From Anaerolineales bacterium (GTDB taxonomy: Bacteria; Chloroflexota; Anaerolineae; Anaerolineales; UBA4823): a DNA stretch of 64,000 bases. The DNA lies in the NCBI GenBank assembly GCA_003105035.1, contig PQAL01000005.1:124001-188000 (forward strand). Direction: 5' to 3'. The notes below the pieces were generated by a model that was not told the DNA's origin, searched no databases, and worked only from the letters and a program-made list of their open reading frames with translations. The translations under genes and the position numbers were made by a program. The number at the start of each line of letters is the position of its first letter. Position 1 is the stretch's first letter. Shown piece after piece: positions 1 to 64,000 of the stretch.

Positions 1-1
1 G

Positions 2-499
2 GCTCAGCTCATTTCCACGCTGATCCACCAGCCAGAATTGCTCATCATCGATGAACCGTTCAGCGGCTTGGACCCCATCAATACCCAGATGGTGAAGGAC
101 CTTCTTCGTGAGCAGCGCGACAAAGGTGTGACCATCCTGATGTCGACCCACCAGATGCACCAGGTGGAGGAGTTATGTGATCGCATCGTGCTGATCGATC
201 ATGGCCGTACTGTTTTATATGGTCGTCTAGATGATATTCGCAACCAATTCGCTGGTCACGCGGTAATCGTTAGTACACCAAATGAGCTTCCAAAGTTGGA
301 TGGCGTAATTAAGAAAGAGGAGCACAACTCATCGGCATTTCGACTGACCCTTGCACCCACCGTGAGCGCTCAGCAAATCCTGCACCAGCTGGTCGAATCA
401 GGTATCGAGGTCAACCAGTTTGAGATTGCTGCTCCAACTCTGGATGAGATATTCATCCGTGTTGTCCAGCAAAACGACCCGGAGAAAAGTTATGAGTAA
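2..499 (+). CDS. ABC exporter ATP-binding subunit, C-terminal part (NatA/YhaQ-like)
   Basis: The gene enters from outside the window and about 165 residues are visible. The Walker B and D-loop are clear (LLIIDEP followed by SGLDP), and the H-loop histidine lies in MSTHQMHQ. The Walker A and signature motifs lie upstream of the window. After the nucleotide-binding domain comes a C-terminal extension of about 80 residues, of the kind found in NatA/YhaQ-type subunits (DUF4162-like). The subunit should power the two membrane permeases that follow. Its stop codon overlaps the start of the next gene by 8 bases, so the genes are translationally coupled. The substrate cannot be told; relatives export Na+, drugs or peptides. 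Confidence 0.9.
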   Translation, partial: AQLISTLIHQPELLIIDEPFSGLDPINTQMVKDLLREQRDKGVTILMSTHQMHQVEELCDRIVLIDHGRTVLYGRLDDIRNQFAGHAVIVSTPNELPKLDGVIKKEEHNSSAFRLTLAPTVSAQQILHQLVESGIEVNQFEIAAPTLDEIFIRVVQQNDPEKSYE

Positions 500-1694
500 G
501 TTCTGGCGAATTACCTGGAGGGAATACTCCAGGCATGTGTTCCGCAAACGCTTTTTAATCACCCTGCTAAGTGTTCCGCTCATGCTGGCTTTGATGGTGG
601 GTCTCGTGGTGATTATCATCTGGATGGATTCAGACCCGACCCCAATCGGCTACATTGATAATTCGGGGATCCTGGCAGACCGCATCCCGCAGCCACCAGT
701 CAAATTTCCCGAACGGAATGCTACATTTACATCTTATGCTGACCAGTCCAGCGCAGAGAAAGACCTCTTAGCTGGCAAGCTCCAGGCATACTATATCATT
801 CCAGCGGATTACTTGCAGACAGGTGATGTGAAGGAAGTGTACCTTGAGGAACCGCGTGGCATCGCAATCCAGCAATTTTATTCCTTCCTGAGCATCAACC
901 TGCTTAAAAACCAGCCCCCCGAAATTGCCAGTCGGCTGATGGATGGGAACAAGATCGTTGTGCAATCCGCAGACAAGACCCGTGAGGCTTCCCAGGAAAA
1001 AATCATCAACCTCATTCTGCCATTTGTCGCCGGGATCTTGTTCATCGTTGCCATGAGTACCAGTTCGGGCTATTTGCTTCAAGCCGTGGTCGAAGAAAAG
1101 GAAAACCGCACCATGGAGATCATGGTGACCTCGGTCTCTCCCAATCAGCTGATGAGTGGAAAAACCATCGCGGATATGGCAGTCGGGATCACTCAATTGC
1201 TCGTATGGGGGATATTTATCTTCCTCATCCTGTTATTCGGAAAATCTTATTTCTCTTTCCTGAGCGGAATCGCCTTCCCACTTGAAACAGTTGCCATATT
1301 GGTCGCAGTGATGATCCCTGCCTTCATCATGATATCCGGGTTAATGGCTGCTGTAGGAGCTACCGTGACTGAAGCCAGTGAAGGCCAGCAGGTGATGGGA
1401 TTGTTTACCATCCCCATTTGGTTGCCCTACATCCTCATCGCCGTCTTCGTTCAAAACCCCAACAGCCCCCTGGCAATTGCCATGACCCTTTTCCCACTCA
1501 CGGCGCCTATGACCATCGCCATACGGATTGGTTTTACCTCCATCCCAACCGCGCAGTTGCTAGCCAGCTTCATCATCCTGGTGGCATCCGCAATTGGTGC
1601 GATTTGGCTGGCTGGCCGCGTTTTCCGTATGGGTATGCTGCGTTATGGGCAGCGCTTACGCTGGAAGGAAATCTTTGCCCATCAAAAGGGATAA
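492..1694 (+). CDS. ABC-2 type exporter permease (NatB/YhaP-like), first subunit
   Basis: This 400-residue membrane subunit has one N-terminal membrane segment (about residues 18-43), a large extracytoplasmic domain, then five or six C-terminal membrane segments from about residue 175. The cytoplasmic EKENRTMEIM motif after the second segment is typical of ABC-2 permeases of the NatB group. The start chosen is the ATG at 492, inside the last codons of the ATPase gene, because it is preceded by a GGAGAAAAG ribosome site. The open frame extends 24 codons further upstream, but that part only shadows the ATPase. It pairs with the paralogous permease downstream, suggesting a heterodimeric channel. 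Confidence 0.88.
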   Translation: MSKFWRITWREYSRHVFRKRFLITLLSVPLMLALMVGLVVIIIWMDSDPTPIGYIDNSGILADRIPQPPVKFPERNATFTSYADQSSAEKDLLAGKLQAYYIIPADYLQTGDVKEVYLEEPRGIAIQQFYSFLSINLLKNQPPEIASRLMDGNKIVVQSADKTREASQEKIINLILPFVAGILFIVAMSTSSGYLLQAVVEEKENRTMEIMVTSVSPNQLMSGKTIADMAVGITQLLVWGIFIFLILLFGKSYFSFLSGIAFPLETVAILVAVMIPAFIMISGLMAAVGATVTEASEGQQVMGLFTIPIWLPYILIAVFVQNPNSPLAIAMTLFPLTAPMTIAIRIGFTSIPTAQLLASFIILVASAIGAIWLAGRVFRMGMLRYGQRLRWKEIFAHQKG

Positions 1695-1697
1695 GCT

Positions 1698-2933
1698 ATG
1701 AATAAGACCTGGTTGATAATTCGGCACGAAATTTTTACCATCCTCTCACGCCCCTCTTTCTTGTTTGTCTTGTTTGGGATCCCAATCATTGGGGCATTAA
1801 TATTTAGCGTTGGTGGGCAGTTATCCAGGGGTAACCCGGCTCAGAACATACTGTCCTCTTTGATTGGTAGCCCCCAGACTGTGCAGACTGAAGGCTATAT
1901 CGACCAAAGTGACCTGATCAAACAAATTCCAGCCGATGTACCCGCAGGGCTGCTGATTGCCTTTTCTGATGAAACCAGTGCCCGGCAGGCGCTGCAAACC
2001 GGTGAGATCTCTGCTTATTATGTTGTCCCGTCAGATTACCTTCAAACCGGGCAGATCACCGCGGTGAAAGCAAATTTCACCCCAATCGGGGACGGAGGTC
2101 AATCTGGTTGGCTTGAATGGACCTTGAAGGTCAACCTGTTGGGAGGCAACACCCAGTTGGCTCAATTATTGAATGGTCCAATCAATGTCGAAAAGACCGC
2201 CTTATCCGCAGCACCCCAGCGCGAACAAAGCAGCATGCTTACCTATTTCCTTCCCTACGGGGTTACGATGCTGTTCTACATCATCATCCTCAGCGCTGCC
2301 AGCCTGCTGCTGAATAGCGTTGCCAAAGAGAAGGAAAATCGCACCATGGAGATCCTACTTGCCTCCGTCACTCCCACCCAGCTCCTGTCAGGCAAGATCA
2401 TCGGGTTGGGGCTGTTGGGTTTGCTCCAAACCATCATCTGGGTGGGCACTGGCCGTATCCTTCTGGCGCGTGGAGCGACGACGTTTAACTTGTCACAGGC
2501 ATTTCAGCTACCGCCTTCATTCCTCTTCTGGGGGCTGGTTTTCTTCCTGCTCGGCTATGCCGTGTATGCCAGCCTGATGGCTGGGCTTGGCGCCCTGGTG
2601 CCTAATCTGCGTGAGGCTACCCAGGCTACTATCTTAGTGATCTTTCCGTTGATCATCCCCATTGTCTTGCTCAGCGTCTTGATCCAGGAGCCAAACGGTA
2701 CACTGGCTGTGTTTTTAAGTCTGTTTCCTCTGACCGCCCCAGTGACCATGATGACCCGCCTGGCGGCGGGTACTGTACCCATATGGCAAACCTTACTTTC
2801 AGCCGTTCTCCTGGCTATCACTGCCGTGCTCATCGTCCGCTCAGTGGCGCGCATGTTTCGGGCACAGACGATTCTATCTGGCCAGCCATTCAGCCGAAAG
2901 TTATTCATCTCAACGTTGTTTGGGAAACCCTGA
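1698..2933 (+). CDS. ABC-2 type exporter permease (NatB/YhaP-like), second subunit
   Basis: This 411-residue protein has the same plan as the preceding permease: one N-terminal membrane segment (about residues 20-45), an extracytoplasmic domain of about 140 residues, and a block of C-terminal membrane helices. It repeats the EKENRTMEIL motif, and stretches such as SVTPTQLLSGK parallel SVSPNQLMSGK in the first subunit, so the two arose by duplication. It starts 3 bases after the stop of the first permease. It closes the plus-strand operon and converges on dtd. Confidence 0.88.
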   Translation: MNKTWLIIRHEIFTILSRPSFLFVLFGIPIIGALIFSVGGQLSRGNPAQNILSSLIGSPQTVQTEGYIDQSDLIKQIPADVPAGLLIAFSDETSARQALQTGEISAYYVVPSDYLQTGQITAVKANFTPIGDGGQSGWLEWTLKVNLLGGNTQLAQLLNGPINVEKTALSAAPQREQSSMLTYFLPYGVTMLFYIIILSAASLLLNSVAKEKENRTMEILLASVTPTQLLSGKIIGLGLLGLLQTIIWVGTGRILLARGATTFNLSQAFQLPPSFLFWGLVFFLLGYAVYASLMAGLGALVPNLREATQATILVIFPLIIPIVLLSVLIQEPNGTLAVFLSLFPLTAPVTMMTRLAAGTVPIWQTLLSAVLLAITAVLIVRSVARMFRAQTILSGQPFSRKLFISTLFGKP

Positions 2934-2970
2934 TCAAGCCTCACCCAGGTCCAGTAACCCAATTGCTGGT

Positions 2971-3408
2971 TCAGGCTTCCAGCCAGATGGTTACTGGACC
3001 ATCGTTGATAATTTCAACCTGCATATGTGCCCCAAACTCACCAGTTTGGGTCGGAATACCCAGCTGGCTAAGCTGGCTTGCAAATCGCTCCACCAGTGGG
3101 CGGGCAACCTCCGGTAAGGCAGCGTTAGTGAATGAAGGGCGCCGGCCTTTGCGGGTGTCAGCATACAGCGTAAATTGCGATACCACGATCGCCTCTCCGC
3201 CAGCCTCCAGCAGGGAGAGGTTCATCTTTCCCCGCTCATCTTCAAATATTCGCAGGTTGCTGATTTTCTCGGCCAGGAAGTGAACCTGCTCCTCCCCGTC
3301 CTGTGGGCCAATCCCCAACAGGATCACCATACCTTTGCCGATCTCGGCAATGGCATGCCCTGCCACCAGTACCCTGCCCGATTTCACCCGTTGTAATACA
3401 ATCCGCAT
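2971..3408 (-). CDS. dtd: D-aminoacyl-tRNA deacylase
   Basis: The enzyme hydrolyses D-amino acids, and glycine misloaded on tRNA-Ala, from tRNA in the cytoplasm. At 145 residues it has the normal family length. The two signature motifs are present: SQFT at residues 77-80 and the Gly-cis-Pro motif GPVT at 137-140. The N-terminus [13 protein letters not shown] matches the conserved family start. A GGAAAG ribosome site lies 7 bases before the ATG. It follows trpS on the same strand, 22 bases downstream, so the two are probably co-transcribed as a small translation-fidelity group. Confidence 0.95.
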
Positions 3409-3430
3409 TGGGTTTCTTTCCAGGTTTTGT

Positions 3431-4423
3431 CTATGACAGTCCGACCGCTTCTCTCACGTCTGCCATGGTTTGCTCCGCGATCTTCCTCGCCCGGTTGGCT
3501 CCATCATCAAGCACACCCAGCACGTATGTCGGATCCTTGGCCAGCTCATTGCGACGCTCTCGGAAAGGTGCCAGGTGAGCGTTAAGATTCCGGGCGTACA
3601 ACATCTTGCAATCCACACAGCCAATTCCCGCTCGCCGGCATTCCTGGTTCACCATGGATACCTCGTCCTTTGAAGAAAATATCTTGTGCATGGTGAACAC
3701 ATTGCAAATATCCGGGTTGCCTGGGTCGCTGCGTAGCTTGCGGTTGGGGTCGGTCACCATCATTCTCACCCGCTTGGTCGTCTCCTCCGGAGTCGCCGAG
3801 ATCTCAATATGATTATTGAGGCTCTTGCTCATTTTTCGCTCGCCATCGATGCCCAACACGAGCGGAATCTCGGTGTTTTTCATTTGTGGCTCAATCAGCA
3901 CCTTGGTGTTATAGCGGTAGTGGAACGAGCGTACGGTTTCACGCGCATACTCAAGGTGCGGCGCCTGGTCAATGCCTACCGGCACGATATCAGCCTTGTA
4001 TAGCACGATATCCGCGGTCATTAACACCGGGTATCCCACCAGTCCATAATTGACATTCTCTGGTTGGTCGCGCACTTTATCCTTGAAGGTCGGCAAGTCG
4101 GTAAGCTTGCCCAGGGGTGATACCATGGAGAGGATCAGGTGCAGTTCGGCGACCTGGGGCACATGCGATTGGATAAAAATGATCGTTTCCTGGGGGCGGA
4201 TACCCGCCGCCAAGAAATCCAGTGCCATATCCATGGTGTTTTCGCGCAGGTTCAGGGTATCCTCCACCGTGGTCAGCGCGTGCAAGTCGACGATGCAGTA
4301 CACACAGTCGTATTCATCCTGCAAGGCAACGTAGTTTTTTATTGCACCCAGGTAATTCCCCAGGTGCTGCTTGCCGGTGGGCCTGGCACCCGAGAAAACG
4401 CGGCCTTTCTTTTGTTGAGTCAT
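3431..4423 (-). CDS. trpS: Tryptophanyl-tRNA synthetase
   Basis: This class I aminoacyl-tRNA synthetase charges tRNA-Trp. From the chosen start it is 330 residues, the normal bacterial size. The HIGH-type motif reads [10 protein letters not shown] (residues 15-24) and the KMSKS loop is RKMSKS (196-201). Tryptophan-pocket elements such as DLHALTT and [16 protein letters not shown] are conserved. The frame stays open 39 codons upstream, but the ATG at 4423 is preceded by a strong AAGGAGG site and begins the conserved domain, so it is taken as the start. The SelW-like gene lies 166 bases upstream on the same strand. Confidence 0.96.
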
Positions 4424-4589
4424 ATGCCCTCCTTTTTTGTCATTGCGAGAAGTTAGGTCAGGTTTTTTAACCAAACGACGAAGTAATCTTCCTTTGCCAT
4501 TACGAATGACTGGCCTGCTCGCCGACCTCGACCAAAGCAACTTGTGGATTTGCTAGGGTTTTTGTCGATCTGCAATGATCGTTTACTAG

Positions 4590-4838
4590 TTACTTCTTCT
4601 CTATAAACTTCCTCACAATATCCGTTATCTCACCAGGGTCAGCATGGCGGTGAGTTTCCAGCTTGGAATACAGCAGCTTGCCATTGATCGAAAACTCATA
4701 CTGTCCACCATCCGATGGCACCAGTGTGATCGTTTCAATCTCCGGCTCAAACTCCTTTAGCAATTCGGCTGCCAGACTGACAGCCCTGTCGGTATAGTGT
4801 CAGACTGCGCAGTAAACCAGGTTGATTTTCATTAACAT
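4590..4838 (-). CDS. SelW/Rdx-family thioredoxin-like selenoprotein (in-frame UGA = Sec13)
   Basis: Ordinary ORF calling misses this gene because codon 13 is TGA (4802-4800). Read through, it gives 82 residues starting MLMKINLVYCAV-U-HYTDRA. C10-A-V-U13 therefore occupies the CxxC/CxxU redox motif near the N-terminus of the SelW/SelT/SelH/Rdx family. The remainder also fits that family: a helix RAVSLAAELL, then strands ETITLVPSDGGQYEFSING and KLLYSKLET, and a final helix EITDIVRKFIEKK. A GGAGG site lies 6 bases before the ATG at 4838; a second ATG lies two codons in. Thioredoxin-fold Rdx proteins act in thiol redox chemistry, but the substrate is unknown. The alternative is a pseudogene with one nonsense mutation. 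That is less likely because the frame is otherwise intact and the UGA sits exactly at the redox residue. Confidence 0.82.
4776..4793 (-). promoter_or_regulatory. Candidate bacterial SECIS hairpin for the SelW-like gene
   Basis: Just downstream of the UGA the message can fold into a short hairpin: GACA pairs with UGUC around a GGGC loop. The stem continues below with C-G and A-U pairs after one mismatch. The loop starts with G, as bacterial SECIS elements require. It begins 13 bases after the UGA, a slightly short spacing. The stem is weak, so this is only a candidate. Confidence 0.4.
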
Positions 4839-4866
4839 GACGCACCTCCATTTGATTAGTAATGAA

Positions 4867-4894
4867 CACCCCCGCCAGTGATGCGACGGGGGTG
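4867..4894 (-). terminator. GC-rich hairpin, possible terminator
   Basis: An eight-base perfect stem, CACCCCCG with CGGGGGTG, encloses a 12-base loop. On the minus strand it is followed by TTCATT, only a weak U-tract. It lies between the small ORF 4907-5071 and the SelW-like gene, so it could end the former's transcript or attenuate the latter. Confidence 0.45.
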
Positions 4895-4906
4895 AAAAAG
4901 CCAGCT

Positions 4907-5071
4907 TCACGCTTCAGGTACAAGACCTACGATACCTTTTGCCTTGGTAACGGTGGCAGCTCCGGCACGGGCTACTTCTTGTGGTTTCACCCTGCAGCTC
5001 CGAGGTCCATTTTGCGCAGGCGCTCTGGCGGGTTTCTCAGCATCTACCGCTTTCTGTGCAGCCGCTTCCAC
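4907..5071 (-). CDS. Possible small hypothetical protein (GTG start)
   Basis: This 54-codon minus-strand frame is rich in Ala, Lys and Glu and ends AKGIVGLVPEA. It has GAGGA about 10 bases before a GTG and is followed at once by the hairpin at 4867-4894. I recognise no family. Parts of the same sequence resemble T-box leader motifs, so it may be a non-coding leader instead. Both readings are weak. Confidence 0.3.
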   Translation of the reverse strand: MEAAAQKAVDAEKPARAPAQNGPRSCRVKPQEVARAGAATVTKAKGIVGLVPEA

Positions 5072-5333
5072 GTATACTCGTCCTCATCGTGGCTGTTACG
5101 AATATTGGCGAATAGTATAACATAAATGCCTGCGGGCAAAAAGGACCCACATCAATGTGAGGCTAAGCAACAACTCCAAGCCAGGCTCGCTGGATGTTCC
5201 GACCACAAGCTCCATCATCAACAGCTGTTAAAATACTGGTGTATTCCCCTGAGCCATGAGATGAAGATGTGTAGATTGGCAGGAACATCCGAAAATCGGT
5301 AAAAGAACCAGTTTCTACCTTTTTCTATATGAT

Positions 5334-6929
5334 TCACGGGAGTGAATAGGCCGTGAGATTTCCACTCTGATCTGTGATATACAACCTGCCATTCGCTACA
5401 ATTGGGCTTTCCCAATGGATTGAGCCAATCCGGTTATCCGACCATAAAAGGCTGCCAGTTACTGCGCTGAATGCACTGATTACTCCCGAACGAGCTATAA
5501 ACACTACACCATTCGCAATCAGGGCAGACGTTCCACCACTGCTGGTCCATTTTGGTGTCAGGCTCGCCTCCCCGCTGGCATTGACGGTCAGCTGCAAACC
5601 CGCTGAGCCATTACTATTGATTACAAATACCCAGGCGCTGTGATCCGCTGGATTCACCCACACCGCTGGTTGGCTAAAGATACCTCCACCCATAGGTACG
5701 CTCATGGTAAACACTTCGCCTCCCGTGTGCCCGGTTCCGTTCTGTCCGCTCAATTGATCCAGGTTTAATAATCTTAAGATCCCGTCCTTGCCGCCTTGTA
5801 TTGCTAAGTATGGGTATTTCCCAGCTGCTGGGGGAAGGATGGCTGGAGCAGTGCTGCCAAGATCAGCATCGGAATCATCTAGGAACTGGAAGTTTGTCGG
5901 CGTGTAGCTATCCAGGGGGGCTCCTGCTGATCCGCTGCCATCTGGTTGAAGGCTGAATACCGTATCGCCCCACATGAATCTGGATGGTTGAAACGTGCCA
6001 TTTCCCGTGGTCATCAAGATGCGATCATGATAAGGGTCATAGATCACTCCCGGTCGTGCCCAAATCGCGCCCATCGTTTCAGGATAACAATCTGCTCCAT
6101 TCGTAACCCTTGAATCGATAAAATGTACCGCTTGGTCGCTGCACAACGTATTGAATACTTTCTGTGACCCGTCATTGAGATTGATAGCGGTAATGTGTCC
6201 CTGATAGTTGCCTTTGTCGCCCGGATAACCTGCCTGAGCGACATACAGATAACTAATCCCATTGCCTGAGGTGGCAATACTTAAGGCTGATGATCCCTTT
6301 TCATCATAACCCTTCAAAGTAGTCAATTCTGGCCAACCACCTGAGGTGATCTCCACCCCCGTTCCAACTGCATACTTATGTACATAACCGTCCAGTCCAT
6401 AGCTATATACATATTTCCTGTTCGGATCGATAGCCGGAGAGGAGGTGGTATAACAAATTTCATTACGGGTCAGGTTGTTATTGATCAGGCAACCGTTTGG
6501 GCCATTTTGCTGAGACCAGACTATCACTCCTGTATGGGCATCCAGTGCCGTAATATGGCCGTCCTTGGTCGTGACGAAAAGCAGGTCATGGATTCCCGAT
6601 CCGGTGCTTACTGCTGATAGGTATACCGGAGTGCCGTCAGCGATGCCTGGCAGGGGTACTTTGAAAAGCAATTGTAGTTGGGCAACTTTGTTTATGTTGA
6701 TGTCACTCTCTAAGGTATTATTTCCAGAATGTTCTGCGTCGCCATTGAACTGAAGCCAATCATAGCCTTTTTGACTGCTGACGAGGGGTAGATACTTGGT
6801 ATATGTATTAGCAGCCGCTGCAGGTTCCGGCTGGCGTAGGTGCAAGCTAAAATATATAGCTATGCTGAGGACACCAATGAGGATTAACGTGATCAACTCG
6901 GTATTACGTTTTGCATTCTTGGGTTCCAT
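5334..6929 (-). CDS. Membrane-anchored PQQ-type beta-propeller protein
   Basis: This 531-residue exported protein has a short basic N-terminus, one membrane segment (LITLILIGVLSIAIYFSL, about residues 12-30), the linker YTKYLPLVSS, then a series of PQQ-enzyme-like propeller blades. Blade signatures include DGHITALDAHTGVIVWSQ, DGYVHKYAVGTG and ISAFSAVTGSLLWS. No dehydrogenase catalytic residues are evident, so a structural, binding or assembly role outside the cell is more likely than a quinoprotein enzyme. On the minus strand a TATAAT box lies about 27 bases upstream of the ATG, with a GGGAG ribosome site in between. It appears to be a single-gene unit. Confidence 0.82.
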   Translation of the reverse strand: MEPKNAKRNTELITLILIGVLSIAIYFSLHLRQPEPAAAANTYTKYLPLVSSQKGYDWLQFNGDAEHSGNNTLESDININKVAQLQLLFKVPLPGIADGTPVYLSAVSTGSGIHDLLFVTTKDGHITALDAHTGVIVWSQQNGPNGCLINNNLTRNEICYTTSSPAIDPNRKYVYSYGLDGYVHKYAVGTGVEITSGGWPELTTLKGYDEKGSSALSIATSGNGISYLYVAQAGYPGDKGNYQGHITAINLNDGSQKVFNTLCSDQAVHFIDSRVTNGADCYPETMGAIWARPGVIYDPYHDRILMTTGNGTFQPSRFMWGDTVFSLQPDGSGSAGAPLDSYTPTNFQFLDDSDADLGSTAPAILPPAAGKYPYLAIQGGKDGILRLLNLDQLSGQNGTGHTGGEVFTMSVPMGGGIFSQPAVWVNPADHSAWVFVINSNGSAGLQLTVNASGEASLTPKWTSSGGTSALIANGVVFIARSGVISAFSAVTGSLLWSDNRIGSIHWESPIVANGRLYITDQSGNLTAYSLP

Positions 6930-7161
6930 TTACTTTTCTCCCTGGAGAAAATTATAACAAATAGGGCTAACATTGTGCGATTAATAATTATTCATAAATC
7001 GCGGGGCTGAAAAGCGTGTGCTAATTCTTTGTGTTGCATCTGGCCGCACTTGCCGCTCATCTGAGATGGGTGGAAGCAAATCGATTATGCATACCGGTGA
7101 ATTAATCTCACGCACTCACCCCTAGATATGCTACAATTTGTTACGCGATCAGGAGGGTACG

Positions 7162-8025
7162 ATGAACGCTAATCTTGATATTCGTCCATCACCCATTGCC
7201 GGGCAGTGGTATCCAGGTGATCCCAAACGGCTTTCAAGCTCTGTGGATGGTTACATCCACGATGCTGTTCTTCCAGAGCTGGATGGTGAAGTGGTGGCCA
7301 TTGTCACGCCTCACGCCGGGCATATCTACTCTGGGCCGGTGGCTGGCTATGCCTTTGCTACCCTACGTGGGCTGAAACCTGACCTCGTGGCTGTTATTTC
7401 ACCCATGCACTATCCGTATAACGAGCCTTTCCTGACCACCGCCCACGATGCCTACCAGACGCCTCTCGGCCTGCTCATGGTGGATCGGGAAGCTGTTCAA
7501 AAGTTAAGCGGATGTCTGGAAGAGCAGCTCGGTTACGGCCTGAGCCAGGTGAAGCGTGATCGTGAGCATTCGCTGGAGATTGAGCTCCCCTTCCTGCAGC
7601 GGGTGATCGAGTCAGAGTTCAAATTACTGCCGGTCATGGTCCGCGAGCAGGATCGTAGAGGCACACAGGCCTTGGGCATCTGCCTGGCAAAAACCCTGGA
7701 AGGACGGAGTGCCGTGCTTGTTGCCAGCACCGATCTTTCGCATTTTTATCCCCTGAACCTCGCCAATCAGTTGGACGAGGTGATGCTAAATGCCATCGCC
7801 TCTTTCGACCCCGACGAGGTGATTCGTGCGGAAGAAGAGGGCCGCGGCTTTGCCTGTGGCCGGGGAGCCTTAGCGGCAGTCTTGTGGGCCGCCCGTGACC
7901 TGGGGGCTGACCGGGTTAAGGTTCTCAAACACGCCACCTCCGCAGAAGTCACCGGTGATAAATCTCAGGTGGTGGGCTACGGGTCAGCCGTGGTGCTTCG
8001 CTCTACGCCAGGTTCACCCGGGTAA
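7162..8025 (+). CDS. amrB: AmmeMemoRadiSam system protein B (MEMO1 family)
   Basis: This 287-residue MEMO-family protein is related to the aromatic-ring-opening dioxygenase LigB fold. The family signature is visible: PHAGHIYSGPVAGYAF (residues 50-65), a PMHYPYNEP loop in place of the usual GPSH-type loop, STDLSHFY and CGRGALAAVL. The biochemical function is unknown. The family is usually encoded with an AMMECR1 protein and a radical SAM protein, neither of which is next to it here. The ATG at 7162 follows AGGAGGG; an in-frame TTG lies 8 codons earlier. Upstream sits a TGCTACAAT extended -10-like element (about 7129-7137). Confidence 0.85.
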   Translation: MNANLDIRPSPIAGQWYPGDPKRLSSSVDGYIHDAVLPELDGEVVAIVTPHAGHIYSGPVAGYAFATLRGLKPDLVAVISPMHYPYNEPFLTTAHDAYQTPLGLLMVDREAVQKLSGCLEEQLGYGLSQVKRDREHSLEIELPFLQRVIESEFKLLPVMVREQDRRGTQALGICLAKTLEGRSAVLVASTDLSHFYPLNLANQLDEVMLNAIASFDPDEVIRAEEEGRGFACGRGALAAVLWAARDLGADRVKVLKHATSAEVTGDKSQVVGYGSAVVLRSTPGSPG

Positions 8026-8082
8026 GTAGTCGGTGCTTGATAACTTCTGCATGTGTTGATCGCATAGGGTTAATATAAAAAT

Positions 8083-9417
8083 ATGTTAGCTTGGGATTTC
8101 TTACTGATCATGGCGCTGGTGGCGTTGAATGCCTTTTTCACCAGTATAGAATTTGCATCTGTCGCCGCTCGCAAGGCGCGCATTGAGCTTGCCGCAGAGG
8201 AGGGCAATAAGGCTGCGGAGATCGTCAAAGGTTGGCTCGATAATCCTGTATCACGTTCCAGGTTGATCGCAGCCTGCCAGCTGGGGATTACCATCGTCAG
8301 CCTGACATTGGGTGCCGTCGGTGAGAACACCTTTGAACAACTCCTGACACCCCTGTTTCGCCAGGTCTCAATGCCACCCAGCCTCGAACGGCTTTCACCT
8401 TTGATGGCTGCCCTGCCGCTAATATTCTCGCTAATTATCATCACTAGCATCCATGTTGTATTGGGTGAGCAGGTACCCAAGGTGGCTACTCTGCACCAGC
8501 CAGAACGGGTGGCCCTGCTGGGTGCCCAGCCCATGCGCATCTTCAGCCTCGTCTTCAAATGGTTTATCGACCTGCTTGACTGGGTTACCAGGCTAATCCT
8601 GCGCTTGTTTGGTTTGGAGCTTGTCGGCGGCCATTCACTGATCTATACCGTGGACGAGCTAAAGCAAATGATCACCGAGTCGGAAGAGGGGGGCGTGCTC
8701 GAGCCTCCCGAACGTGAGATGCTTGAATCAGTATTCGATTTTGGCGAGCTGCTCGTGCGGCAGGTAATGGTGCCCCGCACAGAGATTGTCGCTATCGAAG
8801 CCAGTACCAGGCTGGATGACATCATCGCCATAGTGACCCAACATAGCTACACCAAGCTACCGGTCTATGAAGCTGACCTGGACCAGATCGCTGGCATTCT
8901 GCATGTCAAAGATGTGCTGCGGGTGATGAAGCAATCCGATTGCGAGGAAATCACCGCTGGCGAGCTCGCTCGTGAGACCCTCTACATCCCGGAGACCCTG
9001 CCGGTAAATGACCTGCTGCGCCAGTTCAGGCACAACCGCCAGCATATTGCCATTGTTCTGGATGAGTTCGGCGGCACAGCTGGTTTGGTCACCTTGGAGG
9101 ACCTGCTGGAGGAGATCGTCGGGGAAGTCAGTGACCAGTTTGATAAAGCCACACCTGAGATCCAAACACAACCGGATGGGAGTGTGCTGATCGACGGGCT
9201 AACCTTGATGGAAGCTGTTAATCAGCAGCTTGAGCTCAACTTGAGTGACCCCCATTACGATACCATTGCAGGATATTTCTTAGGCAAGCTTGGGCATATC
9301 CCAAAGGTGGGTGACGCGGTCGATTCTGGCGGGGTCCAGCTGAAGGTTGAAGCAATGGATGGGCTGCGTATCGCCCGCCTAAGCCTGGTTCGCTTGAAAG
9401 ACAACCCGCCTGAGTAA
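8083..9417 (+). CDS. CNNM/CorC-type membrane protein with CBS domains
   Basis: This 444-residue protein has the classic order of its family: an N-terminal DUF21 transmembrane domain (about residues 1-190), a CBS pair (about 205-325, starting REMLESVFDFGELLVRQVMVPR), and a C-terminal CorC_HlyC domain (about 345-435). Members are often called hemolysin-like but are thought to act in Mg2+/divalent-cation efflux, with the CBS pair sensing adenine nucleotides. The stop codon abuts the priA start (TAA then ATG). There is no strong ribosome site before the first ATG. Confidence 0.9.
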   Translation: MLAWDFLLIMALVALNAFFTSIEFASVAARKARIELAAEEGNKAAEIVKGWLDNPVSRSRLIAACQLGITIVSLTLGAVGENTFEQLLTPLFRQVSMPPSLERLSPLMAALPLIFSLIIITSIHVVLGEQVPKVATLHQPERVALLGAQPMRIFSLVFKWFIDLLDWVTRLILRLFGLELVGGHSLIYTVDELKQMITESEEGGVLEPPEREMLESVFDFGELLVRQVMVPRTEIVAIEASTRLDDIIAIVTQHSYTKLPVYEADLDQIAGILHVKDVLRVMKQSDCEEITAGELARETLYIPETLPVNDLLRQFRHNRQHIAIVLDEFGGTAGLVTLEDLLEEIVGEVSDQFDKATPEIQTQPDGSVLIDGLTLMEAVNQQLELNLSDPHYDTIAGYFLGKLGHIPKVGDAVDSGGVQLKVEAMDGLRIARLSLVRLKDNPPE

Positions 9418-11973
9418 ATGACCACCTACGTCGAAGTTGGAGTCAATGTCCCGCAGGTGAGTGGGACTTTCCATTACCACCTGCCACCCGAATTGGAGGG
9501 GCAGATCAAACCTGGGCACCTGGTCGAAGTACCCTTCAGCCGACAGCGTGTCCAGGGTGTGGTCTTCCGCCTTGTAGACCAGCCTGAAGTGCCCGAGACG
9601 AAGCCAGTGACAGCCCTGCTTGATCCATTGGCAGTGCTCACCCCGCAGCAAATCAGGCTGGCTGGTGAGTTATCAGAATCAACGCTGGCTCCCCTGGCAG
9701 CCTGTATAGATGCCATGATCCCCCCCGGCCTGGCCCAACAGGCTGATACCCTCTACCAGAAGAGCACGCCTCTCCTACCCGTGGCTCATCCACTGACCTC
9801 TCTTCAAAATCGCATGCTTAACCTGATTTCCGAGCGTGGGCCCCTCCGCGCCCGTCAGCTGGATAGTGCTTTCCGCCATGTGGACTGGCGTCCGGCGGCC
9901 AGGTCGCTGGTCAATCAGGGTCTGTTGAGCACCCAGACGGTCCTGCCTGGTCCTGCTGTCGGGCCCAAGACGGTACGCACAGCACAGCTGACGTGCACGT
10001 CTGAACAAGCTGAGGCTGATATGCCCAGGCTTTCCAGGTCTGGCAGCCCGGCCTTACGACGCCGGCAGGCCATACTCAGTATGTTGCTGCGCGAGCCTGG
10101 TGAAGTAGAAGCCGCCTGGTTGTACGCGGAGAGTGGCGGTAACCTGACTGACCTGCAGGCTCTCGAGAAACGCGGCCTGGTTCGGCTCGGAGAAGCCCAG
10201 GTATGGCGCGATCCGCTGGAAAGCCTGGATTTTGTCGCCAGCCAGCCGCCAAAGCTGACCAATGACCAGCTGAGTGTTTGGAATACGATCGAAAAAGGTA
10301 TCCAGCAAGCCGCCACTGTTGAATATATTAAACCATTTCTACTCCATGGAGTCACTGGCTCGGGCAAAACTGAGATCTACCTCCGCTCAGTGGAGGCCAC
10401 CCTCCAGCTCGGAAGGCAAGCCATCGTGTTGGTGCCTGAGATCGCTCTGACCCCCCAAACTATCCGACGCTTTGTCAGCCGCTTCCCCGGTCTGGTGGGG
10501 AGTATGCATTCGCGCCTTTCCCAGGGCGAACGCTTTGATACCTGGCGCAGGGCCCGCCTGGGAGAAATCTCTCTGATCGTTGGGCCGCGTAGTGCCTTGT
10601 TCACTCCCTTTGCCAATGTGGGTTTGATTGTCGTCGACGAATTCCATGATGACACCTATTACCAATTCGATCTGCAGCCCCACTATCATGCCAGGGATGT
10701 GGCCGTCAGATACGCCCAACTCACCGGTGCAGTCTGCGTGCTTGGGTCAGCCACACCCGATATCGTCAGCCGCTACCGTGCCGAAAAACAGGAATGGCAC
10801 TATTTGAGCCTGCCTCAGCGCATCCTCGCTCACCGAAAAGCGGTTGAAAACCAGGTGAAAAAGCTGGGCATCAGCTCGCATTACCAGCCAGTCAGCAACG
10901 ATACCGAATTCATCGAGTTGCCTCCTGTGCAGGTAGTGGACATGCGCACGGAGCTCCAGAACGGCAACCGCTCAATCTTCAGCCTTTCATTGCAACAAGC
11001 GCTTGAAAAAACCTTAGCCCACAATCTGCAGGCGATCCTTTTTCTTAATCGGCGTGGCAGTGCCACTTACATTTTCTGCCGCGACTGTGGCTATATTCTC
11101 AAATGCCCGCGTTGCGATCTGCCGCTCACCTATCATATGGCTAGCCCGAGGCTAGAGCAGGATGCTGCAGCCTCACCTGATTCCCTCACCTGCCATTATT
11201 GCTTTTATAAACGCCAGATGCCCAAGACCTGTCCCCAGTGTGGTAGCGAGCGTATCCGCCAGTATGGCACAGGCACCGAAAAGGTGCAGGCCGAGGTTAA
11301 TCATCTTTTTCCCACTGCCCGTACCCTGCGTTGGGATTTCGAGACCACGCGTCAGAAAGGCGCCCACGATCTCATCCTGGCGAACTTTGTCAACCACCAG
11401 GCGGATGTCCTGATTGGCACCCAGATGATCGCCAAGGGGCTGGACTTGCCCCTTGTCACACTGGTGGGGGCAGTCCTGGCCGATGTGGGTTTGAGCCTTC
11501 CCGACGTGCGTGCCGCAGAACGCACCTTTCAAGTGCTCACCCAGGTAGCGGGGCGTGCCGGGCGAAGCCCGCTGGGAGGCCAGGTCATCCTGCAGACTTT
11601 CCTGCCGGAACATTATGTCATTCAGGCTGCCTCCCGGCATGATTATCAGGCTTTCTATCACCAGGAGCTGGAGTACCGGCGCCAGCTGCATTACCCACCT
11701 TTCTCGCAGCTGGTTCGTCTTGAGTATCGCCACCGCGATGTTGAACATGCCGAATCTGCTGCTAACATCATGGCTCAGCAAGTCCGCAGGTGGCTGGAAG
11801 AAGAGAATCGCCTGGAGACCGAGCTGGTCGGACCAACACCCTGCTTCTTCTCACGCCTGGCTGGACTGTATCGCTGGCAGATCGTCCTGCGTGGACCAGA
11901 CCCTGCCTCATTACTGCGTGGTCGTCACTGGGCTGACTGGCGGGTTGAGGTGAATCCGCCATCTATACTATAA
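9418..11973 (+). CDS. priA: Primosomal protein N' (replication restart helicase PriA)
   Basis: PriA recognises stalled forks and reloads the replisome. At 851 residues it is slightly longer than typical. It shows the N-terminal 3'-end-binding region, Walker A GSGKTEI (about residues 313-319), the helicase II box as VVDEFHDD (about 404-411) and a zinc-binding insert with four CxxC pairs (about 553-612: CRDC, CPRC, CHYC, CPQC). Helicase motifs VI and the C-terminal domain are intact (VAGRAGR). The Walker B box is DEFH where most PriA proteins have DEEH. It directly abuts the CBS membrane-protein gene. Confidence 0.95.
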   Translation: MTTYVEVGVNVPQVSGTFHYHLPPELEGQIKPGHLVEVPFSRQRVQGVVFRLVDQPEVPETKPVTALLDPLAVLTPQQIRLAGELSESTLAPLAACIDAMIPPGLAQQADTLYQKSTPLLPVAHPLTSLQNRMLNLISERGPLRARQLDSAFRHVDWRPAARSLVNQGLLSTQTVLPGPAVGPKTVRTAQLTCTSEQAEADMPRLSRSGSPALRRRQAILSMLLREPGEVEAAWLYAESGGNLTDLQALEKRGLVRLGEAQVWRDPLESLDFVASQPPKLTNDQLSVWNTIEKGIQQAATVEYIKPFLLHGVTGSGKTEIYLRSVEATLQLGRQAIVLVPEIALTPQTIRRFVSRFPGLVGSMHSRLSQGERFDTWRRARLGEISLIVGPRSALFTPFANVGLIVVDEFHDDTYYQFDLQPHYHARDVAVRYAQLTGAVCVLGSATPDIVSRYRAEKQEWHYLSLPQRILAHRKAVENQVKKLGISSHYQPVSNDTEFIELPPVQVVDMRTELQNGNRSIFSLSLQQALEKTLAHNLQAILFLNRRGSATYIFCRDCGYILKCPRCDLPLTYHMASPRLEQDAAASPDSLTCHYCFYKRQMPKTCPQCGSERIRQYGTGTEKVQAEVNHLFPTARTLRWDFETTRQKGAHDLILANFVNHQADVLIGTQMIAKGLDLPLVTLVGAVLADVGLSLPDVRAAERTFQVLTQVAGRAGRSPLGGQVILQTFLPEHYVIQAASRHDYQAFYHQELEYRRQLHYPPFSQLVRLEYRHRDVEHAESAANIMAQQVRRWLEEENRLETELVGPTPCFFSRLAGLYRWQIVLRGPDPASLLRGRHWADWRVEVNPPSIL

Positions 11974-11974
11974 T
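11945..11974 (+). promoter_or_regulatory. Predicted sigma-70-type promoter inside the priA 3' end
   Basis: TTGAGG (11945-11950) and TATAAT (11969-11974) are separated by 18 bases, a near-consensus promoter overlapping the priA stop codon. It would drive the membrane-protein gene starting at 12052, leaving a leader of about 70 bases. Confidence 0.6.
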
Positions 11975-12051
11975 ATACTACTCCACCCATACGACGAAAT
12001 GATTCGTCATGAGGTGGCATCCAGGCTAGTAACATTGTTTGGGAGGTCCAT

Positions 12052-12936
12052 ATGGAAAGTTTCAAGCGGGGATGGGGATTCTTAAAACAAGCATGGCAGA
12101 TGGCTCTCAAAGATAAAGACCTGATCAAGCCTTCCATTTATGCCCTGATCGCTGGCTTTATCATAACCCTGGTTTTAGTCGTCCCCGTCGGGTTTGCAAC
12201 CTATCTTCTGCAAGATACCCTATATGGTAGATATATCATCTATGTCTTGTGGGCTATCATCATTTTTATCCAGTACATCACCGGGTATGTCTTCTCTGCC
12301 ATGACCGTCTATCTGATCTTCGGCTACCTGGCTGAAGGTGATGGAAGGATGGATAAAGCCTGGGGCATCGTCAGGCGGGATTTGTGGGATATCGCCAGTT
12401 TGGCTGCTGCTTCGACATTAGTCAACTTGTTAGCCAGCGCAGTACGCGGTAAGGATAGAGGCGCAGGTAGGGGCCTCTTGGCTGGGATCATCGAAGCCGT
12501 CTGGACTGAAGCAGCTTTCCTGATCCTGCCTGCCATGGTTATTGAGGATATCAACCTGAAAGGCGGTATCAAGCGAGCCACTCAGATCATCAAGGAAAAC
12601 CTGCTTCTGGTAGGCATCAGCACGGTGGGGGTAAAAGCAATCGTAGGCTGGGTCGGCTTTTTGTTGGGCACAATCGGTGTTGCACTTGGTTTAGGGGTAG
12701 GCCTCGGGATCATCTCGGTTAGCCAATCCTCCACGGTCGGGTTGATCAGCGGTGTGACTCTGGGCATTTTGATTGCTACACCCTTCATCCTGTTCGCCAC
12801 AGTGATCAGCACGTACACAGCCACAGCTTATCACACCTGCCTGTACCTGTGGGCCAGGGATGTCGAGCGTGCCCGCCTGGAAGGTCAGACTGGTGCGGTA
12901 ACTGCTCCAGGACCGTTAGCCAGCGTGCTGCAGTGA
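12052..12936 (+). CDS. Integral membrane protein, DUF6159-like
   Basis: This 294-residue protein begins ESFKRGWGFLKQAWQMALKDKDL, the amphipathic start typical of the DUF6159 group, followed by about six membrane segments in three pairs (near 30-50, 60-100, 175-215 and 225-260). No catalytic motif is seen and the function is unknown. It has a good ribosome site (GGGAGG, 6 bases before the ATG) and its own promoter at 11945-11974. A phosphoribosyltransferase gene follows 32 bases downstream, probably in the same transcript. Confidence 0.72.
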   Translation: MESFKRGWGFLKQAWQMALKDKDLIKPSIYALIAGFIITLVLVVPVGFATYLLQDTLYGRYIIYVLWAIIIFIQYITGYVFSAMTVYLIFGYLAEGDGRMDKAWGIVRRDLWDIASLAAASTLVNLLASAVRGKDRGAGRGLLAGIIEAVWTEAAFLILPAMVIEDINLKGGIKRATQIIKENLLLVGISTVGVKAIVGWVGFLLGTIGVALGLGVGLGIISVSQSSTVGLISGVTLGILIATPFILFATVISTYTATAYHTCLYLWARDVERARLEGQTGAVTAPGPLASVLQ

Positions 12937-12968
12937 GCCAAGTCAATTGAGCGGTTACGGAGAAAAGC

Positions 12969-13469
12969 ATGACCAAACTACGTCGTGAAGCCTTAACCTG
13001 GAATGATGTTGATCAGCTGATCGACCACCTCCTGCCTCAATTTCAGGGTGAATTCGATACGATGGTGATCATTACGCGTGGGGGTATTGTGCCAGGTGGC
13101 CTGCTGGCTGAAGCAACGGGCATCCCTACCATCCTCACTGCCGCAGTAGACTTCCCTGCCGAAGCAGAAGCTCAAAAAACCGGGCTTTTCGCCTGGCCAA
13201 GGTTTATCGAATTCCCCAGTGATGAGTTGTTGCACGGTAAACGTTGTCTGGTTGTGGATGATGTCTGGGGGTCGGGGCGTACCATCACCGCCGTTAAAAA
13301 CCGCATCGCAGCTGCTGGCGGTATTCCCTTTACCTGCGTGCTGCACTTCAACCCCCATCGGACGTTATTCGGCACCTTATGCCCTGATTACTATGCCGCC
13401 ATCACCGATGCGTATATTATCTACCCGTGGGAGATGAACCGCGGCCCCGACAAGGTGCGACTGGGCTAA
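12969..13469 (+). CDS. Phosphoribosyltransferase-domain protein (purine PRT-like)
   Basis: This 166-residue type I phosphoribosyltransferase fold has the PRPP-binding loop VVDDVWGSGRTI at about residues 94-105 and the N-terminal TRGGIVPGGLLAE pyrophosphate loop at about 36-48. The closest known activities are hypoxanthine- or xanthine-guanine phosphoribosyltransferase-like salvage enzymes, with a hood that is too short to assign a base. It ends in a palindromic repeat cluster with T-runs that may terminate the transcript. Confidence 0.82.
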   Translation: MTKLRREALTWNDVDQLIDHLLPQFQGEFDTMVIITRGGIVPGGLLAEATGIPTILTAAVDFPAEAEAQKTGLFAWPRFIEFPSDELLHGKRCLVVDDVWGSGRTITAVKNRIAAAGGIPFTCVLHFNPHRTLFGTLCPDYYAAITDAYIIYPWEMNRGPDKVRLG

Positions 13470-13478
13470 ATTTGAACT

Positions 13479-13643
13479 GTTGGTCGGGGTGAGGCTGGCG
13501 TGTCTCCAGCCGAAACCCAACTTTTTTGGCATAGCTAGATGTAGGTTGGGTTGAGGATGTGTTTCCCTATCCGAAACCCAACGTTTTTTTACCATTTCTA
13601 CCAATTGGGTTGAGGATGATCGTCTCCCATCCGAAACCCAATT
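13479..13643. repeat. Cluster of three related palindromic repeats (TTGGGTT...AACCCAA)
   Basis: Three units lie about 60 bases apart: 13479-13521 (diverged left arm), 13545-13582 and 13603-13643. Each has a left arm like GTTGGGTTGAGGATG, a variable centre of about 10 bases and a right arm CATCCGAAACCCAAC/T, forming a hairpin. The first two are followed by T-runs, so they could also terminate transcription from the phosphoribosyltransferase gene. They resemble small REP/MITE-like elements. Confidence 0.75.
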
Positions 13644-13670
13644 CTTGCCATTACGCCCAGCACACTCAAA

Positions 13671-14597
13671 TCATTTACCTGTTTTTGCTGGTTCGTTTTT
13701 TTCTTTTTCATTTGGGTCGAGCAGAATGACCAACCCCAGGGCACCCATATCTGAAAACAACATGGGGGCAAGGAAGGGTGCCCCGCGGATGAAGCGTTCC
13801 ACCACCACCGCGTTCTCATAAGCCAGGTTATGCAGGATGTGTAAAACCACCCCAACCAAGCCCACCAGCGCAAGCAGCATCATCGCCACCACGTAAATAA
13901 TCAGGTCGCTTCGCCGGGGTGTGGTAATGGTTCCCAGCACCAGGGCCACCACAGTCCCGAAGATACCAATCCCAGTGGGTACCCACAACCATGGGTTCTC
14001 GAAATTGGTGCGGGCGTGGTCCAACACGCTGCTGATCACTGTCGCCAGAGTGCCTAGCCCCACCATAAAGAAGAAGGCGCTGGTTTTGCTGAATGGTAGC
14101 CTCAGCTTCCTGCCTCCGAATAAATTTAATATGCCGCTATCTGGGGGTTTCTCCATCCATACCGCGCTGATACCCATCAACCCGACCAGGGCGAAGGTGA
14201 GCGGTCCAAGGATGGGTGGTGCCCAGACAAACAGCGGGACGGATACTTTTTCGCCCAGTGGGGCATAAGGCAGGATGGCCCTCACCAGGTGGAAGAAAAT
14301 CCCCAACAGCCCCACAATGATGCTTGCCAGATAGACCAATGAAGCCATGATTACAGCCAGGGTTCGCTTGCGGATGGCGATCAGGCCGGCGATAAAGAGG
14401 AAGATGCCAGCCACGGGGCCGAAGATGATCGGGATCCACTCCTTCGGCATGATTGTCCCGCTGATGGAATGCGCCAGGTAAGTCTCGAGCCCTAATAGCA
14501 GCTCGTTCAGGGCAAGCATCAACAGCATGGCCTGGTCACGCGTGATAGGTACGCGCACCCGTTTAACAATTGGGAAAACCGTGGCAAGGTGATACAT
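13671..14597 (-). CDS. Multi-spanning membrane protein of unknown family next to an octahaem cytochrome
   Basis: I do not recognise a family for this 308-residue, very hydrophobic protein with about eight predicted membrane helices. Histidines lie in or next to helices (AHSISG, FFHLVR, HILHN), so a haem- or quinone-binding role is possible but unproven. Its ATG lies two bases after the stop of the multihaem cytochrome gene, so the pair is an operon. A membrane partner passing electrons between the quinone pool and the extracytoplasmic cytochrome is the simplest guess. The tail is short and charged (NEKEKNEPAKTGK). Confidence 0.7.
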   Translation of the reverse strand: MYHLATVFPIVKRVRVPITRDQAMLLMLALNELLLGLETYLAHSISGTIMPKEWIPIIFGPVAGIFLFIAGLIAIRKRTLAVIMASLVYLASIIVGLLGIFFHLVRAILPYAPLGEKVSVPLFVWAPPILGPLTFALVGLMGISAVWMEKPPDSGILNLFGGRKLRLPFSKTSAFFFMVGLGTLATVISSVLDHARTNFENPWLWVPTGIGIFGTVVALVLGTITTPRRSDLIIYVVAMMLLALVGLVGVVLHILHNLAYENAVVVERFIRGAPFLAPMLFSDMGALGLVILLDPNEKEKNEPAKTGK

Positions 14598-14599
14598 GG

Positions 14600-15877
14600 T
14601 CAGGGCGTGGCTCCCGCCGCCTGCTGTTTAAGGTCGACCATCTCCTTGAGGTCAGCAAGAGTTTCCTGCAGAGGGTACGCACCGTGCCATTGGGTATAAT
14701 CCGGGCCTTGCATCCAGGTACCAAACTTGGTTGTCCGGCCCCAATAATGCCACAGGTTGAAATAGGTGAAATCGATCGGCTCGCTGAAATCTGCTGTATT
14801 GATCAAACCTGCTTTCTGCAATGGCGCCACCAGGTCATTGCTCTCTTGTACCCAGGTATTCACCTGTTCGGTCGCTCCATCTGCATCTTCGTACAGGGCA
14901 GTGATGAAATTCTGGTTATGGCACTCGAAACAAACACTTTGCATGTGCGAGCGGTTATCTTGCCAGTTCGGACGTTTTTGGCTGACCGAAGCAAACAGGA
15001 ACCACGACAGCCGGTCGCCCACGTCATGCGTGGTGCCGGTGGCTCCGAAACCACTCATATGGCACAGGGCACAGGTGGGGGCAGGAAAATCATTCACCGT
15101 CAGGTTCCCAGCTTCAGCATCCCAGTTCCAGTTGTCACCCATCGTGGCATACAGGATGCCATGCGGTGATTCCTGGTAGATCTCCCATTGGGGATGGTCT
15201 GGCCCGATGTGACAGTTGTTGCACGTCTCTGGCTTACGCGCCTGCTCCAGGCTGAATTCATGCCGGATGTGGCATTTCTGGCACCTACCGACTGACTCGT
15301 CGGCAGCGGGTGCACCAATGCTGTGGCAGTTCTCACAGGCAAATGGTGTGATGGCTGGACCTTCCAGCGCAGCAATCGCATTGCGACCCTTATCGGGTGC
15401 GAACGAGCCTTCCGGGATAGCCTCGTACATGGCCATCAGTGTCGGCGAAAGGTCTTTTGAGCCTGCCACAGCGACATACGAAGGTAAGCTGTGCCTGCTC
15501 TGATAGTATTGTGCCACCTCTGCTTCATGGCAGGTCTGGCACATGGCGGTTGTCGGTGATGCCAGCACATACAAACCTTCATGCTCAACAGCACCAGGGT
15601 AATCAGCTGCCACCTCATGGCACTTGCGACAGGTCACTTCCGCGGCAGCCATACTGCTGTGGCTATACTGGTCGACAATCCCCGGGGTGGCGGTGCGGTG
15701 GCACGTCACACACTCGTCGTTGCTGCCCGCTAAAACATCCACTTCGGCCAAGTCAACCGGCTGCCCGGCATTTCCGATAACCAGGATGATCAGGGCTACA
15801 CCCAAGACCAGGATTACCGCAATCAGGCCGATGATCAATACTCGTAGTGTATTTATCTGCTGCTTTGGTTGATCCAT
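14600..15877 (-). CDS. Membrane-anchored octahaem cytochrome c (HAO-like family)
   Basis: This 425-residue protein has one N-terminal membrane anchor (about residues 13-36) and exactly eight CxxCH haem-binding sites, at residues 56-60, 83-87, 113-117, 181-185, 199-203, 219-223, 269-273 and 316-320. The count, and stretches such as RHSLPSYVAVAG, ESPHGILY and GPDYTQWHG, resemble octahaem cytochromes of the hydroxylamine-oxidoreductase group. Such enzymes oxidise hydroxylamine or hydrazine, or reduce nitrite or other N-compounds, outside the membrane. Whether this one has the protein-tyrosine cross-link of true HAO cannot be decided by eye. It is co-transcribed with the membrane protein 13671-14597. 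Confidence 0.85.
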   Translation of the reverse strand: MDQPKQQINTLRVLIIGLIAVILVLGVALIILVIGNAGQPVDLAEVDVLAGSNDECVTCHRTATPGIVDQYSHSSMAAAEVTCRKCHEVAADYPGAVEHEGLYVLASPTTAMCQTCHEAEVAQYYQSRHSLPSYVAVAGSKDLSPTLMAMYEAIPEGSFAPDKGRNAIAALEGPAITPFACENCHSIGAPAADESVGRCQKCHIRHEFSLEQARKPETCNNCHIGPDHPQWEIYQESPHGILYATMGDNWNWDAEAGNLTVNDFPAPTCALCHMSGFGATGTTHDVGDRLSWFLFASVSQKRPNWQDNRSHMQSVCFECHNQNFITALYEDADGATEQVNTWVQESNDLVAPLQKAGLINTADFSEPIDFTYFNLWHYWGRTTKFGTWMQGPDYTQWHGAYPLQETLADLKEMVDLKQQAAGATP

Positions 15878-16140
15878 CGATGCCTCCTTATTGGAGATAT
15901 GAAGGGTTTTCAGGCCAAGAGAAAAGGGTTAAACCACCAGCGATATCAGTCTGCCGCTTGGTCTGCAGAACGTCTTGTTTAGCTTTTGTTGGTACAGAAG
16001 TTCGCTGCAAATAAGTGCCTACGCCTACCTGCGATTGCCAGGGTATCTTAACGTAAGCGCATGTTCTTTGCTAAATTATACATTAACAGCAGATAAAAAT
16101 TCGCCAGATACAAAAGCAAATCCCAAGGTTATACCAGTGA

Positions 16141-17310
16141 TCAGCGGTACCGGCGGCCCTTCCAGCTCACTCCACGCCCTGAGATGACATTGAATGCCGA
16201 TGTGCCCATCATCGCGGTAAACACCAATGCTCCAAGTGGGAAGGTGAAGGCGTATTGAGCAGCGATCCCAAACTCCCTGCAGGCTTGCACGCGCTTAATT
16301 AGCAGATATCCCCACAGGCAAAGCGCTTCCAGCGACACCAGAGTTGCTGGCTGTCCACCTGTGGAAATCAGCCAGGCTAGGCTGCCAAATAACCATACCG
16401 GCAGGGCAATCGAAACCACAAGCCCAACAAACGCCCCGAATAGTAACAGCCATAGCCTGTCCTGCAGTCCCAGGTAGATGTTCTTAGTCCAGCCTTCCCA
16501 CATTTCCGGCAGGGATGTGTACATACGCGTGCTAGCTACCGTCCTACCGTCAGCCACCATCAGGCGGAAACCAGCCCTTTTTACCACGGCTGCCAGTGCC
16601 CGATCCTCATCAATGCGATCCTTGACCGCAGCATGTCCACCGACTGCATCGTAGGCGCTACGCCTGATCAGGATGAACTGCCCATTGGCGATAGCATCTG
16701 GCTTGGCTGGGTCATTGACCCGTTCAGCCGGGAAGCCATATGCCAGCCCCAGAAAAACAAGTGGCAGCACTGTGCGTTCCCAAAAGCTTCCCAGCTCTTG
16801 GGCAGTGAGCATGGAAAACATGTCTGCCGCGTTGTTGATCGCCGCCTGATACGCAGAAGTTAGTAGCTCGGGGCTGGCGAATGTGTCAGCATCCAGAAAA
16901 CACAACCACTCCCCCCTCGCAGCCGCCGCACCCTGCACCAGGGCGTGCGGTTTTCCTGCCCAGCCTGGTGGCAGGTCGTTTCCATGCAAAATCTGCACCA
17001 AACGATGACCTGCTGCAAGCTTGGCCAGGATTTGCGGAGTGGCATCCGTTGAGTGGTCATCAATCACGATGATCTCATAATTGGGGTAGGATTGGTCGAG
17101 CAAGGCTTGCAGGCAGCGCAGGATATTGCGCTGCTCATTCCGCGCCGGGATGATGACAGAGATCAGTGGCGCCTGGCGACGTTGTGGCTCTTCCCAGGGT
17201 TCGGTGACGCGTTCGACAACAACCGTTATCCCCACGCTGGCATGCAGCTGCCAGGTGATGATGATCCCCAGGATCATCGCCAGGGTCGAGATTACGACGA
17301 TTGCCGTCAC
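16141..17310 (-). CDS. Family 2 glycosyltransferase, membrane-bound (HpnB/CrtQ-like)
   Basis: This 389-residue protein has an N-terminal membrane segment, a GT-A domain from about residue 48 (SVIIPARNE), the nucleotide-binding VIDDHSTD (82-89), the metal-binding DADT (140-143) and an acceptor-side DEDRALA followed by EMWEGWTKN. Two or three C-terminal membrane helices follow. This plan is seen in HpnB- and CrtQ-like transferases of hopanoid, carotenoid or glycolipid pathways; the acceptor is not known. The stop lies 260 bases from the cytochrome gene, and it ends 2 bases after the sbcC stop on the same strand. Confidence 0.82.
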   Translation of the reverse strand: MTAIVVISTLAMILGIIITWQLHASVGITVVVERVTEPWEEPQRRQAPLISVIIPARNEQRNILRCLQALLDQSYPNYEIIVIDDHSTDATPQILAKLAAGHRLVQILHGNDLPPGWAGKPHALVQGAAAARGEWLCFLDADTFASPELLTSAYQAAINNAADMFSMLTAQELGSFWERTVLPLVFLGLAYGFPAERVNDPAKPDAIANGQFILIRRSAYDAVGGHAAVKDRIDEDRALAAVVKRAGFRLMVADGRTVASTRMYTSLPEMWEGWTKNIYLGLQDRLWLLLFGAFVGLVVSIALPVWLFGSLAWLISTGGQPATLVSLEALCLWGYLLIKRVQACREFGIAAQYAFTFPLGALVFTAMMGTSAFNVISGRGVSWKGRRYR

Positions 17311-17312
17311 GA

Positions 17313-19874
17313 CTAAACCACCCGCAGGGTACTGCCTCGTTCGGTCTTCTCTACTTCGATGCGGTTGGGGAATGCCTCTTTGAGCTCGTCCAGGTGGCTG
17401 ATCACCAGCACCTTGGCAAAATCCTGCCTGACCATGTTAATGGCTTCGATCAGGTGCTGCCTCCCGAGGGCGTCCTGGCTTCCGAATCCTTCATCGATCA
17501 CCAGGGTTTGCAGTCGGGCACCTGCCCGCTGTGCAAGCAGCTCAGACAATGCCAGGCGGATGGCGAAGTTCACCCTGAAGGCTTCACCCCCTGAATAAAG
17601 CTCATAATCCCTGGTGCCCGAGCCATCTGAAATGGCGATGTCTAGGGTTTCTTTTAGATCATCGCGTTTTTTATCCTTGAAGGCCGCCTGGGTGACGAAT
17701 CGCACCGACATATTGCCCTCACTCAGCCTCTCCAGCAGCTCATTGGCACGCGTTTCGATTTCTGGTAAAGCCTGCTCGATCAGCAAAGCCGGCACACCGT
17801 CCTTCCCAAATGCTCGGTCAAGCTGCTTATACTGGCTCACCAGCTTGGCTTGCTCCTCGCGCTGCACATTGATCTCCTTCAGCCGTACCTTCAGGTCCTT
17901 CAGTACAGCCACTTTCTGCTGGGCTGCGCCCACCTCCATACGCCGGGTATTTTCCTGTTCAAGCAGTTCATGCAGCAGGCGTTCGGTCTCCTCCAGGTCG
18001 GGCGCCGCAGCTTCAGCCGCTGCCAGGCGCGCCACAGCTTCGTCATGATCGCCCTGTTGGTTGGAGATATCGGCATGCAATTTCGTCAGCTGGGTCTGGT
18101 TATCTTCGATTTCACGCTCCAGGGGCTGCAAGGCTGCCCGGGCTGTTTCCAGAGACCTGAATTCAGCCTCAGCTGAGCGCAGCTGGCCTTCCTGCTGACG
18201 GCAGGTGTCGTGTGCTGCTGCGTCATATCCAATCGCCTTCAGTTCCTTATCGATGCCGGCCAGTGCTTTCCGGGCTTCGCTGGCATAATTCCCCCCTTGC
18301 AGCAGGGCATTCACTTCAGCCAGCCTGGGAGCACCCCTTTCTTCCCAATCTGCCCTGTTTTTCTCAATGAACTCCAGCTGACCTTGCAGGCGTGTGATAT
18401 TCTGCAAGTGACCCAGGCGCTCATTTTCAACCGCTGCCAGTGATGCAATGTGTGCCTCGATTTCGCTCACTACCTGGTCAGCTTCGCTCAAGTAAGCCTG
18501 GTTGGCGCGATAGCGGTCACCCAGCTCGGTACCCTCGGCCGTGATCGAATCGATCAGCTGGTTGCGTTCATAGGTATCCATCGGCCGCCCGCACAGTGGG
18601 CATGCTGGTTCTTCGGTCTCAGTTAGTTTATCCACCCTGGCTTTCAGCTCGATCATTTCCTGTCTCAGGCGTGGGTTTTCAGCGCGTGCCTCCGCTTGCC
18701 TCTGGCGGGCGAACTGCAGCTCTACCTCCAACCCACTGCGCTGGTCGAGGGTCTCCTCAGCCTGGGCCAGGTTGTGCCTGGCAGCCTCGAGTTGTGCCTC
18801 AGCTTCCAGATGGGCAGAGGCTTGCTCTTGTACAGTTTTGCTGGTGCTGGTCAATTGCTGCATTTCCGTGGATAAGCGGGCTTTCTCAGCCTCAATTTCA
18901 AGCAGGGGTGCCTGACGGCGGGCATCGTGCTCCCGAAAACGCCTGGCTACTTCGTCCCAACGCTCTAGCTCCGCTCGTATCGCTTGCCAGCCTGCATAGG
19001 CGGCTTCAATCTCGCTTGCCCTGGCCAGCTTCTCTGCATAAGCTTTCTGCTCTGTTACCCGCGATTCCAGTCGTGATTCCATCTCAGCGTAACGCTGCTC
19101 GGCGGCTTGCAGCTGGCGTTTCAGCACGTCCACCAGCTTTCGTTGCTCGTTTAGTGATGCCTCTACCTTCCGTGCCTGTTCAAGCAGTTTTTCTTGGGCT
19201 CTCCGGGCTTTCTCCAATTGTTTGAGCTCAGTCTGCAGGGATTGTAGCCTGTCGGTGCGGCTGGTCTCTTCGCTTAATTCAGCGTTGATCTCCTGCATGC
19301 GTCCCTCCAGGTTCTGGATCTCTGCTTCAGCTGCCCGGCGGCGCCTGATCACCCGCTCACGGTACACCTCCCACACTTCCAGTCCCAGGATATTCCCCAG
19401 GATGCGTTTTCGGTCGCTAGCTTTCTGCTGGGTGAACTGGTCCGCCTTGCCCTGCAGGAAGAAAGACGCGTTGACAAAGGTATCGTAATCCAACCGCAAG
19501 GTGTGTTCAATCACTTCTTGTGTATTCCGCAAGGTTTCACCAGTCAGCGCTTTCCATTTCCCGTCCGCAGGCTGCAGGATCTGAAATTCCAGCCGTGTTG
19601 TCTTGCCTTTCGGCAGGGTTCGTTGGATGCGGTAGGTGTTGCTTTCATATTCAAATACCAGAGCCACCTCTGCTGCCCCAGATTGCAAATTGACAATTGA
19701 CTCATCGCGCTTACGTGCCTGCCCGAACAAGGCCCAAGTGATGGCATCCAGCAGAGAAGACTTGCCTGCCCCGTTCTGGCCCGAGATACACGCCAGGTCG
19801 AACGATGTAAAATCAAGCTCGGTTGTGTCGCGGTAAGAAAGGAATCCGGTGAGGGTTAGTTTAATCGGGATCAT
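17313..19874 (-). CDS. sbcC: Exonuclease subunit SbcC (Rad50-like ATPase)
   Basis: This 853-residue SMC-like protein has Walker A GQNGAGKS at residues 32-39, two long coiled-coil arms, a zinc hook CPLC near residue 424, and a C-terminal head with the YSGGEAFR signature and the Walker B/D-loop VIDEGFGSQD. With SbcD it forms the nuclease that opens hairpins and protein-blocked double-strand ends. It lies 16 bases downstream of sbcD on the same strand, the usual order. Confidence 0.95.
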   Translation of the reverse strand: MIPIKLTLTGFLSYRDTTELDFTSFDLACISGQNGAGKSSLLDAITWALFGQARKRDESIVNLQSGAAEVALVFEYESNTYRIQRTLPKGKTTRLEFQILQPADGKWKALTGETLRNTQEVIEHTLRLDYDTFVNASFFLQGKADQFTQQKASDRKRILGNILGLEVWEVYRERVIRRRRAAEAEIQNLEGRMQEINAELSEETSRTDRLQSLQTELKQLEKARRAQEKLLEQARKVEASLNEQRKLVDVLKRQLQAAEQRYAEMESRLESRVTEQKAYAEKLARASEIEAAYAGWQAIRAELERWDEVARRFREHDARRQAPLLEIEAEKARLSTEMQQLTSTSKTVQEQASAHLEAEAQLEAARHNLAQAEETLDQRSGLEVELQFARQRQAEARAENPRLRQEMIELKARVDKLTETEEPACPLCGRPMDTYERNQLIDSITAEGTELGDRYRANQAYLSEADQVVSEIEAHIASLAAVENERLGHLQNITRLQGQLEFIEKNRADWEERGAPRLAEVNALLQGGNYASEARKALAGIDKELKAIGYDAAAHDTCRQQEGQLRSAEAEFRSLETARAALQPLEREIEDNQTQLTKLHADISNQQGDHDEAVARLAAAEAAAPDLEETERLLHELLEQENTRRMEVGAAQQKVAVLKDLKVRLKEINVQREEQAKLVSQYKQLDRAFGKDGVPALLIEQALPEIETRANELLERLSEGNMSVRFVTQAAFKDKKRDDLKETLDIAISDGSGTRDYELYSGGEAFRVNFAIRLALSELLAQRAGARLQTLVIDEGFGSQDALGRQHLIEAINMVRQDFAKVLVISHLDELKEAFPNRIEVEKTERGSTLRVV

Positions 19875-19890
19875 CGCTGCTCCATTGGTT

Positions 19891-21126
19891 TTACACCAGA
19901 TCCTCGGCTTGTTCCATGATCTCCTGCGCCAGCTTCTGCAGGCTCACCTGATCAGCGTGCGGCACATGGCTCGCACGCCAATACACATCTAACAGCTCGA
20001 GTGGGGTCAGGCTGCTCACCCCTTCCCCCGAAGCCAACCGGGCACGTGCTTCCACCAACGCGCGTTTGATCAGGTGGAACTCGAACGCCGTGGAAGCATA
20101 TTCGCGCAGGGCTGCTTCATCGATCAATGCTTCCCAATCCCGCGGGTATTCGAGCACCAGGCGCACGATGGCATTCTCCATCTTGTCAGCTTTCGGTAGA
20201 ACTCTCAGCAGCTGCCCGGTAACGTCTTCCTGGTTTTTCAGCAATAGGTGTCGATCAATAAACGGTCGAATTCCCTCTAGCTTACGCCATTCGAGTTCCG
20301 TATGACCTTGTTCAATTTTTGCGATGACGAAGAACTTGTCATCCGCAGCTTCTCCGAAATCCACCCGCTCGATGGAGCCTGGGTAGATCACGGGTGGGTG
20401 GCAGCCTTCATTCAAGTCTTGCGCCTTGTGGATGTGCCCCAGGGCTATGTAGTCCAGGCGAGGGTCCCGCACCATGGAACCGGGCAAGACCAGGTCTCCC
20501 CCCAGCATCACCGTACGTTCTCCGCCATATTCCGCACCTTGAACGGAAGCGTGTGCGGTGAGCACTATCGGCAGGCTCGGGTCAGCGCCTTCCAGCATGT
20601 CGTTCACGATCACGCTCAGCCGATCCTCGATCGCCTGGTCAATTTTTTCGGGTTCAATAGAAGTGAATTCCTGTGATGCGATTAACCCCGAGCGCGAGAT
20701 CCAGGGGATGGCAATCACTTGCAGGGGTAGTCCCCATAATACGCTCGGACCCAAAAAAGAAGGTTTATCCAATACCAGCACCTTAGGCACTTCCAATGTA
20801 CTGAACGGATCGAGCGTCGGGGCTCGCCCCAGGGCAGGTGAGGTATCGTGGTTACCCACCAACAGGAGGGTGGGGATGCCTGCCTTCGATAATTTCATTA
20901 CCCGCTTACCCCATTCGCGTTGAAATGTAGGCGCCGGGTTGCGATCCTTGTAGGCATCACCTGCGAATATCACCAGGTCAACTTTCTCGCGGATGGCAGT
21001 ATCGATAATGGTATCGAGTGATTTCAAAAAATCCAACACCCTGAGAGGCAGGCCGCTGATGGGGTCGTGCCGGCCATAATTAGCCATGTCTATGTGGGCA
21101 TCGGCAAAGTGCAGGATGGTCAGCAT
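19891..21126 (-). CDS. sbcD: Exonuclease subunit SbcD (Mre11-like nuclease)
   Basis: This 411-residue metallophosphoesterase has the expected Mn-binding motifs in order: FADAHID (about residues 7-13), FAGDAYKDRNP, GNHD, LTAHASV and LGHIHKAQ. It is the catalytic partner of SbcC. The start ATG overlaps no other gene; the C39-type peptidase gene ends 33 bases upstream. A C-terminal region of about 130 residues should contact the SbcC coiled coil. Confidence 0.94.
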   Translation of the reverse strand: MLTILHFADAHIDMANYGRHDPISGLPLRVLDFLKSLDTIIDTAIREKVDLVIFAGDAYKDRNPAPTFQREWGKRVMKLSKAGIPTLLLVGNHDTSPALGRAPTLDPFSTLEVPKVLVLDKPSFLGPSVLWGLPLQVIAIPWISRSGLIASQEFTSIEPEKIDQAIEDRLSVIVNDMLEGADPSLPIVLTAHASVQGAEYGGERTVMLGGDLVLPGSMVRDPRLDYIALGHIHKAQDLNEGCHPPVIYPGSIERVDFGEAADDKFFVIAKIEQGHTELEWRKLEGIRPFIDRHLLLKNQEDVTGQLLRVLPKADKMENAIVRLVLEYPRDWEALIDEAALREYASTAFEFHLIKRALVEARARLASGEGVSSLTPLELLDVYWRASHVPHADQVSLQKLAQEIMEQAEDLV

Positions 21127-21159
21127 GTTATTCCCTCCATGACCAGGCTGTGGGTTGGC

Positions 21160-22500
21160 TCAAGGTGAAACACCCAATTGTGATAATTGTTCCAAACCTG
21201 GGGCAAAATCAGGGTGCAGGCGCACGCTTTCCTGGAAGTCACTGATCGCTCCCTGTGTATCACCCAGTGCCAGCTTGGCCATGCCGCGCCAGTACCAGGT
21301 CTCTTCCAGTACATCGTTGGTGATGGTTTCGAATGTGGCATTCGCCAGGTCGATCACATCCTGGTAGCGCCCGCTGTAATAGTATGCGAAATAAGGTCCT
21401 GTCTGGTACCACAGCATGCGGAACGGGCGTAAGTCATCCTCGGGTAAGCCGGCATACAGCTGGAATGCATAATCATAGGCGTAGGCCGCATCCACATATT
21501 CCTTGAGGTTCACATGGCTGGTCCCCACATTGAAGGCTGCGAAATACTGGTCAACCCCACTCAATGTGGCTGTTTCCTGCTTGGCTACCTCAAGCGCATT
21601 CCGGCTGGAACCATCCACATCTGCGTAATCACCCAAGAGGTTCAGCACTTCAGCTTCCCTTGTTGTCGGGTAGACCACCATGAAAAGGTTGTCAAACGAG
21701 CGCCAGCCGTTATTAAAGTCGGTGTAAGTGAATTCGTGGTTCTCACCCTTGTCGATATAGGTATCCTGCACCACCAGCACATCCTTGGATTCGTCATATC
21801 CAGTGACGAACTGGTAGTGTCCCAGCCAGCCGTAACGCCCGGTCATATCATAGGTGTAATAGCCCTTTTCAGTGACAATCGGGAAACCAGCCGCCAGCAG
21901 CTCTTTCAACAGCTCAATATCCCCACCATAACGGATAACGGCATTGTATTCGTTAGTTTGGGTCCGCACAAAATCCTGCAGCTCATACGGCATGACATTC
22001 TTGTCATCCTTGTTGGTCTTCACGTACTCACCAACCACATCCCGGTTGCCGTCCCACCCCCAAAAGGTGAGTGCCATCGACAGGTTAGCCGGACCGCAGA
22101 AATTATAGCGGTTGTGCTGGTCTTCATATTTCACGCCCGCCAGGCGAATCGAAGCAGGCAGTGGGGTGGGCATGAGCGTGGGTGTTGGTGAAGGTTGGAG
22201 AGTCTCGGTCGGGCCGGACATCGTGGCTGTGGGCGCAAAAGGTGTCGGTGTGATTGTGGGTGCCAGGGCAGTCAGCGTGGCATTGACGATCGCATTTGCC
22301 TGGCTCTCGATCTGCGCCTGTTCCTGGGGTTGGAACACCACCTCTTCCGGCGGGTTGATGGCATATTGCAGGCGTATTCGTAGGTTATCGATCCGCCAGG
22401 CTAGCCGGCTGTGCACGAACGGGAGATTATAGATAGCCATTGCGGCTACCAGCAAGATTGGGATGGCCAGCAGGTATTTGGGTGAAAATCGGCGACGCAT
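21160..22500 (-). CDS. Membrane-anchored C39-type cysteine peptidase with TPR repeats
   Basis: This 446-residue protein has an N-terminal membrane anchor (about residues 9-27), a Thr/Pro-rich linker (about 78-116) and a papain-like C39 domain with Cys135 in NFCGPANLSMAL, a His in GHYQFVTGYD and an Asp in VVQDTYID. The C-terminus carries tetratricopeptide-like helices (about 300-440, ending ALGDTQGAISDFQESVRLHPDFAPG). It should act outside the cell; the target is unknown. A TATAAT box ends only 6 bases before the ATG and no ribosome site is visible, which suggests a leaderless message. Confidence 0.85.
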   Translation of the reverse strand: MRRRFSPKYLLAIPILLVAAMAIYNLPFVHSRLAWRIDNLRIRLQYAINPPEEVVFQPQEQAQIESQANAIVNATLTALAPTITPTPFAPTATMSGPTETLQPSPTPTLMPTPLPASIRLAGVKYEDQHNRYNFCGPANLSMALTFWGWDGNRDVVGEYVKTNKDDKNVMPYELQDFVRTQTNEYNAVIRYGGDIELLKELLAAGFPIVTEKGYYTYDMTGRYGWLGHYQFVTGYDESKDVLVVQDTYIDKGENHEFTYTDFNNGWRSFDNLFMVVYPTTREAEVLNLLGDYADVDGSSRNALEVAKQETATLSGVDQYFAAFNVGTSHVNLKEYVDAAYAYDYAFQLYAGLPEDDLRPFRMLWYQTGPYFAYYYSGRYQDVIDLANATFETITNDVLEETWYWRGMAKLALGDTQGAISDFQESVRLHPDFAPGLEQLSQLGVSP

Positions 22501-22506
22501 GGCGGG

Positions 22507-22512
22507 ATTATA
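22507..22512 (-). promoter_or_regulatory. TATAAT -10 box for a probable leaderless message (C39 peptidase)
   Basis: A perfect TATAAT on the minus strand is separated from the ATG at 22500 by only six bases (CCCGCC). Transcription would therefore begin at or next to the start codon. No good -35 hexamer is visible. Confidence 0.5.
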
Positions 22513-22856
22513 ACACCCCCAATCACCTGCCCGCTACTCATCACAAGGTGCACGGAGTGGTAATGTTGTCCTGTTTTTAAGTTATTGACTACCCCTTCTC
22601 CTGATCATTTCCCTTGTTCAGATTTTCGTTGCGTATTCGTGGCTTTTTGTTTGTTAACGGTTAGATTCCCCTAAGCGTCAGATTGTTCACGCAATTATTC
22701 GTGTATTCGTGCTTTTATTCGTGGAAGGCTCCCTTCCCAGTCCTTCTCACTCCTCCGTTACTATTCTGTGTGCCAGCTTCCATTCGTATTTTCGTGAATA
22801 TTTTCTATGCACAGCCCCTCCTCTGATACTCATCGTTAGTATATTTTATTGTAAGG

Positions 22857-22862
22857 TACAAT
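22857..22862 (+). promoter_or_regulatory. TACAAT -10 box for a probable leaderless message (nfeD)
   Basis: TACAAT is followed by six bases (AACTAT) and then the ATG at 22869, with no ribosome site. The geometry is identical to that of the divergent C39 gene. Confidence 0.45.
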
Positions 22863-22868
22863 AACTAT

Positions 22869-24200
22869 ATGAAGTCTTCCTTCAGGCGTCTTTTTCTTCT
22901 TGTCTGGCTTGGCTTTCTCTCCCTCAGCCTTGTGTTGAGTCTTCCAGCGCATGCCCAAACCGAGAATCCGGTCATCATCGTCCTGACTGCCGATGGACCG
23001 ATCACCCCTGCCATGGCCTCCTACCTGTCGCGCGGCATTCGCATTGCCGAACGCCAGGGCGCAGAAGCGCTGATCTTCCAGCTCGATACACCGGGAGGTT
23101 CGCTCAGCGCGATGGAAACAATGGAACAGGCTATCCTGGCCTCCTCCATCCCTGTGGTGGTCTATGTGGCACCTTCCGGGGCGATGGCAGCCAGTGCTGG
23201 TACGGTTATCACCCTCGCCGCCCATGCTTCATCCATGGCGCCTAACACCACCATCGGAGCGGCCAGCCCGGTTGGTGGGCAAGGAGAAAACCTGCCCTCC
23301 ACCGAAGAAATCAAGGTAAAAAACGCCATGTCTGCGGACGTCCGCTCGCTGACCGAGCGGCGTGGACCAACGGCACAGGCCCTGGCTGAAGACACCATCC
23401 GTAGTGCTGCCGCAGTCTCCGAAAGTGAAGCCCTTGAGGCTGACCTGATCGACTTCATCTCTGTCGACCTCAACCAGCTCCGTAGCCAGCTGGATGGCTT
23501 CACCGTGTCCGTCAAAGGTCAGCCGGTCACCCTGCACACCGCCAATGCTACTTTTGAGCCGGTTAATATATCGCTGATCGAAGAGCTGCTGTTAATCGTT
23601 ACCGATCCCAACATCGTCTTCCTGCTCATCACCATTGGCGTCCAGGCCATCATCATCGAGATCTCCAGCCCAGGCGGTTGGGTGGCAGGCTTCATCGGGG
23701 TGGTTTGCCTGGCATTGGCCACTTATGGCCTGGGTATCTTGCCAGTCAACTACTTCGGGCTGTTGTTTATCGTCACTTCTTTCGTTTTGTTCATCCTGGA
23801 TATCAAAGCGCCTACGCATGGGGGCCTCACCGCCGCCGGTGTTGGCAGCCTGATCATTGGAGCGCTGGTTTTATTCAACACACCCACCACCCCAAGTTTT
23901 CAACACGTCTCTGTGCCGCTGGTTGTAATCGTATCCATTGTAAGCGGAGCAGTCTTTTTCACCATTATGATGATTGCCGTGCGCGCCCAGCATACCCCTA
24001 TCCACACAGGTGAAGAGAGCATGCTCGGGCGTGAAGGCATTGCTCGCACCGACTTGAATCCCAAGGGCAGTGTCCAGCTGGGCGGAGAGTTGTGGACTGC
24101 AGAGTTGGAAGAAGGTATTACGGACCGCGTGCGCCATGGCACGCGCGTGACAGTCATCAAAGTAGACGGGTTGCGCCTGATCGTCCGTAAAACAGAATAA
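22869..24200 (+). CDS. nfeD: NfeD-family membrane serine protease (ClpP-class)
   Basis: This 443-residue long-form NfeD has a signal peptide ending at AHA-QT (about residue 31) and a ClpP-like protease domain with PSGAMAASAGT (about 103-113), where the serine nucleophile is expected. Four or five membrane helices follow (about 240-360), then a C-terminal OB-fold NfeD domain (about 385-440). Long NfeD proteins usually work with a stomatin/SPFH partner at the membrane; none is encoded next to it here. It converges on phoU. Confidence 0.88.
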   Translation: MKSSFRRLFLLVWLGFLSLSLVLSLPAHAQTENPVIIVLTADGPITPAMASYLSRGIRIAERQGAEALIFQLDTPGGSLSAMETMEQAILASSIPVVVYVAPSGAMAASAGTVITLAAHASSMAPNTTIGAASPVGGQGENLPSTEEIKVKNAMSADVRSLTERRGPTAQALAEDTIRSAAAVSESEALEADLIDFISVDLNQLRSQLDGFTVSVKGQPVTLHTANATFEPVNISLIEELLLIVTDPNIVFLLITIGVQAIIIEISSPGGWVAGFIGVVCLALATYGLGILPVNYFGLLFIVTSFVLFILDIKAPTHGGLTAAGVGSLIIGALVLFNTPTTPSFQHVSVPLVVIVSIVSGAVFFTIMMIAVRAQHTPIHTGEESMLGREGIARTDLNPKGSVQLGGELWTAELEEGITDRVRHGTRVTVIKVDGLRLIVRKTE

Positions 24201-24253
24201 CAATTCCCCTATGGTGGCTGTTTTCAGTTAAGTTAAATCGGGGGCTTGCCTGC

Positions 24254-24928
24254 TTACTTGGTATCCAGCTCTTTCATTTCGCCTGTAGCTACGTAAACAA
24301 TGCGCTCGCATATGTTTGTCACCCGGTCACCCATGCGCTCCAGGTTATGGGCTGCCCACATGATATGGTTGGCTCGATCAACGGTCGAAATATTCGTCGT
24401 CATCTGCTCCATCAGCTTGCGATAGATCCGATTGTAAAGCTGATCCACTTGCTCGTCTTCCACGGGTATCTGGCGTGCCGCATTCGCATCAATAGCCACG
24501 AAGGCATCCAAGGCGCGCTGCAGCATCTCCAGGGCAAAGGTTGCCATCTGTTGCAGCTCATCCAGGATTACCGGATCGATCGCTTCTTCACTGATCAACA
24601 GGGTAATCTTGCAGATTCCTTTAGCATAATCCGCAATCCGCTCTAGCTCGGTGATAATTTCAAGGATGGCTGCTAAAAAGCGCACATCACGCGCCATGGG
24701 TTGTTGGGTGGCGATGAGGGTGACGCACGCGCTCTCGATGGCATAACGTTTTTCATTGATTACGTAATCAGCCTCATAAATTCGTTGGGCCGCCGCTCGG
24801 TTGCGGTGTTTGAGAGCCTCTACTGCATCAATGACCGCCTGCTCTACCATGCTTCCCAACACAAGCACCTGGTCCACCATCATTTGAAGTTGTCGTTCGA
24901 ATGTATCGCGCGCCATGCCTCTCTCCAC
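24254..24928 (-). CDS. phoU: Phosphate transport system regulator PhoU
   Basis: This 224-residue, all-helical protein is made of two PhoU repeats (about 1-105 and 110-215), with the metal-site motifs ELERIADYAKGI and NLERMGDRVTNI. It links the Pst transporter to the PhoR kinase and represses the Pho response when phosphate is plentiful. It is the last gene of the pst operon, 3 bases after pstB. Confidence 0.95.
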   Translation of the reverse strand: MERGMARDTFERQLQMMVDQVLVLGSMVEQAVIDAVEALKHRNRAAAQRIYEADYVINEKRYAIESACVTLIATQQPMARDVRFLAAILEIITELERIADYAKGICKITLLISEEAIDPVILDELQQMATFALEMLQRALDAFVAIDANAARQIPVEDEQVDQLYNRIYRKLMEQMTTNISTVDRANHIMWAAHNLERMGDRVTNICERIVYVATGEMKELDTK

Positions 24929-24931
24929 CTG

Positions 24932-25810
24932 CTAACCAAATCGACCCGTGACGTAGTCTTCGGTCTGTTTGTTCTTTGGATTGGTGAATATCTGGGCGGT
25001 AGGCCCAAATTCCACCAGGATGCCTGTGCGTGTCTGTGGATCATCGATCATCATGAACGCAGTCAAGTCAGACACACGGGCAGCTTGCTGCATGTTATGT
25101 GTCACAATTATAATCGTATACGTTTCTTTTAATGCTTGCATCAACTCTTCTATCTTTAATGTCGCCACCGGGTCCAACGCCGAAGCAGGCTCATCCATCA
25201 AGATCACCTCAGGTTGAACAGCCAGGGCACGGGCGATACACAGTCGCTGTTGTTGCCCACCTGATAGCGCCATCGCCGATAGGTTGAGTTTATCTTTGAC
25301 CTCCTCCCACAGTGCAGCTTGCTTCAAGGCGTCCTGAACAATCTCGTCCAAACCCTGCCGCTTTCCGATGCCATAGAGTTTCGGGCCATACGCCACGTTA
25401 TCATAAATGCTCTTAGGAAATGGATTCGGGCGCTGGAATACCATCCCAATCTTTCGTCGGATATTAACTACATCCACCGATGAATCGAGAATGTTGTCGC
25501 CATCAAAAAGGATTTGTCCCACCGCTTTTGCACTTGCCACCAGGTCGTTCATTCGGTTGACCGAACGTAACAACGTGGATTTTCCGCACCCCGAAGGCCC
25601 GATGATCGCAGTGATCTGGTTGGCGGGAATCTGCATATTGATCTTACCCAGCGCCTTAAATTTTCCATAATAAAATGAAAAATCGACAAACTCGATTTTC
25701 GTCTGACTCGGCGGGGTTTCCACGGGTCTTTTAATTTCAACCTCAATTGGTTTAACCAAAGGAGAAACATTATTTTCAGCTGTCATAGTGAAATCCATAT
25801 TGGTTGACAT
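24932..25810 (-). CDS. pstB: Phosphate ABC transporter ATP-binding protein
   Basis: This 292-residue ATPase has Walker [10 protein letters not shown] (71-79), signature LSGGQQQRL (182-190), Walker B VILMDEP (202-208) and an H-loop in VTHNMQQA. The first 37 residues are an extension beyond the usual PstB start and may reflect a later true start; in-frame ATGs exist at residues 5 and 9, all with weak ribosome sites. It lies 4 bases after pstA. Confidence 0.95.
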
Positions 25811-25814
25811 AAAA

Positions 25815-26783
25815 CTACTTTACTTGCATACGCTTTGCGCGCCTCTGAACCCAGATACGGGTAATAATATTAATCGATAATACAAAGGTCATCAGCACCA
25901 GCGCAGCTGCCCACGATTGATTAATGCGTTCAGGATAAGGCTGTTGCGCATACTTCCATAAAGTCAATGGCAATGAATCCACCGGTTGATTAACAATATT
26001 GCCCATAATGACCAATAATCCCTGGTGGTTGGCAATCCCCGATTGAATGATCTTCCCAATCTCATAATGATCATTACCCAGGGCGGTGAAGAGTAAAGGT
26101 GCTGTCTCTCCCGAAGCCCTTGCGATCCCAAGTAGGATACCTGTGATAATTCCCTGGCTGGCGGCTGGGAGTGACACACTCAGCGCAGTTTTCCACTCTG
26201 GGGCACCTAATGCCAGGGATCCTTCCCGCATCGATTGTGGCACCAGTTTGATCATCTCCTCCGTTGTGCGGATAACGGTGGGTAGCATCAGGATCGCCAG
26301 CGCCACGCTGCCTGCCAGGGCAGAATAGTGTCCTTGGACTTTTACGATGATGGTATAGCAGAACAAGCCCAGGATGATCGATGGTACACCAGATAAGACA
26401 TCCGTCCCAAATCGGACTGCTACACCCAATGGCGTGTTGGGTCGGTAGGCTACATAATATGCGGCCAGGATTCCCGGTATCACGGCAAATACCGAAGCCA
26501 GGATAGTGAGAATGATCGTCCCTTCGATCGCATTCAATACCCCTCCCCCCGGCATCCCTAAAGGCCGTGGCAGGTGGATGAAGAAATCAAGGTTCAGGTA
26601 TTGCCACCCTTTTATTACTACGTAAGCAATGATCCAGAATAAAATAGCCAGGGCAGCCAACGAAAATAAGACCGATATCGCCATCATTAGCCGGTCGGTC
26701 AACTTTCTTCGCCGGTAGTTGGCTTTCGACTCCATCATTTGCCTGGTCGATGCACCCAGCCATATCACCGCCTTTGAGCTCAT
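25815..26783 (-). CDS. pstA: Phosphate ABC transporter permease PstA
   Basis: This 322-residue permease has six predicted membrane helices and the ABC permease EAA-type loop around [16 protein letters not shown]. The ATG at 26783 is chosen because it overlaps the pstC stop as ATGA and sits 8 bases after AGGAGG. The frame extends 13 codons further into pstC. It pairs with PstC as the channel. Confidence 0.94.
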
Positions 26784-27871
26784 GCGCGCACCTCCTGGAT
26801 GCTCCGCCGGCTCACTCGCCATTCGAGTAATCGGGCCAGAATATTGAGCAGCAGGGTAATGACGAATAAGATTAACCCGATCTCGATCAAGGCCTGTGTG
26901 TGAAGAGGTGACGCCGCTTCAGCGAATTCGTTGGCAATGATGCTAGACATCGTATACCCCGGCCTCAATAGTGATAATGAACCGCCAATGCTATTGCCAA
27001 CCACCATAGTGACCGCCATCGTCTCCCCTAGTGCTCGACCAAGTCCCAGGATCACTGCTCCAAGGATACCGGAAAGCCCGTAAGGGATGAGTACTTTCGA
27101 TATGGTCTCCCACTGTGTGGAGCCTAACGCCAATGAAGCTTCCCTTTGTGCACTCGGGATTGCCAGCAATACATCGCGGGTGATAGCGGTGATAGTCGGT
27201 ATGATCATGATGCTTAAGATTAATGCCGCTGCCAGCAAGCTTGCCCCACTGGAGGGTACTGGCCCGTGTAGGAACAAGTTCAGTACTGGGAGTTTACCCA
27301 GGGTAGCGCCCAGGAAATTCCCTGAAGGCGCGACAACTTTAGGCAAGAAAACGAAGATACCCCACAGACCATAGATTACCGAAGGGATGGCTGCCAGCAG
27401 CTCAAACATCCCCCCTATTGTGATGCGCAGCTTCTCAGGGCATAACTCTGCCAGGAAGATCGCCGCTCCCAGGCTGATCGGTACCGCTATTACCAACGAT
27501 AAAAGAGAGGATATGATTGTCCCATAAATAAAAGGCCAGGCCTGGAATTCGCTACTCACCGGATTCCACGAAGCATCATTGGTTGGTTTAAGAAAATTGA
27601 GTCCGAAAGCTGAGCGTGCCCCGGCTGAATCCTTCCAAAGTAAAACACCCACCATTATCACTAATACGATCGTTAATACAGCCATCGAGATAGTCAACGT
27701 GTTCCACGGCCGGTCCCCGTAATGGAGCATGCGCCGTAACCGGACTGGCCATGCACCTCCTGGAAGTCGGTTATCGATACGGGGTGTACGATGTTGATCG
27801 TTGGTTTTCATTGTGTGTACATCTAACCTGCGCTGTTCCCCCCAATCAGTGGGTTGCACAATATTCTTCAC
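26780..27871 (-). CDS. pstC: Phosphate ABC transporter permease PstC
   Basis: This inner-membrane permease has six helices after a cytoplasmic N-terminus of about 60 residues. The EAA loop is QREASLALGSTQWETI. The start is uncertain. The GTG at 27871 has GAGGTGAG 7 bases upstream and gives 363 residues; another GTG is 4 codons earlier and an ATG lies at 27811. It follows pstS by under 40 bases and overlaps pstA by 4 bases. Confidence 0.93.
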   Translation of the reverse strand: MKNIVQPTDWGEQRRLDVHTMKTNDQHRTPRIDNRLPGGAWPVRLRRMLHYGDRPWNTLTISMAVLTIVLVIMVGVLLWKDSAGARSAFGLNFLKPTNDASWNPVSSEFQAWPFIYGTIISSLLSLVIAVPISLGAAIFLAELCPEKLRITIGGMFELLAAIPSVIYGLWGIFVFLPKVVAPSGNFLGATLGKLPVLNLFLHGPVPSSGASLLAAALILSIMIIPTITAITRDVLLAIPSAQREASLALGSTQWETISKVLIPYGLSGILGAVILGLGRALGETMAVTMVVGNSIGGSLSLLRPGYTMSSIIANEFAEAASPLHTQALIEIGLILFVITLLLNILARLLEWRVSRRSIQEVRA

Positions 27872-27908
27872 TGTGCAACTCACCTCAACAGGATAATGCA
27901 GTGCTCGA

Positions 27909-29015
27909 TTATGGTTTTACAGGTGCGCCATTACAGGTGACTTCACCTAACTTTGCCAGCACCTGCGTTTGTACAGCCTCAGGCAAGACAGAATATCCCA
28001 AGTTAGCTGCCCTACTGGCTGCACTTGCATCGGTGAGAGACCAATTGAAGTATTGCACTAGCTTTTGAGCTTTGCCGCAATCAGTCATGCTGGAGGTGTG
28101 CAGGATGATATAGGTGTATCCCGCAATAGGCCAACTGTTGGCACCCGCCCCATTCACAATTGTATTGGTTAACTTATCGGTGAATGTGTCGGCATAATCG
28201 TTCATCGCTGATGCCAGGCTGTCTGCATTGGCCGTCACTGTTTTGCCTGCCTTGTTAACCATATTGACATAAGGGATCTTGTTGGCAATGGCATACGAAA
28301 GCTCGACATAGCCAATCGAATTGGGGGTGTTCTGCACCGCTGCAGCTACACCCTGATTGCCTTTACCTCCGATACCATTACCAGCCTTATCCACCGGCCA
28401 TTCCACCGATGACCCAGCACCAACGCTGTTCTTCCATTCATCACTAAAGGATGACAAAGCCTTGGTAAAGATTTCAGTGGTGCCAGAACCATCCGAGCGG
28501 TGTACTGCCGTGATGGTAGCATCGGGGAACACCAAACCCGGATTGAGCGCCACGATTGCTGGATCATTCCATTTTGTGATTTTACCTGAGTAGATGCCGA
28601 CCAGGCTAGCACTGTCCAGGGTGACCGTTTGGGTAATACCTTCGATATTGTAAATAGGGACCACCGCGCCTGCCAGCATGGGGTACATCTGCAGGTCCTT
28701 CCCAGCAGCGTACTCTTCATCGTTTAGGAGTGAGTCGGATCCAGCAAAATCGACAGTATTGTCGAGGATGGCCTTCTTACCGCCCCCAGAGCCGATGCCC
28801 TGGTAATTCAATGTTACCGATGGGTCTACATACTGGTAGGCATAGATCCACTCAGTATACACAGGCAGCGGGAAGGTTGCACCCGCACCGTTGATCTGCA
28901 CCGATCCAGCCGGCAGTGAAATAGTTGCTGGGGTAGTGGGCGTGCTGCCGCATGCGCTCAGCAGGATGGTAAAGGTCGTTAATACCGTGAATAGTAGAAT
29001 CGTTTTTCTTTGCAT
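27909..29015 (-). CDS. pstS: Phosphate-binding lipoprotein PstS
   Basis: This 368-residue extracytoplasmic phosphate receptor has a lipoprotein signal ending in LLSAC (Cys22). Phosphate-site motifs are visible: GAGATFPLP near residue 45, YQGIGSGGGKKA and HRSDGSGTTEIFTKAL. The start is the ATG at 29015 because it follows AAGGA at 8 bases; an earlier in-frame ATG at 29039 lacks a ribosome site. Regulation by the array at 29061-29122 is likely. Confidence 0.95.
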   Translation of the reverse strand: MQRKTILLFTVLTTFTILLSACGSTPTTPATISLPAGSVQINGAGATFPLPVYTEWIYAYQYVDPSVTLNYQGIGSGGGKKAILDNTVDFAGSDSLLNDEEYAAGKDLQMYPMLAGAVVPIYNIEGITQTVTLDSASLVGIYSGKITKWNDPAIVALNPGLVFPDATITAVHRSDGSGTTEIFTKALSSFSDEWKNSVGAGSSVEWPVDKAGNGIGGKGNQGVAAAVQNTPNSIGYVELSYAIANKIPYVNMVNKAGKTVTANADSLASAMNDYADTFTDKLTNTIVNGAGANSWPIAGYTYIILHTSSMTDCGKAQKLVQYFNWSLTDASAASRAANLGYSVLPEAVQTQVLAKLGEVTCNGAPVKP

Positions 29016-29060
29016 TTTTAGTTTCCTTATAGTTTTCATATGACCTATCTTATCTTGGAT

Positions 29061-29122
29061 GGATTAACAACCCATCAAGACCAAGTTAATAGATCGTCAT
29101 TGATTTGTAATCATTTGGTTAA
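29061..29122 (-). promoter_or_regulatory. Pho-box-like direct-repeat array upstream of pstS
   Basis: Read on the minus strand, six consecutive 11-base steps begin TTAAC, ATTAC, ATGAC, TTAAC, TTGAT and TTAAT. The three best copies (starting at 29122, 29089 and 29067) are exactly 33 and 22 bases apart. An 11-bp period of TTAAC-like words is how PhoB/PhoP regulators bind. A TAAGAT -10-like element follows at 29052-29047, about 30 bases before the pstS start, so the array would take the place of a -35. Confidence 0.65.
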
Positions 29123-29227
29123 TAAACTGGCAAAGGATGGCGCTATTTCGAAGTCATTTTCCCCCATGTCATTTCATAAATTAAAAAGAACTGCGATCTT
29201 ACTCGCAGTTGTAGATATCTTAAAAAG

Positions 29228-30979
29228 TTATGCTTTTGGAATTGTGAAGTAGAAGACGCTGCCTTTTCCCAACTGGCTCTCCACCCATATCCTACCCCCA
29301 TGGGCTTCAACCAGGTGGCGTGCGATCGCTAAACCCAAACCAGTTCCTGAAGTGGCCCTTGAACGGTCCACTTTATAAAAACGCTCGAAGATGCGTGGAA
29401 TGTCATCACCTGCAATGCCAATTCCGTTATCTTCAACCGTAAAGTAAATTTCATGCTCGTGCTCCAGCACCCTTACCTTTACCTCTCCACCCGATGGTGT
29501 GAATTTGATTGCGTTATGCAGCAGGTTAACCAGAACTTGCTGTATCCGGGTAGCGTCAGCCATAACCTGCGGTATGTCATCTGCACATTCGATAGAAAGG
29601 CTGAGCCCCTGGCGCTCTGCCTGCAGTCGCAATCGATCAACAGCCGGGGTGATGATTTCTTTAGGGTGGGTTGGAATAATAATAAGCGGTACCCGCCCTG
29701 ATTCGATCCGTGAGAGTTCCAGGAGCTCATTGACCATCAGGCTGAGTGCGTCAACCTCCGTTTCGATTTGCTCCAAGAAACGCCGCGCAGCCAGCGGGTC
29801 GTCCAGTGCACCTGTCTGCAATGTTTCTGTGAGCGCTTTAAGCGCCGCTAAAGGTGTGCGTAACTCATGCGAGACGTTGCTAACGAAATCACGCCGTATG
29901 GTTTCGGTTTGACGCTGCCGGGTCAGGTCTTGGAATAGCAACAATGTTGCCCCAGGTAGCGCCGGGCTCAGTGATGTCGCAATCCCTTGTAGTGAGAGCC
30001 TTCGGCCGATTTCAAAATCGAGCCGTTGGGCTTTTCCCTCTACCTGGCACTGCTGCCACATCTCCACCGGCTGATGATGCCGGACAACTTCAATAAGTGG
30101 TTTCCCAATTACACTTTCTGGTGTGATGGAAAACATTCTCATTGCCGCGGGGTTGATTAATTGGACCGCTCCTTGGCTATCCACGATCAACACTCCATCC
30201 GTCATTTTTTCCATAACCGCGTTCAGCGTCGCTCGTTCTGACGTAAGATCATTAATTTGCTTGCTCAGCTGGACTGACATGCTGTGAAATGCGTGAGCCA
30301 GTTGGCTGATCTCATCGTTATCACCTTGAATTGTCTGCTCCGTTTGAGTAGAGGCCGCAATCTGCCAGGCGGTTCGTGTTAGTTCAACCACAGGTCGGGT
30401 GATTCGGCCGGCAATCACCATGGCCATCAATACCGCCACGATGGTAACCAGCACGGTGACCACTACCAGGATACGTTGTAGGCTGGCAATACTGGCCGAT
30501 ACTTGCTCGAGGGGCAGCGCCAGCCGAACGATCGCCAGCGCTTGGCTGCCCTGATCGATCCGCACAGCCGTGTAGAGCATATCCATGCTTATGGTCTGGC
30601 TGTAGCGGATACTGCTGCCTGTGCCTTCCGATAGGGCCGCGATTACCTCCGGGCGATCGCTATGATTGGGCATGGTTGAGCTGGCCTGCTGTGATTCACC
30701 TAACACTGTCCCTGTCGGAGAAATAACGGTCACTCGGGCGTTTAAAGTGTCCGCCCACTGCTTAGCCTGGCTGTCAAGATGGGCTTCCCCACCCCCTGCC
30801 TGAAGGTTTGGGGCCAAAACATCACCCACCATGCGCGCTTCTGTGGCAAGCTTCGCTTCCAGGTTATCAATGTAAGTCTGCCGGATGAATCTGGAGAGGT
30901 AAATACCCAACGCTAACATCGTGACTACGATTAATACCCCATAGGGTATGGCAATTCGCCAGCGTATTGATCGAAACAT
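29228..30979 (-). CDS. phoR: Phosphate-sensing histidine kinase PhoR
   Basis: This 583-residue kinase has a first membrane helix (about 8-30), an extracytoplasmic sensor region (31-165), a second helix (about 168-192), HAMP (about 192-245), a PAS domain (about 250-350), and HisKA with the phospho-acceptor His371 in SHELRTP. The ATPase domain has the N box HNAIKFTPSGG, G boxes DNGIGIAG and GTGLGLAI. It lies 6 bases downstream of phoB. It phosphorylates PhoB when phosphate is low, under control of Pst and PhoU. Confidence 0.94.
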   Translation of the reverse strand: MFRSIRWRIAIPYGVLIVVTMLALGIYLSRFIRQTYIDNLEAKLATEARMVGDVLAPNLQAGGGEAHLDSQAKQWADTLNARVTVISPTGTVLGESQQASSTMPNHSDRPEVIAALSEGTGSSIRYSQTISMDMLYTAVRIDQGSQALAIVRLALPLEQVSASIASLQRILVVVTVLVTIVAVLMAMVIAGRITRPVVELTRTAWQIAASTQTEQTIQGDNDEISQLAHAFHSMSVQLSKQINDLTSERATLNAVMEKMTDGVLIVDSQGAVQLINPAAMRMFSITPESVIGKPLIEVVRHHQPVEMWQQCQVEGKAQRLDFEIGRRLSLQGIATSLSPALPGATLLLFQDLTRQRQTETIRRDFVSNVSHELRTPLAALKALTETLQTGALDDPLAARRFLEQIETEVDALSLMVNELLELSRIESGRVPLIIIPTHPKEIITPAVDRLRLQAERQGLSLSIECADDIPQVMADATRIQQVLVNLLHNAIKFTPSGGEVKVRVLEHEHEIYFTVEDNGIGIAGDDIPRIFERFYKVDRSRATSGTGLGLAIARHLVEAHGGRIWVESQLGKGSVFYFTIPKA

Positions 30980-30985
30980 GCATTA

Positions 30986-31690
30986 TTATCCTTCGAAGCG
31001 GTAGCCCGATCCGCGCACGGTCACCAACCGTGTAGGGTTAGCCGCGTCTACTTCGATCTTTTCTCTCAACCAATGCACATGCACATCCACCGTTCGCGTA
31101 CCGCCACCATATTCCCAGCCCCACACACGCTCAAGCAAGAACTGCCTCGAAAGTGCCTGTCTGTAATGCTGGGCCATGAATAGGAGCAAATCGAATTCCT
31201 TAGGTTTCAGGTTGATGGGCGCATGTTCCATCAACACTTCGCGACGGCTAACATCGATGGTTAAGTTCCCAAAGGTTAGCCTATCCTGGGAAACCTCTTC
31301 CTGTTTACCCTCTGCTTCCTGGCGGATCAAGCGATCGCGGCGCAGGTGAGCTTTCACACGCGCCATCAACTCGCGCATGCTGAAAGGTTTGGTGATGTAA
31401 TCATCAGCACCAATCTCCAGGCCAATCACCCTGTCAATTTCATCATCACGAGCGGTCAAGATCAGAATTGGGATGTTCATCTCCTGGCGTACAAGGCGAC
31501 AGACTTCAATTCCATCCATTCCCGGTAGCATCAGGTCGAGCAGGATCAGGTCAGGGTGGATTTTTCGGGCTGCTTGCAGCCCCGCCAATCCATTCCCCTC
31601 TGCTTGGACGGTATAATCATCTCGAGTAAGGTTATATACCAACGTTTCGCGCAGTGCTGTATCATCTTCGATTACAAGGATAGTAGCCAT
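30986..31690 (-). CDS. phoB: Phosphate response regulator PhoB/PhoP (OmpR family)
   Basis: This 234-residue regulator has a receiver domain with acidic residues E8, D9 and D10, the phospho-acceptor Asp52 in LLDLMLPG and Lys in ITKPFS (about 103), and a winged-helix DNA-binding domain (about 135-232, GTRTVDVHVHWLREKI). It is the first gene of phoB-phoR-pstSCAB-phoU and the natural ligand of the repeat array at 29061-29122. Confidence 0.94.
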   Translation of the reverse strand: MATILVIEDDTALRETLVYNLTRDDYTVQAEGNGLAGLQAARKIHPDLILLDLMLPGMDGIEVCRLVRQEMNIPILILTARDDEIDRVIGLEIGADDYITKPFSMRELMARVKAHLRRDRLIRQEAEGKQEEVSQDRLTFGNLTIDVSRREVLMEHAPINLKPKEFDLLLFMAQHYRQALSRQFLLERVWGWEYGGGTRTVDVHVHWLREKIEVDAANPTRLVTVRGSGYRFEG

Positions 31691-31734
31691 CGCATCATCA
31701 CTTTTAAAATCTAAGACGTAATTCTGATATCATT

Positions 31735-32445
31735 TTACCCCATGCTCCGATCATTCGGTTTCTCGCCTCTCACGTAGATATAATAAATCGCCTCCCCAAG
31801 CCTGGTATCTTGGTCATCCAACAGGTATGCGTAGCCCTGCCAGTGCGAGATAGCCCTATCTGCTTCGCGTCGCTCCTCCCACACCGGGCGCAGGATGGAT
31901 GTAAGGTCTGCTACTTCTACGTGAATCAGACCCGCCTCAGCCATCCAGGCCCGAAACTCGTCTTGCGTTCCTTCACACAGGGTATCCAATCCGATAATTT
32001 CCAGATCTTCTCTGACTGACTGCGGTATAGGTTTGGTCACGATCACATCGGTCAGGATCATCCTGCCTCCTGGTATAAGCACGCGGTTCATTTCTACCTG
32101 GCTAATCTGGGTGGGTGAGCTTGTGGGGTAGACGATGAATTCGCTTACCACGGCATCGAAACTTGCCTCATCCATTGGGATGCGATCCATCTCGGCTGGC
32201 AGGAATTCCACCATCCCGTCCAGGCCCATCTCGTGCGCTGCCCGCCTGGAAAGCTCGAGTGCTTCTGGGTCCAGCTCAAGGCCGGTCACCTTGCCCACTT
32301 CCATCATCTCAGCCAGGCGGATGGCTACTTCCCCGCCTGCGCTGCACACCACGAGGATGCGTTTGCCGTCCACTGGTGCCAGGTCAGCCGATAGCTGTTC
32401 CAGGATTGGGCTTAAGCGATCGATTTCATTGCGGTTCCATTTCAT
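31735..32445 (-). CDS. Class I SAM-dependent methyltransferase
   Basis: This 236-residue Rossmann-fold methyltransferase has the SAM-binding motif I RILVVCSAGGEVAIRLAE (about 31-48), motif II acidic residue in VTGLELDPEALELS and a DAVVSEFIVYPTS motif IV. The substrate is unknown; the fold resembles UbiE/small-molecule methyltransferases. The ATG at 32445 has GGAGG 5 bases upstream and sits one base after the stop of the preceding gene, so the two are coupled. Confidence 0.82.
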   Translation of the reverse strand: MKWNRNEIDRLSPILEQLSADLAPVDGKRILVVCSAGGEVAIRLAEMMEVGKVTGLELDPEALELSRRAAHEMGLDGMVEFLPAEMDRIPMDEASFDAVVSEFIVYPTSSPTQISQVEMNRVLIPGGRMILTDVIVTKPIPQSVREDLEIIGLDTLCEGTQDEFRAWMAEAGLIHVEVADLTSILRPVWEERREADRAISHWQGYAYLLDDQDTRLGEAIYYIYVRGEKPNDRSMG

Positions 32446-32446
32446 T

Positions 32447-33580
32447 TCAGCCTCCACTGTTCCTGCTCACCTTGATACCCATACGCTCCATGTCACTCAT
32501 AAATCGGGAAGGTTCAACACATAGGGCTTGCCACCATAAGCCCGGTCTTGCAGTCGTCCCATCCAGGTATTGCAGCAGGCAGGCGGCCACCGGGATGGCG
32601 GTGAACATATACCCATCGCCATGAGAAATATTGATGCGCACAATCGTGGATTGGCCATCTTTACGCCCGGAAGCATCCACTTGCAGCATGGTGGCAAATG
32701 GGGGCTTTGAAAATGCCTTCAAACCCCAATGCATCCATCTTGCCATCGGTTTTTCGGCTGCTTTAGGTGAGAGCTTCATCGCAACCATGGCCACCGGCAT
32801 GATCACCCAATCGGTAAACCAATTAAAACTGCCAACGTAAAAACCCGTATCCCGCAATGCAGGGTATAAAGCCGGAAGCGCCCGCATTTCTTCCAGCAGC
32901 ATAGGAGCACAAGCCTGCCTGCCAAATTCAGATCCAAAGTCCATTTTAATATAGTCCGATGTGCTCACCCAGCTCAGCCGTTTCCATCGCCCAGCTGTAT
33001 AAATTGACATTTCAAAGTCATTCATCAAGTCCAACAATTCAATAATCGTTGAATCAGCTACTTCCAGATTCCTCCAGTCTTGTTTGATCACACTGCCTAC
33101 CCGCGCGAGTTCGATCTCGTCGAAGAACTGCGCCGCATAGCGAACCATGAACGCTGGCAATCCGGGATGAAATCCACCATCGGTGATAAAGCAACAACCT
33201 GCTTGTTGGATCAATGTTTCAATTTCTTTGAGGAATCTTATTTTTCGGGACGAATATTGGATATCCAGGTAGCCAATCCTGGCGTCCAGTGCAGCTTGGG
33301 CTGCCAGGGGAATATACTCCGTGGTGGATGATGCCAACACGACAAAATCGACCCCTTCGAATGCAGAGTGTAAACTCTTCACGTCCGCAGCCTCGACTTG
33401 AATACCCTTCACACGATTGCCTTCAAATTCGCGATTGAATTCACTGGCCAGATTCTGTGCTTTTTCGAGATTACGCCCACCAAGCGCCAGGTTTACTTCA
33501 GAATTTTGTAGAAGCAGACGTGATAATGGTCTACCAGTATTGCCAGAGCCTCCCATAATTAAAATGGTTGGTTGCTTCAC
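32447..33580 (-). CDS. Saccharopine dehydrogenase-like NAD(P)-binding enzyme
   Basis: This 377-residue protein has the N-terminal nucleotide-binding motif LIMGGSGNTGRPLSRLLL (about 6-23) of saccharopine dehydrogenase/trans-acting enoyl reductase-type proteins, and NLALGGRNLEKAQNLA. The substrate half ends with a region (GDGYMFTAIPVAACLLQYLDG) seen in this broad family. The reaction is unknown; relatives include lysine-pathway enzymes and lipid reductases. It is coupled to the methyltransferase 31735-32445. Confidence 0.8.
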   Translation of the reverse strand: MKQPTILIMGGSGNTGRPLSRLLLQNSEVNLALGGRNLEKAQNLASEFNREFEGNRVKGIQVEAADVKSLHSAFEGVDFVVLASSTTEYIPLAAQAALDARIGYLDIQYSSRKIRFLKEIETLIQQAGCCFITDGGFHPGLPAFMVRYAAQFFDEIELARVGSVIKQDWRNLEVADSTIIELLDLMNDFEMSIYTAGRWKRLSWVSTSDYIKMDFGSEFGRQACAPMLLEEMRALPALYPALRDTGFYVGSFNWFTDWVIMPVAMVAMKLSPKAAEKPMARWMHWGLKAFSKPPFATMLQVDASGRKDGQSTIVRINISHGDGYMFTAIPVAACLLQYLDGTTARPGLWWQALCVEPSRFMSDMERMGIKVSRNSGG

Positions 33581-33679
33581 CTCTCCTCCAGTATGTAAAT
33601 GATTTTCGTGTTCAAAAGATTACTGGTATCAAGCGCCATGAGGTCTTGCAATAAGCCTCCCATTCCACCCAGAACTCCT

Positions 33680-33712
33680 TTCGCATCCGCGTTTCTTCGC
33701 CTCGGATGCGGA
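33680..33712. repeat. Inverted repeat (CGCATCCG/CGGATGCG)
   Basis: An eight-base perfect stem encloses 13 bases in the spacer between the squalene-cyclase-fold gene and the saccharopine-dehydrogenase-like gene. There is no U-tract. It could be a weak terminator for the upstream minus-strand gene. Confidence 0.35.
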
Positions 33713-33773
33713 AAAGCAAGGTCGCCAAGAAGAATATTACTGCTCTGCCCGCTTTCCTGATCCTCATCCAGTC

Positions 33774-34601
33774 TTATTCGCCTCCGATTGGTGTACTGAA
33801 GAAACCATACCGCTTCAGTACTTTGATGGCCTGGATGGTTGCGCCGACGGCAAAATTCTCCCCATCTTCTGCCGCCCAGCTGCCGTCTTCTTTCTGGCGT
33901 TGCAATAGCTGCGCGAGGCACACACTTACAAAAGGGTGTTCACCGGTCAGGCCTCCCCGACTCAGGCAGTCCACAGCCCAGGCAATCTGGCTGTCGTCAA
34001 GCTCGGATGTAGGGGTATTTGCCAGCACTTTCAAGCCCATGTCGGCAATATTTCGATAGCGTGTGCCTGACATCAAGAAAACGCTGGTGGCGATCCAGGT
34101 GGTATGCAGGTATCCATAGAACTTCCCCGTTTCATCTTGATTTCTGATCAGGAAGTGGATCGCCTTGCGGAAATTGGGCAGCCCTGTATATCCCCCCAGA
34201 ACCAGCCAGTAGGTAGCATAAGCCGATAAGTAAAGGATCGTCTTTGGGTCATTCAGCTGGTTCCATGCCGGAAGCTCATATTGCGCGATGTATGGGTTTT
34301 CATTCCAGCTTCCATCTGCTTGCTGGCTGGTTACCAGGAAGGAATACGCATGTTTACCTGCCTGCGAGGCCAGCAAATCCAGTTCTTCCAGCCACCACAG
34401 CGCGACTGTGGTTTCGTTGATCGTGCTCAAATTCCCCTTGCGCATGCCAAAAGGATATCCACCATCAATATTTTGTAGCTCATTGAAATTGCGGATGACC
34501 TGGTAGTCGGGCTGCTTCCCATTTAGGATGCAATTCAGTCTGGCCTTTTCCAGCTCGGTACCTCGCTGTTGGATGTAAGCGATGGATTTTTGGACATCCA
34601 T
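33774..34601 (-). CDS. Squalene-cyclase/prenyltransferase-fold repeat protein
   Basis: This protein of about 275 residues is made of alpha-alpha barrel repeats. QW-like segments are visible (QQADGSWNENPY, QKEDGSWAAEDG), as in squalene-hopene cyclases and prenyltransferase beta subunits. It is less than half the length of a squalene-hopene cyclase and no DxDD catalytic motif is seen, so it is probably not a triterpene cyclase. The start is taken at the ATG at 34601 (GGGGA just upstream); the frame extends 14 codons further. It lies upstream of the saccharopine-dehydrogenase-like gene, with 193 bases between. Confidence 0.72.
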   Translation of the reverse strand: MDVQKSIAYIQQRGTELEKARLNCILNGKQPDYQVIRNFNELQNIDGGYPFGMRKGNLSTINETTVALWWLEELDLLASQAGKHAYSFLVTSQQADGSWNENPYIAQYELPAWNQLNDPKTILYLSAYATYWLVLGGYTGLPNFRKAIHFLIRNQDETGKFYGYLHTTWIATSVFLMSGTRYRNIADMGLKVLANTPTSELDDSQIAWAVDCLSRGGLTGEHPFVSVCLAQLLQRQKEDGSWAAEDGENFAVGATIQAIKVLKRYGFFSTPIGGE

Positions 34602-34913
34602 GATTCCCCGACCCCTATCTGCCTGCTCGGTCAGCATCAACAAATGGTTAATAAATCACATATGAGAACCTTCGGTTTAGATAATTTTACACCCCCGCTG
34701 CGCCTCATATGCAAATAGCCCTTTCAAGGAGGAATATTGTGCCATTAATACTCTTTAAGCTCGCATACGGGATAATGGAGTAAAATTCTTTCTGAATTCT
34801 GACTTTTGGGGTTTGATGGCGAGCTTCGCTTGCTGCAGACCCAAAGTTTATTGCTCGTTGAGCTGGTGATAGCCGCTTGAATTACCGGCCATCACTTACC
34901 AATTGGAAACATT

Positions 34914-35846
34914 ATGTCTTTTACACCTACACGCGACCGGGTTGATCCCGAAAAAACACCCACCCCACCTCTCCGCCGACCCGACTGGATCAAGGTTCGC
35001 GCTCCTACGGGTGAGACCTATGAATGGCTGCAGGGCTTGATGAGAAAAAAAGCCTTGCACACCGTCTGTGAAGAAGCCATGTGCCCCAATCTTGGCGAAT
35101 GCTGGGGTTCTGGCACGGCTACCTTCCTTATGCTAGGTGATGTCTGCACCCGTACCTGCGGGTTTTGCGATATTAAGCACGGCCAGCCCAGTCCACTGGA
35201 TTGGCTTGAGCCTGAGCGCGTGGCCCAGGCTGTGAAAGCCATGCAGCTTAAGCATGCCGTGATCACCAGCGTCAACCGCGATGACCGCAAGGATGGCGGT
35301 GCGCCAATTTTCGCCATGGTAATTCGCCGTATCCGCCAAATTTACCCGGGTTGCTCCATTGAAGTCTTGATCCCTGATTTCAAGGGCTCGCTTGAAGCCT
35401 TACAAATCGTCATGGCTGCCCGTCCTGAGATCCTCAACCACAACGTGGAGACTGTCCCCCGATTATTTAAAGCGGTCCAACCTCAAGATCACTTCGAATG
35501 GGCTGCTGCCACCCTCACCAACGCTAAAAGACTCGACCCCGAAGTCCTGACCAAGTCTGGCATCATGGTGGGTTTGGGCGAAACGATGGATGAGATCAAG
35601 GAGGTCATGCGCCACCAGCGTCGCTGGGGAGTTGATATCCTGACTGTCGGCCAGTACCTGCAGCCTAGCAAGAAGCATCTGCCCATCGAGCGCTACTATA
35701 CCCTGGAGGAATTCAACGAGATTAAGCAATTTGGTTTGAGCATCGGCTTTCAATGGGTGGAAAGTGGCCCACTGGTCAGATCTTCCTACCATGCCGCTGA
35801 GCAGGTACGTACGCTTAGCATTGTCCACCGAAAATTATACGGATAG
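34914..35846 (+). CDS. lipA: Lipoyl synthase
   Basis: This radical SAM enzyme inserts two sulfurs into protein-bound octanoyl groups. At 310 residues it is full length. The auxiliary cluster cysteines are C52, C57 and C63 ([12 protein letters not shown]), and the radical SAM cysteines are C78, C82 and C85 (CTRTCGFC). The C-terminal [10 protein letters not shown] with its cluster-ligating serine is present. No lipB or lipoate ligase gene is adjacent. Confidence 0.97.
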
Positions 35847-35854
35847 CCTGCTGT

Positions 35855-36349
35855 TCAAACAACGAGCAGGACCAAACCACCCATAACGATACCCAGGATC
35901 ATCCCTGCCACCACATCCGATAGGTAATGCACCCCCATGGCAACCCGCGCCAGTCCAACGAGCGGAGCCCAGATGATTAATACCAATCCCAGCCAGAGTG
36001 GTCCCAACCCGAGCATGACCACAGCCAGCATCATCGACCGCACCGCATGTCCAGATGGGAACGAGTGCGGGTCGGTGCTGCGGTAAAATTTCCCCCATTC
36101 ACCTTGCGGGCGGCTGCGCCTTACAGTGAATTTTATGATAAAAACCACCCCGGCAGTGATCAGGATTGATATGATCAGCACCAGGGCCAGGTGTTTCCAG
36201 TACTCACTCCCCCATAGCCATACGGCAGCTAACCCGGCTAGCCAGAACCATGAATCACCCGAATGTGCCAGGATGACTGCCAGCGTGCGTAGCGGACCGG
36301 GCTTTTCTGCAATACGCAAGCGCTCGGACAGGCGGGAGTCCAGTTCCAT
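35855..36349 (-). CDS. PAP2-family lipid phosphatase
   Basis: This 164-residue membrane phosphatase has the three PAP2 motifs: KFTVRRSRP (about 90-98), PSGHAVRS (about 115-122) and RVAMGVHYLSDVVAG. Likely substrates are phosphatidic acid, phosphatidylglycerophosphate or undecaprenyl diphosphate. The start ATG at 36349 overlaps the stop of the nucleotidyltransferase gene by one base, indicating coupling. Confidence 0.88.
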   Translation of the reverse strand: MELDSRLSERLRIAEKPGPLRTLAVILAHSGDSWFWLAGLAAVWLWGSEYWKHLALVLIISILITAGVVFIIKFTVRRSRPQGEWGKFYRSTDPHSFPSGHAVRSMMLAVVMLGLGPLWLGLVLIIWAPLVGLARVAMGVHYLSDVVAGMILGIVMGGLVLLVV

Positions 36350-37125
36350 CAATATTTCTCTCGCTTCAACAGGTCTGCCTTCATCAGTTCAAGCTGGACT
36401 GGTTTATCCACGTCCATGCCCACCTCAGCATATGGGCAAATAACCACCGCACCCGTCATATGTAGCCGAGCAGTTGCCTTCTCCAGCGCTTGCTCGAGTG
36501 TGATAATCCCCAGCAGTGCCAGCAACAGGGTATCAATGCCGATGATGGCGGCTTGCTTGATCGGGTTCTTACGTGCCGCCACCAGCCTCTCCCATATTTC
36601 CGGATTGGCCGAGACCACCGAAGTATGGAGCACATTCATGTCTCCGGTGCATATCTGCATGCCCTTAAAGCGGGTGAAAGTGCGCTTTGAACCGGGATAG
36701 CGGGCTTCCATGACCTCCCGTCTGACCACGTTGTAGCACAGGTCTACATCCTTAGGCAAACCCGTGTCAATCTCCCAATCAACCATCTCGCTGGTGATGG
36801 CAGGGATATCTGATGAAGCCAGTAGCACGTGTGTGGCAGTCGAATTGATCTCCAAGACTTTTTTAATCCCGGCGATGATATTCTCGATCATGCTGGCCTG
36901 GTTGGGGATGTATGTTAAAGGTTTACGGCAGCTCACCCCGCTGTCTTCGGTTAATCCGATCACCACCACATTTTCTACCTGTCTTGCCTCACCCAGGGCA
37001 TCTAGCACCCATTGGACCATTGGTTTTCCATTAATATCCAACAAAGCTTTGGGTTTCCCTTGTGTATAAGGATATAACAGCTCATCAGGTTGCGGGATAC
37101 CGCCCGCAGTCACTATCGCGTCCAT
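36349..37125 (-). CDS. Nucleotidyltransferase (NTP-transferase fold)
   Basis: This 258-residue protein starts MDAIVTAGGIPQPDELLYPYT, a slightly altered form of the GG-x-R nucleotide-binding start of sugar/alditol-phosphate nucleotidyltransferases, followed by GKPKALLDINGKPMVQWVLDAL. The metal-binding DIPAIT is at about 104-109. It likely transfers a nucleotide to a small phosphorylated alcohol, but which one is unknown. Coupling to a PAP2 phosphatase suggests a lipid headgroup or polyol-phosphate pathway. Confidence 0.78.
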   Translation of the reverse strand: MDAIVTAGGIPQPDELLYPYTQGKPKALLDINGKPMVQWVLDALGEARQVENVVVIGLTEDSGVSCRKPLTYIPNQASMIENIIAGIKKVLEINSTATHVLLASSDIPAITSEMVDWEIDTGLPKDVDLCYNVVRREVMEARYPGSKRTFTRFKGMQICTGDMNVLHTSVVSANPEIWERLVAARKNPIKQAAIIGIDTLLLALLGIITLEQALEKATARLHMTGAVVICPYAEVGMDVDKPVQLELMKADLLKREKY

Positions 37126-37164
37126 CCATTACCTCCAGCTGATCTGCATCCAGCTAACTTAGAA

Positions 37165-38064
37165 TCAATTTAATTCCTGAAGCTGAGGCTGAAATCCCAG
37201 TTGTCCAAGCATCTCTCGTAGCTCATCGCCTGTCAGCTTGCGTCCTTTTCCAGCCACGGCGATCATCGCTGCTTCCATCATATTTGTGCCGAACGATCGC
37301 CCATCCAACACAGGGGTGGATGTGACCAGGTATTTTATGCCCACTTGCCGGAACAGCGCCACATCCTCGGGCGTGGTCGTATTGGTCGCGATCACTTTGC
37401 CCTCCAGCCGATCGGGCATGTGGCCTTTCACATAGTGGCAATCCCCAGCGATCACCGTCGCCCATTGGTAATATTTCTCAAATTTCGGGGTGCGTACTTC
37501 CTGTTTCTCTCCCGTCGGGTAGACCAACTCAAATGGCAGCCTGCCGAAGATCGGTAGCATCAGGGCTGCTAACGTTTTAAGCTGGCTGAGCTTATGCAGG
37601 GGGATTGGTACCCCCAGGGCAAACATCAGGTCACCGAAAACGCAATCATACCCCGCAGCAACAAAGGATGTAGCTACATCCCACCGGTCCACACCGACCG
37701 TGACCATGGCCTTTTTTTCCTTGATGTAGCTTCCCAGGTTATCCTCCAGAAATTGCCCGATTTGGCTTTCCAGGCACGTGCGCAAGCCCCCACCGTCTAC
37801 AAAGGGGGTCTGTTTTATGAAACGGACCATCGGTTGAATAGAATACAGGGGGTAATAGCGCCTTCCAACCGTCAAACCCAGGTCGGTGCCACCCACACCG
37901 AAGGCATCCACTTTTCCATCCAGCTCACGGTATATTTGGGCAGCTTTTTCCATCGATCCATCGGTTCCAATGCGTTCAATGCTCACCTTTTCACCCAGCA
38001 GGTCAATTTCCACTGCTTTGTCACGCTTCGAAGAACCGATACTGATGCTGACTGCACGTTTCAT
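37165..38064 (-). CDS. Conserved protein commonly labelled quinate 5-dehydrogenase
   Basis: This 299-residue protein begins KRAVSISIGSSKRDKAVEIDLLGEKV, the pattern of a bacterial group annotated as quinate 5-dehydrogenase. A canonical Rossmann GxGxxG is not evident near the N-terminus (FGVGGTDLGL lies at about residue 56), so that label should be treated with caution. A second half contains AGYDCVFGDLMFALGVPIPL. The true reaction is unclear. It is followed on the minus strand by the nucleotidyltransferase and PAP2 genes, possibly one transcript. Confidence 0.65.
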   Translation of the reverse strand: MKRAVSISIGSSKRDKAVEIDLLGEKVSIERIGTDGSMEKAAQIYRELDGKVDAFGVGGTDLGLTVGRRYYPLYSIQPMVRFIKQTPFVDGGGLRTCLESQIGQFLEDNLGSYIKEKKAMVTVGVDRWDVATSFVAAGYDCVFGDLMFALGVPIPLHKLSQLKTLAALMLPIFGRLPFELVYPTGEKQEVRTPKFEKYYQWATVIAGDCHYVKGHMPDRLEGKVIATNTTTPEDVALFRQVGIKYLVTSTPVLDGRSFGTNMMEAAMIAVAGKGRKLTGDELREMLGQLGFQPQLQELN

Positions 38065-38319
38065 GATCTTTTTCCTGTCAATTTACCCTATCTTTGTAAG
38101 AGTATACTCGGGGCTCATCATTATTCTTAACCCCAATACACTAATTCGATGCTTGACCCATCCTGTAAGCAGATAATTAATACCTGAATCGCGCTTCTCA
38201 TCAAAAATTAAACAGCATTCGATACAGCATTCAGGTTGAAAAGGTTATAATTCTATCATCGGTGACCAGGTTGTAAATGTCGTACACCTATAATACCATT
38301 CAATCTGGAGGAAAATTCT

Positions 38320-39246
38320 GTGGCACTTCCCAAGCATGCGTACTTTAAAGGCAAAATTGTACCTTATTCTGATGCAAAAGTCGGTGTCTTAACCCATGCG
38401 TTGAATTATGGAACGGCTGCTTTTGGAGGCTTGCGTGCCTACTGGAATGACCAGGAGAAGCAGCTATACATCTTCCGTCCGAAAGATCACTACAAGCGTT
38501 TCCTCAACTCAGCCAAGCTTCTCTGTATGCAGCTTGACCATACTCCAGAAAGTCTCACCCAGGCGACTGTTGATTTACTGCGCGTAGATGGCTATCAACA
38601 GGACATCTATATCCGCCCGCTGGCATATAAGTCCGATGAAGCGATTGGGGTAAAGCTGCACGGTCTGCATGAGGAGCTTTCAATCTGTGCCATTCCATTC
38701 GATAAGTACCTCGACGATGATACCAATGCCCATGTCACGATCTCATCCTGGCGGCGTGTGGATGACAACATCATCCCAGCGCGGGGTAAGATTTCTGGTG
38801 CCTACGCCAACTCGGCTTTCATAAAAACTGATGCGGTCAGGGCAGGCTTTGACGAAGCCCTGGTGCTCACCCAGGAAGGGCATATCTCGGAAGGCAGTGC
38901 AATGAACTTCTTCATGATCCGCGATGGTGTGCTGGTCACCCCTCCGGTGACTGAAAACATTCTAGAAGGTATCAGCCGCCGCAGCGTGATCGAGCTGGCT
39001 CGCGAGGAGCTGAATATGAACGTAGTCGAACGCCCGGTGGATCGCACCGAGGTCTACCTGTGCGATGAGCTTTTCATGACCGGTACAGCTGCCCAGGTGA
39101 CTGCTGTGACCAGGGTAGACTACCGCCCGGTGGGTGACGGAAATATGGGCCCGATCACGGCCAGGTTATATAACCTCTATCAGGACATCTTACGTGGCCG
39201 CGTGCAGAAATACCATCACTGGCTCACACCCGTATACGATAAATGA
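38320..39246 (+). CDS. ilvE: Branched-chain-amino-acid aminotransferase
   Basis: This fold-type IV PLP enzyme carries out the last step of Val, Leu and Ile synthesis. The 308-residue protein has the catalytic Lys157 (ARGKISG) and the PLP-site Glu191 in ISEGSAMNFF. The GTG start at 38320 follows GGAGGA. A TATAAT -10-like element lies at about 38290. It is a single gene in the plus direction followed by a repeat-rich spacer. Confidence 0.95.
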   Translation: MALPKHAYFKGKIVPYSDAKVGVLTHALNYGTAAFGGLRAYWNDQEKQLYIFRPKDHYKRFLNSAKLLCMQLDHTPESLTQATVDLLRVDGYQQDIYIRPLAYKSDEAIGVKLHGLHEELSICAIPFDKYLDDDTNAHVTISSWRRVDDNIIPARGKISGAYANSAFIKTDAVRAGFDEALVLTQEGHISEGSAMNFFMIRDGVLVTPPVTENILEGISRRSVIELAREELNMNVVERPVDRTEVYLCDELFMTGTAAQVTAVTRVDYRPVGDGNMGPITARLYNLYQDILRGRVQKYHHWLTPVYDK

Positions 39247-39341
39247 TCTGAACGATCGAGCAATATTGTTAAGGCGCAAGGCTTCCGTCCTGCTCATTAG
39301 TTTTTGACAGATTACTTCTTACATTACTCCGGTTTTTAACT

Positions 39342-39399
39342 GTAGAGGCGAAGGAGAGAGTTTTTTCAACAATCATTCTGGAACAACTCCTTCGCCTAC
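39342..39399. repeat. Palindromic repeat, copy 1 (GGCGAAGGAG...CTCCTTCGCC family)
   Basis: The outer arms GTAGAGGCGAAGGAG and CTCCTTCGCCTAC (approximate complement) flank a conserved centre, GAGTTTTTTCAACAA then TTCTGGAAC. The sequence is near-identical to copy 3. Confidence 0.75.
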
Positions 39400-39448
39400 C
39401 ATCGTTTCCACACACCATACGCTAAAATCCATCCCGCTTGGTCAACCC

Positions 39449-39503
39449 GTAGGGGCGAAGGGGAGGATTTTTTCAACAGCCATCCAGAAACTACCCATTC
39501 GCC
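39449..39503. repeat. Palindromic repeat, copy 2 (diverged)
   Basis: The same layout as copy 1 with substitutions: GTAGGGGCGAAGGGGAGG, a TTTTTTCAACAGCCAT centre, and a right arm ATTCGCC. It begins 107 bases after copy 1. Confidence 0.7.
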
Positions 39504-39554
39504 TTTTTTTCACTCTTAGCACGATAAGCTGCTTTCATCCAGCCTGATCTATAT

Positions 39555-39609
39555 GTAGTGGCGAAGGAGAGAGTTTTTTCAACAACCGTTCTGGAACGAC
39601 TCCTTCGCC
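39555..39609. repeat. Palindromic repeat, copy 3
   Basis: GTAGTGGCGAAGGAGAGAG, a TTTTTTCAACAACCGTT centre, and a right arm GACTCCTTCGCCC. It begins 106 bases after copy 2. A possible decayed relative lies near 42535-42565. Confidence 0.75.
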
Positions 39610-39676
39610 CATTCTCGCGCCTCTGCGATATACATATCAATCCCTCAATCTCCACAAGCAGACAACTATTTTTCTC

Positions 39677-39711
39677 CTCCCCTAAATTTCGTTCTGTGAA
39701 ATTTGGGGGAG
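39677..39711. repeat. Long inverted repeat (CTCCCCTAAATTTC/GAAATTTGGGGGAG)
   Basis: A 14-base stem with one mismatch encloses a 7-base loop. It has no coding context and is unlike the three neighbouring repeats. It could be a bidirectional terminator or a REP-type element. Confidence 0.6.
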
Positions 39712-39866
39712 GCGGGGTCACCTGCACGTTCTTTGTGCGGAGGGGGTGTTATTTGATCACTTGCCAGCACGTACTTATCACCCACGAAATCGTGGTCATG
39801 ATTTTTGCCGAATGCTTCCGTTATCCAGTGGTGCTGTCCTGATTACTATTGATCATCCTGGATCTT

Positions 39867-40415
39867 TCACCCCAGCTCAATGATCTCTCCCACCGGGTCT
39901 TTCCCCGGCTCGAGATGCAGTAATCCATATGTTGGTGTTGATCCCCTTGGCCATGGGTAGCAGGTGGAGCCAGGATTGAACAATAATTTCCCCTCCAGGT
40001 GCAGGCTGCAGGGCACATGCAAATGCCCGAAGACAATCACATCCATCTCAGCGAAAGCCCTTAACACGCGCTTCAAGTAGCGTCCCACCAACCTGCCGTG
40101 GATAGAGCGGTGAATTTTATCCACCGTGTAGCGGGTGAAGCTCCCATGCCCGTGGGCCAAACCGATCTTGATTCCCTCATACTCAAGCTGCATATGTAAG
40201 GGTAATTTCATCAGGTAAAAAATATCCCGGTTACCGCGCACGGCATGCACAGGTGCGATCTGGCTTAGCTCATCCAATACTCTCGGTACTGAGACGTCAC
40301 CTGCATGCAAGATTGCCGTCACACCCACACGCTTGAAGGTTTGAAGGATTCGCCCATCGAGCTCAGCCACCCGGTCAGGGATGTGTGTGTCAGCCAGCAC
40401 TCCAAGCGTGGTCAT
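39867..40415 (-). CDS. YfcE/MJ0936-type metallophosphoesterase
   Basis: This 182-residue phosphodiesterase has the full metal-ligand series: LADTHIPD (Asp9, His11), HAGDV, GNRD, LAHGHG and FGHLHVPC, then FNPGS. The family acts on small phosphodiesters in vitro; the natural substrate is unknown. Its ATG overlaps the stop of the upstream GNAT gene by 4 bases. Confidence 0.88.
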   Translation of the reverse strand: MTTLGVLADTHIPDRVAELDGRILQTFKRVGVTAILHAGDVSVPRVLDELSQIAPVHAVRGNRDIFYLMKLPLHMQLEYEGIKIGLAHGHGSFTRYTVDKIHRSIHGRLVGRYLKRVLRAFAEMDVIVFGHLHVPCSLHLEGKLLFNPGSTCYPWPRGSTPTYGLLHLEPGKDPVGEIIELG

Positions 40416-41770
40416 GAAATCGGCCAGACGTCCGACGGCTGGCGCGGGAACAGGCTGTCCAGCAATACCTGTATCTCGTTCCCGTCAGTCCAGCAGTCAA
40501 CAAAGCTGGTCTTCAGCATCTCCAGGCTGCGATACCCGAACAGCAACTGCAGGAAGGTGTGCGGTGGGAAACCTGCCTCACCTGAATGTCCATAAGGTGT
40601 GGGCTTCCACGGCGCGATGGTTGAGAGCTTCCCTTGCTCAAAAACCAGTCTCACGCCATCCTGGTAAAAGGTCAGCCTGACTTCCCCCGAAAAACCCGTT
40701 GCGGGCGAACCTGCCAGGCGCTCTTCCAGGACCGGTGATATTTGTCGCAGAAACGCCACGGTGTCGGGTAGCCGCAGGTACCATGCATACGGTTTCCGGA
40801 TACGTGGCAATCGGTCGGAGATGGTGTGATAAACCGGATGATCTTCCCCCAGCCAAAAACCAAACCCACCGAATGGTTTTTTCTCCCCATGGTCCGGCTG
40901 AAGCTGCTGATAAATTGCCTCCAGGTAGCGTATCACGGCATGGGTTACCTCCATCCATGAAGTACCCGGCTTGACCTCATACCACTGCACTGCCATCATC
41001 TCCCCCCACGTAAACGCTGGATGAGTGATAAAACCGCATGGAGTACCATTCGCAGATTCAATGATGCGTACTTCCACGCGGTTCACATTTTTCTCGCTCT
41101 TGCCGCTCAGCTCATAGCGCCACAACGCTTCATCCCATTCACTGGCTACCAGCGAGCGCTTGCAACCCAGCTTATAGAGCTGGGTCAGGAAGGGAACGTC
41201 ATCTTCGACCGCCGGTCTGAATCGATAAGCTTCGGCTTCACCATCCTTCAACCTGGGGATGAGCACCGGGTAGCCCACACGCCCGCCATGCAGGTTCATC
41301 GCCATCTCATAACCGAATATCCGGTAATAATAGGGGATGCCGGTGATTGCCTGCAGCAGGTCACCGTTCCCATCACTCCATTGGTGTACTACCTCAAACT
41401 GCTTCCGTACCAGGCCGCGGTTGCGATACTCAGGCAGGGTTCCCACCAGCTCGGGCCGGCCCACCTTGATGGGTATTCCCGCATAAGTCCAAGTCTGCGG
41501 GATCAGGTTCATGGCGGAGACGATTTTTCCGCTCCGAGTCTCCTCAATGATGGTGAAATCGCTGGCTTTGAATGTAGGGTGTGGTCTGGCCATCAGGTCA
41601 TACGTCCATGCCCAGACCTTCTCGTCCGGGTTGTCGGGTCCTGCATCCGAATGCACCTTGGCATTGAAATCTGCCAGGGCTTCGGCGTCCTTGGCTGTCG
41701 AACGCCGCAGGATTAGCCCCTCCCCTAAATGAATTGGTAGTTCCGTAGTGTTTTGTGGCAGTATGCTCAT
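40412..41770 (-). CDS. GNAT acetyltransferase with C-terminal SCP2-like domain (Eis-like)
   Basis: This 452-residue protein has an N-terminal GNAT domain (about 15-160), with the acetyl-CoA loop in LPEYRNRGLVRKQFE, a second diverged GNAT-like half (about 180-330) and a C-terminal sterol-carrier-protein-like region (about 345-450). This three-part plan is that of Eis-type lysine or aminoglycoside acetyltransferases. Its substrate here is not known. Confidence 0.82.
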   Translation of the reverse strand: MSILPQNTTELPIHLGEGLILRRSTAKDAEALADFNAKVHSDAGPDNPDEKVWAWTYDLMARPHPTFKASDFTIIEETRSGKIVSAMNLIPQTWTYAGIPIKVGRPELVGTLPEYRNRGLVRKQFEVVHQWSDGNGDLLQAITGIPYYYRIFGYEMAMNLHGGRVGYPVLIPRLKDGEAEAYRFRPAVEDDVPFLTQLYKLGCKRSLVASEWDEALWRYELSGKSEKNVNRVEVRIIESANGTPCGFITHPAFTWGEMMAVQWYEVKPGTSWMEVTHAVIRYLEAIYQQLQPDHGEKKPFGGFGFWLGEDHPVYHTISDRLPRIRKPYAWYLRLPDTVAFLRQISPVLEERLAGSPATGFSGEVRLTFYQDGVRLVFEQGKLSTIAPWKPTPYGHSGEAGFPPHTFLQLLFGYRSLEMLKTSFVDCWTDGNEIQVLLDSLFPRQPSDVWPIS

Positions 41771-41841
41771 GGTGATCTCCCGGTCGATGTGCTGAACCAG
41801 ACAAGTCTATCACCAACCTGCCCCCTATGGCAAACGGCTCA

Positions 41842-42399
41842 TCATCGTTTCAGTTTTTCCAGGTACTTATTCCGGAATTTAGCCACCTTTGGGGCGACGA
41901 CTGCCATGCAGTAGCCCTGGTATGGATTGCGTTTGAAGTATTCCTGGTGGTATTCTTCTGCCGGGTAGAAGCTGCTGAACGGCTCTAGCTCTGTCACGAT
42001 GGGCTTGGAAAATAGCTTTTGGGTTTCCAGTTCCTGAATGACCTGCTCAGCGATGGTTTTCTGTTCGATATCATGGTAAAAAATGGCTGAGCGGTATTGT
42101 GTCCCCACGTCCGCACCCTGTCGGTTTTGGCTGGTTGGGTCATGGATGCTGAAGAACACTTCCAGCACCTCGCGGTAGCTGATTACCGTCGGGTCAAACG
42201 TTACCTGCACCGTCTCGGCATGTCCGGTCGCCTCTGTACACACTGCTTCATAGGAAGGGTTGGCTATCTTCCCGCCCGAATATCCCGAAACCACATCCAC
42301 CACACCCTTCAGTTCGTCGTAAACCGCTTCAAGGCACCAGAAACACCCACCTGCCAGAGTGGCTACTTCTAATGTTTTATCTTTTCCGTTATCTGACAT
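41842..42399 (-). CDS. msrA: Peptide methionine sulfoxide reductase MsrA
   Basis: This 185-residue enzyme reduces Met-S-sulfoxide. The catalytic GCFWC motif lies at residues 18-22 (Cys19), followed by GYSGG and HAETVQVTFDP. It uses cysteine, unlike the two UGA-containing redox genes in this window. It is a single gene on the minus strand, with no msrB nearby. Confidence 0.95.
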   Translation of the reverse strand: MSDNGKDKTLEVATLAGGCFWCLEAVYDELKGVVDVVSGYSGGKIANPSYEAVCTEATGHAETVQVTFDPTVISYREVLEVFFSIHDPTSQNRQGADVGTQYRSAIFYHDIEQKTIAEQVIQELETQKLFSKPIVTELEPFSSFYPAEEYHQEYFKRNPYQGYCMAVVAPKVAKFRNKYLEKLKR

Positions 42400-42729
42400 A
42401 TCTCACCTCTTATATACAGACATATTATATCGGATATATCCTGATATCCGCTTCGCAATTTCTGTAGGGACGCAATCATTGCCTCACTGTTAATCAATAT
42501 CGCACCAATAATTGACTCCATCCGTCCTGACTTCGCCCGTACGGGCGAAGTGGAGGGCTTTCAAGAACGATCATCTCTCTTCTTCCCCATCACACTTCAA
42601 GGGATTGTAATGATGCAAGGCTTGCGCCTGGATTTATTTAAATCGAAGGGGTTGCTCCACTGACTTTTGAGCAACCCCTGTATCTGTTTCTATTGGCTTA
42701 CCATTCGAAAAAACGAACCCGTCATCCCC
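42400..42729. other. Spacer between msrA and dmeF
   Basis: About 330 bases hold no gene. CGCCCGTACGGGCG (42535-42548) is palindromic and is followed by GAAGTGGAGGGC, a possible degenerate relative of the 39.3-39.6 kb repeats. A strong hairpin lies at 42647-42679. Confidence 0.5.
42647..42679 (-). terminator. Strong hairpin downstream of dmeF
   Basis: The arms AGGGGTTGCTC and GAGCAACCCCT form an 11-base perfect stem around an 11-base loop, 50 bases after the dmeF stop. On the minus strand the following sequence, TTCGATTT, is only moderately U-rich. Confidence 0.55.
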
Positions 42730-43713
42730 TCAATCCATACACATGTGTACTTCCATCGTGGCATGCACAACCCCAGTATCTTTGGGAATCAAGGCTTTAT
42801 AGGTATCGGGGCTCTCCGGATATTTCGTTACCACACCGATTGCCGACGAGTATATCCCCGGGCCTATCGACCAGATATGCAGGTCGCTTACCCGGGTATC
42901 CTTGTAGCTCTCCAGGCTGGTGACGATCTTTCGTTGGACTTCGATGGGAATCTGGTAATCCAGCAAGACCTTGAATGTTACTCGGATCAATCCGATCGAC
43001 CAGCGGACCACCAGGATAGCCCCGACCACGCCCATCAGCGGATCCATCCAGGTTAACTTCAGATACTTGGCTCCCAGTAGCGCCACGATTGCCAGGACGG
43101 ATGTCATTGCATCCGTAAGCACGTGCAGGTAGGCAGCCTTGAGGTTGTGGTCCGCTCCATGGTAATGGGCATGATGCCCATGTTCTTCTTCATGCGGGTG
43201 CCCATGTTCCTCTTCATGCTGGTGTTCATGTTCTTCTTCATGCCCATGCGTGTGACCGTGCTCACCCAGGATGACCATGCTGATGCCGTTAACCACCAGG
43301 CCAATCACCGCCACCAGAATAGCCTGGTTATATTCAATCTTTACCGGGTTAATAAACCTGAGTATGCTCTCGTATCCCATGTATAGGGCAATGACGATCA
43401 GGAACAGTGCGCTCGAGTAGCCAGCCAGGGCGTTCACTTTTCCCGTCCCAAAGCTAAACAACTGGCTTCTTGCTCGCCTGCGGGCGTAGATATATGCCCC
43501 AAAGGTGATCCCTAAACCAACCATGTGCGAGCCCATGTGGATCCCATCCGCAAATAACGCCATCGATCCAAATAATAAGCCGGCCGCAATTTCCACGACC
43601 ATCATCAATGCAGTGATGATGATCACGACTAACGAACGCTTCTCTCCAGAACGGACCTTGTCCTGGTCAAAGACGTGAGTGTGCTGCCATTGAGCAACCG
43701 ATTCAGTATGCAT
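42730..43713 (-). CDS. dmeF: CDF-family Co/Ni (divalent metal) efflux transporter, DmeF-like
   Basis: This 327-residue cation diffusion facilitator begins MHTESVAQWQHTHVFDQDKVRSGE, the His-containing N-terminus characteristic of the DmeF group. It has six membrane helices with the metal-site residues in ALFADGIHMGSHM and VLTDAMTSVLA. A cytoplasmic loop of about 40 residues (about 165-205) carries some 15 histidines alternating with Glu and Gly. The start is the ATG at 43713, after AGGA at 7 bases; the frame extends 10 codons upstream from a TTG. It probably exports Co2+/Ni2+ or Zn2+. Confidence 0.9.
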   Translation of the reverse strand: MHTESVAQWQHTHVFDQDKVRSGEKRSLVVIIITALMMVVEIAAGLLFGSMALFADGIHMGSHMVGLGITFGAYIYARRRARSQLFSFGTGKVNALAGYSSALFLIVIALYMGYESILRFINPVKIEYNQAILVAVIGLVVNGISMVILGEHGHTHGHEEEHEHQHEEEHGHPHEEEHGHHAHYHGADHNLKAAYLHVLTDAMTSVLAIVALLGAKYLKLTWMDPLMGVVGAILVVRWSIGLIRVTFKVLLDYQIPIEVQRKIVTSLESYKDTRVSDLHIWSIGPGIYSSAIGVVTKYPESPDTYKALIPKDTGVVHATMEVHMCMD

Positions 43714-43849
43714 CCTAGTATCCTGATCCAAGGTATAAAACAAAAAATTTCATTAAGCTTGACTTTGAATTGTAACTCATGGCAAGACTATCTGGGAAGG
43801 GCGGCCATCTTGGTTCACCGGCACTTATGGATCCAACTGCCGATTGGAT

Positions 43850-43878
43850 TTTACAGCACCGTGCCATCCGCATATAAT
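43850..43878 (+). promoter_or_regulatory. Predicted promoter of panB
   Basis: TTTACA (43850-43855) and a perfect TATAAT (43873-43878) are separated by 17 bases. The panB start codon is 41 bases downstream, with GGAGGA in between. Confidence 0.75.
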
Positions 43879-43919
43879 TAGCTCATCCATCCTGAGACAA
43901 CTTTGAACGGAGGAATCTA

Positions 43920-44771
43920 ATGACCGATCGAAAAAAAGTAACCCTGCCTTATTTATTCGACAAGGTGGCCAACCACGAGCCGATCACCTGGCTTACCTGC
44001 TATGATTACCCGACTGCCTACTTAATGGAACAGGCGGGCCTGGACATGCTCCTGGTTGGCGACAGCCTCGCCATGACCATGCTGGGCTATGAGACTACCT
44101 TACCCGCTACCATGGATGACATGATTCGGCACTCAGCCGCCGTGCGACGCGGTGCCCCCAGTGTGTTCATCGTCGGCGATATGCCATACATGAGCTACCA
44201 GCCCAGTGTTGAAACCGCCATCCGTAATGCCGGCCGGTTTATGGCCGAAGCAGGCTGTGATTCCATCAAGCTAGAGGGCGGTTTCGAGATGGCCGATCGT
44301 ATTCGCGGCATTGTCAATTCGGGCATTCCAGCCATTGGCCACCTCGGTCTCACCCCTCAGAGCGCCTCTGCCTTGGGTGGTCATAAAGTGCAGGGAAAGG
44401 CCGCCAAGTCAGCCAAGAAGATCATCGATTCCGCCAAAGCACTCGAGCAAGCTGGTGCCTTTGCCATCCTGCTTGAGATGGTCCCCGACCGGATATGCAA
44501 GATCATCACTGAGCGGGCGGAGAACTGCATCATCCTCAGCTTAGGCTCCGGTCCCGATGCGCACGGGCAGCTGTTAATCTACCACGATATGTTCGGCCTC
44601 TACCCACGTTTCAAACCGCGCATGGCCAAGGTTTTTGGTAACGCTGGCGAGGTGATCTTGAACGGCCTCAAGCAGTACGTATCAGAAGTTTCCGACAAGA
44701 CCTTCCCCCAACCCGAAAACTGGTTCAATATGAAGGATGAGGAGTACGACGAGCTGATGGGCATGTTATGA
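43920..44771 (+). CDS. panB: 3-Methyl-2-oxobutanoate hydroxymethyltransferase
   Basis: PanB adds a one-carbon unit to ketoisovalerate in the first step of pantothenate synthesis. The protein has 283 residues. Conserved elements are TCYDYPTA (about 22-29), LLVGDSLAMTMLGYETTLP (metal-binding Asp), IKLEGG and GHLGLTPQSA. It has a GGAGGA ribosome site 6 bases from the ATG and a promoter at 43850-43878. The stop overlaps the start of the aminotransferase gene (ATGA). Confidence 0.96.
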   Translation: MTDRKKVTLPYLFDKVANHEPITWLTCYDYPTAYLMEQAGLDMLLVGDSLAMTMLGYETTLPATMDDMIRHSAAVRRGAPSVFIVGDMPYMSYQPSVETAIRNAGRFMAEAGCDSIKLEGGFEMADRIRGIVNSGIPAIGHLGLTPQSASALGGHKVQGKAAKSAKKIIDSAKALEQAGAFAILLEMVPDRICKIITERAENCIILSLGSGPDAHGQLLIYHDMFGLYPRFKPRMAKVFGNAGEVILNGLKQYVSEVSDKTFPQPENWFNMKDEEYDELMGML

Positions 44772-46021
44772 GCGAAGCCTATGGCGCAGCCAATGGCAAT
44801 GCCAGCGGTATGGTAGTTAACCCTGCTTCTGGCGGTACCAATGGAAGTGCGGGTAGATTCGCCTCCCGCACCACCCACTTGAAGCCTGAAGGCGCTTACC
44901 AGGTGCTGGCGCGTGCCCAGGAGCTTGAAGCCCAGGGGAAGAGAATCATCCACCTGGAGATCGGCCAGCCGGATTTTGAGACCTTTGATCACATCCGGCT
45001 GGCAGGCAAGCTCGCCATCGACGCAGGACAGACCCGCTATACCCCTCCTGCCGGGATGAAAGCTCTCCGTGAGGTGATCGCCGAAGATGCTGGTCGGCGG
45101 CATAATCTCCATATCCACCCAGACCAGGTAGTCGTCAGCCCGGGTGCCAAGCCCAATCTCTTCTTCCCCACCCTTGCTCTCATTGAGCCGGGTGATGAGG
45201 TGCTCTATCCCAACCCCGGCTTCCCGACGTACGAAGCCATGATCAAAGTTGCCGGTGGCGTGCCCATCCCCGTGCCCTTGCTGGAGGGGAATAACTTCTC
45301 ATTCGACCTGGCAGCTTTCCATAAACTATTAAGCCCACGCACCAGGCTGGTCATCCTGAACTCACCCGCCAACCCCACAGGCGGGGTGATGCCGCTTTCC
45401 GACCTTCAGGAGATCGCCCGGGCAGCCGAGCAGCACGACTTCTGGGTGATATCTGATGAGATTTACATGCGCCTGGTGTATGATGGCTTGGACGCTCCGT
45501 CCATCGCCAGCCTGCCCGGTATGCAGTCGCGTACCATAATTGTCGATGGCTTTTCAAAGACATACGCCATGACTGGCTGGCGCCTGGGCTACGGCATCAT
45601 GCCAAAGGAGCTCGCCCAGGCAGTTCAGCTATTGCTCACCCATTCAGTGGGCTGCACCGCTCAGTTTACTCAACTGGCAGGTATTGCCGCACTCTCCGGC
45701 CCTCAGGATGAAGTGAACGCCATGCTCAGCCAATATCAGCTGCGGCGCGATCTCCTCGTGGATGGCTTGAACCGTATCCCCGGCATCATCTGCCGGCGCC
45801 CGCAGGGTGCTTTTTATGTCTTTCCAAACATTAAAGCTTTGGGCAAGTCCTCATCTGAGCTGGCCAACCACCTGCTTGAGCATGCCGGTGTAGCCGCCCT
45901 GGCCGGCTCGGATTTTGGTAGCTACGGAGAAGGCTACCTCCGCTTGACCTATTCCTGCTCCATCGAGACGATCCACGAGGCAGTCGAGCTTATTGCCAGG
46001 GCAGTAAGCAGCTTGGTGTAG
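44768..46021 (+). CDS. Class I/II pyridoxal-phosphate aminotransferase (AspC-like)
   Basis: This 417-residue fold-type I aminotransferase has the PLP lysine at 264 in DGFSKTYAMTGWRLGYG, the Asn-containing NSPANPTGG and the Asp-Tyr SDEIYM. The core begins near residue 30. The first 30 residues (AANGNASG, GTNGSAG) are low-complexity Gly/Asn/Ser and unusual for the family, so either translation begins later (in-frame ATG at 44810) or the tail is real. It is coupled to panB. The natural amino acid is uncertain; aspartate or an aromatic or aliphatic one is possible. Confidence 0.88.
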   Translation: MSEAYGAANGNASGMVVNPASGGTNGSAGRFASRTTHLKPEGAYQVLARAQELEAQGKRIIHLEIGQPDFETFDHIRLAGKLAIDAGQTRYTPPAGMKALREVIAEDAGRRHNLHIHPDQVVVSPGAKPNLFFPTLALIEPGDEVLYPNPGFPTYEAMIKVAGGVPIPVPLLEGNNFSFDLAAFHKLLSPRTRLVILNSPANPTGGVMPLSDLQEIARAAEQHDFWVISDEIYMRLVYDGLDAPSIASLPGMQSRTIIVDGFSKTYAMTGWRLGYGIMPKELAQAVQLLLTHSVGCTAQFTQLAGIAALSGPQDEVNAMLSQYQLRRDLLVDGLNRIPGIICRRPQGAFYVFPNIKALGKSSSELANHLLEHAGVAALAGSDFGSYGEGYLRLTYSCSIETIHEAVELIARAVSSLV

Positions 46022-46063
46022 GTCTGGTAAATCAATTAGATAGGGACCTCATTAGTCAATTAA

Positions 46064-46210
46064 CTCTTCACTACGATCACTCATCCCCCCTCGCCGGGGT
46101 ACTTCCAGAACCCTGCCTTCACAGGTCGCACCTTCCCCCTGGATGGCTACACCACCGACGTTCCCCTCTGGACGGACGACTACAGCAACTTATTCCGCAT
46201 ATTGAGATAA
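46064..46210 (+). pseudogene. Relic of a protein C-terminus (spermidine-synthase-like tail)
   Basis: A 48-codon frame bounded by stops and lacking any start codon encodes a segment from GYFQNPAFTGRTFP to LWTDDYSNLFRILR, then TAA. The ending W/L-TDDYxxxxxLL is the usual C-terminus of fused membrane/spermidine-synthase-like proteins. The rest of that gene is absent, since the upstream neighbour ends at 46021. It appears to be the leftover of a deletion. Confidence 0.45.
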
Positions 46211-46526
46211 ATCAGGTCAGTACGTCTTGCCTATCCAGGTAAGAATCCGGTATCCCCATCTTCCATCAACTATTCAACGCGGATTTAATCCCGCTTTGAC
46301 ATTTCCTTTCTACGCAGTCAGGTGGGTTATATTAATCAATATATATTTATCATCAATTTATTAGAGATATCGGTGGTGTTGTTAGGTGAGATTGAGTCAT
46401 ATTTGAATTCCAAGTCCAATAATAATATGGTATAATTAAGGTCTGTTTTATCGTAATACCATGGGGTAATTAGGTTTTTACATTTATACATCAACATAAA
46501 ACTTCTCATGCTCGAAGGAGCAGGCT
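46211..46526. other. AT-rich spacer before the EamA gene
   Basis: No gene is seen. The sequence from 46310 to 46450 is markedly AT-rich. It includes a TATAAT at about 46431-46436, a possible -10 for the transporter gene at 46527. Confidence 0.45.
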
Positions 46527-47474
46527 ATGTCCAATAAATCACCCGATCGGCGCACCCTTGTGGCATTTTTATTAGCTGTATTTTTCGCCGGCATTAACGG
46601 GATTGCAGTTCGGTTTAGTAATGCTGAGCTACCCCCGTTTTTTGGAGCTGGTGCTCGATTTTTTCTGGCTTCAGTTATTCTTTTTGGTATTGTCCTGGCC
46701 AGGCGTTTGCCGCTGCCCCGCGGGCGCAGCTTATTCGGGGTGATTATTTACGGGATATTAGGTACAGGTTTCAACTATGCATTCCTCTACTGGGCATTGG
46801 AATACCTCCCAGCAGGATTGTCAGTCACCATCCTGGCTCTCACCCCTCTCCTAACCTTTCTGTTTGCCTGGGCACATCGCCAGGAGGCTTTCCGTTGGAA
46901 AGTGCCTATCGGCTCGCTGCTCGCCCTGGCTGGAATTTTGATCATAACCTTCAATCAGCTGAGCACACATACAGCCTTGCTCCCTATCCTGGCAGTGATC
47001 CTTGCCGCGGCCTGTTTCGCTGAATCAACCGTCATCATCAAGAATTATCCCCAGGCCCATCCCGTCACAACCAGCGCCGTATCGCTCCTGGTAGGTTCGA
47101 TCTTGCTGCTTATCTTTTCAGCTATCTGGGGAGAAAAGCTTGTTTTACCCACCCTACTAGCCACCTGGGCGTCTTTTGTGTATCTCATAATTTTTGGTTC
47201 GGTGATCACATTCATCCTCATCCTCTATGTCATCCAACACTGGACGGCTTCGGCTAGCTCATACTTATTCGTGCTCATGCCGATCGTCACCATCACCGTG
47301 GGTACCTGGCTAGCTCACGAGAGCATAACACTTTCGTTATTGCTCGGTGGGTTGCTCGTCCTTTTTGGTGCATACATTGGAGGAATTGCTAAACCTGAAC
47401 AGCTACACCTTTTTTATGCTAGATTACGCACAAAGTTCAAACCGCAAGTGCCAGAATGCTGCCCTGAAACATAA
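46527..47474 (+). CDS. EamA/DMT-family transporter
   Basis: This 315-residue inner-membrane exporter of the drug/metabolite transporter superfamily has ten predicted helices in two five-helix EamA repeats (about 10-140 and 150-290). The substrate is unknown; relatives export amino acids or nucleosides, or confer drug resistance. It has a GAAGGAG ribosome site 7 bases from the ATG. A CAGCTGTT/AACAGCTG hairpin follows the stop at 47487-47506. Confidence 0.88.
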   Translation: MSNKSPDRRTLVAFLLAVFFAGINGIAVRFSNAELPPFFGAGARFFLASVILFGIVLARRLPLPRGRSLFGVIIYGILGTGFNYAFLYWALEYLPAGLSVTILALTPLLTFLFAWAHRQEAFRWKVPIGSLLALAGILIITFNQLSTHTALLPILAVILAAACFAESTVIIKNYPQAHPVTTSAVSLLVGSILLLIFSAIWGEKLVLPTLLATWASFVYLIIFGSVITFILILYVIQHWTASASSYLFVLMPIVTITVGTWLAHESITLSLLLGGLLVLFGAYIGGIAKPEQLHLFYARLRTKFKPQVPECCPET

Positions 47475-47804
47475 GCTGAGCTCAGCTGTTGTTTAACAGC
47501 TGACAGCCAATCGTAGTCAAGGTTTTTGGCGCATCGAATCATCGTCCTCAAGCAGGGATTGATGGCACGGTAAAAGCTTATGCGCTGATCCAGTCGCGGT
47601 CAATCGGTCAGGCATCACCCTTCCATGCGATCTAGAGTTCTATGCATCCTTCACACCCCATTCTGATCTAAAACAGGCTACAACAATTCTCATCCCCAGG
47701 GCAGATCCAAGCAAATCCTATATCCTCGATCATGATCAAGCCCGTGATGAGCTTCCAACGGGATTGTGGTTGTGTAATCTATGATAAAATTATGCCGCTA
47801 AAAC
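47475..47804. other. Spacer between the EamA gene and tRNA-Gly
   Basis: No gene is supported. It starts with a perfect hairpin, CAGCTGTT-GTTT-AACAGCTG, at 47487-47506 without a U-tract, and ends with TTGTGG (47764-47769) and TAAAAT (47785-47790), spaced 15 bases, a possible tRNA promoter. Confidence 0.5.
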
Positions 47805-47876
47805 GCGGGCGTGGCCAAGTGGTAAGGCATCAGCCTTCCAAGCTGATATTCGCGGGTCCGAATCCCGTCGCCCGCT
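47805..47876 (+). tRNA. tRNA-Gly (anticodon TCC)
   Basis: A full cloverleaf can be drawn: acceptor GCGGGCG with CGCCCGC, D-arm GCC-AAGTGGTAA-GGC, anticodon stem TCAGC/GCTGA with loop CTTCCAA, and T-arm GCGGG-TCCGAAT-CCCGT. The 3' CCA is not encoded, unlike the Met tRNA in this window. Confidence 0.96.
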
Positions 47877-47880
47877 CTAA

Positions 47881-48051
47881 ACAGAAACCGCAGCAACACT
47901 AGCCACAGATACACCGAAAGCTAATACTCTTGGAACAAGAGAGATACAAGCCCTTAGTGCTCCTGATGTGCACCAGAAGTATTTGCCTTTGCTACACTCA
48001 AAAGCAATGGGGTTTATTTTAAGCGGGATAACAAGTAGCAAGTTGGATTAG
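47881..48051 (+). pseudogene. Possible relic of an IS200/IS605 TnpB C-terminal tail
   Basis: Immediately after tRNA-Gly a stop-to-stop frame of 56 codons reads ATDTPKANTLGTREIQALSA and beyond. The T-x-GT-x-x-I-x-A pattern is reminiscent of the tails of IS1341/TnpB proteins. No start codon, RuvC motif or zinc finger remains. The rest of the 315-base spacer up to 48191 holds only a GAGCGCCC/GGGCTC hairpin near 48096-48113. The resemblance is weak. Confidence 0.2.
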
Positions 48052-48191
48052 CAACCGGAGTAGAAAGCACAAGCCCTCTAGGGCCGAACGTCTACGAGCG
48101 CCCTAAGGGCTCGGGTGAGGCAGTTTAGGGTGGTCTCCTTGCTCAGGTGGGTATCGGATAAAGAATCACGATACGCAGCCCAACCTGTTGC

Positions 48192-48794
48192 TCACATTTT
48201 TCTAGCAATATACTCAATCTCTGCTCGTCTTCGCAGCTTACCTTCCCAAAGCTTATCCTGAATACGCTTCTCCTTCCGGACGATCACGTATGGCTCAAAA
48301 TAGATATCCGCCTCATCATCCTCAAAATGCGCAAATGCTTCGCTTTTCAATAATTCAAGTGCCGGTGATGTCTTGCAAAAAGGCTCCCAGGTTTCAGCGT
48401 CATCCACCGAGATAAAATTCACGTAGCACAATCCATTTCTCTTTAGCACTCTCGTGATCTCGCTCATCGCGATGGCGATATCTGGTTTGGTCATGAAATC
48501 GATGGCATTGAAGGAGTAGATGAAACTGAACTCGGCACTTGGGAATGGGATGCTGCGCATATCCCCACGGATGATACCCAGTGGCATGTTGTTCTCTGCA
48601 CTAAATCTTTGCGCGTCTTCTATGGGCTTCTCTGCGATTTCGATGCCGAAAGTCTGATAGCCGTATTGATAGAAGAGGGAGAGTGGCGGTTCCGATCCAC
48701 CTGCTCCACAATCGAGTACGGTTTTACTCAGCGAACTCGCATTACATTGTCTCAAGAACTCATATAGGGGAGTTGCCCAGATTACATCCTTCAT
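48192..48794 (-). CDS. Class I SAM-dependent methyltransferase
   Basis: This protein of about 200 residues has motif I VLDCGAGGSEPPLSLFYQ, a second acidic strand FGIEIAEK, GDMRSIPFPSAEFSFIYSFNAIDFM and a C-terminal basic tail. It belongs to the methyltransferase-11-like group; the substrate is unknown. The ATG at 48794 is preceded by GAGAG; the frame continues 19 codons upstream through poorly conserved residues. It lies 92 bases after a GT-C-like gene on the same strand. Confidence 0.78.
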   Translation of the reverse strand: MKDVIWATPLYEFLRQCNASSLSKTVLDCGAGGSEPPLSLFYQYGYQTFGIEIAEKPIEDAQRFSAENNMPLGIIRGDMRSIPFPSAEFSFIYSFNAIDFMTKPDIAIAMSEITRVLKRNGLCYVNFISVDDAETWEPFCKTSPALELLKSEAFAHFEDDEADIYFEPYVIVRKEKRIQDKLWEGKLRRRAEIEYIARKM

Positions 48795-48886
48795 CAGGAC
48801 TCTCTTTCGCTTGCATCTTGATACCCCAAACAGGTTAGATGGGGGCCGCAACCTGTTGCTGGCATATCATTTCCAGTTAATCGTCT

Positions 48887-50239
48887 TTATTGACATGCTG
48901 TTAGATTTATTGGTGCTTGACCTTCTTTGATTGCGCTACCCAGCGACCCGCCGATTAACATCCATACCACCACCCCTGTCAGGGTATATACAATCCAATC
49001 GATTGGTATGCGGTAGCGCGGCTCATAGGCGAGAATATAATAGATCAACGGGTAGGTAGCTAATGGAATCAATAAAGCTGCTCGCTGTGGGATTCTTATC
49101 CTTGGAAGTGCCAGGCATGCCCCAATGAGTGCCAAAACCGTCAGCTTAAAGACATCCAGGAAATATTTCATCCAGTAAGGTGGTCCGATCCATAGGTTGA
49201 TAAACCGTTGGCCTGTAAGCCAGAGGAATCTCGCTGGATGGGCCTTGATCCATGTCAGCGCTTCATCCCTCGCCTGGTGCATATATTCCATTTCGCCTAA
49301 TTCAAGTAGTCTTTGGGCTTCCTGAAAGCTCGCCCGCGGGTGTAGATAGGGAAAACGGATGGCATCCATCTCCGCAAACGTAGGTAGCGCCTTATCGTTA
49401 TTCCCCATGCGCAGTTCAAGCCCCAGGTTGCTGCGGATAAAAAACACTTCGTGGAAAACCTGATAGTTCCTTATCCCCCAGGGCAAGCACGCCATGACTA
49501 CCCCGATCGTTAATACACCAACCCTCACCCATTTACCTGGGTTCTTGAGCCACACCAGTTCGAACACCATAAATCCCAGGATCACCGGCAGCAATGCTGG
49601 CTGTAGATGTAAGGCGAGTCCAATGCCTAGCCCAAGTAGAAGAGAACGAAGCCAATGCTCATTTTGTCCCTTCCATCTTCGTAAGAAAGCCACCATCAGC
49701 AACCCCAGGATGATCCCGGTTAAATATTCCCCATGTCCGGGCAATTTCGCCGCGATCGTTTTTTCCAACCCACCAAACGCGCCGATCAGCCCGCCGATCA
49801 TGCCTGCGACACCTCCTGTGCCAAGCCGCTCAGAGAACCAGGGGAGCAACCCATATAAGACAGAGGCAGTGAACAGAATGAATAAAGCGCTCACAGAGCC
49901 TGCCTGGGAGGTCAGCCCGAAGATTCGATAGATCAGGCTCTCGATCAAGGGGACGAGAGGTGGTAGATGCGCTGTGGGACCCGTAGGGATGGCATAAGGA
50001 TTGGCAAATTCCCCGGTCCGCAGCAGTGAGATGGCAATCGCTCCTCTCTCACTCTCGCTGGTGGGCGCCAGATAATCGGGGTATTCTCGGGTTAGGTCGT
50101 TTAGCTGGTGGATGCGTATTGTTAAGGAAAGCAGAAAGATCAATGGAAAATATCGCCATGGATTGCCAGTGATCCACTCCAACAAGCCTCGCATCAAGCG
50201 GAGCGGCCAGAAATTCTTATATTTCTCCACTCTGATCAT
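48887..50239 (-). CDS. GT-C-type membrane glycosyltransferase-like protein
   Basis: This 450-residue protein has about ten membrane helices. The first extracytoplasmic loop (PDYLAPTSESERGAIAISLLRTGEFANPY) is in the position where PMT/ArnT-type lipid-linked glycosyltransferases carry their acidic catalytic pair; here Asp and Glu residues are present but the usual DE is not strict. It probably transfers sugar from a polyprenyl-phosphate donor; the acceptor is unknown. Confidence 0.72.
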   Translation of the reverse strand: MIRVEKYKNFWPLRLMRGLLEWITGNPWRYFPLIFLLSLTIRIHQLNDLTREYPDYLAPTSESERGAIAISLLRTGEFANPYAIPTGPTAHLPPLVPLIESLIYRIFGLTSQAGSVSALFILFTASVLYGLLPWFSERLGTGGVAGMIGGLIGAFGGLEKTIAAKLPGHGEYLTGIILGLLMVAFLRRWKGQNEHWLRSLLLGLGIGLALHLQPALLPVILGFMVFELVWLKNPGKWVRVGVLTIGVVMACLPWGIRNYQVFHEVFFIRSNLGLELRMGNNDKALPTFAEMDAIRFPYLHPRASFQEAQRLLELGEMEYMHQARDEALTWIKAHPARFLWLTGQRFINLWIGPPYWMKYFLDVFKLTVLALIGACLALPRIRIPQRAALLIPLATYPLIYYILAYEPRYRIPIDWIVYTLTGVVVWMLIGGSLGSAIKEGQAPINLTACQ

Positions 50240-50558
50240 CCCTTATGATAGACGAATAAAATAATCAGGCAGCTACATCATTATACAATGGGACCGCACT
50301 CCACAGTTTTTCCAGTCAAAACCTGGATCCGAGAGTGCGTCAATCGATATGTAATTCAATCACCAAGATGTTTTATTATAAAATGGGATAATTCATGAAA
50401 TCTTTACCCACCCTGTGTTCATGTTAGAATATAGACCTCTTTTATAACTTGTCCCAGGTCACGGTTAGGTGATCTCAGGCGTCCAGGCGGATGCCTACAC
50501 CTACCAACCCCATTACCAGTTGTGTTAATTCCCCCTGGGGCAGGCTGCACCTTAACAT
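50240..50558. other. Spacer upstream of tRNA-Met
   Basis: No gene is seen in these 319 bases. A TTAGAATATAG -10-like element lies at about 50426-50436, about 120 bases before the tRNA. The GC-rich stretch before the tRNA has no clear function. Confidence 0.45.
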
Positions 50559-50633
50559 GGGCCCATAGCTCAGCGGCAGAGCGGACGGCTCATAACCGTT
50601 TGGCCGTAGGTTCGATCCCTACTGGGCCCACCA
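50559..50633 (+). tRNA. tRNA-Met (anticodon CAT)
   Basis: The cloverleaf has acceptor GGGCCCA/TGGGCCC, D-arm GCTC-AGCGGCA-GAGC, anticodon stem GACGG/CCGTT with loop CTCATAA, and T-arm GTAGG-TTCGATC-CCTAC. Discriminator A and CCA are encoded. A CAT anticodon may mean elongator Met or, after lysidine modification, Ile; initiator features (mismatched first pair, three G-C pairs) are absent. Confidence 0.94.
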
Positions 50634-50640
50634 AACTCAA

Positions 50641-50671
50641 AAAAACAGCTCCCTGGTTGGAGCTGTTTTTT
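50641..50671 (+). terminator. Rho-independent terminator after tRNA-Met
   Basis: AACAGCTCC and GGAGCTGTT form a nine-base perfect stem around CTGGTT, followed by TTTT. It lies 8 bases after the tRNA CCA. Confidence 0.9.
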
Positions 50672-50810
50672 GTTGCCGATAATCGATAAGTTTTCACGTC
50701 TTTCGATCCTGCTGGTTGAGATGGCCTATGGACAGTCTTCTCATGACAAAGCAGGTTACCATTCGCTAAGATCACGAACCTTAAAATATTCCGTTTCTTT
50801 GCTAAACCTC

Positions 50811-50838
50811 TTGTGGACTAGAACGTTTGTGCTATAAT
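50811..50838 (+). promoter_or_regulatory. Promoter with an embedded SOS-box-like GAAC-N4-GTGC
   Basis: TTGTGG (50811-50816) and a perfect TATAAT (50833-50838) are spaced 16 bases. Between them GAACGTTTGTGC (50821-50832) differs by one base from the GAAC-N4-GTTC operator bound by LexA of many Gram-positive-type bacteria. It drives, at most, the 20-codon ORF at 50886. Confidence 0.5.
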
Positions 50839-50885
50839 ATATCCATTAATACTCGCAATTGCTGACATTTCAAGAAGGGCGCTAA

Positions 50886-50948
50886 ATGAATCCGGGTTCT
50901 CCCCCACCATCCAAATGCCAATGTGGTAATCCGCTCTATGCCTCATGA
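50886..50948 (+). CDS. 20-codon ORF behind a strong promoter (leader peptide or truncated gene)
   Basis: The ORF encodes MNPGSPPPSKCQCGNPLYAS and stops. It has AGAAGGG 8 bases before the ATG and the promoter at 50811-50838. The CxC-G-N-P-L segment looks like the start of a zinc-ribbon protein, so it may be the 5' remnant of a broken gene. An inverted repeat (GAATTGTTT with AAAACAATTC) follows directly, 50947-50983, with a U-rich loop. Confidence 0.35.
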   Translation: MNPGSPPPSKCQCGNPLYAS

Positions 50949-51051
50949 ATTGTTTGCTTTTGTTTTTTTTACAAAACAATTCCCCTTGAATCGAAAACCG
51001 GCTCTACCTCCCGGTCGAGCTGTTGATAATCTTGCTCAATGTAAAAATTAC

Positions 51052-51519
51052 TTAGGCGTAGGCAGCTGCAAGCTGAACGCGCGTGGAGTTCAACCGACCC
51101 ATGGCGGCTTCAGCCACACAGCGCACCATCATGCACTCCAGCCGTGGGTCCTGCGCGAAGGCTGCCTTCAAGTCTTCCACTTTAAAGCGGATCACCCGGC
51201 TGGCACCGCTGCTGCGTGCTGTGGATGTAAGCACATTAGGCTCGATCAAGGCTGAGATGCTGAAAGGTTCTCCCGGGTTTATCTCACATACAACTACCTC
51301 GCTTGTCTTGTCTGGGGCGTGGGCACTCCCCACCGGGTGGTACAGCGCCACGCTGCCCTCCACCAGGAAATACAGGCTGTCGGCTGTCTTCCCCTCCTCG
51401 ATGACCACCTGGCCATCCTTCAGCTCAATTTCTTCAGCAATCATCGCCAGAGTTTTTAATTGTTCATGCCCCAGCTTGCCGAAAAATGGATACCTTCTCA
51501 ACAATTCAACAGAGATCAT
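51052..51519 (-). CDS. Stand-alone cyclic-nucleotide-binding-domain protein
   Basis: These 155 residues form a single cNMP-binding beta-barrel (VVIEEGKTADSLYFLVEGSVALYH, PGEPFSISALIEP, then SSGASRVIRFKVEDL) with flanking helices. There is no C-terminal helix-turn-helix, so it is not a Crp/Fnr transcription factor in itself. The phosphate-binding cassette is PFSISALIEP followed by TSTARSS, in which the usual Arg is retained. It has a strong AGGAGG site before the ATG at 51519. Confidence 0.85.
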   Translation of the reverse strand: MISVELLRRYPFFGKLGHEQLKTLAMIAEEIELKDGQVVIEEGKTADSLYFLVEGSVALYHPVGSAHAPDKTSEVVVCEINPGEPFSISALIEPNVLTSTARSSGASRVIRFKVEDLKAAFAQDPRLECMMVRCVAEAAMGRLNSTRVQLAAAYA

Positions 51520-51732
51520 GCTTTTTCCTCCTAGAGCGATTTTTATTAATCTTGCCCACCTCTAGCGACTTCCCATGTCTCACCACAGGGATAACTCGCT
51601 GGTAGTGCAGGCGGCAGGTTGGCATTACTACCAAACTTCGATCGAGCTCATCCGAATGTGCGAATTATAGCAGGGTTATACTGCATGTCAAAGTCATCCC
51701 CAAAACCACGGAATTTCATGCCCGCAGGCCCC

Positions 51733-51765
51733 AAAAAAAACACCCCGGGTTGTAGACCGGGGTGT
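51733..51765 (-). terminator. Rho-independent terminator of the DUF11 protein gene
   Basis: On the minus strand ACACCCCGG and CCGGGGTGT form a nine-base stem followed by a run of eight Ts. It lies 16 bases after the stop codon at 51782. Confidence 0.93.
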
Positions 51766-51781
51766 AAGAAAGGATTTTGTC

Positions 51782-54619
51782 TTACTTCGCTGTGATCGGC
51801 AAGAAAAATTCGCTACCAGTAAATTTCACACGGGTAACAACTGGCGTACCATACGCAACTACACCTTCGTCACAGCTCACTGAATAATCATCATTACTGA
51901 TCGATCGACCACCGGTCACTGTAACTTGGAAGGTCACTTTTGCGCTTTCACCCGTGTCTAGAACCGGAAGTATCCATTTGACCGCACCATCTACGGGCTG
52001 CCAGCCTGAGCTGGCACTCCCTTCAACGTACTCTGTATTCGCGGGTATGCTGTCGTTAATTTCCAACAAGGTTGCCATCTGCCCAAGGTTAGTCACTTGG
52101 ATCTGGTATAGCAGGTTAGCACCCACCGCAACCGGGTCTGGCGTGGCGATCTTAGAGATTCGCAGCACCGGTTCATCAGTGATGTAGGCCACCGCTGTCA
52201 CTACCTTATCTTGTAGGAGTGATTCATGGGTGATGGTTGCCGTATTGGTCAGCACGCCTTCGAAGAAATCATCCACCTTCACCGTAAAGGTGATGAGCTG
52301 CTCGTCCCCGTGCGCTACATCGCCCGTCCATACCAGGCTGACGATATCACTTTCCAGTGTCCCCGCGCTTGCCACGGCATTCCGCTGGTAAGTGGCATGC
52401 TCCCAGGGGAAGATATCGGTAACTTTGACATCATTCAGGTCATACGGCCCTGAGTTGACAACGTGCACAGTGTAGGTGAGCACCGTGCCGCTTCCAGGCA
52501 GAGCCCACTCTGGGGTAACCGTCTTGAACGAGTCAACCAACCCAACTTCGTGCACAGTGGTCGTGACTGGCTCACCGATGTTGGTCATTGTCCCGGTTAT
52601 ATTCGTCTCGTACCAGCTGGCCTGGTAATAATCGTTGACGATCAGCGTCCCACTCACCAGGTCTGGGTCAACATCCACAGCGTAAGAAAGGTCGATTGAC
52701 TCTCCCGTGTGTAAGCCCTCCTCCAACACCCATTCTACGACGGTATTGTCACCTATGATCTCAGAGGTTCCGCCATTACTGATGCTCTTCTCGATCAAAG
52801 TAACGCTAGGTGGAACGGTATCGGTGATTATGGGTGGCGGAGTCAGCTCTGTCGTGTAAGCACTGTTCCACACCTGGATAGTATAGGTCATTGTTTGCCC
52901 AGGACCAATCTCGGCCGGAGCTGATTTCGTTGGAATCAGGTTGGAAAAATGGGTGATGTTACCGACCGCTGTGCCGGTGACCGGCTCGGTGACGTAATCA
53001 CCCAAGGTATCGGTAACCACCACTGTAGCGGTGTAAGCGTTTCCTTGCTCACCCACAATGGTGCTTTGCGGGATGGGCGTGGTAATGGTGATCATATCAC
53101 CAACCATCAGGTCTCCCATCCAAACGTAACTCCGGCAGTGCTCATAAAGTGTGCAGGTTGGGCCTTTCTCAATAGTACCCACTGGAGGTGTCACCGATAA
53201 ATCACTAACTTTATTGATACTGATATTCCCAAATGTCAGCAAGGCGGTTGCATCAAAGGCATTTCCAGGGCCCAGGTTTTCGATTGTCAAGGTTGGTGTG
53301 ACAATTTTGTCGCCACCTCCCGCTCCTTTGGCAAGTGGATACACGCTCGCCATGGCTTCAAAGGTCGGCCCAACGATCAGGCTGTTCACCGGGATGCCTT
53401 CTGCGCACACACCTTCTGCACTGCACACCTGATAATCACTGTTCAAGAGCGGCAGGTCTGCAATATCTCCAATAGACACGGTGAAGCTCACCTGGGCCGA
53501 TTGGCGTGTATCCAGGCGTGCTATCGTCCAGCTGATGACGCCATCCTCATACTCTCCACCTCGTTGGTACTCCACGCCTGGTGGCAGTGTAAGCGTATCC
53601 GTGATTACCAGGTCAGTGGCTAAGGACCCCAGGTTGAGCACCGTCAGGGTATAGGTCATCTCACGGTTGGAACCGGGTGGATCAGGGTCCACACTCTTGG
53701 AAAGGATAAAGATTGGATCGATCACCGTGGTTGAAAAAGGTTCTCCGTAATTAATGTCTGGATCATCCCCATTCATCCAGGTCACATTATAGTAATTGTT
53801 CCCGATTACTGTTCCGCTTGAAACAGAGCTTCCTGTGATGTTCACACTGAAAGTGAACGTTGATGTCTCCTTATATTCCAGGTCAACACTGCGATTCCAA
53901 AGGACCACATCTCCATCGAGAGTGCCATCCCGCCCTGCCTCAAGAAATTCCGTGTAATCTGGGACCAGGTCTGTCACTACGATCGGGACAGGCACTTCAC
54001 CTGTATCCTGCCCAACATTGGTGACAGTCAACTCATAAATCAACGGTTTATTCTTTCCCGGCAAGGCTGGCGTGGCGGTCTTGCTGATCTCAAAAACGGG
54101 ATGGTCAGTAACGTTCGTTTGCGCCATGATGCTAATGGGCTCGGCGATCATCGGGTCACTGATCACAGCGGTATTGGAGATCATTCCATCAAACCCATCG
54201 GTAACAACCACACTGAAGGTGATCATGACCGAATCATCGAAGCCCACCACACCGTGCTCCCACAGGATCATCCCATCCGTATATACGGGTGTGATTGGCG
54301 AATCGGTATCGATATAACCCGTGAAAGTTGTGCTGTATGGGATGGCATCCTCCAAGGTCACATCCGTGGCAGAATAGGCACCTGTGTTGAGGATGGTCAG
54401 GCTGTAAGTCAGCACAGCCCCATCCGGCCAGGCAACCTCAGGCCTTACCACTTTAGACGAAAGGCTAAGCTTGGGGTAGCCCACAGGTGGTGGGATTGCC
54501 CCAGCCGCCATGACCTTCTCTGAGGATTTGCGAGCAAAAACGACCACAGTCGCCACCATAAGGATACCGATGACAATAACGGTGATCAATTGGATAGCTT
54601 TCTTGAATCTTGTTCTCAT
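51782..54619 (-). CDS. Large secreted DUF11-repeat surface protein
   Basis: This 945-residue protein has an N-terminal signal/anchor helix (about 8-29) and a chain of about seven DUF11-type repeats of 110-130 residues. Each carries a core like LTYTVHVVNSGPYDLNDVKVTDIFP, preceded by a K-T-V/A-T-P start. It ends in FFLPITAK, the Chloroflexota-type F/Y-L-P motif. Such proteins are extracellular and structural; the repeats resemble Ig-like domains. It has AAGGAG before the ATG and a terminator at 51733-51765. No catalytic domain is seen. Confidence 0.88.
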   Translation of the reverse strand: MRTRFKKAIQLITVIVIGILMVATVVVFARKSSEKVMAAGAIPPPVGYPKLSLSSKVVRPEVAWPDGAVLTYSLTILNTGAYSATDVTLEDAIPYSTTFTGYIDTDSPITPVYTDGMILWEHGVVGFDDSVMITFSVVVTDGFDGMISNTAVISDPMIAEPISIMAQTNVTDHPVFEISKTATPALPGKNKPLIYELTVTNVGQDTGEVPVPIVVTDLVPDYTEFLEAGRDGTLDGDVVLWNRSVDLEYKETSTFTFSVNITGSSVSSGTVIGNNYYNVTWMNGDDPDINYGEPFSTTVIDPIFILSKSVDPDPPGSNREMTYTLTVLNLGSLATDLVITDTLTLPPGVEYQRGGEYEDGVISWTIARLDTRQSAQVSFTVSIGDIADLPLLNSDYQVCSAEGVCAEGIPVNSLIVGPTFEAMASVYPLAKGAGGGDKIVTPTLTIENLGPGNAFDATALLTFGNISINKVSDLSVTPPVGTIEKGPTCTLYEHCRSYVWMGDLMVGDMITITTPIPQSTIVGEQGNAYTATVVVTDTLGDYVTEPVTGTAVGNITHFSNLIPTKSAPAEIGPGQTMTYTIQVWNSAYTTELTPPPIITDTVPPSVTLIEKSISNGGTSEIIGDNTVVEWVLEEGLHTGESIDLSYAVDVDPDLVSGTLIVNDYYQASWYETNITGTMTNIGEPVTTTVHEVGLVDSFKTVTPEWALPGSGTVLTYTVHVVNSGPYDLNDVKVTDIFPWEHATYQRNAVASAGTLESDIVSLVWTGDVAHGDEQLITFTVKVDDFFEGVLTNTATITHESLLQDKVVTAVAYITDEPVLRISKIATPDPVAVGANLLYQIQVTNLGQMATLLEINDSIPANTEYVEGSASSGWQPVDGAVKWILPVLDTGESAKVTFQVTVTGGRSISNDDYSVSCDEGVVAYGTPVVTRVKFTGSEFFLPITAK

Positions 54620-55022
54620 CTCTATCTCCTTTGCCTAACGCCAACGCTGCCAAAATGTTCAAGGATAATACAATCATGCGTGGTGGCAAAACACAAAAGA
54701 CTCCACCTCCCGATGAACACCCCTCCTGTTGCAACTTTCAATCCAACTGTGACCTTTTCTGTAATTTTTCTCTTAGGATTGGTAGAATCTCTTGTGCAAC
54801 AAAAACATTAATTAATTTATTACCCAATTGCAATCAAATCTGGCATTATCATATATCAAATCAATTTACAGCGTAAGATATATTGATATCATTCATCTTT
54901 TTGTATCATTTTTTGCATATTCTATAGGATTTATTCGCCCTCCGAAGTAAACGGGCCATATTATTGCAACTACAAGAGAATATATTAGCTATATCAAATC
55001 TCGCCCTTACACAGTTACTTTT
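54620..55022. other. AT-rich divergent spacer between two surface-protein genes
   Basis: About 400 bases, AT-rich from 54770 to 55000, with no gene. It must hold the promoters of both flanking genes, but no pair of hexamers stands out. Confidence 0.45.
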
Positions 55023-57173
55023 ATGCCCTTAATCAACCGCCTGCCAGCCAAATATCTGACCCGACAACGCCTCCCGCGAATCGCTATGATCTTGTTGTTC
55101 ACTGTATTCCTGTTTCCATCTATACAGGCTCCCAAAGCTCAGGCGCTTGAAGTGGTTGTTGAGGATCCAGAGCTTCATCCAACCTATACTACCTGCCCGC
55201 AGACTCACTGGTATCCTTTTGCTAACAGCCGCGGCCATACTGCCTACCTGACGTTAAACACAAACAACCGTGATCACTCCACGAATTCAGCTGAGTGGCA
55301 CCCGGTCATCCCACAGCCAGGTTATTACCGGGTGGAAGCTTATATTGCTTTTCATGCCCCGATCAAATGGTGCAATACTGCCCAATGGCCTATCGCTCAC
55401 GATACTACCGAAGCAAGGTATACCATCCATCATTTTTACGGTGAATCCCAGCGCAGCGTAAGCCAGTATCCTATCGCAGACCAGTGGCTTGACCTGGGGG
55501 AGTATTTTTTCTTCCCAGGCAGCAATGGTCATGTAAGCCTGACAGATTTTAATGGCGAGGCAGAGTACACCACTTCAATCTCTTTCAGTGCCATGCGCTT
55601 CACCTTCACCCGCCCCTCCCGCCCAACGGTATACCTGCCCATAGTTCATTCCGCCGATCCTGGCGGCGCGCCGCCCCCCGATGCAGGGGTCATCCAGGGG
55701 CAAGGGTTTGATACCTGTGGTCTCCCCTCCTTATCCAAAATGCAAACCTGGTGGAACGCCAGTCCATACAGCTTCTTTGGGTTGTACTTAGGCGGGATCC
55801 ACTTTCCATCCTTCTGCTCAAAAGCAGACGCAGCCTGGGTGTCATCAGCGCATACCCAGGGTTGGAGTTTCATCCCAACCTGGGTGGGACCTCAAGCGCC
55901 TTGTTCAGGCTATAAACATGTAATGAATGCAGATCCGGCTATCGCATATCAGGAAGGCCGCCATGAAGCGGATGCTGCCTCAGCTGCCGCAGCAGCAGTA
56001 GGCCTTACCAATTATGGTTTAGGTGGCACGGTGATTTATTATGATATGGAAACCTTCGGTGGTGCCAGTCTGGCGTGTCGCCAGGCGGCAGCAGCCTTTA
56101 TGAATGGCTGGACTGAACGCCTGGGCGAGCTGGGCAACCTGGCCGGTGGCTACGGGGCACGCAACTCGTATGTAGCAGATTGGGCGTCCATCGAGCATAT
56201 CCCCGGGAATGTTTGGGCAGCTTCCTGGTACGCCGACGGATATGACCCTTATGCTTCTGTCAACGGCATCACCTGGCTGGTAGGTTTATGGACCAACCAC
56301 CAGCGTATTCGCCAGTATGCTGGAGACGTCAGCAATACGTGGGGAGGGGTATCCCTGGCAATCGATATCAATGTTGCCGATGGTATGATCGCTATGCCGG
56401 CTGTTAAATCCCTGGCCAATCCGGGTGAGATTGCCTCGCAGAATATCAAGGACACAGGCTGGCTATCAGCTGAACAAGGTTGGTTGGTCGTAAACGACCA
56501 CCTGTATATTACGAATAATCGTGGCGCCGATTGGGAAGATATCACCCCCGCAGCTGTCCAACTGGCATCACTCTTACCCTCCGGTGAAGCCTGGTCGCTT
56601 TCGACAGCCAGTGAAGCTGTATATAAGCTCTACCATTCTGCTGATTGGGGCAAGACCTGGCATAACCTCGACCTCCCTCTTCAACAAGGCGACTGGCAGG
56701 CTCTGCAGCTTCAATTCAATTCATCATCTAATGGATGGATCGTGTTTACAAAAGTGACCAGTCAGATTTTTAGCGACGGCATCCTGATGAAAACCACTGA
56801 TGGAGGGCTCACCTGGCAGTCGTTTGCCTTGCCAGCAGGTGAAAAGGTGACCTTCAATACTCCCAACGACGGTTGGCTTCAGGATGAACGCAATGGCTTG
56901 CTCTACAATACAGTGGATGGGGGTGTCAGCTGGAACAGTGAAGTTCCTTCGGTAATCCACTCTCGGCCAACGACTTATCCCTCAGGGGCGATGACTTCAG
57001 GTTGGCGGGACGACGAGCTCGGTTGGTCAGTCACCTCTGTTGGCTCCTGCGCAGGAACAAAAATCACCTCAGGCTTTACTTGCCAGCTGGACAATTCGCT
57101 TTGGCAAACACTGGATGGTGGCCAGAACTGGATAAAAGTGCCTATTCCCACTGGAAGTTCGCTTTACCGTTAA
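55023..57173 (+). CDS. Secreted multidomain protein: golvesin-like, DUF1906 glycoside-hydrolase-like and BNR/YCF48-like domains
   Basis: This 716-residue protein has a signal peptide (about 18-41), a golvesin/CBM-like domain (about 43-200), a linker TVYLPIVHSAD, then a DUF1906-type TIM-barrel (about 225-470) starting GVIQGQGFDTCGLPS and containing VIYYDMETFGG. The C-terminus (about 480-716) has WxxxxGxxxL-type blades (HSADWGKTWHNL, TTDGGLTWQSF, TVDGGVSWNSE) like BNR/YCF48 propellers. DUF1906 domains resemble lysozyme-like glycoside hydrolases, so a cell-wall role is plausible. No ribosome site is obvious at the ATG. Confidence 0.82.
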   Translation: MPLINRLPAKYLTRQRLPRIAMILLFTVFLFPSIQAPKAQALEVVVEDPELHPTYTTCPQTHWYPFANSRGHTAYLTLNTNNRDHSTNSAEWHPVIPQPGYYRVEAYIAFHAPIKWCNTAQWPIAHDTTEARYTIHHFYGESQRSVSQYPIADQWLDLGEYFFFPGSNGHVSLTDFNGEAEYTTSISFSAMRFTFTRPSRPTVYLPIVHSADPGGAPPPDAGVIQGQGFDTCGLPSLSKMQTWWNASPYSFFGLYLGGIHFPSFCSKADAAWVSSAHTQGWSFIPTWVGPQAPCSGYKHVMNADPAIAYQEGRHEADAASAAAAAVGLTNYGLGGTVIYYDMETFGGASLACRQAAAAFMNGWTERLGELGNLAGGYGARNSYVADWASIEHIPGNVWAASWYADGYDPYASVNGITWLVGLWTNHQRIRQYAGDVSNTWGGVSLAIDINVADGMIAMPAVKSLANPGEIASQNIKDTGWLSAEQGWLVVNDHLYITNNRGADWEDITPAAVQLASLLPSGEAWSLSTASEAVYKLYHSADWGKTWHNLDLPLQQGDWQALQLQFNSSSNGWIVFTKVTSQIFSDGILMKTTDGGLTWQSFALPAGEKVTFNTPNDGWLQDERNGLLYNTVDGGVSWNSEVPSVIHSRPTTYPSGAMTSGWRDDELGWSVTSVGSCAGTKITSGFTCQLDNSLWQTLDGGQNWIKVPIPTGSSLYR

Positions 57174-57239
57174 TCATCCTCCAAAACCAAGTCATTTAGT
57201 GGTATAAGCACTGATATCCCTCGCATTGGAATGTGTTTT

Positions 57240-58568
57240 ATGACCTTGCGTTCCTACATTCAAAGTCTGGAAGATTCTGGTGAGTTGCAAAATCTCAGCA
57301 GCCCGGTTTCTAAAACCTATGAAATGGCTGGTGTCCTAAAGCAGCTGGAGCCATGCCCGGTACGATTTGAAAAAGTCAAAGAAAGTACTTTTCGGGTGAT
57401 GGGCAACCTGCTGTGCACAAAAGCTGCGCTTGCCCGCTATCTGGGTATCGATGTAAAGGAAATCATCCCCACTCTGGCAGATGCAATTGGGCATCACTCC
57501 CCGTGTCCGGTAGTAAATGAGGCTCCCTGCCAGGAGGTGGTGACCGATCAACCAGACCTTGATCTCTTGCCGATCTTACGCCACTGCGCAATGGATGGCG
57601 GTAACTATATCAGCTCAGGTGTGTTCATTGCCCGGCACCCGCGTTATGGTCAGAATCTTGACTTCCACCGCTGCATGCAGATCTCCAAGACCCAGATGGC
57701 TATCCGCGTGGTCCGCGGTCGTCATTTTCACCAATATTTGGAGGAAACGGGAGCACTGGATGTAGCTGTCTGTGTTGGTGTCTCACCCGAGTTGCTGATA
57801 GCAGCTGCGACGTCGGTTGAGTTGGGAGTGGATGAGTTGGAAATCGCCAATGCATTATCTTCTCGATGCTTACATGAACCACTCAACCTTGTGCATGCCA
57901 AATCGATCGACCTGCTCGTCCCTACTGAAGTCGAATTCGTTCTAGAAGGCACAGTATATAACGACCGCCGGCACACCGAGGGGCCATTCGTTGACCTTAC
58001 CGAGACCTACGATATCGTCCGTGACGAGCCGATCTTTGAGGTCAAAACGATTACCCACCGTAAAGACGCCTTTTGGCATGCCCTGCTACCTGGTGCTCTT
58101 GAGCATAAACTGCTGATGGGCATGCCACGCGAGCCAACCATTTTCAAAAAAGTGAATGAAGTGGTCAAGTGCCTGGATGTGAACGTCAACCCAGGGGGTT
58201 GTTCCTGGCTGCATGCCATCATCCAGATCGACAAGCATGCTGAAGATGATGGCAAAAAGGCTATTCAGGCAGCTTTTGCAGGTCATCGCTCGTGTAAGCA
58301 TGTGTTTGTGGTCGATAAGGATATCGACATCTACAACCCGCAGGAAGTGGAATGGGCCTTTGCCACTCGCTTCCAGGGTGACACCGACCTGATCATCCTA
58401 CCCAGAGAACCAGGCTCAAGTCTGGATCCATCCAGTGAAGTCACCCCGGTTGGTAAACACCTCACCACCAAGCTTGGCTTTGATCTCACTAAACCACTCA
58501 CCACCCAGGGTAAAGATTTCGAGAAAGCACTCTTCCCCGTGGTTGATATGGCAAAATATCTCAAGTAA
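57240..58568 (+). CDS. UbiD-family decarboxylase, archaeal anhydromevalonate-phosphate-decarboxylase-like
   Basis: This prenylated-FMN-dependent decarboxylase is 442 residues from the ATG at 57240, which begins the usual MTLRSYI start; another ATG is three codons earlier. The cofactor region is DGGNYISSGVFIARHP (about 119-134). The carboxylate pair of the active site reads TEGPFVDLTETYDIVRDEP: Glu247 and, in place of the second Glu of most UbiD enzymes, Asp252. That sequence, together with LLMGMPREP and KHVFVVDKDIDIYNPQEVEW (split here for length), is typical of the archaeal UbiD group that contains anhydromevalonate phosphate decarboxylase. The next two genes encode AcnX subunits, which make that enzyme's substrate. 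Confidence 0.88.
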   Translation: MTLRSYIQSLEDSGELQNLSSPVSKTYEMAGVLKQLEPCPVRFEKVKESTFRVMGNLLCTKAALARYLGIDVKEIIPTLADAIGHHSPCPVVNEAPCQEVVTDQPDLDLLPILRHCAMDGGNYISSGVFIARHPRYGQNLDFHRCMQISKTQMAIRVVRGRHFHQYLEETGALDVAVCVGVSPELLIAAATSVELGVDELEIANALSSRCLHEPLNLVHAKSIDLLVPTEVEFVLEGTVYNDRRHTEGPFVDLTETYDIVRDEPIFEVKTITHRKDAFWHALLPGALEHKLLMGMPREPTIFKKVNEVVKCLDVNVNPGGCSWLHAIIQIDKHAEDDGKKAIQAAFAGHRSCKHVFVVDKDIDIYNPQEVEWAFATRFQGDTDLIILPREPGSSLDPSSEVTPVGKHLTTKLGFDLTKPLTTQGKDFEKALFPVVDMAKYLK

Positions 58569-58625
58569 TCTTCGGCATACGATGAATGGTGGGTGTGAGG
58601 AATTGATCTCCTCAAAAAGGGAAAT

Positions 58626-59819
58626 ATGCAGCTAACGCTTGAAGAAACGCAGATGCTCGACGGCAAGCATGGCAAGGCAGTGCAAAAAGCCATGCAAATT
58701 CTGGTGGCGCTCGGGAACATATACGGCGCGGAGCGCATGATCCCCATCACCTCAGTGCAGGTAGCTGGGGTAAGCTACGACAACCTGGGTGAGGCTGGCT
58801 TGCAGTTCCTTTCAGGGTTGGCGGATGGTGGTGGTAAAGCCCGCATCCCGACCACCCTCAACCCGGCAGGCATGGACATTGAGAATTGGCCTGCCCTTGG
58901 GATTCCAGCTGAATTTGCCGAACGACAGTTGCGTGTAATTGAGGCCTTTTCTCGAATGGAGATAGCAACTACCTGTACTTGCACGCCCTATCTCATCGGT
59001 AACCTGCCCTGCCTCGGAGATCATCTGGCCTGGTCTGAATCCTCAGCCGTTTGCTATGCCAACTCCGTGCTCGGGGCTCGCACCAACCGGGAAGGCGGTC
59101 CATCTGCCCTGGCGGCAGCCCTTACCGGCCGCACACCCGAGTACGGGCTGCACCTCGATATTAACCGTCAGCCTGAACTTTGCTTTGAGGTGGATGCCCA
59201 ATTACGGGAGAATAGTGATTTTGGGGCATTGGGTAAAGTCATCGGCGACAAAATCCAGGCACTGCGGCAGGTGCCGTTTATCAAGGGTGTGCCATCTGCC
59301 ACCCTCGAAAACCTAAAATCCTTCTGTGCCAGCCTGGCCACTTATGGAGGTTCAGCCATCTTCCATATAGCAGGCATCACGCCTGAAGCAGGCCTGTACA
59401 AGCCTTCCCAAAACACCCTCAGGATTATCCAAACTGACCTGGATAATGCCAGGGATATGCTCAATGATGCCGATCAGCAGGATGTTGACTTCATCAGCCT
59501 GGGCTGCCCACATCTTAGTCTGGGCGAGGTCGCCCGCATTGCTCAGCTCCTCGACGGTCGGCTGGTGAGAAAGGAATTCTGGATCACCACCGCCCGCCCG
59601 ATTAAACAACAGGCGGATCAGCTAGGTTATACAAATATTATTGAAGCAACTGGAGCCAGGTTTGCCACCGATACCTGTTGTGTGGTCGCTCCCATCCGTG
59701 AGCGCTTCAAGGTAATGGCCACTGACAGTGCCAAAGCCTGCTACTATGCTTCTGCTAAGAACAGGTTCAAAACAGTGTTCTTACCCTTTGATGAAGTAGT
59801 CAGGTTGGCACTGAAATGA
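58626..59819 (+). CDS. AcnX large (catalytic) subunit, phosphomevalonate dehydratase-like
   Basis: This 397-residue aconitase-X catalytic subunit (DUF521) has Fe-S-region cysteines in CTCTPY (117-122), GCPHLS (293-298) and DTCCVV (349-354). It starts with the family pattern LTLEETQMLDGKHG. Two-subunit AcnX proteins of archaea dehydrate 5-phosphomevalonate; other bacterial AcnX proteins dehydrate cis-3-hydroxyproline. The preceding UbiD gene favours the first. The stop overlaps the small-subunit start by 4 bases. Confidence 0.9.
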   Translation: MQLTLEETQMLDGKHGKAVQKAMQILVALGNIYGAERMIPITSVQVAGVSYDNLGEAGLQFLSGLADGGGKARIPTTLNPAGMDIENWPALGIPAEFAERQLRVIEAFSRMEIATTCTCTPYLIGNLPCLGDHLAWSESSAVCYANSVLGARTNREGGPSALAAALTGRTPEYGLHLDINRQPELCFEVDAQLRENSDFGALGKVIGDKIQALRQVPFIKGVPSATLENLKSFCASLATYGGSAIFHIAGITPEAGLYKPSQNTLRIIQTDLDNARDMLNDADQQDVDFISLGCPHLSLGEVARIAQLLDGRLVRKEFWITTARPIKQQADQLGYTNIIEATGARFATDTCCVVAPIRERFKVMATDSAKACYYASAKNRFKTVFLPFDEVVRLALK

Positions 59820-60241
59820 GCTATCATGGCCGTAGTATTTATAATGGCAAAGCAAGAGGCCGTCTCTTGGTCTCCTCCCAGGCTATCTCGTTCTTCGGCG
59901 GTGTTGACCCTGAGACTGGGGTGGTGGTTGAGCGCGGCCATGACCTGGAAGGGCAATGCATCTCCGGTAGGGTTTTGGTTTTCCCCACTGGTAAGGGATC
60001 TACAGTTGGCTCTTATACCTTATACCGACTGAAACATAATGGCCATGCCCCGATCGCCATCTTGAACGCGGAATGCGAAACCATCACAGCAGTAGGCTGC
60101 ATTATTGCTGAAATTGCCTGCGTTGACCAGCTATCGATCCATGAGCTCAAGACCGGCTGGATGGTTTCTATTGATGAAGGCTTGATCGTAATTGAACAAG
60201 AATCAGGGTACTCTCTGGAGGAGCAAGCTCATGAAGAATAG
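59816..60241 (+). CDS. AcnX small (swivel) subunit, DUF126
   Basis: This 141-residue swivel domain completes AcnX. Family hallmarks are FFGGVDPETGVVVERGHDLEG (residues 26-46, split by position) and PTGKGSTVGSY (about 59-69), which helps bind the substrate phosphate or carboxylate. ATGA overlap with the large subunit shows strict coupling. Confidence 0.92.
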   Translation: MSYHGRSIYNGKARGRLLVSSQAISFFGGVDPETGVVVERGHDLEGQCISGRVLVFPTGKGSTVGSYTLYRLKHNGHAPIAILNAECETITAVGCIIAEIACVDQLSIHELKTGWMVSIDEGLIVIEQESGYSLEEQAHEE

Positions 60242-61406
60242 ATCCTTATTAATGATCCCAGGCCCAGTGGAATTTGAACCTGCTGTCTTGGCGGCTATGG
60301 GCGAGCCTACCACAAGTCATCTGGCTGTTGATTTTATCGAAGCGTTCAGCCAGGTACTGCAAGACTTGCGCCGCGTATTCGAAAGCCCGTCTGGGCAACC
60401 ATTACTATTAGCTGGCTCAGGCACTCTAGCCATGGACTGTGCCGGCGCTAACCTGATCGAGCCAGGGGATAAGGCACTGGTTGTGGACACAGGTTATTTC
60501 TCTGAGCGCTTTGCCCTTATCCTGCAGCGTTATGGGGCTCAGGTGCAGCGAGTCACTGCTCCTCCTGGAAGCCGCCCAAGCCTCGAGCAAGTCAAATCCA
60601 CCCTTGATGCCGATGCCTACAAGCTGCTGACCATCACGCATGTAGATACCTCCACCGCGGTGATTACCGAAGTAGAGCAGTTGGCCAGGCTGGGGAAGCA
60701 GTACGGCTGCCTGGTCGTCGTTGATGGTGTGTGCTCAGTGGCTGGTGAAGTGCTGATGATGGACAAATGGGGTGTGGACCTGGCTCTGACTGCTTCGCAA
60801 AAGGCACTCGGCGTTCCGCCCGGCCTGGCAATATTGATGATTGGCACACAGGCCCTGGAGAGATTCCAAAAACGCTCAACCCCCGTGTTGAATTACTATG
60901 CCGATTGGGCCAATTGGCTACCCATCATGCAAGCCTATGAAGCCCGTAAGCCCAGTTATTTTGGCACTCCGCCCGTAAATCTGATAGTTGCCATGCAGGT
61001 CAGCTTGAAGCAAATTTTAGCTGAGGGGATGTCCAGGCGATCCACCCGGCATATCGCCATCAGCCATGCCTGTAAGGCTGGCATCCAGGCACTTGGCTTG
61101 ACTCAGGTGCCTCTCCAACCGGAATTTGCCGCCCATACCCTCACTGCTCCACGCTACCCGATCGGAGTTAATGGACAGGAATTCCTGGCCAAGGTGCTGG
61201 CGGCTGGGGTCACTCTTGCCGGTGGACTGCTGCCGAGCATCCGCAGTGAGTATTTCCGCATCGGGCATATGGGTGCGGTCACACTAGGCGATGTGTTAGC
61301 CACCATCAGCGCTATTGAAACCGCTCTGGAGGGTTCAGGTTATAAGTTCACCCCCGGCATAGGGATCGAAGCTGCCCGAAGTTCAGGGAAGATACTCTCC
61401 AGCTGA
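60231..61406 (+). CDS. Class V aminotransferase (alanine/serine-glyoxylate type)
   Basis: This 391-residue fold-type I PLP enzyme has the lysine at 191 in TASQKALGVPPG, the PLP-phosphate loop GSGTLAMD (62-69), the ring-stacking region DTGYFSERF (86-94) and Asp165 in VVVDGVCS. These are shared with alanine-glyoxylate, serine-glyoxylate and serine-pyruvate aminotransferases. The ATG at 60231 follows GGAGGAG and overlaps the AcnX small-subunit stop by 11 bases. No aminotransferase is needed in the known anhydromevalonate route, so its presence is unexplained. Confidence 0.88.
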   Translation: MKNRSLLMIPGPVEFEPAVLAAMGEPTTSHLAVDFIEAFSQVLQDLRRVFESPSGQPLLLAGSGTLAMDCAGANLIEPGDKALVVDTGYFSERFALILQRYGAQVQRVTAPPGSRPSLEQVKSTLDADAYKLLTITHVDTSTAVITEVEQLARLGKQYGCLVVVDGVCSVAGEVLMMDKWGVDLALTASQKALGVPPGLAILMIGTQALERFQKRSTPVLNYYADWANWLPIMQAYEARKPSYFGTPPVNLIVAMQVSLKQILAEGMSRRSTRHIAISHACKAGIQALGLTQVPLQPEFAAHTLTAPRYPIGVNGQEFLAKVLAAGVTLAGGLLPSIRSEYFRIGHMGAVTLGDVLATISAIETALEGSGYKFTPGIGIEAARSSGKILSS

Positions 61407-61550
61407 TTTAGTTAGCTAGCCTGTCTACCACTAAATTTGAGTTTATTTTTCTCGCCAACCGGCTGCGGGACATTTGACTGCTCAACTGCACCTCGCGAAG
61501 TAACCTGCATCTTCTCGGGTTATATGAATTTTAACCAATCACTCATTGGG

Positions 61551-61952
61551 TTATAACTGCTTCTTTGACAGGAAATACTCCTTCATCGGCTCAAAATACG
61601 ATTCCACCCAGCCTTCTTCATACTGTTTTCCATGAGGTGGCAGGCCAGTGTGCCGCAGGGTGAGCCTGGTCTGGTCACCTTCCTCAACCAAGGTAATCTC
61701 AATGCGAGAATCAGGCTCATCGGGACTAAACTCAGTGGTTCGCCATAATTGTACAATGTGCTTCCCAGGAAGAAGCTCCAGCGTCTTCCCGTGGATATAA
61801 CCATCCCAGGCATCGAACTCACCACCCACGTTGGATGCGACAGTTGCCGGGCTGCCCGTCATGGCTGAGTGGCCATCCGAACTCAACCAGGCATGATAGA
61901 TTTCCATTGATGTAGCAGGGAGTAATGCAGATACGGTAAACTCTATTGTCAT
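61551..61952 (-). CDS. SRPBCC/AHSA1-domain protein
   Basis: This 133-residue START-like lipid-binding fold has the AHSA1 pattern MEIYHAWLSSDGHSAMTGSPA at about 15-35 and ending RLTLRHTGLP, then EEGWVESYFEPMKEYF. It binds hydrophobic ligands in relatives; the ligand is unknown. It lies on the minus strand after the terminator of the selenoperoxiredoxin gene, so it has its own promoter or is read through. Confidence 0.85.
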   Translation of the reverse strand: MTIEFTVSALLPATSMEIYHAWLSSDGHSAMTGSPATVASNVGGEFDAWDGYIHGKTLELLPGKHIVQLWRTTEFSPDEPDSRIEITLVEEGDQTRLTLRHTGLPPHGKQYEEGWVESYFEPMKEYFLSKKQL

Positions 61953-61963
61953 CGTTCACCTAT

Positions 61964-61992
61964 AAAAAACCCGGAAGCGTAATGCTTCCGGG
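61964..61992 (-). terminator. Rho-independent terminator of the peroxiredoxin-glutaredoxin gene
   Basis: CCCGGAAGC and GCTTCCGGG form a nine-base stem around a five-base loop, followed on the minus strand by a run of six Ts. It begins 8 bases after the stop codon at 62000. Confidence 0.93.
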
Positions 61993-61999
61993 CAATTGG

Positions 62000-62770
62000 T
62001 TATTTTGTGATTTTTTCCTTTACGGCGGCTTCGACCTTCTTCTCGTCAAAGCCCACCAGGATGGTGCCTTCAATATCAAAGCTTGGGGTTGTGCGGGTGC
62101 CGTTCGCCCACTTTTTTACCTGGTCAGCAGCACCGGGGGTGACGTCAATATCCACCTCGGTATACTCCACGTTGTTCGCCTGGAACCAGGCACGAGCCCG
62201 GCGGCAACCAGGACACCAGCGCGTACAGTACATCACCACACCCCCGTGAGGCAAACGGATCTCATCTGGATTTATCGGAGGAGGTGCCGGACTGCGTAAA
62301 GCAGCTTCAGGGTCTATACGGCGCAGCACTTCCAGCACGACATCATTGTCGGGCTGATGGTCAATATCATGGATATCGATGTAGCGGATATATCCACGCT
62401 TATCAATGACGAAAATCGCTCGCTCGGTATAACCATCCGGCTCGCGGAACACCCCATACAGTTTTGCCACCCTGCCGTGCGGCCAGAAATCACTCATTAA
62501 TGGGTAGTTTATGCCACCCAGAGATTCCGCCCAAGCTTTCAGGCAGGGAACATGATCAACACTTAGGCCCAGAACCTGGGCATCCAATCCCTCGAACTTG
62601 GCTTTATCAGCCTCATACGATGGGATTTGGCCCGTTCAGATGGGCGTCCAGGCCAAAGGAAAGAACACCAGAACCACATTCTTGCCGAGGTAATCACTCA
62701 GCTTGACGTCCTTATCCAAATGAGATGGTAAAGAAAAATCAGGCGCTGCCTGACCGACGTATAGTTTCAT
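62000..62770 (-). CDS. Selenocysteine peroxiredoxin-glutaredoxin fusion (in-frame UGA = Sec45)
   Basis: The gene is split by TGA at 62638-62636. Read through from the ATG at 62770 (AAGGAGG 5 bases upstream), it gives 256 residues. The peroxidatic site reads [10 protein letters not shown]45-TGQIPSYE, where peroxiredoxins normally have TPxC; Sec thus replaces the peroxidatic Cys exactly. The peroxiredoxin domain spans about 1-150, with a candidate resolving Cys76. A Pro-rich linker leads to a C-terminal glutaredoxin domain (about 172-256) with the redox pair in YCTRWCPGC and a cis-Pro in TRTTPSF. The glutaredoxin would recycle the peroxidase. A downstream-only frame from 62587 is what ordinary annotation would call. 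A nonsense mutation is the alternative, unlikely given the position. Confidence 0.9.
62600..62612 (-). promoter_or_regulatory. Candidate bacterial SECIS hairpin for the selenoperoxiredoxin
   Basis: In the mRNA, GGCU and AGCC pair around a GAUAA loop. The loop begins 27 bases after the UGA and starts with G, matching the spacing and loop rule of bacterial SECIS elements. The stem is only four pairs as drawn. Confidence 0.5.
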
Positions 62771-62813
62771 ATTTGCCTCCTTTCTGGTGTGCTATTTTAC
62801 ACCAACTTTAATG

Positions 62814-62840
62814 AAAAATGGGCAGCTCTGACTGCCCATT
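62814..62840 (-). terminator. Rho-independent terminator of the small membrane protein gene
   Basis: AATGGGCAG and CTGCCCATT form a nine-base stem around a six-base loop, followed on the minus strand by TTTC. It lies 19 bases after the stop of the gene at 62860. Confidence 0.88.
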
Positions 62841-62859
62841 CTGCAAAAACCGATTAACG

Positions 62860-63075
62860 TTACTTAATGTCACGTGCAAAGAAAGGCCCTCCAAACAAAG
62901 GCGCAAATACACAAAAATTAAACAAACCTGCTACCAGGGGCACCAAACCGATGACTGCCAATATGATCCCTCCAGTACCGTGAATCACAGCCAGACCGAT
63001 AATGATCAGGGCAATCCCTGCCACGATGCGCAACAAACGACCAACCAACGAAGACATAAAGCGTGCGAAACCCAT
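62860..63075 (-). CDS. Small inner-membrane protein, DUF2892-like
   Basis: This 71-residue protein has two membrane helices (about 14-30 and 33-52), an N-terminus of the MGFARFMSSLVGRLLRIV type and the short FCVFAPLFG segment, as in YgaP-like DUF2892 proteins. The function is unknown. It has AAGGAG before the ATG. It precedes the selenoperoxiredoxin gene on the same strand but is separated from it by a terminator. Confidence 0.85.
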   Translation of the reverse strand: MGFARFMSSLVGRLLRIVAGIALIIIGLAVIHGTGGIILAVIGLVPLVAGLFNFCVFAPLFGGPFFARDIK

Positions 63076-63129
63076 TTTTTCTCCTTTTTACACCCAAATA
63101 AATAGTTTATTCAATGCTAGCGAAGTTGT

Positions 63130-63999
63130 TCATACATTTAGATAAACATGGGAGAAAAAAGTTACATCTCGCGCATGCGAAAAAACCTGGGTGATCAAAT
63201 CGTCTTCCTGCACACCGAACGGTTGCATGATGGCAGCAGCAGCCCGCAGCAGAAGCACCTTGTAACGTTCCTGGTCTACCGTGCGTACATCAGGAGGCTG
63301 AGGCAGGTCCCAGGCATGCACGCCCGGCTCACCCATGGTGTATACGAAGCGTACGCGCTGCCCGGGGCGCAAGTCCTTCCCAATAGCTGCCAGCTGAGCC
63401 GCCGCCCGGGCTGCGGGCGAGGGAGTGCGGTATTCAGAAAGCTCGCGGCTCAACGTCAGAGAAACCAGCAGGTCTTCAACCGGCACCTTGCCGGTACGCA
63501 GGCGGGTGAGGGCCCTGCGGATCAGGCTCAGGATTTTCGGCAGGTATGCAGAGCGGTCATCTACATTAGGTATATGCACCAGGGTATCGAGGATCTGCAT
63601 TTGCACATCCGATACCCAGGTAGGAGTGTCATGGCGCCGCACTTCAATGCCACGCATTTTCAACGAGCCATCCTGGAAAACACCAAAGTATCGGTTGGGC
63701 ACCGGCACGCGCTCATCCAGGCGCGACGGCAGGAAAGCCACCCAGCGGTAAATACCATCCAGGGCGATCGGCAGGCCGGTACGGTTGGTGATTTCATCCA
63801 GAAGGGGCTGGAAGTCTGGCACTTTGGCACAGCCCTTCTTCTTCACCCACAGGCCGTCCACATACATGTGCAGCACAACAAAGCCCAGGTCTTCAGCAGC
63901 CTCCTTGGCACGCAGCAGCATCTCGCGCCCATAGGCGGTTACCGCCTCATGTGCCTCGATGCGCCCAAAACGGGCATTCTTATAACCCAGGTAGCCAAA
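63130..63999 (-). CDS. DNA polymerase family B, C-terminal part (continues beyond the window)
   Basis: About 289 C-terminal residues are visible; the frame runs on past the right edge. It starts in the motif B region (GYLGYKNARFGRIEAHEAV) and continues through the palm motif C region as LHMYVDGLWV, then NRYFGVFQDGSLKMRGIEVRRHDTP in the thumb boundary (63640-63720). In motif C the usual YGDTDS is altered: by alignment the catalytic second Asp is retained (VDG) but the first is replaced. It is a replicative or repair polymerase of the kind often found in Chloroflexota. Confidence 0.85.
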   Translation of the reverse strand, partial: FGYLGYKNARFGRIEAHEAVTAYGREMLLRAKEAAEDLGFVVLHMYVDGLWVKKKGCAKVPDFQPLLDEITNRTGLPIALDGIYRWVAFLPSRLDERVPVPNRYFGVFQDGSLKMRGIEVRRHDTPTWVSDVQMQILDTLVHIPNVDDRSAYLPKILSLIRRALTRLRTGKVPVEDLLVSLTLSRELSEYRTPSPAARAAAQLAAIGKDLRPGQRVRFVYTMGEPGVHAWDLPQPPDVRTVDQERYKVLLLRAAAAIMQPFGVQEDDLITQVFSHARDVTFFSHVYLNV

Positions 64000-64000
64000 G

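Follow-up and report, generated by a model that had tools for sequence, protein, structure and literature searches.

A Candidate Selenocysteine Peroxiredoxin Fused to a Glutaredoxin-Like Domain and Interrupted by a Conserved In-Frame UGA in Anaerolineae

We describe a gene from an Anaerolineales bacterium that very probably encodes a selenoprotein, in which an AhpE-like peroxiredoxin (Prx) with selenocysteine (Sec) at the peroxidatic position, residue 45, is followed, after a short linker, by a mycoredoxin/glutaredoxin-like domain. As judged by comparison with homologous sequences, codon 45 is kept as UGA or, in the homologs that lack UGA there, is a Cys codon, and a hairpin just downstream of the UGA is under selection in the Sec genes. 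The glutaredoxin half probably serves to recharge the Prx half to which it is attached.

RESULTS

A 256-codon frame with one in-frame UGA. Within the window, by which we mean the whole 64,000-nucleotide stretch of DNA that was analyzed, the gene runs from an ATG at 62770 to a TAA ending at 62000 and contains a single in-frame TGA, with no further stop before the TAA. The initial annotation had described such a frame without stating its strand and had placed the TGA precisely where peroxiredoxins carry their peroxidatic Cys; translation and alignment confirm both points and assign the gene to the minus strand (Table 1). In place of the strong ribosome-binding site and terminator that it had claimed, there are a Shine-Dalgarno-like sequence and a terminator-like stem. 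What the standard code leaves of the frame is a 195-aa open reading frame (ORF) starting with TTG at 62587, and the active site is lost, as had been foreseen for ordinary annotation.

Table 1. Features of the fusion gene, in coordinates of the window
Feature	Position	Strand	Basis
Whole gene, 256 codons plus TAA, UGA codon 45 predicted to be read as Sec	62000..62770	minus	ORF translation, alignment
Shine-Dalgarno-like AGGAGG, 5 nt ahead of ATG	62776..62781	minus	sequence
AhpE-like peroxiredoxin domain, residues 5-131	62378..62758	minus	Pfam AhpC-TSA, 142 bits
UGA codon 45, peroxidatic position, P38-x3-T42-xx-U45	62636..62638	minus	alignment; 73 TGA and 7 Cys in 80 loci (best 80 of 258)
SECIS-like hairpin, nt 13 to 52 (U of UGA = 1), MFE -16.9 kcal/mol	62587..62626	minus	fold; synonymous-codon null
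Codon 76, Cys, candidate resolving cysteine	62543..62545	minus	Cys in 30/30 unbiased fusions
Glutaredoxin/mycoredoxin-like domain, residues 178-235	62066..62239	minus	Pfam Glutaredoxin, 44.6 bits; PDB comparison
Codon 182, further Cys of CxxxCxxC run, four residues ahead of CxxC	62225..62227	minus	invariant, 89/89
Glutaredoxin CPGC motif, C186 and C189	62204..62215	minus	invariant, 89/89 distinct fusions
Terminator-like 10-pair stem and T tail, directly past stop	61969..61993	minus	sequence

The gene has two neighbors on its strand, one for an AHSA1-type protein (61551-61952) and the other for a YgaP-like membrane protein (62860-63075). We looked for a common gene neighborhood across 81 loci, some of which end early at contig ends; the most frequent neighbor family was found in 12 of them, with variable place and strand, and the window had no member in any of the 14 commonest neighbor families listed. 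The fusion gene thus seems to stand alone. Elsewhere in the window, a partial family B DNA polymerase (PF00136, 55 bits) lies on the minus strand at the edge (63130-63999), and genes for UbiD, aconitase X, an aconitase X swivel domain, and a class V aminotransferase follow in a run on the plus strand (57231-61403), perhaps as one operon.

Conservation of the UGA among homologs. We surveyed 396 genomes of the class and found a match extending to residue 240 or further in 31 of them, including the genome under study, with one TGA in each match. Thirty of these matches, again including our own, were taken forward as loci, and the TGA of every one falls in a single shared alignment column. A scan of named genomes found 258 relatives, of which the best 80 were kept; codon 45 of these is TGA in 73, TGC in 4, and TGT in 3. 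The record titles of these 80 name Chloroflexota, Anaerolineae, and their genera, along with one "Candidatus Aquidulcis." Because the scan relied on a pair of peptide patterns, of which one required a Cys codon at position 45 and the other a Cys at position 76 (C76), the ratio of Sec to Cys among the 80 loci is skewed and these loci are no evidence for the retention of C76; the class set is free of this bias. Across the fusion loci, the remaining frame is open at 51 to 68% identity. The alignment thus bears out the expectation that homologs would carry Sec or Cys at codon 45, and in place of the scattered nonsense mutations that the initial annotation had named as contrary evidence, the 30 class loci have the TGA conserved in position.

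The class and named sets overlap, and their 110 rows represent 89 distinct genes (82 Sec and 7 Cys). In a tree of the 89 proteins, made by a quick method and with its root not inferred, three changes between Sec and Cys are needed, and the Cys forms sit within groups of Sec forms. Carriers with the TGA include Levilinea saccharolytica KIBI-1, Anaerolinea thermolimosa IMO-1, and Leptolinea sp. HRD-7 (a complete genome), all of which appear to be cultured, judging by their record titles. In a draw of 400 genomes from the phylum, the full-length matches were the genome under study and three others of its order, already in the class set; the other 12 matches (E of 1e-40 or better) stop at residues 153 to 168, where the Prx domain ends. 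Two Prx-like frames with two in-frame TGA codons each were also seen (G340:C44:16387-16854 and G272:C44:231900-232358); it is possible that these encode double-Sec proteins, or that one TGA encodes Sec and the other is a stop.

A hairpin after the UGA is under selection in the Sec genes. We compared folding energies with those of a null in which every codon was exchanged for a synonym sampled from the genes as a pool. In 45 windows along each of 30 genes, the strongest fold was found just after the UGA, with a mean z of -1.98 at +12. Seventeen offsets were compared for the 81 Sec genes that are distinct in the hairpin stretch; at the best of them, beginning 9 nt past the UGA codon, the mean z was -2.90, with 95% below -1. 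The sequence downstream of the UGA, which the initial annotation had suggested folding, therefore forms a stronger fold than synonymous codons would give. At this offset, folding energy was ordinary in the Cys genes (mean z, -0.07), of which there are 7, two of them from the same genome.

Of 12 named pairs, in a structure taken from single folds of the very sequences scored, Sec genes formed 10.20 on average, versus 7.29 for the null (best of 400 shuffles, 7.65). Cys genes also exceeded their null, at 8.43 versus 6.74 (best of 400 shuffles, 8.14), and their excess pairs are perhaps a relic of the hairpin. Pair types vary on both sides: for instance, +30/+36, which is paired in 69%, has CG, GC, TA, and AT, and +18/+47 of a second register, which is paired in 87%, has GC, TA, CG, and AT. 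The lower stem takes one register in 33 genes and the other in 46, with 2 ties. We think that these two registers are the reason why RNAalifold, applied to ungapped rows, found no consensus structure; per-sequence statistics were used instead. Rfam gave no match for the hairpin in the window. On the evidence of these sequence comparisons, we conclude that the hairpin is under selection in the Sec genes.

Sec machinery and the use of UGA. The genome (4.45 Mb in 43 contigs, 97.1% complete, with 4.1% contamination) has a tRNA-Sec gene, selC (72.6 bits; called by ARAGORN as SeC, tca), along with selA (555.7 bits), selB (335.3 bits), and selD (363.7 bits), each of the four above its family cutoff. 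All four genes that the initial annotation had proposed to look for were thus found, in a genome where their absence would have spoken against a selenoprotein. The selD gene (C25:31327-32262) itself carries an in-frame UGA (CAGUASK), making it a second Sec gene in this genome. TGA also terminates 22 of the 46 ORFs of at least 200 aa in the window and 25 of 80 fusion genes, 23 of which are Sec genes. It follows that UGA is not simply reassigned and that in those 23 genes it is used both ways within one gene.

We searched for tRNA-Sec in all 6 genomes with Cys loci and in 7 picked genomes with Sec loci. It was found (63.8 to 75.7 bits) in all 7 of the picked Sec-form genomes and in 2 of the 6 Cys-form genomes (those of L056 and L058, at 75.5 and 72.6 bits). 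In the other four Cys-form genomes (L076, L078, L083, and L084), whose fusion proteins make up one clade in the tree, the best scores of 37.3 to 42.3 bits are in the range of other tRNAs, and no tRNA-Sec was recognizable. In six of the 31 Sec-form class genomes, no tRNA-Sec scored more than 50.0 bits, and a further search, smaller and with relaxed filters, did not change this; completeness is 63 to 77% for four of these and 95% and 98% for the other two, which are in 220 and 480 contigs, respectively. Class-wide, no association was seen between tRNA-Sec and the fusion, as tRNA-Sec is present in 25 of 31 genomes with the fusion and in 269 of 365 without it. Its frequency across the class is high, at 294 of 396 genomes, and its co-occurrence with the fusion therefore gives no statistical support.

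Domains and nearest relatives. T42, Sec or Cys at position 45, C76, C182, C186, C189, and P229 are in place in all 89 distinct fusion proteins, so that the CxxC of the glutaredoxin domain and the Pro of its TP motif (P229) are present throughout. Among the 30 class loci, P38, T42, position 45, and R117 are invariant, which fits the AhpE-type motif Pxxx(T/S)xxC/U. Pfam Glutaredoxin was matched in all 62 of the fusions checked. A predicted model of the fusion had a pLDDT of 91.5 and a pTM of 0.85; its least certain part is residues 41 to 50 (mean pLDDT, 67), and such low values might fit a mobile active-site loop.

The nearest solved structure to the Prx half is Mycobacterium tuberculosis AhpE, both by sequence and by the predicted model. 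Foldseek gave 40 to 41% identity between the model and AhpE, and VIA-align gave a root mean square deviation of 1.6 Å over 153 residues, with a Z of 24.9 that was tied with those of other peroxiredoxins; VIA-align matches had good coverage for residues 1 to 159 only. When the glutaredoxin half alone was compared with the PDB, 7c10 was the best match, followed by 2lqo, which is Rv3198.1 of M. tuberculosis and which we take to be Mrx1. Among the NCBIfam matches listed (25 of 26), no model was matched at its cutoff. The mycoredoxin model TIGR02200 scored 42.9 bits (cutoff, 89.5) and the YruB model TIGR02196 scored 62 bits (cutoff, 88.55); judged by these profiles, the glutaredoxin half is related to both and a member of neither.

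Known families were also considered for the protein as a whole. It scored 78.9 bits against the PrxU equivalog NF040737 (cutoff, 270) and 25.6 bits against the HUGP/GUXX-star fusion selenoprotein NF045501 (cutoff, 325), the latter match being confined to the glutaredoxin part. Nor does it group with the Prx5-glutaredoxin hybrids, as its nearest solved relatives are AhpE structures and its residue 45 is encoded by UGA.

C76 in fusions and single-domain relatives. C76 is present in all 30 class fusions, which were found without regard to it. We compared these with 32 relatives that have no fused glutaredoxin, 12 from the phylum search and 20 hand-picked among class matches. None of the 23 Sec proteins among them has C76, and 6 of the 9 with Cys45 do. 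C76 is therefore not tied to the fusion as such; as far as these sequences indicate, it goes with the fusions and with some single-domain Cys proteins and not with single-domain Sec ones. In human Prx1, its place is that of Cys83, presumably an interface residue.

The single-domain peroxiredoxins with UGA at the peroxidatic position come from other genomes of the phylum (L129, L130, L132 to L137, L139, L144, L146, L147, L149, L151, L152, L154, L155, and L157 to L162), and in four cases (L146, L147, L154, and L158) the protein occurs alongside a fusion within one genome. An unfused arrangement was seen on a plasmid of Phenylobacterium zucineum (L141, 1243-2277), where a Cys Prx gene lies 12 nt ahead of a glutaredoxin gene in tandem. 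The glutaredoxin of this tandem has one Cys in its motif (WCGVT).

DISCUSSION

Several explanations could account for a TGA at this place in a Prx gene. One window considered alone, with a single TGA in one frame, would be compatible with a pseudogene or a sequencing error in which a Cys codon became TGA in one strain or assembly. The same TGA column is found in 73 of the best 80 of 258 loci and in every class locus, however, with the rest of the frame open despite the divergence of these genes, and the hairpin behind it is under selection, which makes such an accident exceedingly improbable. A change of code that gives UGA another meaning in this lineage, such as Trp, is also very unlikely, as is readthrough of the UGA without Sec. 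The frame would be open under such a code as well, but TGA serves as an ordinary stop for 22 of the 46 window ORFs noted above and for 23 of 73 Sec genes, the alternative residue at codon 45 is Cys in 7 of 7 cases, and the genome has a complete Sec system. Insertion of Sec at codon 45 is thus the reading with which we proceed.

Sec peroxiredoxins and Prx-glutaredoxin hybrids each have precedents. Of the former, the TxxU family is presumably that of PrxU of Eubacterium acidaminophilum. Sec peroxiredoxins of this family are described as carrying Sec in a TxxU motif of an AhpC-TSA domain, as the fusion does, and, unlike the fusion, they have no glutaredoxin domain named in the table of a recent review (PMC13188914). 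HUGP/GUXX-star (NF045501) resembles the fusion in being a selenoprotein with a glutaredoxin-like C-terminal part; it is listed there with two Sec residues, whereas the fusion has one (PMC13188914). A hybrid of like architecture on a Microvirga ossetica plasmid (L143, 1114-1971), Cys-type and annotated only as grxC, glutaredoxin 3, has only 24.8% identity to the fusion. We take its Prx half to be of the Prx5 type, and we likewise assume that the Prx5-glutaredoxin hybrids of Haemophilus influenzae and others are Cys-based. The hybrids known from H. influenzae and others are fused as here, but according to the published account their Prx is of the Prx5 type (PMC2757866). These hybrids and the Sec fusion look like independent fusions. 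The proposal that the present gene is a Sec version of the Prx-glutaredoxin hybrid is supported as to Sec and the fusion, but its Prx half is closest to AhpE, whereas the known Cys hybrids have a Prx5.

A Prx-glutaredoxin fusion is absent from Table 1 of the 2026 review of prokaryotic selenoproteins, which covers 119 families or subfamilies by its authors' count (PMC13188914). A literature search by title, in a collection of mainly open-access papers other than bioRxiv preprints, likewise showed no earlier Sec Prx-glutaredoxin fusion among the matches listed. Sec peroxiredoxins and Prx5-glutaredoxin hybrids are therefore already known, and it is the Sec-containing, AhpE-like Prx-glutaredoxin architecture that appears to be new.

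The closest known parallel is the pair formed by AhpE and Mrx1 of M. tuberculosis, which are like the two halves of the fusion: AhpE is the nearest solved relative of one, and Rv3198.1 is the second-best match of the other. Mrx1 is described as reducing AhpE directly or via mycothiol (PMC4360819; a similar account is given in PMC8945050). In M. tuberculosis these are two separate Cys proteins, and AhpE is called one-Cys; the fusion, in contrast, is one chain with Sec45 and an extra cysteine, C76. Because the halves resemble AhpE and its reductant, the fusion can be regarded as joining a known pair, in the manner of a Rosetta stone. The description in the initial annotation of a peroxidase carrying its own reductant is probably apt.

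The distribution of C76 suggests a relay from Sec45 through C76 to the CxxC. In the mechanism that we propose, SelB and tRNA-Sec would insert Sec at UGA 45, and Sec45 would attack peroxide and become a selenenic acid, which C76 would resolve by forming an Se-S bond. The C186/C189 pair of the same or a partner chain would then reduce the Sec45-C76 bond, and the oxidized CxxC would in turn be recharged by thioredoxin reductase and thioredoxin or by a low-molecular-weight thiol. The genome encodes a thioredoxin reductase (378.6 bits). No bshA was found over the cutoff in this genome (119.6 versus 273.7 bits), and the mshC model scored 310.6 bits against a cutoff of 485.1, in a match that is perhaps a cysteinyl-tRNA ligase.

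Alternatively, the protein may be a Sec Prx whose glutaredoxin half is not its reductant, with C76 in a structural or interface role, thioredoxin recycling the enzyme in trans, and the fused domain serving other clients. We regard this as possible though rather unlikely. The thioredoxin reductase would allow for recycling in trans, C76 also occurs in single-domain Cys relatives that have no glutaredoxin attached, and an interface role would accord with the residue that we take to be its counterpart in human Prx1. On the other hand, every one of the 89 distinct fusions has the CxxC, adjoining Prx and glutaredoxin genes are found in Phenylobacterium, and the separate AhpE and Mrx1 are reported to function as such a pair (PMC4360819). 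On balance, we lean slightly toward a self-contained, one-chain selenium peroxidase, in which Sec45 would take the oxygen, C76 would form the Se-S bond, and the CxxC would clear it. AhpE and mycoredoxin would then exist as a covalent machine in many Anaerolineae, and three lineages would have swapped Sec for Cys, apparently in that direction, with decay of the hairpin and, in one of them, no recognizable tRNA-Sec.

Taken together, these observations place a selenoprotein architecture that is missing from the table of the 2026 review (PMC13188914) in 31 of 396 class genomes and in strains that appear to be cultured. Ordinary gene finding would truncate the gene and lose its active site. The bacteria that carry it are mostly anaerobic. 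By having both in a single chain, the fusion hints at how a Prx and its reductant belong together. The Cys forms, with their decayed hairpin and in some cases no recognizable tRNA-Sec, provide matched pairs for asking why a peroxidase keeps Sec, and if the one-chain reading is true, the Cys lineage without a recognizable tRNA-Sec would be a natural experiment on what selenium buys.
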